Shown: piece by piece, positions 1 through 43,623 of the stretch | Layout of the letters: every line of letters begins with the position of its first letter | How positions within the stretch are numbered: position 1 is the first letter of the stretch | Assembly (NCBI GenBank): GCA_023261595.1 | Contig: JAHFOQ010000007.1 | Coordinates: 1 to 43,623, forward strand | Direction: 5' to 3' | DNA from: a bacterium | GTDB lineage: Bacteria; Patescibacteriota; Saccharimonadia; CAILAD01; BJGX01 | DNA length: 43,623 nt | Notes under the pieces: model-generated | What the model saw: the letters and a program-made list of their open reading frames with translations, nothing else | What the model was told of the DNA's origin: nothing | Database searches by the model: none | Position numbers and translations under genes: made by a program

Positions 1-1113
1 AAAAAAGGAACCGTTTGTAACATTAGCGTTTAATGCGTTAGCAATAGAGATAGTACCTGTGCCAGGATTTTCAATTAAACCTCCGACACCACTGGCAGTA
101 CTTATTGTGCCGCTATCATTGTTCTTTAGAAGCCCAAAAGTACCTGCAGCGGCATTAATAGTTCCGCTTGAGTTATTGAACGTATAGCCCAATACCCCAG
201 CCATAAGATTGATATTGCCAGTTCCTTCATGAATAGCTAGGCCGGTCTCACCCGCCAATCCACCATAGTTCTGTGGATTTCCACTCATTATCTCACCAGC
301 ATGGTATCCGCCAGTAAATAGCTCCGATACAGCTGATTGACCAAGATTGACAAAATATTCAGATGAGGCACCGGAGTAATAGTTGTATCCAGGAGTCAAC
401 GAAGTTACTACTTCTTGGGTACCGTTCACACGAATAATAGGTGTGCCGGTAAGTGGTGTAAGAATACTTGGATTATCTATTGCAGAAACATTTCCGAATG
501 CAGTGTGCCCTGTAAAATGCCCTGTACCATTTACATCTAGTGTAGTAACTGGTGATGGATTATTTATACCCACCTGACCGTTAGCCGTTACATTAACCAT
601 GGAGTATCCTGTTGCATTCTGCAGTTGCAGCAAGTCTACTGCTTGGTCACTATTACCACGTATAGTACCACCGACAACGTATGGGCTACTTGGCTGAATT
701 ACAAATTCTTTCGCACTCTGTAATAGGGTTGAATTACAAATTACCTGGGCACTACATCCGCCCGTATAATAATTGGTAAAATAATCTCCAGCCCCGTTCG
801 AAATACTTACATTAGAATTCTGATCTGACGTAATAGTACCAGTAACATGTAAATCACCATTAATTGTAGCGCTGCCTTCAACAGTAAGTTGACCTGTGGT
901 AGTAGTCACCCCTTGCTTTAAGTAGTCTCCCGTATCAATTCTGCCAGAGTAATTTCTCGAACTTAAATCATCAATCTTAGCCGTGTATTGTTTCCACCAA
1001 AAAAACAAAATTACTAAAATAATTCCTGTGGTTATAAGTAATAACCAAGTAGTAACTTTTAACCAAGTTGGTGTAACAATTTCTTCTACCTGTTCTTCGG
1101 GCATATACTTCAC
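1..1113 (-). CDS. Membrane-anchored fibre/adhesin-like protein, truncated at the window start (C-terminus outside); absent from the ORF track
   Basis: Manual minus-strand translation from GTG at 1113: MKYMPEEQVEEIVTPTWLKVTTWLLLITTGIILVILFFWWKQY..., open to position 1. N-terminus and promoter nearly identical to the 1170-3185 gene. Glycine-rich ~18-20 aa repeats (GTINAAAGTFGLLKNNDS / GTISTASGVGGLIENPGT). Confidence 0.85.
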   Translation of the reverse strand, partial: MKYMPEEQVEEIVTPTWLKVTTWLLLITTGIILVILFFWWKQYTAKIDDLSSRNYSGRIDTGDYLKQGVTTTTGQLTVEGSATINGDLHVTGTITSDQNSNVSISNGAGDYFTNYYTGGCSAQVICNSTLLQSAKEFVIQPSSPYVVGGTIRGNSDQAVDLLQLQNATGYSMVNVTANGQVGINNPSPVTTLDVNGTGHFTGHTAFGNVSAIDNPSILTPLTGTPIIRVNGTQEVVTSLTPGYNYYSGASSEYFVNLGQSAVSELFTGGYHAGEIMSGNPQNYGGLAGETGLAIHEGTGNINLMAGVLGYTFNNSSGTINAAAGTFGLLKNNDSGTISTASGVGGLIENPGTGTISIANALNANVTNGSFF

Positions 1114-1170
1114 ACTTCTCTTATACTAATAGTATAGAGGTTATGGTTATACAGCGTCAAGCAAAGGGTC
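1114..1170 (-). promoter_or_regulatory. Sigma70-type promoter of fibre gene 1
   Basis: Minus strand TTGACG-18 nt-TATACT then ATTAGTATAAGAGAA before GTG. Confidence 0.6.
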
Positions 1171-3185
1171 TACGGATTCACTACAGATGAGGACGGAGGG
1201 GTAGAAGGTATCTGCTGTTTCTTAAGTTCTTTCACCTCAGCTTCGAGAGCATCTATACGCTGTTCGTGATCATCTACAACTCCACTAAGTTTTTTAAGAT
1301 CTGCTGTGAGAGTATCAAGTTGTAGACCTTTATCTACTAATTGCTTGTTTATCTGATCTAGTTTGCCATTTTGTTCTTGAATAGCAGACACAATGTATGG
1401 AATCATACCTTCTTTATTCAAATTAAGATAGCCGTTAACATCTTTGCCTACCAAATCGGGTAGTATTTTTTGTACTTCTTGGGCAATAAATCCTGCAATA
1501 GGGGCGGAATCTGGGCTTGATCTAAAATTATAGGTAACTCCTCTTAACTGCATAATTGTATCAAGACTATCATTAAGTGTAACGATATTTGTTTTAAGTC
1601 GCTCATCCGAAGTACAATTCCAACCACCGGGGCCAGAGGTATCCACAATACAAGTCTGGGTAGTTCCGGTAAATGCTGCTGTGGTATCAGTTGAAGTATC
1701 GGTAACTTCAAAACGATGAGTAGGATTGGCTTGGTTTATACCTACCTTACCACCAAATAATCCAATAACATTCGCATTGCTCATTGTTACCGGTGTAGTG
1801 TCGTCTACATTCAGGCCAAACGAATTATCGGCAGTTGCATCAATCGTTAAGTTTTGGCCAATAGCGAATGATTTATCTCCATTTATTTGAATACCGACCC
1901 CCATACCTAAAGAGTTTTCACCGCTAATTCCACTGCTTTTACCAATTAACGCTGCAAAACCATTGCCGGTAACGGTATTGCTTTCACCTAATACAAGTAC
2001 ATCTGGAGCTGTGACATTATTATCATTACCTACTACAAAAATATTTTCTTGGCGAATTAAGCGCTGTACTGGACATATAAGAGCGTCCGAGCTAAGACAT
2101 AGCTCTTCGCCGACGACATTATTTTTCCCTATTGCTGTTGAGTGATTAGATTCCAGGTCATTACATTCACCAACGTTAAAACTATTATCTCCCTCTGTTT
2201 TTGTAAAACAGGTACCTGGTCCAAAAAAATTCAATCTACCTAGTCCAATACTGGCTGAGTAGGTACCGTTCATCTGGTTTAGCCCACCAAGAGCTATATT
2301 GCCTGTTCCCCCATTACCATAATTGTGATCTGGATCTGCTACAAGTGGTCCAATAACATTAAATGCTCCAAGGCTCGTACTAAACTGTCCTTCAACATCG
2401 CTTAATGCCCCAATAGCCACCGATAATGGACCTCTTGCAGCAACATCATAACCAATTGCCATAGAGCTTAAGCCAATATTGGCATCGTCCCATAATGTAC
2501 CTGCAGCAAAATTATTACCACCATATGGACTAAAATCTAAGGGATAATCATCAATTTCGCCAGCTCTTAGAGCAACTTTTTTCGGGTACCAAAACAATCT
2601 GTTTCCTGGCCCACTAATGCTTATTGGATTTCCTGGGCCTTCTTGCAAACTCAATACATCCGCAAATGCACCTACTGCAATTAAGCTTCCATTATTTGCA
2701 GATGCATCTAAATACAGGTCATATCCACCTTGTGGGATAGAAGTATTGTGTAACAGTGGATTAACCCCCATCTCTAGAGTGGAGCCAGCGAGTACCACAC
2801 CATTTTGCGCATACGCTACACCTACACCTCCGCTCGCGCCAGAAGTTCCTGTTGATCCGTTAATTCCGGTATTTCCGGCTGGTCCCTGTGGACCTACAGC
2901 AGGTTGTAGCTGTGATGCAAGATTACCTATAACTCCCGATAAATCTACACTATTTCCATTAGATAGTGACAATTCGGTTCCGTTGAGTTTTAGGTCTTGC
3001 CGTTTCATTGAAGACGAAGTATCGCTACTTATTCCATCTGACTTAAGAACAGAAAAGTATTTTTGCCACCAGAAAAAGAGAATTATTAAAATAATTCCAG
3101 TGGTTATCAGTAACAACCAAGTTGTAATTTTCAACCAAGTTGGGGTAACAATCTCTGCTACCTGTTCTTCGGGCATATATTCCAC
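1170..3185 (-). CDS. Membrane-anchored trimeric-fibre-like protein: N-terminal TM, collagen-like GXX segment, YadA-like head repeats, C-terminal peptidase S74 chaperone domain
   Basis: TM helix WLLLITTGIILIILFFWW; GPQGPAGNTGINGSTGTSGASGG; repeats SMAIGYDVAARG / SVAIGALSDVEG / STAIGKNNVVG; SDERLKTNI...GFIAQEVQKILPDLV...IPYIVSAIQEQN typical of S74; coiled-coil tail. GTG start. Confidence 0.85.
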   Translation of the reverse strand: MEYMPEEQVAEIVTPTWLKITTWLLLITTGIILIILFFWWQKYFSVLKSDGISSDTSSSMKRQDLKLNGTELSLSNGNSVDLSGVIGNLASQLQPAVGPQGPAGNTGINGSTGTSGASGGVGVAYAQNGVVLAGSTLEMGVNPLLHNTSIPQGGYDLYLDASANNGSLIAVGAFADVLSLQEGPGNPISISGPGNRLFWYPKKVALRAGEIDDYPLDFSPYGGNNFAAGTLWDDANIGLSSMAIGYDVAARGPLSVAIGALSDVEGQFSTSLGAFNVIGPLVADPDHNYGNGGTGNIALGGLNQMNGTYSASIGLGRLNFFGPGTCFTKTEGDNSFNVGECNDLESNHSTAIGKNNVVGEELCLSSDALICPVQRLIRQENIFVVGNDNNVTAPDVLVLGESNTVTGNGFAALIGKSSGISGENSLGMGVGIQINGDKSFAIGQNLTIDATADNSFGLNVDDTTPVTMSNANVIGLFGGKVGINQANPTHRFEVTDTSTDTTAAFTGTTQTCIVDTSGPGGWNCTSDERLKTNIVTLNDSLDTIMQLRGVTYNFRSSPDSAPIAGFIAQEVQKILPDLVGKDVNGYLNLNKEGMIPYIVSAIQEQNGKLDQINKQLVDKGLQLDTLTADLKKLSGVVDDHEQRIDALEAEVKELKKQQIPSTPPSSSVVNP

Positions 3186-3240
3186 ATTTCTCTTATAGCA
3201 ATAGTATAGAGGTTATGGTTATGAAAGGTCAAATAAATAG
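3186..3240 (-). promoter_or_regulatory. Sigma70-type promoter of fibre gene 2, near-identical to that of gene 1
   Basis: Minus strand TTGACC-18 nt-TATACT; shared ATAACCATAACCTCTATACTATT. Confidence 0.6.
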
Positions 3241-3241
3241 T

Positions 3242-5068
3242 TTACGATTTTTTACGTACTGCTCTATCGATTGGAGCAAACAATTTTGCAAAGGCAGGAC
3301 CTTCGAGAGTTTCTTTTTCAATGAGAGTCTTAGCGATAAGATCAAGTTTTTTGCGATTCTTGCGAATAGTATCTTCGGCTTTCTTGCTTGCTTCATTAAT
3401 AAGCTTAGCAACTTCGCCGTCAATTACTGCAGCCATTTCTTCTGAATAGTTTCTGCCTTCACCCATACTCCGCCCTAAGAAAACCGATCCGTCTCCATCA
3501 CCAAAGAAACGGTTTTTAAGTTTTTCGCTCATACCATATTCTGTAACCATTCGTTTTGCCAATTCGTTTGCATGTTTAAGGTCGCTTTCAGCACCAGTAG
3601 TAATATTTTCTTCTCCAAAAACGAGTTTTTCTGCACTACGTCCACCAAGGCTCATGGCAAGATCATCTTTAAAGTCAGCTATTGAATGTAAATGTTTATC
3701 TTCTTCTGGCAGACTCCACGTTACCCCGCCAGCCATACCGCGGCTCACAATAGATACTTTATGTACAGGATGACATTTTGGCAATAAGTGGCTGAGTAAT
3801 GCGTGGCCTGCTTCATGATAAGCAGTCAATTTCTTTTCTTCATCATTAAGAATATGGCTTTTACGTTCTGGGCCAAGCGCAATCTTTTCTACAGCTTCAT
3901 GGAAATCAGCTTGAACAAGTTTTTTACGATTTGAACGAGCTGCAAAAATAGCTGCTTCATTAGCAATATTAGCTAGGTCTGCACCAGACACACCTGGTGT
4001 TTTACGGGCAATTTCACCTAGTTTAACTGAATTATCGAGCGGTTTATTCTTGGTATGTACTTCTAGTATTTGTTCTCGAGCTTTCATGTCGGGAGCATCG
4101 AGAGTAATACGTCGATCGAATCGACCGGGACGAAGTAACGCTGGGTCAAGAACATCTGGTCGGTTAGTAGCTGCCATTACAATCACATTTGTACCTTGTT
4201 CGAAACCATCCATTTCTACTAAGATTTGGTTTAGGGTTTGTTCGCGCTCATCATGACCACCACCAAGGCCAGCACCACGCTGACGACCTACTGCATCAAT
4301 CTCATCAATAAATATAATACATGGAGCATTCTTTTTTGCTTTCCCGAACAGGTCGCGCACACGGCTTGCACCAACCCCAACAAACATTTCTACAAACTCA
4401 GAACCAGAAATAGAAAAGAATGGAACATCGGCTTCGCCTGCTACTGCTCGAGCCAGAAGTGTTTTACCGGTGCCAGGAGATCCAAATAGCAACACACCTT
4501 TTGGAATCTTTGCTCCTAGTGCTTCGAATTTAGCAGGGTACTTTAGGAACTCAACGATTTCTTCTAGTTCAGTTTTAGCTTCGATTGCACCTGCAACATC
4601 GCTAAACTTAACTTTTTCTTTTTCTAAACCAAATACGCGGGCTTTACTTTTACCAAAGCTCATAGCTTGGTTATTGCTTCCCTGTGCTTGACGCATAATA
4701 AAGTAAAAGAACCCGATAATAAGTGCAATAGGTAAGACGGTTAGGAGAAAATCGAATATTTTTGTAAGACCAGTTTCGGTGTTTTTCGCCTCAACCTTTA
4801 TCTTTGTATAATCGATACCATAATCTTTAAGAGTTGTATTTGATTCTTTTAGGCTTTCTTCTTTCGTGCCATCTTTTAATGTAATGGTAAGGTTATCACC
4901 TGAGACATCTATTTTATCAATCTGGCCAGCATTTGCCTGTTCGATCATCTTACTAATACTAACTTGTGCAGTTTTTGGTTCACTAAAATTTGCATAAGCA
5001 AGTAACCCGCCTAGAATAACGAGCGCAGCTACAATATAAAAAACTTGTCGTGGTATTTTCTTCATCAT
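3242..5068 (-). CDS. ftsH: ATP-dependent zinc metalloprotease FtsH
   Basis: Walker [29 protein letters not shown] zinc motif, N-terminal TM helices. Confidence 0.97.
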
Positions 5069-5070
5069 AA

Positions 5071-6399
5071 TTAGTTCTTCTTACAAACTATCTTTACACC
5101 AGAAGGTGAATCTACTATGTGGTTCCGGCTCGCTGCTATAAATGGAATCCACACTACTTCATTCTGATTGTTTACCAGAATTGGCCAGTGTGAACGGAGT
5201 TCTCGCGGAATCTTTTTGTCTACAAAAATATCCTGTAATTTTTTACTGCCATTGAGGCCGATCGGGGCAATTCTATCACCACTTTGGCGTGAACGCACAT
5301 AGTATTTATCTGATTTTAAAATGACAGAATCAGCCCCCTGTACTGCAGAGTCAGTCATTTCAATATGAAAATGTTTATTTTGATAGGGGCTAGAATCGGT
5401 AAGCAATCGGGCAGTTTCTTCAGGAGAAAGTGGAGTTTCGGCGGTATGATATGCGATTCCTACGGTATCATATCCTACAGATAGTTGCAACCCAGATTTT
5501 AGGTTTTTACTACTCCCACTCTGACCATTTTGCCAGAATTTTACAGCTTCTTTTAAATTACTCTGGCTCAAACCTACGCCCGGCATTAATCGTTTTGCCA
5601 AAAGAGCAACGACATTTATGGCAACTGTGTCGGGTAAGTTGCGAAATCCAGTTTTTGCCATTTCCACACTTTCTGTAGTCGAATGAATCGAAAGTTCAGC
5701 AATAAGATTACTAAGTTGGGAAAAAATCTTTTCATTTAAGTCTTCTAAATGGTTTAGAACAGTATGAAAAGAATGGCGAAAATTTCGATACATTGTACTT
5801 CCAAGTGGTAGGAGCTCTTGGCGAACATAGTTTCTACTAAAGCCAACATCTGAATTACTCTCATCGACTACAAAAGGCAGGTCATGTAAGTTTGCATACG
5901 TAATAATCTCTGCCTTACTAAAAGGTAGTAATGGACGTACGATACTTCCACGTTTTGCTTTCAGGGCAGTAATTCCATCTCTTTCGGCGCCACGAATTGA
6001 ATTAAATACGGCCGTTTCAATTCGATCATCACCATGATGAGCAGTAACGATAACATCATAGTTAAGATCATTGCGTAATCTTTCGAGAAACGCATAGCGG
6101 GCAGCTCTCCACGCCGCTTCGGTTTGTGTCGTTCCCTCTTCGAGTTTTTCCAAATAAAACGGCATATTAAACGATTCAGCTAAACCCCCAACAAACTGAG
6201 CATCTCGTGCGCTTGTATGGCGAACATTATGATCTAGATGTGCAACCGTCATTTGCCAGCCATAAAAGTTTTGCAGTTCATGCAACATATTCAAAAGAGA
6301 AACAGAGTCAACTCCACCAGAAACAGCCACCACAATTTTGGACTGCGGGGGTAAAAGTTCAGTTTTCTGCAAATGGTCGTGTAGTCGCGTACTTAGCAT
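5071..6399 (-). CDS. tilS: tRNA(Ile)-lysidine synthase TilS (ORF extends to 6426; start at 6399 preferred)
   Basis: PP-loop SGGVDSVSLLNML, AHLDHNVR, TAHHGDDRIETAVFNSIRG; C-terminal substrate-binding region. Confidence 0.92.
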   Translation of the reverse strand: MLSTRLHDHLQKTELLPPQSKIVVAVSGGVDSVSLLNMLHELQNFYGWQMTVAHLDHNVRHTSARDAQFVGGLAESFNMPFYLEKLEEGTTQTEAAWRAARYAFLERLRNDLNYDVIVTAHHGDDRIETAVFNSIRGAERDGITALKAKRGSIVRPLLPFSKAEIITYANLHDLPFVVDESNSDVGFSRNYVRQELLPLGSTMYRNFRHSFHTVLNHLEDLNEKIFSQLSNLIAELSIHSTTESVEMAKTGFRNLPDTVAINVVALLAKRLMPGVGLSQSNLKEAVKFWQNGQSGSSKNLKSGLQLSVGYDTVGIAYHTAETPLSPEETARLLTDSSPYQNKHFHIEMTDSAVQGADSVILKSDKYYVRSRQSGDRIAPIGLNGSKKLQDIFVDKKIPRELRSHWPILVNNQNEVVWIPFIAASRNHIVDSPSGVKIVCKKN

Positions 6400-6469
6400 T
6401 AGTTCTATTATACCTATTTTTATCATATATATAAGAAAGATCTGATAAATCTATAGGCTCAAGCAAAAG

Positions 6470-6487
6470 GCCCGACACTAGTCGGGC
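6470..6487 (-). terminator. Hairpin downstream of tRNA-fMet
   Basis: GCCCGAC-ACTA-GTCGGGC followed by CCTTTT on the minus strand. Confidence 0.65.
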
Positions 6488-6495
6488 TCTTTGCT

Positions 6496-6570
6496 TGGTA
6501 GCGGGGGCAGGATTCGAACCTGCGACCTCCGGGTTATGAGCCCGACGAGCTGCCACTGCTCTACCCCGCG
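6496..6570 (-). tRNA. Initiator tRNA-fMet (CAU), CCA encoded
   Basis: CGCGGGGTAGAGCAGTGGCAGCTCGTCGGGCTCATAACCCG...GGTTCGAATCCTGCCCCCGCTACCA; unpaired 1/72 (C/U) and three consecutive G:C pairs in the anticodon stem, initiator hallmarks. Confidence 0.95.
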
Positions 6571-6650
6571 ACAAAATCTAATAATTACTACAAATACAAT
6601 AAGAAAAGGTACTGAGTACTTGGAAATTATAGCCTAAAGATGGTTAAATT

Positions 6651-7046
6651 TCAAGACCCTAACAAGAATTCGCGCCATTGTTGCCAATGGGGTTTTTCAG
6701 CTTCTATTTCTTCTTTTGTCTTCAATTCAACCTGTTGAGCTGGCTGAACTGAAGCAGAAGCAACATCGGTCTTCTGTACAATAACAACTTGTTCACCGGG
6801 TTTTTGCATACCAAGCTTATCTCGAGCTACTTTCTCTTTATAGTCAGCTGTCTGATAATAGGTTACTTTATAACCCAATTCTTCTATTTGAGACTGAAGT
6901 TGAGTAATCTGATTATCAAGCTCATCAGTTTTAGCTCGTAAATTATAGTTCTTTCCGGTCTCGTTCGTTAAAACTGCAAACATATAAATAATAATTGCTA
7001 GACCGATCCAAAATGCTAAACGAGTAAAATCAAATAGCTTACGCAT
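6651..7046 (-). CDS. Septum formation initiator (FtsB/DivIC) family protein
   Basis: Single N-terminal TM, coiled coil, YYQTADYKEKVARDKLGMQKPGEQVVIV. Confidence 0.8.
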   Translation of the reverse strand: MRKLFDFTRLAFWIGLAIIIYMFAVLTNETGKNYNLRAKTDELDNQITQLQSQIEELGYKVTYYQTADYKEKVARDKLGMQKPGEQVVIVQKTDVASASVQPAQQVELKTKEEIEAEKPHWQQWREFLLGS

Positions 7047-7083
7047 ACAATTATTTTAGCATATCTGGCAAAATATTAACCCG

Positions 7084-7245
7084 CTAGTGAATAACAGAAT
7101 CTACTGTTGCAGCACTTGCATATAGAACAAACGCCATACCGGCTAATGCGATGCATAAAATAGCCACTAGAATAATAGGGTCAAAATATTTCTTTTTCTT
7201 TTTAGTTAGTGCTGTTTTATTTGTTCTGCTTTTTGCGGTAGCCAT
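7084..7245 (-). CDS. Small single-TM protein (53 aa)
   Basis: Manual translation MATAKSRTNKTALTKKKKKYFDPIILVAILCIALAGMAFVLYASAATVDSVIH. Confidence 0.55.
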   Translation of the reverse strand: MATAKSRTNKTALTKKKKKYFDPIILVAILCIALAGMAFVLYASAATVDSVIH

Positions 7246-7325
7246 TATTTGTTCCTTTTTACTATTACCCTTATGGTAACGAATTATTGCAGATTATTCA
7301 AGTTTTCAAATTGTACGTTGTTTAA

Positions 7326-7364
7326 CCAAACTAAAAAGACCACATTGTGGTCTTTTTAGTTTGG
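7326..7364. terminator. Perfect long inverted repeat, likely terminator of tRNA-Met
   Basis: CCAAACTAAAAAGACCACA / TGTGGTCTTTTTAGTTTGG. Confidence 0.7.
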
Positions 7365-7438
7365 TGGCTGGAGCTGGAATTGAACCAGCGACCTCAGGCT
7401 TATGAGTCCCGCGCTCTAACCAACTGAGCTACCCAGCC
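7362..7438 (-). tRNA. Elongator tRNA-Met (CAU), CCA encoded
   Basis: GGCTGGGTAGCTCAGTTGGTTAGAGCGCGGGACTCATAAGCCTGAGGTCGCTGGTTCAATTCCAGCTCCAGCCACCA. Confidence 0.9.
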
Positions 7439-7503
7439 AAGAATTTTTTGTTTTATTGAACCGCTTTATTTTAACAGGAACTAATCATATAGTAAATATT
7501 TTT

Positions 7504-8739
7504 CTACAGCTCTATACGCAAATGTTTTTGCAATTGAATCGGTTGTTCGGTATGTTTTTTTCGTGTCAATGAACGTTCTAAGTGTGACTGTTCACCTACC
7601 ACTTGTGTTCCACTAAAGAGCTTTATGTCTAAATTGTCTTTATAGACTAGCTCGAGCCAACTTAACTGGTTCTTTGCAATATATGTCTTCGGAAGACCAA
7701 ATTTTGCCTTGGTGGCCATAATCATTTTTGTTCCACACCCGCTATTAGCATAAAATCCATGTTCAATTTTAGTAAGTTCGGGTCGATGCGTATGACCCGT
7801 AATAACCCCTAGATTACCTTTGTGTATTTGCATTTTAGCTTCATCACGCGACGGATCATTATGATGAATCCCCGAACCTTGTCCTGGTATACCCTTGGCT
7901 CGTTTAAGAATATTTTGCAAAATTAAACCAACCACCAAAACAATAAATGCAACATTAATAAATACTGCAATTTCAGTTAGGATAATAATCTCGAGAATAT
8001 GTCTTGCATCAAAACCTGATACACGATATATTCCTAGACCAATAATAATTCGCCCAATGAGAGTAATAAGAATTGGTATTAATAACCACCAACTACGATT
8101 TAATATCTCTCTATACATTACCCTACTTGCAACAAATTTTGGAAACTGGTGCGGTTCGGCCAAATGATCAATCCCTGCCAATAATTTTCCTTGGCTTTCT
8201 TTTACAAGTGGTAATGCTTGCTGTACAAGATATTGACCAAATGGTTTGTCATAAGGATCGCGAGGATCTTCGAAAGAATTGTCTGGATCAAATCTGTGGC
8301 CATGTTCAAAATATATACTACCTTGGGGTGATGTAAGTTCAAGTGTAAAACAAAGTTGAGCAGATAAATATTTTTGCACATCTTTTTGACTCGACTTATC
8401 CCAGCCCAATTTACCATCGTGGTTACCAATTACAAAAAATACTTGGTGATTTGGTAGTTTCGCAAAATCTGCGATTGTATTGGTAAAATCGGGATGAGCC
8501 TTGAGCGCTTTAGCTATACTTGGGCGCTCACCAGCCCACATTTCTATAATGTCACCATTTAACACGATAATGCCGTGTTCGTTTTTACTACCCTCTTTTA
8601 TAGCTTTGGTCAACTCTCGTTCAACTGTTTTACTTGCAGATGTTGTATTGGCAGCTAAATGCAAATCTGAGGCAACCAATACCCAAGTATCACGGCTGAG
8701 TTGAGTTCGTAGCCTGTTTGTGACGGTTCTTATTCCCAT
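7504..8739 (-). CDS. Metallophosphoesterase with internal TM segments
   Basis: DLHLA, NGDIIEMW, GNHDGK, GHTHRPE motifs. Confidence 0.85.
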   Translation of the reverse strand: MGIRTVTNRLRTQLSRDTWVLVASDLHLAANTTSASKTVERELTKAIKEGSKNEHGIIVLNGDIIEMWAGERPSIAKALKAHPDFTNTIADFAKLPNHQVFFVIGNHDGKLGWDKSSQKDVQKYLSAQLCFTLELTSPQGSIYFEHGHRFDPDNSFEDPRDPYDKPFGQYLVQQALPLVKESQGKLLAGIDHLAEPHQFPKFVASRVMYREILNRSWWLLIPILITLIGRIIIGLGIYRVSGFDARHILEIIILTEIAVFINVAFIVLVVGLILQNILKRAKGIPGQGSGIHHNDPSRDEAKMQIHKGNLGVITGHTHRPELTKIEHGFYANSGCGTKMIMATKAKFGLPKTYIAKNQLSWLELVYKDNLDIKLFSGTQVVGEQSHLERSLTRKKHTEQPIQLQKHLRIEL

Positions 8740-9857
8740 TTAAATACTTTAATCGCCACAATAAACATTATTATTCCCCAAACAATCAGACCGAGAATAT
8801 CCATCCTCACTTGCCATAACGAATAGCCAAGAGTTGAAACTGAACGCATGGCATCTGCCAAGTATGTAAGTGGTAGAAATCCGGTAAGACGCTGTAACCA
8901 TTCTGGTAGGTTGTCGCGCGGGATAAACGTACCAGAAAGGAATAACATTGGAAACGTTATTAAGTTGGCAATAGGAGCTGCTTGATTCTCGTCTTTGGCC
9001 CAGCCAGCTACAGCAAATCCAAACATTAAGAATACGATTATTCCTAAGAATGCCAAGATAAACATATTCAATATACTTCCTACTACCTGCACTTTAAACA
9101 CCAAGATACTAAGTGCCAGCAATAATGCTACCTGCAAGAAGGCAATGATAAATCGAGCCACCGATTGCCCAAAGATAAAACTAATTGGGTGCGTTGGAGT
9201 AACAAATAGTCGACGAAGAGCCCCGGTAGATTTAAAGCTAACGAAGGCAAAGGCAATACTAAATATCCCTAGCTGCATTATTGAAAGTGCTAATATTCCT
9301 GGCACAAGGTAGTCGAGATAGCTAAGATTATGGGTACTTATTCCTTGTGAGTTAACGCTATATACTACTGGCGTACGTGTGATTTCGTTATTAAAGCTAC
9401 TGACAATTTGTCCAATGACTAAACTTGCTGCCTGACCTACCTGTGGCTGACCTTTATTGTAATAAGTAGTAATCTCGGCAGCTTGTAACTTTTGAGTAGT
9501 TGGGTCAATTGAGCCAAATTGAGACGGTATAACAATTATAAGGTCTGTCTTGCCTTTGTCTAGCAAGTCTTTGGCATTATCAATATTATTTTGCGAAGCA
9601 TTAAATACGTTTTTATTATCTTCTAGTGCCTTAGTAAATTGCCCGGCCAATTCTGTATTACTATTGTTTACAATTGTTAGTTTAAAGTTACTCTGCTTGG
9701 TTGTGTTAAATGCACCAAAGATAAGAATAAACATAACTGGAATAAATAATGTAAAGAACACCGCTGTTCGATTACGAAAATACATCTTTACGCTAGCTAC
9801 AGTTAGCGTTTTATATGCGAGCCAACGTTTTTGATGGCGAGGATGTTTCTTATCCAT
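8730..9857 (-). CDS. ABC-2 type transporter permease
   Basis: N-terminal TM, large extracytoplasmic loop, five C-terminal TMs; adjacent ATPase. Confidence 0.85.
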   Translation of the reverse strand: MDKKHPRHQKRWLAYKTLTVASVKMYFRNRTAVFFTLFIPVMFILIFGAFNTTKQSNFKLTIVNNSNTELAGQFTKALEDNKNVFNASQNNIDNAKDLLDKGKTDLIIVIPSQFGSIDPTTQKLQAAEITTYYNKGQPQVGQAASLVIGQIVSSFNNEITRTPVVYSVNSQGISTHNLSYLDYLVPGILALSIMQLGIFSIAFAFVSFKSTGALRRLFVTPTHPISFIFGQSVARFIIAFLQVALLLALSILVFKVQVVGSILNMFILAFLGIIVFLMFGFAVAGWAKDENQAAPIANLITFPMLFLSGTFIPRDNLPEWLQRLTGFLPLTYLADAMRSVSTLGYSLWQVRMDILGLIVWGIIMFIVAIKVFKWE

Positions 9858-9858
9858 A

Positions 9859-10608
9859 TTAATCCCTTATTGCCTTACCAGTAAGATCGATAAAAACATC
9901 TTCTAAATTGGCCTTGTTGGTTGGCATTTTCTTTTTAAATCCTCGCTTCAACAGCTCATCAATAAGGTTCTGTGGGGTATCAAGGGCAATAATTTTTCCA
10001 TTATCCATAATGGCAATCCTATCGCAAAGTAACTCGGCCTCATCCATATAATGTGTGGTAAGAATAATAGTTTTACCCTTAGCCTTAATCTGCTGTACAA
10101 GCTCCCATAAATTACGACGAGCTTGCGGATCGAGACCAGTAGTTGGTTCGTCTAAGAATAATACCGTAGGGTCATTAACAAGAGCGGCAGCTATGCTAAA
10201 ACGCTGTTTTTGTCCGCCAGAGAGTTCCTTTACTTGTGCTTTAGCTTTCTTGCTAAGCCCCACTTCTTTTAGAAGATCTCGAGGATCCCGACGAGTACTA
10301 TATAAATCACGAAAAACCTTTAATAGCTCAGTAAGGCTAAGGTGTTCAAAAAAAGCACTACTTTGCAATTGCACGCCAATAATCTCTTTCACATCATCTG
10401 GGTTCTGGCGCACATCAATACCGTCAATTTTAATACTTCCGCTCGTTACTTCGCGCAGGCCTTCCATCATCTCGAGCGTGGTAGTTTTACCAGCACCATT
10501 AGGGCCAAGAATACCAAAAACTTCACCTTCTTCTACCGAAAAATTTATTCCCCGTACGGCTTTTACTTTGCCGTATTCTTTTTTTAGATTTTTTACCTGG
10601 ATAATCAT
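9859..10608 (-). CDS. ABC transporter ATP-binding protein
   Basis: GPNGAGKTTT, LSGGQKQRFSIA, VLFLDEPTTGLD. Confidence 0.93.
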   Translation of the reverse strand: MIIQVKNLKKEYGKVKAVRGINFSVEEGEVFGILGPNGAGKTTTLEMMEGLREVTSGSIKIDGIDVRQNPDDVKEIIGVQLQSSAFFEHLSLTELLKVFRDLYSTRRDPRDLLKEVGLSKKAKAQVKELSGGQKQRFSIAAALVNDPTVLFLDEPTTGLDPQARRNLWELVQQIKAKGKTIILTTHYMDEAELLCDRIAIMDNGKIIALDTPQNLIDELLKRGFKKKMPTNKANLEDVFIDLTGKAIRD

Positions 10609-10640
10609 TCCTTCTACTCTATCAATTTTTTCAGTAAAGA

Positions 10641-10667
10641 AAAAGCCCTTCGGAATAACCGAAAGGC
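10641..10667 (-). terminator. Terminator after pyrE
   Basis: GCCTTTCGG-TTATT-CCGAAGGGC then CTTTTTC on the minus strand. Confidence 0.75.
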
Positions 10668-10674
10668 ATATTGT

Positions 10675-11409
10675 TTACCTAAGTAGGAGTTTGGTTGGAT
10701 AATCCGGATGCTCCAAGGCCCATCCTTTACCCTTCCCGAGTGCGTCATCAATCACCATTGGCCGGCGTTCGGCACAGTGTGGACATTCGTCGGCCTTATA
10801 CTGAACCATATCGATATCAATCAGTGGATCAAACCGAGGCACTCCGAGACTCTCGGCTGTTGCGCCACCTCGACTCACCAAGCAAGCAACACCAATTACT
10901 TCACCGCCTGCCAAGCGTACGCATTCGATAACTCCGGCAGTACTTACGCCAGAATTCAGAACATCTTCTACCACTAAAACTTTCTTGCCTGCACATAGCG
11001 AAGCAAAACCCGTACGTGAGATTCTAAAGACTTCTTTGTCCTCGTCGTCTTTTTCTTTCTCGGCAAAGATATGCATAACTTGTTCAGGATAACTTACGCG
11101 TACTTGTGAATTATTGGCGAAAGCATCAATTCGCTCGTTAATTGCTAAAGCCGTCATAAGCCCAAAGCTAATCCCGCCTACAGCTGGGTCAGCTACAACA
11201 TCCGGAACTATTCCAGAAACCCGCAAGCCCACTGGTGCGTATGGACCAGCAAGTTTCCGCCCAATATTATACAAAGCCCATGGCTGATACAGAATTGGGT
11301 CGACGTTGATGTACGCTGGCCCGTGCATATGAGATTTGTATACAAAATGCTCATCTTCAAACACTCGACAACCATAGTTGGTTACAATTTCGAACTTATC
11401 ACTGCCCAT
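10675..11409 (-). CDS. pyrE: Orotate phosphoribosyltransferase family
   Basis: PRPP motif VLVVEDVLNSGVSTAGV; next to pyrF. Confidence 0.8.
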   Translation of the reverse strand: MGSDKFEIVTNYGCRVFEDEHFVYKSHMHGPAYINVDPILYQPWALYNIGRKLAGPYAPVGLRVSGIVPDVVADPAVGGISFGLMTALAINERIDAFANNSQVRVSYPEQVMHIFAEKEKDDEDKEVFRISRTGFASLCAGKKVLVVEDVLNSGVSTAGVIECVRLAGGEVIGVACLVSRGGATAESLGVPRFDPLIDIDMVQYKADECPHCAERRPMVIDDALGKGKGWALEHPDYPTKLLLR

Positions 11410-11420
11410 TTTGTGTCCTT

Positions 11421-12389
11421 TCAGACCGTGGTGGTAATCTCGAGACCGAGATGTGAACGGATAGCGTTGTGCATTTGTATACCTACCTTGCGGGCAGACA
11501 TATCAAACATTTCATCGCTAAACTCATCATCATCCATATAGGCAAAAAGTACTGAGCGTGAATTATTAATACTCATACCTTTACCTTGAGTATTTTGGCC
11601 TGCATCCAAAGTGGGCTCCATTTTGCCACCCTGTGCACCAATACCTGGCAGCAAGAGTGCCATCAGCCCAGCAACCTTGCGAACCTCCGCAAGTTCGTTG
11701 GGCGAAGTAGCTCCTACGACCATCAGGCAATTTCTATTGTAATTCCAGCTTTGCACAACACGATGAGCAACAAAAAGATAGAGTGGCATCCTTGCTTCCA
11801 CTAAATCGAAAATGACAGTATCTTCTGAAAAACCTTCTTCACGCCGTAACTCGCTCGGCGTACTATAAAGCTTTCCCGTAATACGGTGTAGAACTGGTTC
11901 ACACATTACATCTTGGATCTCGCCAGCGCCAGGGTTGCTCGTGCGACACAGCACAATCACACCCTTGTTGGCCTGATCAAGAAATGGCTTCATAGCTTCC
12001 ATGCCCATATAGTTATGGATAGTTACCGCATCGGCACCATAAATTTCTACCTCGTCTACATAGCCATCATTAGTATTACCAATGTCGCCATATTTCGCAT
12101 CGAGAATTACCGGAATATCTGGTGCTACTTCATTGATATAAGCAATGGTTTTACGTAATACTTCTTTACCTGTCGGCCCTTTGTAGAACGCCAAGTTAGG
12201 TTTATAGGCACCTGCAAAATCTTTTGTAGCATCGATGATACGCTTATTAAACTCTAGTTGGGCACCAAATATACCAAGCTCATCAACTAAGTGTTTCGGT
12301 AGTTTCTTTACGTCACTATCCAAACCAACACAAACAAAATTACCTTTCTCTTGCTGTGCTTGCAACAATTGCATAAAGTTACGGCTCAT
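11421..12389 (-). CDS. pyrF: Orotidine 5'-phosphate decarboxylase
   Basis: VGLDSD, ILDAKYGDIGNT, LPGIGAQGG. Confidence 0.9.
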   Translation of the reverse strand: MSRNFMQLLQAQQEKGNFVCVGLDSDVKKLPKHLVDELGIFGAQLEFNKRIIDATKDFAGAYKPNLAFYKGPTGKEVLRKTIAYINEVAPDIPVILDAKYGDIGNTNDGYVDEVEIYGADAVTIHNYMGMEAMKPFLDQANKGVIVLCRTSNPGAGEIQDVMCEPVLHRITGKLYSTPSELRREEGFSEDTVIFDLVEARMPLYLFVAHRVVQSWNYNRNCLMVVGATSPNELAEVRKVAGLMALLLPGIGAQGGKMEPTLDAGQNTQGKGMSINNSRSVLFAYMDDDEFSDEMFDMSARKVGIQMHNAIRSHLGLEITTTV

Positions 12390-12399
12390 TGCTAACCTC

Positions 12400-12463
12400 T
12401 TTCATTTGTTGGGAAGGTACTCGAATAATCTTGCCGTATTTTGCATGAATTTTCAAGCATAAG
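12400..12463 (-). promoter_or_regulatory. Conserved pyr leader/promoter element, copy 1 (pyrF)
   Basis: 46-bp block (12400-12445) matching 14478-14523 at 44/46 positions; same 10-nt distance to ATG; TTGAAA -35-like hexamer upstream. Confidence 0.7.
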
Positions 12464-12469
12464 AAAAAA

Positions 12470-12492
12470 CCTGTACTCATATTGAGTACAGG
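12470..12492 (-). terminator. Terminator after pyrC
   Basis: CCTGTACTCA / TGAGTACAGG then GTTTTTTC on the minus strand. Confidence 0.8.
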
Positions 12493-12500
12493 AAATTATA

Positions 12501-13547
12501 TTATCTGGCTACATGCCAATAGATAGTTTCGCCATTACGTAATGGCATTGGTCGGGGTAACTCATCGTTGCCTTCGTTATATTCAACTACAAATGGATGA
12601 TTATTCTTAACGAGTGTAATAGTATCGTAATTACGCTCCATACCATAAAAATCTGCACCGCGATGAGAAACAAATTCCTCGAGCGTATCGAGTGCATCAT
12701 GTTGTTCGAACATATGCGCAAGCAAAGGTAAAAGTATTGGTGCAGTAAAAGCTCCGGCAGCACAACTGCAGGCTTCTTTTTTGTGGAGCGCATGTGGTGC
12801 ACTATCCGAGCCAAAAAAGAAGTTATCAGAATGCAACAAGTACCACCAAAGACTGCTTTGATCACTGCTCGTCTTAACTACTGGCTTACAAAAGTAATGT
12901 GGCTTTAGTTCTTCACCAAGCAAATCATCTAATGTAAGGTACAAATGATGGGCAGTAACTGTTGCTGCGAGCCGGTCGGAATGAGAAGCCACAAATTGAG
13001 CCATTCTTTCTGTAGAAACATGTTCTATTACGATCCTCTGCAAACGAGGAGCCCAACCCAATAATGCATTAATGAAAGGAATTACATATGGTTCACGCTC
13101 TAATACGGGCTGCAATGGATGTTCTGCATGAATACAGAGAACCATATCGTGATCAGCCATAGCATCAAATACCAGATTTTCCGCCATTTCTTTAAGACGA
13201 CCAAGGTCTACTCCATCTTGCGAGTTAGTAGTAACACCTGTAGGATAAAGCTTTACTGCCTTTACGCCAGCTTCGGCAGCTTCGTGAATCATTCTGGCGG
13301 TAGTATTCATTGTAAGCTTAATAGTCATTATCGGCTTAAATTTTCCCCACTTCTCTGTAGCACGGAGTATTTCTTGTTTATAATAACCAGCATCAAGCCC
13401 TGAAAGAATTGGCGGATCAGTATTTGGCATAATCAGTGCTCTACCAAAAACCTGCGCTGACGCAGCAACTACTCTTTCGAGCATTCTGCCCTGTCGTAAA
13501 TGCAAATGCCAGTCGTCTGGCCGGGTAATCGTTAGTGAGTCGTTCAT
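12501..13547 (-). CDS. pyrC: Dihydroorotase (ORF extends to 13667; start at 13547 preferred)
   Basis: RPDDWHLHLRQG, MPNTDPP, LCIHAEHP, FFGSDSAPH; ATGA overlap with pyrD. Confidence 0.92.
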   Translation of the reverse strand: MNDSLTITRPDDWHLHLRQGRMLERVVAASAQVFGRALIMPNTDPPILSGLDAGYYKQEILRATEKWGKFKPIMTIKLTMNTTARMIHEAAEAGVKAVKLYPTGVTTNSQDGVDLGRLKEMAENLVFDAMADHDMVLCIHAEHPLQPVLEREPYVIPFINALLGWAPRLQRIVIEHVSTERMAQFVASHSDRLAATVTAHHLYLTLDDLLGEELKPHYFCKPVVKTSSDQSSLWWYLLHSDNFFFGSDSAPHALHKKEACSCAAGAFTAPILLPLLAHMFEQHDALDTLEEFVSHRGADFYGMERNYDTITLVKNNHPFVVEYNEGNDELPRPMPLRNGETIYWHVAR

Positions 13548-14467
13548 GCCAGCTCCTCTTGTAAGCTTGCTAGATCTTCGCGAATTGTGTTGATTAACCG
13601 AGGTCCTTTTTGAGCATATGCCGTACCAATTTGAACACCTACACAGCCAATTTGGTAACTTTCCCAAACATCTCGTGCAGTTGATATACCGCCTACTCGG
13701 ATAACTGCAATTGACTCTGGTAACAATTGTCTAAATTGATATGCATTACTTAGGCTAATCGGATTAAGCGCTCGTCCACTGATACCACCAAACCAACCAG
13801 CTTGATCGGTCTGGATTCGTGATCGTCCCCAGTTATCGAAGCCAATTCCGTTCGGGAATGTATTGCATGTAGCAACGTAATGAACCAAGCCACTCTCGAT
13901 AATTACCGCAGCAATTTCTTTGAGTAAACCAGGGTCACTGTAGGGTGAAAGTTTTACACCAATTGTTGTAAGCTGCCCAATATTATTAAGTTGACGTATC
14001 TCCTCAAAAATTTCAGCCATATATTCTGGATCAAAACTCGCAATCTTGTGCTGACTTCCGTCATCACGAACATTTGGACAACCGAGATTAATTTCGATAC
14101 CACTACCCCAGCAAGCAAGCTTGCGAATAAGATAATGATAATCTTCAGACGAGAATCCGGCGACGCTCACAATAATAGGTGTTGTCAGGTCTACTAATGG
14201 CCCGTGCAAACCATCAATGTATTGAGCAGATTCAACACCACCGTTTGGCATTCCCCAGCTATTTAAGCCATATAGACTATTCTCTAATTCCTCACATGTA
14301 CCAGTATTGCCTGAGCGTTGTAAAGGAGTAATGGAGCCGATTACTACAGCATCAAATGGTCGAGAAATTTCAACTATCGGGTTTACTTCGAAAGTTTTGC
14401 ACATACCAGCAGCATTCATTATGAGTGGATAGTCAAAACTTAAATGGCCAACTTTAATTTGATCCAT
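13544..14467 (-). CDS. pyrD: Dihydroorotate dehydrogenase
   Basis: PLIMNAAGMCKT, EINLGCPNVRDDGSQ, VGVKLSPY, ATCNTFPN, IRVGGISTARDVWE. Confidence 0.9.
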   Translation of the reverse strand: MDQIKVGHLSFDYPLIMNAAGMCKTFEVNPIVEISRPFDAVVIGSITPLQRSGNTGTCEELENSLYGLNSWGMPNGGVESAQYIDGLHGPLVDLTTPIIVSVAGFSSEDYHYLIRKLACWGSGIEINLGCPNVRDDGSQHKIASFDPEYMAEIFEEIRQLNNIGQLTTIGVKLSPYSDPGLLKEIAAVIIESGLVHYVATCNTFPNGIGFDNWGRSRIQTDQAGWFGGISGRALNPISLSNAYQFRQLLPESIAVIRVGGISTARDVWESYQIGCVGVQIGTAYAQKGPRLINTIREDLASLQEELA

Positions 14468-14477
14468 TTGATGTACC

Positions 14478-14541
14478 TTTCACTTGTTGGGAAGGTGCTC
14501 GAATAATCTTGCCGTATTTTGCAGGTTTTTACAAGCATAAC
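14478..14541 (-). promoter_or_regulatory. Conserved pyr leader/promoter element, copy 2 (pyrD)
   Basis: See 12400-12463; CAAGCATAA is also conserved upstream of the block. Confidence 0.7.
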
Positions 14542-14586
14542 AAAGTTAGATTTGCCATTTGTCTATCTGGTTCTTACAATAAGAAT

Positions 14587-14880
14587 ATGAATGGTGAAAA
14601 ATCCAATAGAATACAGCGCTTTGCACCAGCCCGTTTAGCTAGTCCGGCCGATTACGAGTCGGTAGTTATCGATTCACCAAAACCACCTGCAGATCAAGTT
14701 ACCGAACGGCATATAGAAGAAAGTTTAGCGGCTAAGAAAACCTATGAGCTTCAACAAAAAATTAATGCAACTAAAGGCAATATACCCCGATATTCAGCAG
14801 TGACCGATAAAGGATCAATCGGTCATACAGCTCGCTTACAGCTAGAGATAGAGAAAAAACGGCTACATACGCAAAAATAA
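14587..14880 (+). CDS. Hypothetical protein (start at 14587 preferred over 14509)
   Basis: MNGEKSNRIQRFAPARLASPADYES...; divergent from pyrD; the 14509 start would lie inside the pyr element. Confidence 0.6.
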   Translation: MNGEKSNRIQRFAPARLASPADYESVVIDSPKPPADQVTERHIEESLAAKKTYELQQKINATKGNIPRYSAVTDKGSIGHTARLQLEIEKKRLHTQK

Positions 14881-14903
14881 AAAAGACCCTATCTGGGTCT
14901 TTT
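14881..14903 (+). terminator. Rho-independent terminator
   Basis: AAAAGACCC-TATCT-GGGTCTTTT then TTTT. Confidence 0.85.
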
Positions 14904-14915
14904 TTTAATAAATTC

Positions 14916-14992
14916 TGGTGGGCCCGGCTGGACTTGAACCAGCGACCAATTGATTATGAGTCAACTGCTCTAACCAGCTGAGCTACGGGCCC
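14916..14992 (-). tRNA. tRNA with CAU anticodon, most likely tRNA-Ile2 (lysidine target)
   Basis: GGGCCCGTAGCTCAGCTGGTTAGAGCAGTTGACTCATAATCAATTGGTCGCTGGTTCAAGTCCAGCCGGGCCCACCA; closely resembles E. coli tRNA-Ile(CAU); C4:G69 and C5:G68 present. Confidence 0.85.
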
Positions 14993-15033
14993 TCTTACAC
15001 CCGATAATAATACCCGAAAAATCCCTTATAAGC

Positions 15034-15060
15034 AAAAGCGCTCCAAATCGGAGCACTTTT
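15034..15060 (-). terminator. Terminator
   Basis: AAAAG-cg-CTCC-aaatc-GGAG-ca-CTTTT. Confidence 0.6.
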
Positions 15061-15079
15061 ACAATAGTTCTAAAGAAAT

Positions 15080-15286
15080 TTACTCTTTGTTGGTTTTCTT
15101 AAGAATTGGTAGACCGGTACGTGTATTTTCTACTACTTCGTAACCTTCTGGTAATGCATCGATAGCACCATCTTTAACTTCACGTGCAAAAAAGTAAATT
15201 GTTTGCAAGCGTCCACCTTTGAGAGTAACTTCTCTCTGGTGAAGAAAATATTTTTGATCTCTCGAATTAGTGTGTTCGTAAGTCAT
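15080..15286 (-). CDS. Small conserved-looking protein (start MTYEHTN preferred)
   Basis: MTYEHTNSRDQKYFLHQREVTLKGGRLQTIYFFAREVKDGAIDALPEGYEVVENTRTGLPILKK. Confidence 0.7.
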   Translation of the reverse strand: MTYEHTNSRDQKYFLHQREVTLKGGRLQTIYFFAREVKDGAIDALPEGYEVVENTRTGLPILKKTNKE

Positions 15287-15466
15287 TGAACTCCTCCTCA
15301 TTAATTTTTACTTATGTTCTTAAGATTACGAAACCTGTAAGGTGATGTCAATAGGCAAGTTCGAAATTTTTTCCAAGCTAACCCGTCGAAACCCGTTGCT
15401 AAGCATGAGTGATATGGTTAGAATAGAGTAAGTAAAACGCTTGTAATACAAAGGAGTTAAATAGTT

Positions 15467-16024
15467 ATGGAATCTCAACCAGGACGTCCGGCCGGTATAC
15501 CACCAAGTATGCGTCATACTGCTCGGCCCCACACAACCGCTCGCCCTCAGGCAGCACCACCACTTCATAGAGCCCCAGGTCCACCGCCGCCACCAAAGAA
15601 ATCTAAAGTTCCATTTATTATTGGTATTGGTGCACTCGTCGCTATTGCAGTTGTTGTAGTAGGTATTGCCCTCTCTATGTTATGGCGCACCGTAAGTGTT
15701 AATAGTGCGGTAAATTCAAAAGACTATCAGGCAGTGTTTTTAAGTAACAATATGGTCTACTTTGGAAAAATTTCCAATATCAACGATGAATATATAAAAA
15801 TGACTAATATTTTTTATCTTCAAGTTCAGAATCAACAAAATGGTCAGGCGCAAAGTAGCACTACTCAACCACAACTTTCTCTTACAAAGCTAGGTAATGA
15901 ACTTCATGGACCAGAAGACAGTATGTATATTAATAAAAAAGAAGTGTTATTTTGGGAAAATCTAAAACCTGACGGTAAGGTTACACAAGCTATAATTGAT
16001 TACCAAAATAAGAATGGTAAATAA
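15467..16024 (+). CDS. Proline-rich single-TM protein
   Basis: Pro/Ala/His-rich N-terminus, TM VPFIIGIGALVAIAVVVVGIAL. Confidence 0.7.
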   Translation: MESQPGRPAGIPPSMRHTARPHTTARPQAAPPLHRAPGPPPPPKKSKVPFIIGIGALVAIAVVVVGIALSMLWRTVSVNSAVNSKDYQAVFLSNNMVYFGKISNINDEYIKMTNIFYLQVQNQQNGQAQSSTTQPQLSLTKLGNELHGPEDSMYINKKEVLFWENLKPDGKVTQAIIDYQNKNGK

Positions 16025-16054
16025 TAAGAAGTACAATTTTTATTATTAAAATGC

Positions 16055-16084
16055 TTGACATGTTCGTATGCTGTTCGTTATTAT
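16055..16084 (+). promoter_or_regulatory. lexA promoter with GTTC-N7-GTTC candidate LexA operator
   Basis: TTGACA (16055-16060), TATTAT (16079-16084), GTTC at 16062-16065 and 16073-16076 inside the spacer. Confidence 0.7.
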
Positions 16085-16114
16085 GTTAGTAAGTAATATT
16101 TCGGAGGGTCATTC

Positions 16115-16738
16115 ATGAAACAAGCACTTACTAAGAAGCAAAGAAAAACACTCGATTACATAACCACCTTTATTGAACAAAAAGGTTATTCACCGAGCTA
16201 TAGAGAAATTGCCAACGGCCTTAAACTAAATTCAGTTGCAACAGTTGCACAGCATATCGATACACTTGTAGCAAAAGGATTATTGCAAAAAGGTAATAAC
16301 TCCGCTCGCTCACTTATTCCAGTAGAAGAAGTACAAGAACAGGTTAATAAGCCGGGTGTTGGATTGCCTATACTTGGACTTATTGCAGCTGGTACACCAA
16401 TCGAAACCATGACAGGTCATGCAGAAACCCTAGAAGTCCCACCATTTATGGTTGGTTCTAAAAATTCATATGTCTTGCAAGTAAAGGGTGAAAGTATGAT
16501 AGAAGATGGTATTCATGATGGTGATTATGTTGTTGTGCAAGAAAAAGACGTAGCCAGCAATGGTGATGTGGTTGTTGCCTTAGTAAATAACTCAGAAGCT
16601 ACACTAAAACGATATTATAAAGAAGCACGACGTATCCGTTTGCAGCCCGCTAACTCAAGCATGGAACCTATCTACGTAGAGCCTGGTACACCCCTTAAAA
16701 TTCAAGGTGTTGTTATCGGTCTTATTCGTAAGTACTAA
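16115..16738 (+). CDS. lexA: LexA repressor
   Basis: N-terminal wHTH, Ala-Gly cleavage site LIAAGTPI, Ser motif KGESMIEDGI, Lys in EATLKRYY. Confidence 0.95.
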   Translation: MKQALTKKQRKTLDYITTFIEQKGYSPSYREIANGLKLNSVATVAQHIDTLVAKGLLQKGNNSARSLIPVEEVQEQVNKPGVGLPILGLIAAGTPIETMTGHAETLEVPPFMVGSKNSYVLQVKGESMIEDGIHDGDYVVVQEKDVASNGDVVVALVNNSEATLKRYYKEARRIRLQPANSSMEPIYVEPGTPLKIQGVVIGLIRKY

Positions 16739-16752
16739 GCGCACTCTTTGAT

Positions 16753-17340
16753 TTACTCTAAATAAAGCGACCAGTTAATCAGTACTTCAAATAAATAGAT
16801 GTTTATGGCTAAACCTATGAGTGAGCCAAGTAAATACATAATTGCGCTAAGTGGAGCTGAGCGAATACTTAATATAAAGTTTGCAAACCAATCATTCCAA
16901 AGTGGCACTAAAAAACGAAGGCTAATTATACCAAGCACTATCATGGCAGCAATTATACCAAGTGCGTAGGCCGAACCTTTTAGTCGCTTCTTGCTTTCAC
17001 CTCTATTTACATACTCTTCTTCTACTACGACTTCGTTCTGTGCTTCTGTGGCAAGGCTATAAATTGCATAGATTACTGAATATGCAATTAACCCTATACA
17101 TACCCAAAATATTACGAGAATAGCGATATTTAATACGGGTGAAGACGTCCAGTTTTGAAGTTGAGAAATTATACTATCTTGAACATCACTTTTTGCAAGT
17201 AAAGTATTAGAAGTAACTTGCAGCAAGATTAGATTAATATTAATAACAATCAACAGGCCAACGGCAATGCCAAAGGTCCAAGCAACCCGCTTTATACTCG
17301 GGTTTAAAATTGTTTTTATATCTGTAGAATTTATGCTCAT
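16753..17340 (-). CDS. Multi-TM hypothetical membrane protein
   Basis: Several TM helices. Confidence 0.65.
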   Translation of the reverse strand: MSINSTDIKTILNPSIKRVAWTFGIAVGLLIVININLILLQVTSNTLLAKSDVQDSIISQLQNWTSSPVLNIAILVIFWVCIGLIAYSVIYAIYSLATEAQNEVVVEEEYVNRGESKKRLKGSAYALGIIAAMIVLGIISLRFLVPLWNDWFANFILSIRSAPLSAIMYLLGSLIGLAINIYLFEVLINWSLYLE

Positions 17341-17360
17341 TTTTTGTATTTATACTTTAT

Positions 17361-18113
17361 CTATTGAGGATTAACCTTATTATCAACGGTTAAGCTAACG
17401 GTGGTTTTCTTACCACTTGTTGCACTTTGATCACTGCCAATAATAACTACAAGTCTAGATTCACCTTTTGTGTATGATTGTGCTACGTTTGCATTAAATG
17501 CTATGTCATTATCTTCTTTTACCCAGCCTTTGCCTGGAAGTTGACTTTGGTAGTAATCAGCTACCGTTTGCGAACTGTCATTAGTAGCAAGAGTTACGTT
17601 GTAGCCATCTTTTGTTTTTAGTGCTAGTACTACATCTGATGGTTTGTAGATAGGTATGTCACTTGGGAATCCATCTGGAACTTTTGCATTGCCGACGCTC
17701 AACGATTCACCGTCTTTTCCTGTAACATTTACACTGCCGTTATTTACACTAACACCGTTATCCTTTAAGGCTTTATTAAAGGCAAACATTACTACAAATA
17801 AGATAGTTAGTCCCAGTAAAATTTCGATAATAGCAATAATAAGAGCAGCTATTGCCATTCCCTTGCCACCTTCGTTATTCTTTTTGGTTTGTACTATAGC
17901 AACTATAGCCAAAATAAGACCAATAATGCTAAGTCCAGGAATAAATATACCAACCAATACAAGAATTAAAGCTGCAACTGCCATACCGTTATTCTTTTTA
18001 GTTGATTGAGATGTATTTGTTTGATTTGTGTTAGATACTTCAGGTGCAGGCGTAACTGGCGCTGCTTGATTAGTTTCTGTAGCAGGTTTCTTAGGTGTCT
18101 TCTTTACGTCCAT
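17361..18113 (-). CDS. DUF4190-like membrane protein with extracytoplasmic domain
   Basis: MAVAALILVLVGIFIPGLSIIGLILAIVAIVQTKK + second TM hairpin. Confidence 0.65.
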   Translation of the reverse strand: MDVKKTPKKPATETNQAAPVTPAPEVSNTNQTNTSQSTKKNNGMAVAALILVLVGIFIPGLSIIGLILAIVAIVQTKKNNEGGKGMAIAALIIAIIEILLGLTILFVVMFAFNKALKDNGVSVNNGSVNVTGKDGESLSVGNAKVPDGFPSDIPIYKPSDVVLALKTKDGYNVTLATNDSSQTVADYYQSQLPGKGWVKEDNDIAFNANVAQSYTKGESRLVVIIGSDQSATSGKKTTVSLTVDNKVNPQ

Positions 18114-18180
18114 TATAATGGTCCTTATTATTTAATTGTTTTCTCTATGGTAATCTCAAAAAGTCAGCAAATCAAGCTTA

Positions 18181-19335
18181 TTACTTGTGCTTACTACCGA
18201 TAGCCGTAACTATCGCTGAAACAACATGTTTATCAAAAACACTTGGAATTATGTTCTTGGCTGATGGTTTTGTTACACAATCGGCCAATGCTTGAGCAGT
18301 AGTAATTTTAATAGTTTCATTCATAGAATTTTGTTGAGATGCAATAAGGCCCTTAAATAAACCCGGAAAAACTAAGACGTTATTTATTTGATTAGGAAAA
18401 TCCGAACGCCCGGTAGCAACAACTGCCGCTCCTGCACCCAGTGCATCCTCAGGCATTATTTCTGGTACCGGATTTGCTAGTGCGAAGACTATTGGGTCAC
18501 TATTCATTTTTTTTATTTCGCCCGGTGATATATTGCCTCCGGTTGTAAGCCCAATTACAACATCTGCATTCACAATTGCATCTTCTAATGAACCTTTTGT
18601 GTTTTTACTATTCGTAATATTCGCGAGTTCGGTCTTATATATATCGAGATTATCTCGACCTTTATAAATAATTCCTTTGCTATCTACTGCAATAATTTCA
18701 CCTACACCGTAAGTAACTAAAAGTTTTGTTACTGCATTTCCTGCTGCACCGGCACCAAAAATAACAATTTTTATCTTGTTTGCCTGCTTATTCACTACCT
18801 TTAGTGCATTAATAAGACCAGCCAAAACAGCAATTGCGGTAGCATGCTGATCGTCGTGAACAACAGGAATGGTTAATTTAGACTGTAAGCTTTTTTCAAT
18901 TTCAAAACAAGCAGGAGCAGCAATGTCTTCTAGGTTTATTGCTGCGAAAACTGGGGCAATATTAATAATTGTATTAATTATTTCATCTGTGTTTTGGCTA
19001 CGCAGCACAATCGGAAAAGCATTGAGATTAGCTAGTTCAGAAAATAGCATTGCCTTACCTTCCATTACTGGTAAGGCAGCCTCTGGTCCAACATTGCCAA
19101 GCCCCAGTACGGCCGAACCGTCAGAAATTACTGCAACAGTATTACCCGCTATTGTATAGTCTTTTACTTCTTTTGGATGCTTTGCAAGATAAGAACTAAC
19201 TGCACCAACACCCGGTGTGTAATAGGTAGAGAGTTGTTCAGTGGTAGTAAGTCGTGTGGTGCTGGTTATCTGTATTTTGCCAGAGAGTTTTTTATGTTCT
19301 TCGAGTGCTTTTTGGGAATATTGATTGTTGTTCAT
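18181..19335 (-). CDS. NAD(P)-dependent malic enzyme
   Basis: YTPGVGAVS, GSAVLGLGNVGPEAALPVMEGKA, VHDDQHATAIAVLAGL, FGAGAAGNA. Confidence 0.93.
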   Translation of the reverse strand: MNNNQYSQKALEEHKKLSGKIQITSTTRLTTTEQLSTYYTPGVGAVSSYLAKHPKEVKDYTIAGNTVAVISDGSAVLGLGNVGPEAALPVMEGKAMLFSELANLNAFPIVLRSQNTDEIINTIINIAPVFAAINLEDIAAPACFEIEKSLQSKLTIPVVHDDQHATAIAVLAGLINALKVVNKQANKIKIVIFGAGAAGNAVTKLLVTYGVGEIIAVDSKGIIYKGRDNLDIYKTELANITNSKNTKGSLEDAIVNADVVIGLTTGGNISPGEIKKMNSDPIVFALANPVPEIMPEDALGAGAAVVATGRSDFPNQINNVLVFPGLFKGLIASQQNSMNETIKITTAQALADCVTKPSAKNIIPSVFDKHVVSAIVTAIGSKHK

Positions 19336-19523
19336 TCTTAGTATTGTATCAAATCAGATAACAATAAAACTAATGTTGTTCTAATGAAATGGCAGGTTTT
19401 AGATTTTTCCGAAAATCCATCTCTCTTACCTTCCAGGCCAAAACAACAAATACTAAAATAAGAAGAATTAAAACCAACAATCGAAATTTATTCATCTCTA
19501 AAAGTATACCAGCTTCATAACAA

Positions 19524-19551
19524 TTATCCCCGGCCTAATGACCGGGGATAA
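19524..19551 (-). terminator. Hairpin downstream of the DUF5684-like gene
   Basis: TTATCCCCGG-N8-CCGGGGATAA; poor U-tract. Confidence 0.5.
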
Positions 19552-19573
19552 TACTTAATAGCAGTTAAGGATA

Positions 19574-19972
19574 CTACTTGTTTGGTGCACCAACGTATTT
19601 TGCCGAACCAAAACCAAGCATTAAGTAACCAATGAAGCTAAATAACCATAACCCAAAGATACCAAATGCCGTACTCTTACCGAAAGCTTTTGCCATGTCT
19701 AATGCAATAATAATATATACAACTAGATTAACGAACGGAATGAAGAACAATAATATCCACCAAATTGGTCGATTAATTATCTCTAACATTACAATTATAT
19801 TATAGATTGGAATAATCGCAGCCCAGCCTGGTTTTCCAGCCTTTGCAAACGTTTTCCACATACCAGCAATTGCTAATGCAGCAAGTATTAGAATAAGTAT
19901 CCAATATATTGCAAGCACCATACCCATAGCACCACTGTCGACCGTAGTAGTTGTTGTTGAATAGTCTGTCAT
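19574..19972 (-). CDS. DUF5684-like multi-TM protein
   Basis: MWKTFAKAGKPGWAAIIPIYNIIVMLEIINRPIWWILLFFIPFVNLV. Confidence 0.75.
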   Translation of the reverse strand: MTDYSTTTTTVDSGAMGMVLAIYWILILILAALAIAGMWKTFAKAGKPGWAAIIPIYNIIVMLEIINRPIWWILLFFIPFVNLVVYIIIALDMAKAFGKSTAFGIFGLWLFSFIGYLMLGFGSAKYVGAPNK

Positions 19973-20073
19973 TATTTCTCCTAATTATTTAATTCTTATG
20001 CTTAGGAGTAATTGTATTGAGTACAAACCAAAAAAGCAAGTAGACTCAAGCTATATCATTGCAATTTTTTGTT

Positions 20074-20721
20074 TTATTTAACTACTTGCCGACAAACCGA
20101 CTCTACACTCGTAACACAACTATGAATAAAAAGAATGATCGTATCTCCCAAGAATACCGAAAGTGCTATGCCTAAAACTCCAAAGATTATTCCAAGAATT
20201 ACTACAAAAATATCTTCAAGTAATAAACCAAGTGAAAGAACCACCACACCAAGTGCCGGCAATGTATCGAGGCCTGAAAAAGGTGGTGAAAGAAATGCTC
20301 CTAACGTAAATATAAATATAATTCCGGCCGACACTGAAACAAACGCTTTTTTTTGGATTGTTTCTGCCAAGCGTGGTTTTGAATGTCTTTCAAACCATTG
20401 TACTATTCGGGTAATTCGATTAACTGTCTTTGGATGAGTTAAAGATTTTAATTTTGTTTTTTGTAATTTTTTCGGCAACCAGAATTTTTGAAAACCCAAC
20501 ATCATCTGAAAGCTCATGAGCATCACTATAATTTCAAAAACATGCGTTATTCCACCTGTTGGAATTGGTAACGCTGGAACGGCCATTAAAAGAATAAAGG
20601 TTATAGCAAAACTCTTTTCAGCAAAAACATCACGTAAACCACCGAGAGTTTTAGGTGTGTTGCCATTTAGCCAGTTTTCTAATTCGTGACTAAATACTTT
20701 AGTTTTAGTGTGTTGTGTCAT
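20074..20721 (-). CDS. ExoD-like exopolysaccharide synthesis protein
   Basis: GGLRDVFAEKSFAITFILLMAVPALPIPTGGITHVFE. Confidence 0.75.
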   Translation of the reverse strand: MTQHTKTKVFSHELENWLNGNTPKTLGGLRDVFAEKSFAITFILLMAVPALPIPTGGITHVFEIIVMLMSFQMMLGFQKFWLPKKLQKTKLKSLTHPKTVNRITRIVQWFERHSKPRLAETIQKKAFVSVSAGIIFIFTLGAFLSPPFSGLDTLPALGVVVLSLGLLLEDIFVVILGIIFGVLGIALSVFLGDTIILFIHSCVTSVESVCRQVVK

Positions 20722-20756
20722 TGTTTATTTATCCTATCAGATATATTAAAACTTAG

Positions 20757-21791
20757 CTAAGAAGTTTTCTTAAGTAAGCTAACGGTAAAAACCGTGCCTT
20801 TACCAAGTGCGCTCTTTACACCAATACCACCGCCATGCAGTTGAGCAATTTTGGCGGCAATAGAGAGACCGAGGCCATAACCACTACTTGAATTTTTTGT
20901 TCGGGAATCATCGGCTCGATAAAACCGTTCAAAAATATGTTCTAAGTCTTCTTTAGAAATTCCAGGCCCATTGTCACTAACCGAAAATTTCACATGATTT
21001 ACTGAAGTGTTGTAAGCAATAGTTACATCTGTTCCTTTATTGCTATATTTTATCGCGTTGTCGAGTAAAATAACTATCAAATCAATAAGGCTTTCTTTTT
21101 CTGCAAGTACATATACTTTCTTTACATTATTAATTAAATGTATATTTTTTACTTGAGCAGGAGTTTTAACACGTGTAATTGCTTCTTTTACAATATTGGA
21201 GAGATTGGTTTTTTCCATTAATAGGTTTTTTCCGTTACTATCTGCTCGTGCTAATCGAAGAAGACCGTCAGAGAGGTTCCGTAATTTTATAACTTCTTCT
21301 AAGTTACTTTCTAATAATTCTCTTGCTTCAGAAGTTGGTATTTTTTTTGCCCTGAGTGCAATTTCTATTTCGGTTTGCATAGCAGCTAATGGCGTGCGTA
21401 GCTCATGGCTAGCATCGGCCGTAAATCTACTCTGTGCCTCTAGAGCATCTTCTATTGGTTTTACTGTTTGTCGAGCCAACAAGTAGCTAATAAGCCCACT
21501 GAGGGCTAAGATTATTGCATTAAAGTATATTAGTTCTAAGAGTAGGTTCTGTCGAGCATCTTGAATCTCTTCTTCAACCTGAATAGGATTAGGACCTCGT
21601 GGTATTACGATAGTGCTTCCAGGAGTGAGCTTAACATACTGACGGCGTAAACTACTTTCAACCTGATTCGCAGCAAGATTATACAAAACAATACTAAAGA
21701 ACAGGCTAATTAGCATAATAATACTTAAGTATGCAATTGTTAATTTTATGGCAGGGCTAAGTTCTCGCCAAAACCGAACAAATCTATACAT
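20757..21791 (-). CDS. Sensor histidine kinase
   Basis: H-box DASHELRTPLAAM, N-box LLDNAIKYS, DNGPGIS, GYGLGLSIA. Confidence 0.93.
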   Translation of the reverse strand: MYRFVRFWRELSPAIKLTIAYLSIIMLISLFFSIVLYNLAANQVESSLRRQYVKLTPGSTIVIPRGPNPIQVEEEIQDARQNLLLELIYFNAIILALSGLISYLLARQTVKPIEDALEAQSRFTADASHELRTPLAAMQTEIEIALRAKKIPTSEARELLESNLEEVIKLRNLSDGLLRLARADSNGKNLLMEKTNLSNIVKEAITRVKTPAQVKNIHLINNVKKVYVLAEKESLIDLIVILLDNAIKYSNKGTDVTIAYNTSVNHVKFSVSDNGPGISKEDLEHIFERFYRADDSRTKNSSSGYGLGLSIAAKIAQLHGGGIGVKSALGKGTVFTVSLLKKTS

Positions 21792-22467
21792 TTTTTACTA
21801 CCCCGAATTTATATCCAAACCCACGCACTGTATGTATTAAATCTGGGCCAGAAAATGGTTTATCAATTTTATTACGCAAATATCCCATATAAACTTCTAC
21901 AGTATTTGGCAATACATCAGCATCAAAATCCCACACATGGGCAATAATTGTGTCCTTACTCAGTACTCTATCCTGATTTCGTAAAAGATAGTACAGAAGG
22001 GCGTATTCTTTCGAAGAAAGATTAATAATTTTATTATTTCGTTTAACTTCATAACTTACTGTGTCTAAAGTAAGTGAGTCTGATTTTAATACCGTTCCAA
22101 GACTATCTTGCGGCCGACGCAACAAAGCTTTTATTCTTGCGAGCAGTTCTTCAAAAGCAAAAGGCTTAATTAAATAATCATCGGCACCTGAATTAAGCCC
22201 AGCAACTCGATCTTTTATTTGATCTTTGGCTGTCAACATAATGATTGGACAATGCAAATTATTCTGTCGAACTTGCCGACAAATTTCCATACCTTCCATT
22301 CCTGGTAACATTCTATCGAGAATTAGAAGATCATAATCTTCATTAAGTGCTGCGTGTAGTCCATCTTCTCCATCGTATTCAACGTCTACAGCATAAGATT
22401 CTTGCTCCAAACCACGCTTTAATGCATTGGCAATTTTATGTTCATCTTCAACAATAAGTATTCGCAT
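21784..22467 (-). CDS. OmpR-family response regulator
   Basis: ILIVEDEHKIA, LILDRMLPGMEG, C-terminal wHTH; overlaps the HK. Confidence 0.94.
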   Translation of the reverse strand: MRILIVEDEHKIANALKRGLEQESYAVDVEYDGEDGLHAALNEDYDLLILDRMLPGMEGMEICRQVRQNNLHCPIIMLTAKDQIKDRVAGLNSGADDYLIKPFAFEELLARIKALLRRPQDSLGTVLKSDSLTLDTVSYEVKRNNKIINLSSKEYALLYYLLRNQDRVLSKDTIIAHVWDFDADVLPNTVEVYMGYLRNKIDKPFSGPDLIHTVRGFGYKFGVVKNV

Positions 22468-22529
22468 AGCCAGTATTGTAACCTAGTTTACTGAGTTTTT
22501 CCTGAAACTTAGCTGTATTTATTGTACTC

Positions 22530-22700
22530 TTATTGAGTGGTAGTATCAGGCCTGCCAGTAAATGAGGGTGTTATTTTTAAGTTTTTTTCTTTGGTTTCGT
22601 TCTGAATACGTACAAAATAACTCACGGCTATTACTACTAATCCAACAACCAGTATGGCAAGTACAGCAGCAATTATATTTTTTCGATTTCTTTCATTCAT
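22530..22700 (-). CDS. Small single-TM protein (56 aa)
   Basis: Manual translation MNERNRKNIIAAVLAILVVGLVVIAVSYFVRIQNETKEKNLKITPSFTGRPDTTTQ. Confidence 0.55.
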   Translation of the reverse strand: MNERNRKNIIAAVLAILVVGLVVIAVSYFVRIQNETKEKNLKITPSFTGRPDTTTQ

Positions 22701-22708
22701 AGTTATTC

Positions 22709-24373
22709 CTAATGACGTGAGGTGTTCTTTACCGAAGTTTTACTTGGTTTATTAAAAAACTCCAAGCCCTTTGCGGTTGATAATATTTCTTTCAATTCTT
22801 TTTGATGGGTTACTATATAACAAAAACTAGAAATTTTACGTGGCAGTGTAGCTTCTTGAGAAAATAACTTCATTAACTCTTTCGTATTTTCAAAGCCCGC
22901 TAATTTTATCATGTTATTAGTGCAATCTGCATATTGTACTGCTTCGGCAAAACCACGACCCATATCTTCCCCATAAGCGTTTGTTATATAAACTGCTCCT
23001 TCGTTATATTGCGACCCATTGGCGAAGTAATTTGTCTGAGCTACGGGCACGATTTGATGAAGTTCGAAACTTCGAATATCTTCTGGTAAAGTTTCATCAA
23101 AAGTAAATTTCCAATGGTTTGGATGCCAAGTGTTTGTTATGGGATAAAGTTTCGGGTTAGGGCTCACCTCACTTTTTACCCATTGATCAATTTCTAATGT
23201 ACCCCAAGTATTATGCAGTTTCTTGTTTTCGTCCATGTATTTACCGGCTACATCAACTGTCATTGTGCCTGGTGGTGTTGCCCCGGTTTGAAAATAGAAG
23301 TTCTTATTAGTAGGACTATGGGAAGCAAACATTGTTAACTGCCTATTACCTATAAACTGGGCCATATACCAATCCCAACCCATTTGCATGGGTTTACCAA
23401 TATTGTTTGCAGCTCGCAATACTGCAGAACGTGAGTTTCCACCCAAGAAACCCCATTGGTGATCAAACCAAAATGAACCCTTTCTCAGAGTTATTTTCCT
23501 TCCATTGTAGGTAATTGTACTTCCAGGCTTGAGAACAAGATTTGGTATCGAGTAATATAGTGTTCCCATTCCAGCCACACATGGCATACATCCATCATCT
23601 CCCTGAAATAAATATTCTCTCCCTTGTGTAAATTCTAAATCTACACCTAACTTAACTGCTTTAGCTTCTCCATTATCATTACCTTGAGCTCTTACTGTAA
23701 TAGGAAAGAGTGATCCTTTTTTTAAGCTTTTAATATAATTTTTACCAATTGTGTATTCTAGTGGGTTGGCAGTAACATCAATCAACCCCGTTGTTCCTGC
23801 AATCACTGTCGGTTCGGCTTGATAGTGCCTTTCTCCAGCTTTTGAGATTCCTAACTGAATTTCTACAACCTGATTTTCAATATCACTTATACCAAAATTT
23901 TTAGCAATGCTTGGCGGCAGGAGCGAAACCCGAAAAAACATTAGCTCAATCCCATATTCATCTCCATTTTCATCCCACCCACTCCCAACAAAGAAATGCC
24001 ATCCTACCTGGCTCTGTAATTGTGGGGCATGGTCTTGTGGAAATTTGAAGTTAGCTTGTGTAGGCATTAATTCATATCCTTGCGTTGCATTCTGACCTAA
24101 GAGCTTCATTGCAATTACATATGCTGCTTGTGGGTTCAAATCTCCAATAAGACTATGTAATAATTTATAGCGTTTAGTGTAATTAGGATTATGACTTTGT
24201 GGATGATCACTAAGCCAAGCAAGGTAATCTCGCATACGTTTACCAATTTCAGATGATGAATTTTTTATTGAGTTAATTTGGGTCAAAACATTAGCGTCTA
24301 TTTCTTTTTCGTTGTATTCATCAAGCCAAAGTGCGGCTGCAATATTTCGTTTTGTGTTTTGGTCAATATTCAT
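22709..24373 (-). CDS. Lipocalin-like / CrtC-AttH family (carotenoid 1,2-hydratase-like) protein
   Basis: YSIPNLVLKPGSTITYNGRKITLRKGSFWFDHQWGF...MGWDWYMAQFIGNRQLTMF, the CrtC/AttH lipocalin pattern. Confidence 0.75.
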   Translation of the reverse strand: MNIDQNTKRNIAAALWLDEYNEKEIDANVLTQINSIKNSSSEIGKRMRDYLAWLSDHPQSHNPNYTKRYKLLHSLIGDLNPQAAYVIAMKLLGQNATQGYELMPTQANFKFPQDHAPQLQSQVGWHFFVGSGWDENGDEYGIELMFFRVSLLPPSIAKNFGISDIENQVVEIQLGISKAGERHYQAEPTVIAGTTGLIDVTANPLEYTIGKNYIKSLKKGSLFPITVRAQGNDNGEAKAVKLGVDLEFTQGREYLFQGDDGCMPCVAGMGTLYYSIPNLVLKPGSTITYNGRKITLRKGSFWFDHQWGFLGGNSRSAVLRAANNIGKPMQMGWDWYMAQFIGNRQLTMFASHSPTNKNFYFQTGATPPGTMTVDVAGKYMDENKKLHNTWGTLEIDQWVKSEVSPNPKLYPITNTWHPNHWKFTFDETLPEDIRSFELHQIVPVAQTNYFANGSQYNEGAVYITNAYGEDMGRGFAEAVQYADCTNNMIKLAGFENTKELMKLFSQEATLPRKISSFCYIVTHQKELKEILSTAKGLEFFNKPSKTSVKNTSRH

Positions 24374-24375
24374 TG

Positions 24376-25194
24376 CTAATGAAAACCTTTCGTCGTTAGT
24401 AGTCGTAAGGTGGCTATGAGCGCAACTGTCCCCATACCAAAGAGCGCAATCAGCGCAAGGTTTTGTTGCAGTACGGTTGGGTTAGGAGTTACCTCTTTTA
24501 TGACAATAGAAAATGCACTAGCAGAAAAAAGTATTATTGGTTCAAATAAAAATACTTTACTCGGTTTTGCTAAATAATCATGCGGTTTTGACCTCCACCA
24601 AAGATATAATCCAATAACCACAAAGAATGTAAAAGTAACGAAAAACCACCCGGTAAAGTTTCGAAATGGTTCACCAAAATATGCTCCGCCTTTTTGCCAT
24701 GTCCATAAATGTTGAACAATTGACGAAGTAGGGTCAAAACTCATATCCCAAATTACCATAAATACTGCAGATAATGTTGCGATACCCAAGACCATCCAGC
24801 CGGTTATCTTTTTATATGAACCAAGTATAATGCGCGACAATATATAACAAGTATAGCCCATAGAAACATAACTAAAGGTAACGAGAGGTGGTACTCCACC
24901 AACGAGAAAACCATTTACGTTTGGGCTGGGATTATAATAATAATTACCAAATATTACTCCTGTATGAACTCCGAGGTATTCACCAAGAAATCCAATTGCC
25001 ATAATTATAAGAAACATAATAGTTATATGTACCCAACCAAAGTATTTTCCCCCGTGAAGAAAAACAAAAGTAATTGGTAAAAGAAAAATAACGAGCGATA
25101 ACAACGGATTTTTTATAAGATAAACATTTGTAACTGCAATAACTATGAGAATTGTCCAGCGCAGGATATCGAGACGTGAGATTTTTTTTAGCAT
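24376..25194 (-). CDS. CruF-like carotenoid biosynthesis (DUF422) membrane protein
   Basis: GFLGEYLGVHTGVIFGNYYY, MVIWDMSFDP, WTWQKGGAYFGEPFRNFTGWF. Confidence 0.75.
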   Translation of the reverse strand: MLKKISRLDILRWTILIVIAVTNVYLIKNPLLSLVIFLLPITFVFLHGGKYFGWVHITIMFLIIMAIGFLGEYLGVHTGVIFGNYYYNPSPNVNGFLVGGVPPLVTFSYVSMGYTCYILSRIILGSYKKITGWMVLGIATLSAVFMVIWDMSFDPTSSIVQHLWTWQKGGAYFGEPFRNFTGWFFVTFTFFVVIGLYLWWRSKPHDYLAKPSKVFLFEPIILFSASAFSIVIKEVTPNPTVLQQNLALIALFGMGTVALIATLRLLTTKGFH

Positions 25195-25249
25195 AAAAGT
25201 TATGTTTAATTATAACCCCTGTTTATTGATTTTCAAATCAATAAACAGG
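25195..25249 (-). promoter_or_regulatory. Hairpin (lipase terminator?) overlapping a promoter for the CruF-like gene
   Basis: CCTGTTTATTGATTT/AAATCAATAAACAGG hairpin 25218-25249; minus strand TTGAAA-16-TATAAT ahead of ATG 25194. Confidence 0.5.
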
Positions 25250-25251
25250 TA

Positions 25252-26517
25252 CTACTTAATTTGTTGCGCCGGAGAAATAGGTAATGGCTGGTTACAGGTT
25301 GAATTATTTGGACGACCAAGAAATCTATCTCCTAACCAATTAATTACTGCAGGCGCAATTACTGTTTGGAGTTGAATGTGGCCAACCTCATTAAGCCATA
25401 ATGATGTTAAGTTAGAATTTGCAGCGCAAGCCTGCTGAATATATAGTGCAGTTGTATTTGGTAATACTACTTGATCATTTAAACTCTCTCCAATAAAAAC
25501 TGGTTGATTAGGTTTGAGCACAGGCGCAGTCTGGGCTTTTGCTACTGCATTCCATTCTGGTACATTCACAATATTTGTATTAAAAAATTGTTGATGAAGG
25601 TCGGTTCGAATAATACCACTGATTGCAGCTGCGCCAATACATTTCTGTGCCAATTGCTGGTAATTATTTTGACCAGCAGTAGTTAAGATTGAGTTTGCAT
25701 TCAAATTTTTGTAAACTGATGGCCAAGAAACAACTGCTTCAGGGCCAATTACCCAATCGATTGCGTGTCCGCTCTGTTCGTTAAAGAGTGGTAAAAGTTC
25801 AGCAGCAGGCGCGGTTGCGGCGGTTCCTACGAGCTGTAACTCTGGTGCGTAACCTTGAGCATTTTTACCAGTAAATAGTGCTGAATGGCCACCCTGAGAA
25901 TGTCCCCACACAGTAAAAATATTACCTGCCTGTGCCGCTGGTATATTTTTTGCTGCTCGTACACTATTTATTACGTCATTCGATTCACTATTCCCTACTA
26001 AGTATTCTTCTATCCCTGGTGTGCCTAGGCCAGCATAGTCTGTTGCAGTAACTACCCAGCCACGTTGCATCATCAAACTGATCCAGTCGATATTTGCAAC
26101 GGAATTGGCAGTACGGGATGGTGCACACTGCGACCCCATACCAATAGTTCCATGAGCCCATGCAACAACCGGACGTGGTGTTGTGGTTGAAACAGATGGA
26201 ATAAACACAATTCCAGAAGAAAAGCTCGGGCTACCATCAGATCTTTGACTGCGATACAAAATTCTTTGAGCGCTTCCCCCAGGAACAGCCTGACCCAGAG
26301 GTTCACTGCGAACCACCTGGCCAAGCGGGCCGGTAGTACTTAAACCATGTGTATTATAAAAAGGTTCGAGATTCTTTTGGTATTGGTTAGCTTGATAAGA
26401 CTGATAACCAAGAATCCCTATTAAAACAAAAAGTATAACAACAACAAGAATAAATATTACAAGAAAAACTCTATGATGGTGCCAAAAAGAAGAATGGATA
26501 TTTTTTTTCTTTAACAT
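25252..26517 (-). CDS. Membrane-anchored/secreted lipase-type alpha/beta hydrolase
   Basis: N-terminal TM; VAWAHGTIG; nucleophile GHSQGGHS; secretory-lipase arrangement. Confidence 0.85.
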   Translation of the reverse strand: MLKKKNIHSSFWHHHRVFLVIFILVVVILFVLIGILGYQSYQANQYQKNLEPFYNTHGLSTTGPLGQVVRSEPLGQAVPGGSAQRILYRSQRSDGSPSFSSGIVFIPSVSTTTPRPVVAWAHGTIGMGSQCAPSRTANSVANIDWISLMMQRGWVVTATDYAGLGTPGIEEYLVGNSESNDVINSVRAAKNIPAAQAGNIFTVWGHSQGGHSALFTGKNAQGYAPELQLVGTAATAPAAELLPLFNEQSGHAIDWVIGPEAVVSWPSVYKNLNANSILTTAGQNNYQQLAQKCIGAAAISGIIRTDLHQQFFNTNIVNVPEWNAVAKAQTAPVLKPNQPVFIGESLNDQVVLPNTTALYIQQACAANSNLTSLWLNEVGHIQLQTVIAPAVINWLGDRFLGRPNNSTCNQPLPISPAQQIK

Positions 26518-26555
26518 GCTTTTGCTTATTATAAACCTATTTTTGTCTTATAAAC

Positions 26556-26583
26556 AAAAAGCCCATTTTGTAATGGGCTTTTT
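26556..26583 (-). terminator. Rho-independent terminator
   Basis: AAAAAGCCCATT-TTGT-AATGGGCTTTTT. Confidence 0.8.
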
Positions 26584-26611
26584 GTAAAAGTTAATAATTA
26601 ACCTGTTTTGG

Positions 26612-27013
26612 TTATTCCATTTCTTTCATTTCGCCACCGTGTGCAATAAGTGCATACAAGATGAGCGCATCAACTACTAAGATAATAACTGCCCAGAATG
26701 GATAAATTGGTACAAAAGCGAATGTTGCAATAAGACTTACTGCTACCATTATTACTCCTACAATTCTACCCCAAGTTTGACCAGCCAAAATTGCTAATCC
26801 TACAAGTAGTACAATTAAACCAATAAGCATGTGTATCCAACCCCATGTTGAATAATCAAAAAACCAAACAGTACTCTTACCTGCTAGGTAAATGTCATTT
26901 TTGAATAATGCTACGAATCCTGTAATCATCTGGAAGATACCAGCGATTACCATATAGATTCCGGCGAAGGCTACCCAGCCAACCCATCCTGTTACTTCTT
27001 GTTTCTGTGCCAT
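26612..27013 (-). CDS. Four-TM membrane protein (DUF7144-like)
   Basis: GWVGWVAFAGIYMVIAGIFQMITGFVALF...GWIHMLIGLIVLLVGLAIL. Confidence 0.7.
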   Translation of the reverse strand: MAQKQEVTGWVGWVAFAGIYMVIAGIFQMITGFVALFKNDIYLAGKSTVWFFDYSTWGWIHMLIGLIVLLVGLAILAGQTWGRIVGVIMVAVSLIATFAFVPIYPFWAVIILVVDALILYALIAHGGEMKEME

Positions 27014-27073
27014 ACCCTATTCTCCTTTATTTATACTATTAATTATACACCCATTGTATAGTTGTTGTTTGGT

Positions 27074-27883
27074 TTACACAACGGTTATGTCACGTTTGTT
27101 AAAAATATACCATCCAATACCGGTAAAAATAGTTGATAAAATCACTACGACTATCACGTAGCCATATGCTACATGACCCGAGTTAATAAGACTGGGTGCC
27201 GAGAACCACTGAAACGGAGTAAGATACTTTAACCATTCAAGATTAGTACTGAGCTCAGAAAGTACAGAAATAAAATAGCTTGCGACAATTACCGTTGCTA
27301 TAATGACTGTCGGAGTTTTTGGACTTTTAAAAATACTTGCAAACATAATTCCCATACAATAAAAGAATGTTTGAATTAACAAAATTCCCCACATTAAATT
27401 GGTTACTTGTCCGGTTAACGTGAAGTTATTACTATTGGTAATGCCGACTCCAACTATCGAAGAAAGATTAATTATTACAAATAGTATGAGTATATTTATT
27501 AAACCTGCAAAAAATTTTGCACCTAAGACCGAAGTACGCGATACCGGCTTAGTATAGATAAACTCCGATGTTTTATCACGCTCTTCCTTTGAAACAATAT
27601 TTGCTCCTAGTAAGCCTGAGTATATTGCCGCTATTAAGGCAAAGAAAATATACAGTATGCCAAAATACCCAATTAAGGTGGCGATATTTAAATTGCTCAT
27701 TCCAAAAATTGCCAAGAGCGGCTTAGGAAAACTGTTTGCAATAACGTTTATTGAGCTACTGCCCTGAGCCGCTTTAAATCCCTGAAACTTTGAATAACCA
27801 GAAAGCTGAAAAAATAATATACCAGCTATCCAGCCTAGCAGCGACTTATAGTTTGATTTTATTTCATGCCAAAACATATTCAT
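27074..27883 (-). CDS. ABC-2 permease
   Basis: Multi-TM; SKEERDKTSEFIYTKPVSRTSVLGAKF. Confidence 0.85.
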   Translation of the reverse strand: MNMFWHEIKSNYKSLLGWIAGILFFQLSGYSKFQGFKAAQGSSSINVIANSFPKPLLAIFGMSNLNIATLIGYFGILYIFFALIAAIYSGLLGANIVSKEERDKTSEFIYTKPVSRTSVLGAKFFAGLINILILFVIINLSSIVGVGITNSNNFTLTGQVTNLMWGILLIQTFFYCMGIMFASIFKSPKTPTVIIATVIVASYFISVLSELSTNLEWLKYLTPFQWFSAPSLINSGHVAYGYVIVVVILSTIFTGIGWYIFNKRDITVV

Positions 27884-27885
27884 AA

Positions 27886-28680
27886 CTACAGCTTAATATC
27901 CTTTCTTATATATACAATGTAGCTCAATACCAAGCTTGTCACTACAAATCCACCAAGGGCGAATAAATATTTTGGGTCATATCCGCTATTTTGATAAATA
28001 TAGACAGGATCAAAATATTTAAAAGGAGTTAGATAGTAAAAATCGGGTTTATCAAGTATTCCTCCAAACGATGCCACAATAAAGAATATAAATACCGTTG
28101 GCAATGCGACAGAAAGAACCGTCTTTATTTTAGGTAAAATAGTTCCAAATAAAAAACCGAGTACTAAAAAGAATACCTGTACAAAAAATAATGTTGCTGA
28201 GAGCATAATAAATGTTTTGATACCAAAATTTGAATGTGAAAAATATTTTGCTCCTAAAAGAGCAGTAACGGTAAAACAAATATTCGTAATAACAATCAAG
28301 CTTAAGCCAGCAGCAAACTTCTCAGTGAGTATTCTGCTGCGGCTTACTGGCTTTGATAACAAGAAGTCCGCGGTTTTGTCTGTGACTTCTTTAGAAAGAA
28401 TAGAAACACCATAATTCATTGCCTGGATAGCTCCTGCCAACCAAATAAAGGTTAGAATATATCCAAAATATCCATATATTGTATAAAATATTTCAAAACG
28501 AAAGTTAATAACCAATAATAGCGCTTTAGGATAATGTGAAACTACCTCACGAAATACATCAATCTGAGATGAAATAGACTGATAAGATGAGAGGAAAACT
28601 ATCAGAGTAGTTGAGAGTGCGAGCACCCATATTAGTAAAGATTTGCGATAAAATCTAAGTTCTTGCCAAAAAATATTCAT
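27886..28680 (-). CDS. ABC-2 permease
   Basis: Paralog of the neighbour: SKEVTDKTADFLLSKPVSRSRILTEKF. Confidence 0.85.
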   Translation of the reverse strand: MNIFWQELRFYRKSLLIWVLALSTTLIVFLSSYQSISSQIDVFREVVSHYPKALLLVINFRFEIFYTIYGYFGYILTFIWLAGAIQAMNYGVSILSKEVTDKTADFLLSKPVSRSRILTEKFAAGLSLIVITNICFTVTALLGAKYFSHSNFGIKTFIMLSATLFFVQVFFLVLGFLFGTILPKIKTVLSVALPTVFIFFIVASFGGILDKPDFYYLTPFKYFDPVYIYQNSGYDPKYLFALGGFVVTSLVLSYIVYIRKDIKL

Positions 28681-28688
28681 AGATTTCC

Positions 28689-29576
28689 TTATCTATAGTA
28701 GTGTAAAAAAATTTCTTCAAGATCCGGTTCGTTAACATCTAAATTTACCAAATCTAGTTTGGCTATTGCTTTTGTAATATCACGTAAATGCCCACGAAAA
28801 AGAAAATTGATATCATTTCCGTTGTATACCAATTCTGATATGCCAGTAATGTTTAAAAGTACTGCTTTATCTGCTTTTCCTTTAGTAGTTAGCTTAAATC
28901 TTTTGGTACTTTTTTCTAAAAGATCACTGATCTTTTCTACCTTAATCATTTTACCTTCTTTAATAATTCCTACTCTGTCACAAAGTCGTTGTACTTCACC
29001 AAGTATATGCGAAGAGAAAAGTACACTCGCACCACGCTTATTCTCTTGCTGAATTAAATTAAAAAACTTCTGCTGAATAAGTGGGTCAAGACCACCTGTG
29101 GGTTCGTCGAGGATAATAAGTTTTGGTTCATGTAATAAACCCTGAATTATGCCTACTTTTTTTCTGTTTCCGAAAGAAAGATCATCAATTTTTTTATCGA
29201 GATTTAGTTCTAGGAGCTTAGCAAGAGTTTGTATCCGATGTTCCATATGGTTTTTTGGTTTTTTATAAAAACTTGCTGAGTATCGCAATAGATCAATTGC
29301 CTTCATATTCTCGTAATAAAAAATTTCTGAAGGCAGATAGCCGATTTCTTCCCGAATTTCTGGTCCGTATTTTGTTACATCTTTACCAAAGATACTCGCC
29401 GAACCGCTTGTTGGATGCACAATAGAAAGTATTGTGCGGATCGTGGTCGATTTCCCTGCTCCGTTTGGACCAATAAAGCCAAATATTTCACCCTCATTAA
29501 CCTGCATATCAAGGTTTTCAATTCCACGTTCTTTACCGTAAAACTTACTCAGCTTAGATGTTTCGATAACGTTCAT
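28689..29576 (-). CDS. ABC transporter ATP-binding protein
   Basis: GPNGAGKSTT, LSFGNRKKVGI, LIILDEPTGGLD. Confidence 0.93.
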   Translation of the reverse strand: MNVIETSKLSKFYGKERGIENLDMQVNEGEIFGFIGPNGAGKSTTIRTILSIVHPTSGSASIFGKDVTKYGPEIREEIGYLPSEIFYYENMKAIDLLRYSASFYKKPKNHMEHRIQTLAKLLELNLDKKIDDLSFGNRKKVGIIQGLLHEPKLIILDEPTGGLDPLIQQKFFNLIQQENKRGASVLFSSHILGEVQRLCDRVGIIKEGKMIKVEKISDLLEKSTKRFKLTTKGKADKAVLLNITGISELVYNGNDINFLFRGHLRDITKAIAKLDLVNLDVNEPDLEEIFLHYYR

Positions 29577-29733
29577 TATTATTCCTTTATATTTGATTCC
29601 ATCTTATCATAAATCAACTAAGTAGAGATCTTTCATTAACTATGGGTTTCGTGATTCTCTTATAACAAAGTGCTTATTGTTATTTTCACTATTTAGACGA
29701 TATAAAGTATAATTTAAATCAATAAGGTAACAA

Positions 29734-31152
29734 ATGCCACAGAAACATATCAAAAAACAATCTACAAAAATATTTGCCTCTAGAAGAGAAAGACTGATAC
29801 TGCTCTTAATTGGTGTAGGTGTATTTGTAGGAATTGGAGTATTAGTAGTTTGGTTAGCTAACGCAAGTATAGAGCCCACAAAAACATATATTGCTAAAGT
29901 CACTGATCTAGGTAATCTTACCTACTCTACCCCAAACAGCCCTCGAGACGGTGGTGATTCAGCAATTATTGGCGGTAAAGTTGTATGGAACTTTGGTGAC
30001 ACATTCTATGTACCAAAAGTAACTAAATTTACTGGTGACCTTTTTCGGTCTGCAACTGCTGCTCTAGGAACAACTACTAATCCGACGCGACTAACTGAAC
30101 CAATTGATACCAAAGGTGCACCATACCAACTAATACCTTATACACCAGAGGAGCTGGCCTATAACATAGCTAAAACAAATGGTAGCGATCGATATGCTAT
30201 TTGGCCCAGCGGGATAGTTACTCGTCCGGGAGGAAATTCGGCTTATGTTTTCTTCTTCACTCTACTCATCCAGCCTGGCAACTGGCAAAATAAAGGAGTG
30301 GGCGTTGCTACGCTAGACGCAAATAGTACTGTAGCTCAGAGACAAGTAAATGTTTTGTTTCCTCCTAATGAACCTTCGTTTCGAAAACCACTTGTTGTAG
30401 GCAATATACTCTATTTGTATGCTGCATGCGGGGCTAAAGTTTGCCCAGTAGCACGCGTCCCTATCGACCAAGTGCCAGTTAGATCCGCCTATCGATTCTG
30501 GAATGGTACCGATTGGGTTGCTGATGTTGCTCAGGCCAAACCAATACTTCCATCAACAAGTCTGGGCGGTACTGTAATGTATAATCGTACACTAAAAAGC
30601 TATGTCCTAGCCACTATTCAAGATTACAGTCATGCAATATATTTCAGCTATGCTCCGGCTCCAGAAGGACCATGGACTACACCTATTAAAGCGATTGACT
30701 TGCCTGCAGACAAACAAGAATACGTACCTAACTTCCATCCAGAGTTTTCAACCGATAATGATGTGTCTGTATATATTAGCTATAGCACCGGTGGCAAAGG
30801 TGGTGGCATTAAATTGTTGAAGGTTACTCTCAATCCTCCGGTTGAACCTATACCTGTTAGTCCGGTTTCCACACAGCCAGTTAACCCAACTAGCAGCCAA
30901 GGTAGTGCCTCTACCACTACTTCAACCAACACAAATAAAGCAAGTTCGACAAGAACAAATGGCAATACTACCCAGAGTACGAGCAACAATAATGTAACCA
31001 CCCCATCTCTCGCAGGATCTGCAACAGATAAGATGCAAGCGCCAACAACACCTTCTGGATCAACAATGAATAATAACTCCTCACAATCCAACAAGTCGTG
31101 GTGGGATCAAATCGTAGATTACTTCTTAGGTCTCTTTAGTGGGAACAACTAA
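29734..31152 (+). CDS. Membrane-anchored extracytoplasmic protein, DUF4185/propeller-like, with Ser/Thr/Asn-rich linker and C-terminal amphipathic tail
   Basis: TM LLIGVGVFVGIGVLVVWLA; GGDSAIIGGKVVWNFGDTF; low-complexity STN linker; tail SWWDQIVDYFLGLFSGNN. Confidence 0.65.
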   Translation: MPQKHIKKQSTKIFASRRERLILLLIGVGVFVGIGVLVVWLANASIEPTKTYIAKVTDLGNLTYSTPNSPRDGGDSAIIGGKVVWNFGDTFYVPKVTKFTGDLFRSATAALGTTTNPTRLTEPIDTKGAPYQLIPYTPEELAYNIAKTNGSDRYAIWPSGIVTRPGGNSAYVFFFTLLIQPGNWQNKGVGVATLDANSTVAQRQVNVLFPPNEPSFRKPLVVGNILYLYAACGAKVCPVARVPIDQVPVRSAYRFWNGTDWVADVAQAKPILPSTSLGGTVMYNRTLKSYVLATIQDYSHAIYFSYAPAPEGPWTTPIKAIDLPADKQEYVPNFHPEFSTDNDVSVYISYSTGGKGGGIKLLKVTLNPPVEPIPVSPVSTQPVNPTSSQGSASTTTSTNTNKASSTRTNGNTTQSTSNNNVTTPSLAGSATDKMQAPTTPSGSTMNNNSSQSNKSWWDQIVDYFLGLFSGNN

Positions 31153-31187
31153 CATTAGCTTGTAATTATTTAATAGTAAGCTTGAGT

Positions 31188-32492
31188 CTATCTTAGTCCT
31201 ATACCGATAAGCACATAATTAACCATCGACTCCCAGCCTTGCTGAATGCCAGTGATTATCTTTCCAAAAAATGACTGCTGATTAGGCTCGTTACTGCTAA
31301 TAAGGGTTTTTCCATCTGCAGCGGTAACAACTATATCGTGATCATTACTAGTAACTGAACTTGCGGTATTTTGGCTATCAGGGTTAGAAGCAGTAGAATT
31401 TTGTTTCTGTATGCTCGAAATGGAGTTGGTACCGGAGACCGATCCGCCTCCGTTCTGAGTTGCTTTACTTGTTACTGGGGCACTTGTTGATGTTTGGGTT
31501 GGAGCAGGAGGAGTTGGGTTGAATCCAGCAGATACTTGCGCAAAAGCATACCCTAATGCAAGCTCGCCAACATTAGAGAGGTGGATATTAAGTCCATGTC
31601 GTGGCAAAGAGATTGTATCAACAATCTTAACATTAGCTGTTGTGTCAGCAACTTTCTGCTGGGCAGCTCGTACTATCTGATCGGCAGATGAGACAACAGC
31701 ACAATCCACTTTTCCACATGGGTTTGTCTTATTGAGATTTTGTGCTGTTTTTATCCACGCAGCCAAAGAGGTTTTAGCGAGCACAAATGGTGCAGTTGGC
31801 TGTAAGCCTAGCTCAGAATGAGCAGTAGCAATAAGATCTCTTAGATTTGCTTCATAAAGTGGAGCTTTTTCTGGACTAGAATCAGTTTCGCCTTGTACCC
31901 AATAAAACCCATCAACTGATGAGGTTGCGCCTTGTGCGGCCACCCACTCATTTAAGGTTGTCAAGCGGCTCTTTAAAAAAGCAAAGCCTTCATTTTTGCT
32001 ATGTACATTCCAGTCACTCACCGCAGGATCTTGTGCTAAACCAACACCACCAAAACTGACTTTTAGAACAATGATGTTGCGTTTTCCTTGATCATACAGC
32101 CCACGTGCCAATCCTACTTCTGGACCAAAAGTTGCTTGGTTTTTTGTATACTTCATAGCATCATTCCCTATCGACTTTAACACTGTCGGAGGCGGTCCTG
32201 AATTACCTGCTAAATTACTCCAGACTAATTTAGTTTGCGAATCAGCGGGATGCGATTTAGCTCCGAATAGATCAAAATTACTCACGGTGTCATTTACGTA
32301 TGCTTCTGCCCCATCTGCGTTCGATTGGCCCGCAACAATAATTATAGAATAATGTGGTTTTGTAGCAGCATGGCTGCGAAAAATTATAAATACTCCAAAC
32401 AATACAAAGAAAGTAGTAATGCCAATTACAATTAAGGCTTTGTGCCTGCTAAATTTTGTATTATTACCCTTCTTGTTGTACGTTCGACTCAA
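31188..32492 (-). CDS. Secreted/anchored SGNH-type (sialate O-acetylesterase-like) esterase with STN linker
   Basis: VAGQSNADG, GPEVGLARGLYD, FYWVQGETDSS, HLSNVGELALGYAFA; N-terminal TM ending RSHAAT. Confidence 0.8.
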   Translation of the reverse strand: MSRTYNKKGNNTKFSRHKALIVIGITTFFVLFGVFIIFRSHAATKPHYSIIIVAGQSNADGAEAYVNDTVSNFDLFGAKSHPADSQTKLVWSNLAGNSGPPPTVLKSIGNDAMKYTKNQATFGPEVGLARGLYDQGKRNIIVLKVSFGGVGLAQDPAVSDWNVHSKNEGFAFLKSRLTTLNEWVAAQGATSSVDGFYWVQGETDSSPEKAPLYEANLRDLIATAHSELGLQPTAPFVLAKTSLAAWIKTAQNLNKTNPCGKVDCAVVSSADQIVRAAQQKVADTTANVKIVDTISLPRHGLNIHLSNVGELALGYAFAQVSAGFNPTPPAPTQTSTSAPVTSKATQNGGGSVSGTNSISSIQKQNSTASNPDSQNTASSVTSNDHDIVVTAADGKTLISSNEPNQQSFFGKIITGIQQGWESMVNYVLIGIGLR

Positions 32493-32592
32493 TTGAAGCC
32501 CTTTGTGTTTATACTACTTATCATACAGAAATTTACTGTAGCTAACATCTTATTCATGAAATTATATTATCTTGCCAACTATTAGAGTCATA

Positions 32593-32748
32593 TTAACCCA
32601 AAGAAAAATCTGCAATGATTTTTTGATAACAATCCTTACAAAGATGGTATTTTTTTACCTCATTACGTACGTTGGGTGGACTCAGTAGAATACCACCAAA
32701 ATCATTTAGTTCTTTTTTGCATTTATCACATAGTGGATTAATTGCCAT
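32593..32748 (-). CDS. Small zinc-ribbon-like protein (51 aa)
   Basis: Manual translation MAINPLCDKCKKELNDFGGILLSPPNVRNEVKKYHLCKDCYQKIIADFSLG; two CxxC. Confidence 0.6.
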   Translation of the reverse strand: MAINPLCDKCKKELNDFGGILLSPPNVRNEVKKYHLCKDCYQKIIADFSLG

Positions 32749-32811
32749 AATTTCTCTTTGTTAATCTTTATATCTTAATAACTTAACTATTTTGAGCTAA
32801 ATATTTGCAGT

Positions 32812-33159
32812 TTATTTATTTGAATCAATATCATTCTTACGGAACAGAAGTACTTTCTTTAAAATATTTTCTGAGATTGGTTTTTCTAAAGAATATCGAA
32901 TTGTACCTTTTGAAGTATCGAAATCTTTTAGTTCTTTCGCTAAGCCCAAAATTGCACCCGAACCTGGATATATTCCATAGTGGTTCTTTGCAGCAGCATA
33001 TGCAATGAAATATTTCCCTTTATATTTAAATCCGGGCATACCATACGTTACACATATTTCAGCTTCGGGAATGCTATTTATTGTTATGTCTAAAAGCCTT
33101 TTTACTTCGGTCTTTTGCTCAGTAGCTAGGTTTTTGAGATATTTATCTACATCTTTCAT
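32812..33159 (-). CDS. DUF1801 family protein
   Basis: PEAEICVTYGMPGFKYKGKYFIAYAAAKNHYGIYPG. Confidence 0.85.
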   Translation of the reverse strand: MKDVDKYLKNLATEQKTEVKRLLDITINSIPEAEICVTYGMPGFKYKGKYFIAYAAAKNHYGIYPGSGAILGLAKELKDFDTSKGTIRYSLEKPISENILKKVLLFRKNDIDSNK

Positions 33160-33233
33160 GTATACTATTATCTCACAAAAAATGTTTCTGTGGTTTAAAC
33201 GATTTTTAAGTTAAGTGCTACAATATATTACAT

Positions 33234-34526
33234 ATGAAGCGGGGTGGAAAAAATATTCTTTTTGTTGCTCCTACAAATGAATTAAAAGCAGGCGGAGAAA
33301 TCTCTCACTTTGAACTGATTAAATCAGCTAAAAAGCGAGGCTATAAAGTACACGTTGTTTTACCTGCAAGAGGTAAATTTAATAACGAATTAAAGAAACT
33401 TACCATACCAAGACTGGTAGTTAAGTATTTCTATTGGCAGTCAAATATGACAGGAGATATAGAGTTATCTAATCTTGTTGCTGTTGATAAAATAATACAA
33501 TACATAGAACAAGAATCAATTGATTGTGTTGTGACGAATACCCTTAACTTGCCTTGGGGAGCACTAGCTGCAGCATTAAGTAATAAACCTCATATATGGA
33601 TAGCACGAGAATTTCCACGCGAAGAATTTTCTTATCTTCTTGATAGATATGATTTTATACAAAATTACTCAAATGTCATAATGGCAAATTCAAAAAAATT
33701 AGCCGACTATATGCAAACAAAACTGAAGCTAAAAAACACAAAGTATTTTTTTTCGTATGTTAATGCAGCACAGTTAAAACTGAGTAACACAACTAAGCCA
33801 GCGCGAATTGTGCATGTTGGTGCAATATTACCAAGAAAAAATCAACTCCTTACCATAAAAATGCTCGCTTTATTAGAAAAAAAATATCAATTAAAACCAA
33901 CTTTGCTTTTTATCGGAACATATAATCTAAATGATAACTACTATCAAGAGTTAACTTCTGCGATATATAAATACAAATTACAAGACAGAGTAGTTTTTAA
34001 GGGCCATACAAACACTCCCTATTCGCTGGTTTGCACTAATGATATTATTTTTCAACCATCAAAATCTGAGAGTATTGGTCGTGTTGTAACTGAAGCTATG
34101 AAACTTGGTTTAATTACTGTCGGTTCCGATATAGATGGTAATAAAGAAGCCTTCAATTTTGGGGGAGGCTATATATATAAGAGTGGCGACGTTAAAGAGT
34201 CGGCAAAAATTATATCTGACATCTTAAAAAATTTAGATAAGTACAAAGTAGAAGCAACGACTATTCAGAAAATTGCTCTAAAAAATATGTCTGAGCAAAA
34301 ATGTAGCGATCCATTTTTTAAAGAGCTTAATCTAGTAATAAACCAAGCAAATCCTCAAAAGGCCATACAGAGTGTTTATCCTTACCTGAATATAGTTTCA
34401 TCTATTAATCATAAGAATAAACAACTTAATGAATATCGCAATCATTTAGCGGCAATTGAAGAAACTCGTAGTAGAAAAATCATTATGTCACTTAATACCC
34501 TACTACGCAGACGAGGTACGAAATAA
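33234..34526 (+). CDS. GT-B glycosyltransferase
   Basis: IVHVGAILPRKNQLLTIKMLALLE, FKGHTNTPYSLVCTNDIIFQPSKSESIGRVVTEAM. Confidence 0.85.
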   Translation: MKRGGKNILFVAPTNELKAGGEISHFELIKSAKKRGYKVHVVLPARGKFNNELKKLTIPRLVVKYFYWQSNMTGDIELSNLVAVDKIIQYIEQESIDCVVTNTLNLPWGALAAALSNKPHIWIAREFPREEFSYLLDRYDFIQNYSNVIMANSKKLADYMQTKLKLKNTKYFFSYVNAAQLKLSNTTKPARIVHVGAILPRKNQLLTIKMLALLEKKYQLKPTLLFIGTYNLNDNYYQELTSAIYKYKLQDRVVFKGHTNTPYSLVCTNDIIFQPSKSESIGRVVTEAMKLGLITVGSDIDGNKEAFNFGGGYIYKSGDVKESAKIISDILKNLDKYKVEATTIQKIALKNMSEQKCSDPFFKELNLVINQANPQKAIQSVYPYLNIVSSINHKNKQLNEYRNHLAAIEETRSRKIIMSLNTLLRRRGTK

Positions 34527-34538
34527 AGTAACAGGAAT

Positions 34539-34802
34539 TTATCGGGAATACTTTAATACTGTTCGAACAAGTAGCAAGAGAATACATGCACCGATTATCG
34601 CCCAGATAAAACTCATAATGTTTATTCCAGTAGCTTGAGCACCGGTAAGTAAGCTAGAAATAAACGCACCGATTACTGCGCCTATTATTCCTACTACTAT
34701 ATTCAATAAAGGTCCTTGTTCTTGATCAGTTCCAACAAGTAATGAAGCTATCCATCCCACTACTGCCCCAAATATTATCCATACAATTATGCTCACTATC
34801 AT
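34539..34802 (-). CDS. GlsB/YeaQ/YmgE stress-response membrane protein
   Basis: IVWIIFGAVVGWIASLLVGTDQEQGPLLNIVVGIIGAVIGAFI. Confidence 0.88.
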   Translation of the reverse strand: MIVSIIVWIIFGAVVGWIASLLVGTDQEQGPLLNIVVGIIGAVIGAFISSLLTGAQATGINIMSFIWAIIGACILLLLVRTVLKYSR

Positions 34803-34835
34803 TTACAAACCTTTCTTTGGACTTATTAATATAGT

Positions 34836-35000
34836 TTAATTTGCTCGCCACATTGCTGATTTATTCAGCAGATCAGATTTGTTCCATTGTTTTAGCTGAA
34901 CAGTGTTTCGACTAAATGCATTCGATGCACGAATAACTTTCTTGTCTCTTTTTTCACGGTCTTCAATGAACCATCGTTTTGTTGTATTGAGATCTACCAT
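34836..35000 (-). CDS. Small basic hypothetical protein (54 aa)
   Basis: Manual translation MVDLNTTKRWFIEDREKRDKKVIRASNAFSRNTVQLKQWNKSDLLNKSAMWRAN; RBS-like GGGAG. Confidence 0.5.
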   Translation of the reverse strand: MVDLNTTKRWFIEDREKRDKKVIRASNAFSRNTVQLKQWNKSDLLNKSAMWRAN

Positions 35001-35073
35001 AAAGTCTCCCTTCTAAAATTTAATAATGTTATCAAACCTATTTAAAGTGTAAAGTTTACCCATATCAATGCGC

Positions 35074-35089
35074 TGTTAAAATTTTAACA
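35074..35089. promoter_or_regulatory. 16-bp perfect palindrome TGTTAAAATTTTAACA between divergent small ORFs
   Basis: Read directly; matches the CTGTTAA-N4-TTAACAG pattern at 37619-37636. Confidence 0.5.
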
Positions 35090-35196
35090 AGAAGTTTTTT
35101 CTCAGATAGAAATCATCATTTTGTGAAATTTTTCATCGTTTCTACATATCTTGCACCATATACTCGATAGCGTAAGTAAAGGAAAGGAGTTGTTAT

Positions 35197-35367
35197 ATGG
35201 GTCCACAAGAACTGAAAGATGAAGCCGAACGAAAGCGCAAAGAAGCAGAGGATCTAGAGGCAGAAGCCGGAGATAAGGAAGATGAAATTGCAGAAGCTGA
35301 AGATGAAATTGCTGAAGCTGAAGATAAGAAAGCAGATGCTGAGGGCGAAACGAATAGCTGGTTTTAG
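35197..35367 (+). CDS. Small acidic coiled-coil protein with DEIAEAE repeats (56 aa)
   Basis: RBS GGAAAGGAG; MGPQELKDEAERKRKEAEDLEAEAGDKEDEIAEAEDEIAEAEDKKADAEGETNSWF. The ORF track shows only an antisense ORF. Confidence 0.65.
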   Translation: MGPQELKDEAERKRKEAEDLEAEAGDKEDEIAEAEDEIAEAEDKKADAEGETNSWF

Positions 35368-35432
35368 AATTATTACTGATTGGTTCATACAAAAACATAA
35401 CTCAAAGGAATTAATTTTATAAGGAGAGTGTT

Positions 35433-35570
35433 ATGAAAAGATATGTTTATGCAGAACCAAAAAGAAAAATAACTGAAAATCGCAAATTAGATCTACATGA
35501 TAAGCTTGCAACTCGGTGGGCCATAAAGGCTGAGAAGCTTATTAAAACAGCAAATACTGTAGCTCGATAG
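35433..35570 (+). CDS. Small basic hypothetical protein (45 aa)
   Basis: RBS AAGGAGAG; MKRYVYAEPKRKITENRKLDLHDKLATRWAIKAEKLIKTANTVAR. Confidence 0.6.
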   Translation: MKRYVYAEPKRKITENRKLDLHDKLATRWAIKAEKLIKTANTVAR

Positions 35571-35594
35571 TACCAACAAAGAAGAGCTGATAAG

Positions 35595-36239
35595 TTACCC
35601 TATACTTGTCAGCTCTTCTATTTTCTCGATATTAACCTCGAGCCCTTCTATACCCCGATATTTTACTACTCGCTTCCTTCTCAGATTATTCATAACTGTA
35701 CTTACGGTTTCGCGAGTTAATCCGACAATATTGGCAAATTCTTGTTGAGAAATTGGGAGGAGTATTCTCACTTTCTTTAAATTTTGATTATTTCCTTTAA
35801 ATCGACGACATAAAAAGTCGAGTGTATACAAAACTTTATCTTCTGCTTTTAATTGAGTGAGTGCATTAATTCTCCGAGAAAAATCTAAGTACCTTCCTAC
35901 ATACATATCAAACATTACCTCGGTAACATCTTTCGATGAGAATAAAAACGCTTTGTATTCTTCCTTAGAACAGGTAGCAAGTTCACAATCAGTAAATGCC
36001 TCATAATAGTAGAAAGAACTTATTGATTTGTTAAAAATCCAAGCAATAGGAAAAGTCTCATATCTTGATTCGAATGATATGATTTTTACTTCACCTTCTT
36101 TATTTATGTCATATGTTTTAATAATTCCACTTTTTACCATATAGGCAACGGTCGGTCGGTCGCCTTGGTGCAAAATTATTTCACCTTTTTGCAATTTTTT
36201 GCTTGGTTGATTTTCGAGAAATTTGTCGTATAATTCCAT
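35595..36239 (-). CDS. Crp/Fnr-family transcriptional regulator
   Basis: cNMP-binding-like N-terminal barrel; C-terminal HTH PISQQEFANIVGLTRETVSTVMNNLRRKRVV. Confidence 0.92.
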   Translation of the reverse strand: MELYDKFLENQPSKKLQKGEIILHQGDRPTVAYMVKSGIIKTYDINKEGEVKIISFESRYETFPIAWIFNKSISSFYYYEAFTDCELATCSKEEYKAFLFSSKDVTEVMFDMYVGRYLDFSRRINALTQLKAEDKVLYTLDFLCRRFKGNNQNLKKVRILLPISQQEFANIVGLTRETVSTVMNNLRRKRVVKYRGIEGLEVNIEKIEELTSIG

Positions 36240-36240
36240 A

Positions 36241-36264
36241 CTTACAATATAGACCCATTGTAAG
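36241..36264. promoter_or_regulatory. Dyad CTTACAAT-N8-ATTGTAAG just upstream of the Crp/Fnr start
   Basis: 8-bp perfect arms directly abutting the start codon region. Confidence 0.5.
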
Positions 36265-36344
36265 ATTTTTTATAGATATATTACCTCAGAAAATTTATGA
36301 TTTTAATATACAATCTATAATTAATCAATAAAGGAGAAAGTACT

Positions 36345-36647
36345 ATGGAAAACTCAGCGAAAGGCTTGTCTACACTGACTGGATTATTTACTGGGACAGT
36401 AATAGGTCTTGCAGTGGGCATACTTACGGCTCCAAAAAGCGGCGAGGAATCTCGAGAAGAAATAAAAGAAAAGGTTTCAGAATCTACCGACAAATTAAAA
36501 GAGTCCGCTCTCTCTAGTGGTAAGCAGTTGGCAGAAAAGGTATCTAGTGTTAATTCGGGCAATGCTAATCTCGAAAAACTACGCACTAATGTCGACAAGC
36601 TGTCGCAAGATCTTAATAATATGATCGAAAAACAAGGAAATCAATAA
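36345..36647 (+). CDS. YtxH-domain protein
   Basis: GLFTGTVIGLAVGILTAPKSGEESREEIKEKVSESTDKLKES. Confidence 0.88.
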   Translation: MENSAKGLSTLTGLFTGTVIGLAVGILTAPKSGEESREEIKEKVSESTDKLKESALSSGKQLAEKVSSVNSGNANLEKLRTNVDKLSQDLNNMIEKQGNQ

Positions 36648-36672
36648 ATAGCTCATTATATATTTTCACGGG

Positions 36673-36828
36673 TTACTTATCTTTTCTAGCTTCAGAAAGA
36701 CCAATTGCTATTGCCTGTTTGGGGTTTGTAACTTTCTTGCCATTACTTCCACTGTGTAACTTACCCTTCTTCATTTCATGCAGTGCTTGACGTACTTTTT
36801 CTTGTGACTTTTTATTATATTTATTCAT
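36673..36828 (-). CDS. DUF6496-like small protein (51 aa)
   Basis: Manual translation MNKYNKKSQEKVRQALHEMKKGKLHSGSNGKKVTNPKQAIAIGLSEARKDK. Confidence 0.75.
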   Translation of the reverse strand: MNKYNKKSQEKVRQALHEMKKGKLHSGSNGKKVTNPKQAIAIGLSEARKDK

Positions 36829-36861
36829 TATAAAATACTCCTAATTTACTTGCTTATTAAA

Positions 36862-36896
36862 GGTAAAAGGATGGGGGCTTTTCCCATCCTTTTACC
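36862..36896 (-). terminator. Strong hairpin between the KGG and DUF6496 genes
   Basis: GGTAAAAGGATGGG / CCCATCCTTTTACC, 14-bp perfect arms. Confidence 0.6.
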
Positions 36897-36927
36897 CGGG
36901 TGCTAATAGTTGCTTACAGGAAGTATC

Positions 36928-37080
36928 CTAACGTGAACCGCCTTTTTTTCCTGCTTCGCTAGCTTTCTGACGGTCATTCTTAAAGTTCCCACCACTTGCC
37001 TGACCTCCTTTTTTAGCAATCTTTCTTTGCTTCTCTTCGTCCATCGAAGCAAACCCTCTGTTACTTGTTCCGTCTGCCAT
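36928..37080 (-). CDS. KGG-motif (GsiB-like) stress protein (50 aa); the track's 36903-37097 ORF is in a wrong frame
   Basis: MADGTSNRGFASMDEEKQRKIAKKGGQASGGNFKNDRQKASEAGKKGGSR with RBS GAGGAGGAAA. Confidence 0.88.
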   Translation of the reverse strand: MADGTSNRGFASMDEEKQRKIAKKGGQASGGNFKNDRQKASEAGKKGGSR

Positions 37081-37216
37081 ATTCTTTTCCTCCTCACAAA
37101 TATTAATTGTTATAATTACTACCTCGCCATGGCACTTTCTATGCTACGTAACCGAATGGTTTGTTTCTATAAAATTTCTCACAATCAAATGCAACAAGAT
37201 TAAATTCCAGATATAG

Positions 37217-37567
37217 TTAACGTCGTATAATCTCTATAAGCTTTGTTATAGCCCAAGCAATAAAAGCTACCACAACTAATGCAACGATTGCTTCATACTC
37301 AAAGCGAGCTGCTTCAAACTGAAAAGTAGTATTAAACAGTCCGTAAAACGGTTGAACAAATGGTTGTGTAATACTATAAATAAATTGTGCAAAGCCGTTA
37401 CCTTTATTCGCTCCTAACAACCCAAGCACAATTCTGATGAGTAATAGAAACTCAATAATTCCAGCAACCCAATATACTATCATTTCTGCCTTAAAGGCAC
37501 CTCTTTGAGTGGCTGGACTCGTTTCTACTGTTTCTGTTCTACCAATCTCTTTTCTATATTCTTGCAT
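37217..37567 (-). CDS. YggT-like membrane protein
   Basis: IIEFLLLIRIVLGLLGANKGNGFAQFIYSITQPFVQPFYGLF. Confidence 0.78.
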   Translation of the reverse strand: MQEYRKEIGRTETVETSPATQRGAFKAEMIVYWVAGIIEFLLLIRIVLGLLGANKGNGFAQFIYSITQPFVQPFYGLFNTTFQFEAARFEYEAIVALVVVAFIAWAITKLIEIIRR

Positions 37568-37618
37568 TTCTTTGCTCCTCCTTAATAGTTAGAGCATACC
37601 TAAATATTACAAAACTGT

Positions 37619-37636
37619 CTGTTAATTATTTAACAG
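37619..37636. promoter_or_regulatory. Palindrome CTGTTAA-TTAT-TTAACAG upstream of the YggT-like gene
   Basis: 7-bp perfect arms. Confidence 0.5.
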
Positions 37637-37668
37637 GGTAGATTGTTCTTAGGTTATTTTATACTAAG

Positions 37669-38034
37669 TTATTGCCAAGGAGATGCTAGCTGAAAATAAT
37701 TTCCATCTAGGTCTGCAAATGTAGCAAGCCAAAATTTATCATTTTCTGGGCTTGGATTATATGGTTCTGCTACTACTTCTGCACCAAGCGATTTTATACG
37801 ATCAAAATCACCTTTAACATCTTTGGTTTCGAAAAACATTATCATTCGTTCTGGATTAGTGCTTTTTCCTTTTACTTTGTCGTGGCCACCAATAGACAAA
37901 AAACTATTCCCTATTAAAAATCCGGTATAGTTGTTATCTTCCATATCGGGTTTTTTGTCTAAAATTTTTGCATAAAATTCGGCAAGTTCTTTTGGTTTTT
38001 CACTACTAAGCATTAATGAGTTAAAATTTAACAT
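37669..38034 (-). CDS. VOC (glyoxalase/dioxygenase) family protein
   Basis: VOC fold pattern; FADLDGNYFQLASPW. Confidence 0.85.
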   Translation of the reverse strand: MLNFNSLMLSSEKPKELAEFYAKILDKKPDMEDNNYTGFLIGNSFLSIGGHDKVKGKSTNPERMIMFFETKDVKGDFDRIKSLGAEVVAEPYNPSPENDKFWLATFADLDGNYFQLASPWQ

Positions 38035-38158
38035 ATTCTTCCTATCTAGTTATTTATTCTTACATTTATTGTATCACTACCACTCCACCAATCAGTAAAA
38101 AATTTAACTGCATTCATACCAAAAGTTACTTACTATTGGATAAGGAGGACATAATGAG

Positions 38159-38365
38159 ATGAATGAGAAGATAGAAGAAGGTAAAGGCAAAATAAAAGAA
38201 ACTGTGGGTAAAATTACCGATAATGAAAGACTAGAAGCAAAAGGTAAAATTGAACAAAAAGGTGCTCAAGCTAAAGAATATATAAAAGATCGTGCAGATG
38301 ACACCCGTCAAAAAGCTACTGACTCAGCAGAAAAGACGATGAACAATCTACGGAGAATACATTAA
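38159..38365 (+). CDS. CsbD-family stress protein
   Basis: MNEKIEEGKGKIKETVGKITDNERLEAKGKIEQKGAQAKEYIKD. Confidence 0.9.
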   Translation: MNEKIEEGKGKIKETVGKITDNERLEAKGKIEQKGAQAKEYIKDRADDTRQKATDSAEKTMNNLRRIH

Positions 38366-38389
38366 TAGGTATAATACGCTGAAGTAAGG

Positions 38390-38848
38390 TTAATATTCGT
38401 CTATTACAATTTTCTTTTGTTGCATTAATGTCTTAAAGGCATTGGGTTTCTGCATAAGCTCTTCCATGTTACTTGGCACAATTTGCCAACTCAGACCAAA
38501 CTTATCTTTACACCAACCACATTGTTCTGATTCTGGTACGTTTGAGAGTTTTTCCCAATAATAGTCAATTTCTTCTTGGTCATCACAAGCAATAGAAAAA
38601 GATACAGCTTCGTTAAATGTAAATTCCGGACCAGCATTAATTGCTACAAAACGTAAGCCGTTTAGTTCAAATTCAATAGTAAGTACTTTGCCTGCTAAAT
38701 CTTTTTGAAAGTCAGCCAATCCTTCAGCTTCACTGTTTGGATAATTTGTTGTAGAAATTATTTTACTATCCTTAAATACCGATAGGTAGAAATCAACTGC
38801 TTCTTTAGCTTTGCCATCAAACCATAGGTTGGGGGTAATTGTATTCAT
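38390..38848 (-). CDS. PhnB-like VOC protein
   Basis: MNTITPNLWFDGKAKEAVDFYLSVFKDSKI...CGWCKDKFGLSWQIVP. Confidence 0.9.
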   Translation of the reverse strand: MNTITPNLWFDGKAKEAVDFYLSVFKDSKIISTTNYPNSEAEGLADFQKDLAGKVLTIEFELNGLRFVAINAGPEFTFNEAVSFSIACDDQEEIDYYWEKLSNVPESEQCGWCKDKFGLSWQIVPSNMEELMQKPNAFKTLMQQKKIVIDEY

Positions 38849-38891
38849 TATTGTTCTCCTTTTCTTCTAATTTAAGTATATTTACATGTTA

Positions 38892-39761
38892 TCACGGAAC
38901 AATCACGCTAAGTTTTTTTGAATGTATCTTATATGTAAGTGGCAATTTGGTACTAATTATCTCACCGTCTTTGGCTATAGAGATTTTTGAGTTAGGAGTG
39001 TCTATTATCAATTTTTTAGTATGAAAACTCTTGTAGCGAATAGGAGTCTTATTTGGTGTAATAATATGTTTTAGTGTATTCAGCATTCTATTATCTTTTG
39101 GTAATGTAAGAATATGAACATTAAGTTCTCCACTGCTAAGTGTTTTTCGTCTTATAAAATGTTTTTCGTTAATATTATAATCATTATTACTAATAAAAAT
39201 GATTGGCGTTTTGACAGATTGAGAATTATTATTATATTGCAACCTTACATCTAGTAAGCCTATTTTATCTACTGTTGCGATAAGACTTGTAAAATATGCA
39301 GATATCTTACCATGCGCTTTTTGTTGTCCTTCTCTTTCAATTACATACCGAGCATATGCACCTACGCTTGAGTTATTAAGAAATAATTCATTATTTACAG
39401 TTGCGTAATCGACTTTGTTTATTTTAAATCGAGCAATAATTTTACAAGCTTTCGTAACATCCTGTGGTATACCAAGGTCTTTTGAAAAGTTGTTCATTGT
39501 ACCCAACGGTAATACGCCTAATACTAGATTTTTTTTTACACATCTGGCTGCAATACCACTAACTGTACCGTCACCTCCGCCTGCACACAGTACTTTACAA
39601 CCATCCCTTATAGCCTTCTGAACTGTACGTTCAAAGGATTCTTTTATAGTATAAATTTTCGCATCAGGTAATTCTCGTTTGATGATAGCAATTATTTCAT
39701 CTGTATCTATCTTGCTTGCTTTGCGAGCAGATAGATTAAGAATTACACCTATTTTTACCAT
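38892..39761 (-). CDS. Diacylglycerol/YegS-type lipid kinase
   Basis: LCAGGGDGTVSGIAA, LGVLPLGTMNNFSKDLGIP. Confidence 0.9.
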   Translation of the reverse strand: MVKIGVILNLSARKASKIDTDEIIAIIKRELPDAKIYTIKESFERTVQKAIRDGCKVLCAGGGDGTVSGIAARCVKKNLVLGVLPLGTMNNFSKDLGIPQDVTKACKIIARFKINKVDYATVNNELFLNNSSVGAYARYVIEREGQQKAHGKISAYFTSLIATVDKIGLLDVRLQYNNNSQSVKTPIIFISNNDYNINEKHFIRRKTLSSGELNVHILTLPKDNRMLNTLKHIITPNKTPIRYKSFHTKKLIIDTPNSKISIAKDGEIISTKLPLTYKIHSKKLSVIVP

Positions 39762-39762
39762 A

Positions 39763-40293
39763 TTATATTCCGCTCAATTTTATAACTATAATTAACACAA
39801 CTGCTCCTAAAGCCCAGCCTGCTATTACGTCACTTGCATAATGCACACCTAGATAAATACGAGAAATGCCTATACCGAAGATAATAGTTGCTAATACAAT
39901 TATTACTAAAAGTGACCATGGCTGACTAAGGCGTGTGGCGGCTAGGTATGTTAACAAGCCCAATACTAGCATAGACATATATGCATGCCCACTTGGAAAA
40001 CTATAGCTTTTAGGTTGAGTAATGCTCGCAAAGACCACTTCAGGACGATTTCGTTGAAAGAATATCTTCAGTACAGGTGAAATAAGCAAAAGCACTGCAC
40101 TAATTATACCCACCTTGGCTAAGACGGTCTGTTTTGTCACAAACATATATACAGAAAAGACAAAGAGCACAGTGAGTAATACAAGAGGTTCGCCAATAAA
40201 TGTCAGTGTCAGCATCAGCGGCCTCAGCCAGTCAGGCAGTTTTTGCACTGTGTGTAGTATATTGTTGTCTATACTATGTAGTGCTGATTTCAA
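39763..40293 (-). CDS. PAP2-family phosphatase
   Basis: FFQRNRPE, SFPSGHAYMSM, SRIYLGVHYASDVIAG. Confidence 0.93.
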   Translation of the reverse strand: MKSALHSIDNNILHTVQKLPDWLRPLMLTLTFIGEPLVLLTVLFVFSVYMFVTKQTVLAKVGIISAVLLLISPVLKIFFQRNRPEVVFASITQPKSYSFPSGHAYMSMLVLGLLTYLAATRLSQPWSLLVIIVLATIIFGIGISRIYLGVHYASDVIAGWALGAVVLIIVIKLSGI

Positions 40294-40523
40294 GTAGTCT
40301 CCTTATCTAACAAATTGTTATTTTAGTTTGATAGCTGTCTGATAGCTTTATCAATCAATCTTTTTAGAATGATTCCCTATTAATTTCATTATAACAAAAA
40401 ATAATGCATAGTTACTGTAGTTATTATCTCTGGTACTCAACAGTAAAAAATGTGTTTCAGATTCCTTGGTCTATTCTCTTAACAGTGTAATATATCTCAT
40501 TTGATTATTATCATTATACAGAG

Positions 40524-40543
40524 CTTAATAACTAGTTATTAAG
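40524..40543. other. 20-bp perfect palindrome CTTAATAACTAGTTATTAAG
   Basis: Read directly; intergenic. Confidence 0.6.
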
Positions 40544-40576
40544 AATACATTTTATAGCGAATAGAAGATTAGAAAA

Positions 40577-41008
40577 TTACACAGTTTTATTAGGTCCTTC
40601 AGGAATAAATTTGGGATTCATCCAAACCGGCTCCCATTGATGTCCGTCAGGATCAACAACTTCATAGCCAAACATCATGTCTTCTGGTGCTCCGTATTCG
40701 ACTTTATAATGGTCTCCACCATTTTGCTTGGCGATATCTGCAAATTTCTGGACTTCTTCTTTGGAATCGAGCGTAAGAGCGAGAAGTACAGTATTAGTTT
40801 TAGTAGCATCACTAATAACCTTATCTCTTATGAACTTCTTATAAAATTCATGCTTGAGCAACATTACAACAATTTCATCTGACCACATCATTGCACAGGC
40901 TTTATCATCAGAAAAATCTGCATTTTTTGAAAAGCCTAGGGCCGTATAAAACTGGGTTGATTTGCTTAAATCAGTCACTGGTAAATTTACAAAAATTTTC
41001 TTTGACAT
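40577..41008 (-). CDS. VOC-family protein
   Basis: MSKKIFVNLPVTDLSKSTQFYTALGF...DPDGHQWEPVWM. Confidence 0.88.
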   Translation of the reverse strand: MSKKIFVNLPVTDLSKSTQFYTALGFSKNADFSDDKACAMMWSDEIVVMLLKHEFYKKFIRDKVISDATKTNTVLLALTLDSKEEVQKFADIAKQNGGDHYKVEYGAPEDMMFGYEVVDPDGHQWEPVWMNPKFIPEGPNKTV

Positions 41009-41020
41009 TCGATTAACTCC

Positions 41021-41443
41021 TTAAACCTGCAGAATACTAAAACGATTACCTTCTGTGTCCATTGCTGAAACCCATAAACCAACACCAGGAATGTTTTGTG
41101 GTTCATTGGTATGTTTACCGTCTTTACCTTTTGACCCCAAAACTTTACCGCCAGCCTCTACTACATCTTTCATGGCGGCTTTTATATTATCTACAGAAAT
41201 AACTACAGACGGAGCTAGTGAAAGTGGATCTTCTGTCTTTTGGTAAAAGCCTCCATTAATAGCACCGGGTCTCGTTACCATATTATCTTTGTCAGTTTCG
41301 GCTGTTTGTGCCACAACGTAGTTACCCATTTCTGCTCCCATTTGCTGGGTCTTCCATCCAAAAACTGATTCATAAAACTTAATCATACGTGACTCGTCTT
41401 TATAACCCATTTCAAAATGTACGACTGGATTTGGTTTGCCCAT
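41021..41443 (-). CDS. VOC-family protein
   Basis: PVVHFEMGYKDESRMIKFYESVFGWKTQQMG...DTEGNRFSILQ. Confidence 0.88.
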   Translation of the reverse strand: MGKPNPVVHFEMGYKDESRMIKFYESVFGWKTQQMGAEMGNYVVAQTAETDKDNMVTRPGAINGGFYQKTEDPLSLAPSVVISVDNIKAAMKDVVEAGGKVLGSKGKDGKHTNEPQNIPGVGLWVSAMDTEGNRFSILQV

Positions 41444-41583
41444 AATTATTTATCCTACTTATGATTTATATTATAGCACCAGCTTTGGTTAAACGCCTTT
41501 TAATGTTAAAAACTAATACTCAGTTTTTATAGTTTTAACAATAGATGTAACAAGATCTATAAAGTTATATAAAGCAATACATA

Positions 41584-41736
41584 CTACCTCAGACATATGT
41601 CCGCAAATTCACCAGCTATATTATTATCACCCAATAACAACCTCTTCAACTCCCAAGGCCTACCTTTAATATTCTTAAGCCACTCAATTCTGTTTTTTGT
41701 TTCTTTAATTCAATCTTCAAAAGTTTGTTAGTTCAT
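41584..41736 (-). pseudogene. Possible gene remnant with in-frame TAA and TGA
   Basis: Manual translation MN*QTFED*IKETKNRIEWLKNIKGRPWELKRLLLGDNIAGEFADICLR*; protein-like composition. Confidence 0.35.
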
Positions 41737-41809
41737 GCCACTATTTTAACTGTAGCGCCTACACTTGTCGTTTATTGATAGAAAATACTAGCTAAGGTAA
41801 TATATATTT

Positions 41810-42121
41810 ATGACACAAGCAGAAATAGCTGGCGGTACAGTACATAAAATGCCATCCGATTTAAAGAATGCTCTCTTGGCTACTAGGGCAGCGCTAAAAA
41901 TATGGGAAGGTCTTACGCCATTAGCACGTAATGAATGGATTTGCTGGAATATTTCTGTAAAGCAGCCGGCTACAAGAATTGATCATATTAAGCGAACAAT
42001 TGTAGAGCTACAAGAAGGAAAGCGCCGACCCTGTTGTTGGATTGGCTGTATTCACCGTACAGACAAAGCCTTGAGTCCCTCTGTACAGGGAATACTTAAT
42101 AAGAAATCAAAGTCCTTGTAA
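41810..42121 (+). CDS. YdeI/OmpD-associated family protein
   Basis: LTPLARNEWICWNISVKQPATRIDHIKRTIVELQEGKRRPCCWIGCIHR. Confidence 0.82.
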   Translation: MTQAEIAGGTVHKMPSDLKNALLATRAALKIWEGLTPLARNEWICWNISVKQPATRIDHIKRTIVELQEGKRRPCCWIGCIHRTDKALSPSVQGILNKKSKSL

Positions 42122-42131
42122 CTGGTTAGTT

Positions 42132-42482
42132 TTACTTTCGCAATATCTTTTCCATCGCTTTTCCTTTTGCTAGCTCGTCAATTAATTTATCGAGGTAGCG
42201 AATTTCTTGCATGGTTTTTTCTTTAATTTCTTCCACCCGAATACCACAAATTACACCAGTAATTTGTTTTCGTAATGGGTTTAGCCGGGGAGCTTCTTTA
42301 AAAAAGGTTTGAAGGTCAATTTGTTTTTCGAGCTGTATCTCTAGTTTTTTGTGATCATAGCCTGTTAGCCAACTGATTATTTCATCAACCTCAGCTTTTG
42401 TGCGACCTTTTCTCTCAACCTTGGCTATATAAAGTGGATAAACTCTTGCAAAGCTCATTGTGTAGAGTCGATTTTCTTTCAT
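42132..42482 (-). CDS. DUF2200 family protein
   Basis: [34 protein letters not shown]...[11 protein letters not shown]. Confidence 0.85.
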
Positions 42483-42521
42483 AAACCAATCATACCAAGT
42501 AGCAATAGTAATTTGAACAGA

Positions 42522-42863
42522 TTATTGTTTTTTAAGCTTTTTTGCTACATTACTATTTAATTTTTTTCTCAAGTCTTCAAAGTAGGTTTTTTCTCCACGT
42601 ACCAACTCATCACAAAACGCTGCCACATCATTACCGGTTATTTCGAGTACATCCTTGCCATTTGCAGCACTTTCTTCGAACAGATTTATTAGAGTTCTAA
42701 ATGGATCAATTGTACTAATTCCTGTACTTTTCCACATATATTTCTTGATTTCTTCATACACTACCTGATAGTCACGAGGTAGAGCTTTAGCACGTTTTTC
42801 CATTGCTCTCCACTCTTTCTTATCATCTAAATCTCCGATTATTTTATCTAATATATTACTCAT
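42522..42863 (-). CDS. DUF1048 family protein
   Basis: ALPRDYQVVYEEIKKYMWKSTGI...EITGNDVAAFCDELVR; overlaps the PadR gene. Confidence 0.85.
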   Translation of the reverse strand: MSNILDKIIGDLDDKKEWRAMEKRAKALPRDYQVVYEEIKKYMWKSTGISTIDPFRTLINLFEESAANGKDVLEITGNDVAAFCDELVRGEKTYFEDLRKKLNSNVAKKLKKQ

Positions 42864-43183
42864 TCATTCTCCTTTAATTCATTAATTTTTGATGAAACAA
42901 AATCCCATTTTTTCCAGAAATTTCTTAATTCTATTCGACCCGCTTTAGTAAGACGATAAAACTTGCGAGGTGGGCCGATCTCAGATGAAACTTTCTCGGT
43001 ACTAACAAGATTATTTTTTTCAAGCCGAACTAAAATTGTATAAACTGTTCCTTCTACGATATCTGTAAACCCAAGCTTTCGAAGCTGTACGGTTATTTCA
43101 TAGCCATAGGTTTTTCCTCGTCCAATAATTTCAAGTACACAACCTTCTAATACTCCTTTTAACATTTCAGTATTGTTTTCCAG
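42860..43183 (-). CDS. PadR-family regulator (likely starts at CTG 43183, not ATG 43165)
   Basis: LEGCVLEIIGRGKTYGYEITVQLRKLGFTDIVEGTVYTILVRLEKNNLV; SD AAAGGAG 7 nt before CTG-GAA-AAC-AAT-ACT-GAA-ATG. Confidence 0.85.
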   Translation of the reverse strand: MENNTEMLKGVLEGCVLEIIGRGKTYGYEITVQLRKLGFTDIVEGTVYTILVRLEKNNLVSTEKVSSEIGPPRKFYRLTKAGRIELRNFWKKWDFVSSKINELKENE

Positions 43184-43209
43184 ACCAATACTCCTTTCTG
43201 TAGATAATC

Positions 43210-43242
43210 TATATAGTATTACGTACTACTAGTATATAGTAT
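43210..43242. repeat. Direct repeat TATATAGTAT x2 (23-bp period) upstream of the PadR gene
   Basis: Copies at 43210-43219 and 43233-43242. Confidence 0.6.
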
Positions 43243-43310
43243 CACAAAGTAGTAAACAATTCCAAGAGGAAGGGCAAGAATAAATATTTATTTTAAGTAT
43301 TTAAGCTAGA

Positions 43311-43623
43311 TTAGTTCGAACAACTCTGCATTCCTTCATCTAATACTTGTCCATTTATATTAATAAACTTCCAATTATATGAACCTTTGAACAGCTCAAG
43401 TTCTAATACCCCAAAGTCTGTGTTGTTAAAAAATGCACTGTTTTTTCTATTAGCCACTCTTTCGTAATGAGAATATCCACCAGAACCAACCACAAATTCT
43501 TGGATTCCCTCTTCACTTTTCTGACCATCCACTAATTGTTTGTCGAACCTTTCATAAATATGATCATGCCCATTCAGCACTATCTCTGCCTTCTTAGCTT
43601 GTAGTAACTTCCATGCATCCGGC
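43311..43623 (-). CDS. C-terminal part of a metallophosphoesterase (acid phosphatase type 7-like); 5' end outside the window
   Basis: Open to window edge: PDAWKLLQAKKAEIVLNGHDHIYERF...; the annotated 43580 start is internal. Confidence 0.8.
   Translation of the reverse strand, partial: PDAWKLLQAKKAEIVLNGHDHIYERFDKQLVDGQKSEEGIQEFVVGSGGYSHYERVANRKNSAFFNNTDFGVLELELFKGSYNWKFININGQVLDEGMQSCSN

Follow-up and report, generated by a model that had tools for sequence, protein, structure and literature searches.

The window analysed here, a stretch of 43,623 nucleotides that comprises an entire contig (C23) of a saccharibacterium with a reduced genome, contains a gene (gene A) whose product we consider, with fairly high confidence, to be a trimeric cell-surface fibre nucleated by an S74 domain, probably cut before Ser526 and acting as a mosaic adhesin that holds a host cell or surface. 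The safest statement is that gene A encodes a cellular, S74-processed, mosaic contact fibre. The analysis adds to the first-pass annotation of this DNA that the fibre belongs to a gene family and that several genes of this family are linked to F1-like ATPase operons. The source genome (G000) is 798 kb in 42 contigs and 93% complete, consistent with the reduced cell that the first-pass annotation had proposed, and the nearest named relative of the window locus is a Candidatus Saccharibacteria MAG. The bacterium is tiny and probably has a parasitic lifestyle.

The gene A open reading frame (ORF) encodes 671 amino acids from a GTG start at position 3185, with an alternative ATG start at 3176, three codons inside the GTG. 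From the N to the C terminus, the protein consists of a short stretch, a transmembrane (TM) segment, a Gly-X-Y segment, head repeats, a neck, the S74 domain, a long helix, and a Pro/Ser tail. The corresponding features are as follows.

1170-3185, minus strand: fibre gene A, encoding an anchor, collagen-like segment, head repeats, neck, S74 domain and C-terminal helix.
3066-3128, minus strand: predicted TM signal-anchor, residues ~20-40, TTWLLLITTGIILIILFFWW.
2814-2894, minus strand: collagen-like segment of nine Gly-X-Y triplets, residues 98-124, from a shuffle test, with Pfam Collagen sub-threshold.
1851-2468, minus strand: YadA-head-like repeats with a period of ~14 residues, residues ~240-445, from a motif count and from Pfam YadA_head in paralogues.
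1611-1769, minus strand: neck, residues 473-525, before the predicted cleavage site, with Cys512 (1650-1652) and Cys524 (1614-1616).
1449-1610, minus strand: S74/ICA domain, residues 526-579, with Ser526 (1608-1610) and Lys531 (1593-1595) as the predicted dyad.
1212-1415, minus strand: C-terminal long helix, residues 591-658, from an AF2 model with a pLDDT of ~98 there.

The modules that the first-pass annotation had read from the letters, namely an N-terminal TM anchor, a collagen-like GXX segment, and AIG/SLG head repeats, were all recovered. The anchor is also present in the neighbouring gene B and in the fibre at the FtsH locus of G001; the charges on either side of it leave the topology unfixed, and an orientation with the N terminus inside and the fibre outside is the presumed one. 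The nine Gly-X-Y triplets are consecutive, and runs of at least eight occurred in 0 of 20,000 shuffles, though the Pfam Collagen match was sub-threshold (E value of 0.06) and the run is broken in the gene A orthologue. The head motif [AVSLFM][ILVM]G occurs 14 times in residues 216-480, versus 3.7 expected (0 of 10,000 shuffles), and many of the AIG/SLG motifs are spaced 14 residues apart. Pfam YadA_head had no match in gene A and a sub-threshold one in the orthologue (0.0013), and was clear in paralogues (3.7e-30, and 1.9e-6 within the same genome). Head repeats would be the feature in common with the YadA trimeric autotransporter adhesins; a Pfam scan of gene A found no match to the YadA C-terminal translocator barrel, and the S74 domain and helix occupy that end. 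The S74 domain, which had been placed at the C terminus, is present but does not form the extreme C terminus, since a helix of ~68 residues follows it.

The identification of the S74 domain is supported by profile, structure, and motif. The Pfam check proposed in the first-pass annotation was run, and PF13884 matched gene A with an E value of 2.3e-16 (60.2 bits, cut-off of 22) and with 5.1e-18 in the genome-wide scan. A profile search of solved structures retrieved S16 gp37 (2e-20), a tail fibre (8jov; 3e-19), and the MyRF ICA domain (2e-15), as well as an L-shaped tail fibre and the GA-1 neck appendage. The AF2 model, based on a 73-sequence alignment that took the place of a three-sequence one (pLDDT of 45.6, discarded), had a pLDDT of 85, and Foldseek found the MyRF ICA domain (7dc3; 8e-6) as its best match, followed by 3gw6 and 3gud. 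The motif is SDERLK, and all 73 aligned sequences have the Ser, Asp, and Lys of SDxxLK. Together, the Pfam, profile, and fold matches and the invariant motif make self-cleavage before Ser526 through a Ser526-Lys531 dyad likely. The C-terminal helix is a probable trimeric coiled coil. Trimerisation, surface exposure, and host contact are suggested by family and motif.

On this basis, the signal-anchor would keep the gene A protein in the cytoplasmic membrane, and the collagen-like stretch, YadA-type head repeats, and neck would assemble outside the cell as a parallel trimer. The S74 domain and the coiled coil would nucleate trimerisation of the chains, and once three chains are in register, the Ser526-Lys531 dyad would probably cut before Ser526, leaving residues 1-525 as the mature fibre, the end of which a Cys512-Cys524 disulphide would pin just before the cut. 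A Cys at position -2 from the S74 Ser is found in 21 of 34 saccharibacterial copies and in none of the 88 viral ones. Saccharibacterial and viral S74 proteins also differ in how far the Ser lies from the C terminus (medians of 215 and 98 residues, respectively), and several paralogues carry a further conserved domain, the tip domain, C-terminal to S74; cleavage there would therefore free the tip unless the pieces stay joined. Both the long distance and the conserved tip of many paralogues would suit a permanent trimerisation cap that is not cut, in which case the mature form would be the full-length fibre including the coiled coil. However, the dyad is retained in nearly all copies, gene A included, and an S74 domain with the same motif in the Bdellovibrio MAT fibres cleaves (PMC10769870), and we regard the uncut cap as unlikely.

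The preferred reading, a cleaved contact fibre, has its nearest counterpart in these MAT fibres, the predator contact fibres of Bdellovibrio bacteriovorus, which carry S74 and include Bd3182, a protein that cuts itself at the SDxxxK serine (PMC10769870). As described, MAT fibres such as Bd3182 have a modular body and a C-terminal S74 domain with SDxxxK, like gene A, and like the gene A family they occur several per genome with a conserved base and a variable tip (PMC10769870). They belong to a bacterium that attacks bacteria, and the gene A fibre would resemble them in function. In contrast to gene A, MAT fibres begin with a signal peptide followed by a beta domain of ~130 amino acids and belong to an outer-membrane bacterium (PMC10769870), whereas gene A has an uncleaved-looking TM signal-anchor and a Cys pair before the cut, and in its family S74 is followed by a long helix or tip and relatives lie beside F1-like ATPase operons. 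Phage S74 chaperones (K1F endosialidase, 3gw6; GA-1 neck appendage, 3gud; S16 gp37, 6f45) share the domain, fold, and dyad, but viral S74 copies end ~98 residues past the Ser and have no Cys at -2. MyRF, the best fold match, likewise has its S74/ICA domain in a membrane-anchored cellular protein; however, it releases a transcription factor (PMC3742443, PMC8326128), whereas gene A probably encodes an N-terminally anchored surface fibre.

As tail fibres typically contain S74 and collagen-like segments, gene A might be taken for the remnant of a prophage or tailocin tail fibre. As the first-pass annotation had noted, no phage genes surround it: none of the 28 other window proteins scanned matched a phage-related Pfam family, the left flank ending with the contig. 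The neighbours are housekeeping genes, including those for FtsH, TilS, DivIC, ABC transporters, DHODH, LexA, and malic enzyme, among others. In addition, the protein has an N-terminal TM anchor, and S74 is present in 6 of 13 genomes of the family, with 1 to 7 copies per genome. A remnant was thus rejected on gene context and is highly improbable. In the S74 tree, which is unrooted and short and includes 73 viral rows drawn from the best 80 viral scan matches, the window copy groups with saccharibacterial rows (20 rows, weak support of 86/56), with an inner group of 13 saccharibacterial rows at 96/83, and 65 viral rows form their own group (97/92). Recent phage transfer was rejected on this placement; the tree argues against it and says little of the first origin, and because it is unrooted and short, an old exchange in either direction is possible. 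A viral sequence scan with the entire gene A protein gave no match. In total, 24 of 295 genomes of the class Saccharimonadia had S74 matches, and together with the tree this weakens the earlier description of the domain as phage derived. In other Saccharibacteria (L149, L150, L151, L154, and L155), S74 with SDxRLK was also observed at or near the C terminus of polytopic proteins in apparent type IV secretion loci. A separate observation in the window is the presence at 22709-25194 of CrtC-like and carotenoid-biosynthesis-type genes (Pfam scans), unexpected for a reduced genome.

Gene A is one of several mosaic fibres in its own genome, which contains five S74 genes. The elements next to it are as follows.

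1-1113, minus strand: fibre gene B, downstream of gene A, truncated by the contig end at 371 amino acids.
3057-3246, minus strand: promoter and anchor-coding block, with TTGACC (3227-3232), an 18-bp gap, and TATACT (3203-3208).
3242-5068, minus strand: FtsH (Pfam scan), the upstream neighbour of gene A, given as context and outside the fibre system.

The promoter is sigma70-like, and the promoter and anchor block is copied at 985-1174 (85% over 190 nt), which means that gene B shares promoter and anchor with gene A through duplication. The sequenced part of gene B matches a complete S74 fibre of the G001 FtsH locus (L078:7706-9874) at 78% and its counterpart in the related MAG G010 (L006:12864-14660) at 70%, and its C terminus, which lies beyond the contig, should by homology be an S74 domain. 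The gene A orthologue is L006:10765-12780 of G010 (56% over 702 columns). G010 keeps the A-B order, and the pair there comes after another S74 fibre and an ATPase operon. The FtsH-fibre gene order is also found in G001 (L078), where housekeeping ORFs (MurJ-like and LepA-like) lie beyond the gene B counterpart; this genome of the same genus (2.2 Mb, 630 contigs, 5% contamination) is probably a mixed bin and was treated cautiously. The members of the family have a common anchor and promoter and differ in their bodies, much as the Bdellovibrio MAT fibres do (PMC10769870). These mosaic adhesins would combine a shared anchor and processing module with different bodies and tips and would most likely grip a host cell or surface; the family, perhaps including gene A, may work with an F1-like ATPase. 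A 2,921-amino-acid protein with S74 and tip (L077:3109-11874; G000:C16) was also observed, with no adjoining ATPase operon.

Two F1-like operons followed by S74 fibres were found in the source genome.

L074 (G000:C40:1-10183): alpha- and beta-like (PF00006), gamma-like, and c-like genes, with S74 fibres after them.
L075 (G000:C13:1-17511): alpha- and beta-like, gamma-like (PF00231), delta-like, b-like, and c-like genes, with S74 fibres after them.

The genome has four PF00006 matches in all, every one of them in these operons, and the C13 delta-like protein scored just below the PF00213 cut-off. The beta-like protein can be aligned with F1 beta over its full length (E value of ~1e-100), and its Walker A stretch is retained. 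In the c-like protein, a start resembling a signal peptide is combined with an extracytoplasmic domain and a TM hairpin whose loop reads GRNP, and this protein matched canonical c subunits of the class with an E value of 3.4e-7 (probability of 93%; profile comparison, single-template test); a rotating c ring is suggested by this homology. The canonical c copies examined have Glu/Asp 17 to 18 residues past the loop, whereas an acid in TM2 is absent from 42 of 42 c-like proteins and from 12 of other classes. Neither an a subunit (PF00119) nor a canonical c subunit (PF00137) was found in G000, G001, G004 (99% complete), or G010. By the missing a subunit in these four genomes and the missing acid-bearing c, the linked operons are not canonical ATP synthases, and the rotary ATPase appears unable to pump ions. 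Scans with the c-like alignment found no viral relatives and a PDB profile match at chance level (E value of 0.59), and a sub-threshold phage minor-capsid profile for the extracytoplasmic domain was dropped. Upstream of operon I, a surface protein (L074:1-1527, L006:385-2724) has an LPQTG-like motif, a TM segment, and a basic tail at its end.

Operons of this a-less F1-like kind are widely distributed among Saccharibacteria and are also present outside the group. A c-like protein was found in 130 and PF00119 in 159 of the 295 class genomes, and many genomes therefore hold both a canonical a subunit and an a-less operon. Phylum-wide, 108 of 287 genomes had c-like matches, a large share of which are the extracytoplasmic domain alone within giant proteins; outside the class, several loci were confirmed to have a full-length copy next to ATPase genes. 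Among the giant ORFs, L268 and others carry this domain within surface-type proteins of other Patescibacteria. At L269, L270, and L271, two c-like genes in opposed orientation lie close to F1-like ATPase genes and to repeated surface-type proteins that are secreted or have a TM segment. Of 20 operon regions chosen by c-like matches alone, 13 had a tip-domain fibre nearby, 3 had a cut TM-anchored fibre-like ORF at the end, and 1 (L120) had a 2,440-amino-acid TM protein and no ATPase genes. Ten proteins from these regions went into the training of the second-round tip model; they had already been found at 3e-7 to 2e-4 by the first-round model, for which only S74 fibres were used, including one from these regions. 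The tip domain was present in 15 of 16 genomes with the operon versus 0 of 16 without (Fisher 5.7e-8, a nominal value given the relatedness of the genomes and the use of operon-linked proteins to build the model); in one large family, the figures were 8 of 9 and 0 of 11. An assignment of the tip as an H-type lectin was sub-threshold (E value of 0.06) and was dropped.

The co-occurrence raises the tentative reading that the gene A fibre belongs to a rotary surface apparatus powered by ATP, in which an a-less F1-like ATPase would turn a c ring that bears extracytoplasmic domains and acts on fibre trimers. Besides the S74 fibres after both operons of the source genome, three fibres come immediately after the c, alpha, gamma, and beta genes in G010, the gene A orthologue being the second of them, and operon-fibre neighbourhoods occur in other classes too (L272, L273). 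However, gene A in the window adjoins FtsH rather than an F1-like operon and the gene B orthologue is likewise placed in G001, so linkage is not obligatory; the tip domain is absent from the gene A protein; the remaining 3 of the 20 regions had no fibre; and the support is wholly genomic. The genomic lead is strong for the family working with an a-less F1-like motor and weaker for the gene A protein itself doing so, since this copy sits by FtsH and has no tip domain. In its broader form, which we hold to be possible but somewhat doubtful, Patescibacteria would have an undescribed ATP-driven surface machine, with the gene A fibre as one of its exchangeable fibres. The motor would be F-type (alpha, beta, gamma, usually delta and b, often epsilon) with no a subunit, and its c-like subunits would have lost the carboxylate that binds ions and would bear an extracytoplasmic domain. 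ATP hydrolysis would rotate the c ring, the outer crown of which would work on the membrane-anchored trimeric fibres encoded next to it.

The F1-like X0 ATPases of Mycoplasma offer a parallel, as they also occur in reduced, host-dependent bacteria with the motor tied to surface functions and not to ATP synthesis. They serve the MIB-MIP system (Type 3) and the gliding of M. mobile (PMC12994834, PMC11864180). No b, delta, or c homologues are recognised in the Mycoplasma clusters (PMC3369863), whereas b- and delta-like proteins are retained in the operons of Patescibacteria, together with an ion-dead c-like protein that has an extracytoplasmic domain. ProAD describes 20 F/N-type ATPases with ion-dead c subunits among sets having an a subunit, and a-less sets therefore fall outside its criterion (PMC11738941). 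A literature search, of incomplete coverage so that an earlier description is possible, found no account of Saccharibacteria with peptidase S74, a tail-fibre annotation, or an F1-like ATPase.

How Patescibacteria grip their hosts is poorly known, and pili, a secretion system, and adhesins have been implicated (PMC10633639, PMC11665869). S74 on predator contact fibres was already known from the Bdellovibrio MAT (PMC10769870), and the fibre family described here, together with this bacterial-predator parallel, provides a concrete, testable class of adhesins. Why Patescibacteria, which lack a respiratory chain, retain F-type ATPase genes is also an open question (PMC11665869), and a cultured saccharibacterium can do without its predicted ATP synthase (PMC10633639). 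The genomic tie between fibres and ATPases bears on the former and, if the operon of that strain is of the a-less type, on the latter. Fibres of this kind may be components of a surface machine driven by ATP, which, if true, would explain part of the F-type ATPase genes in fermenting bacteria without a respiratory chain.
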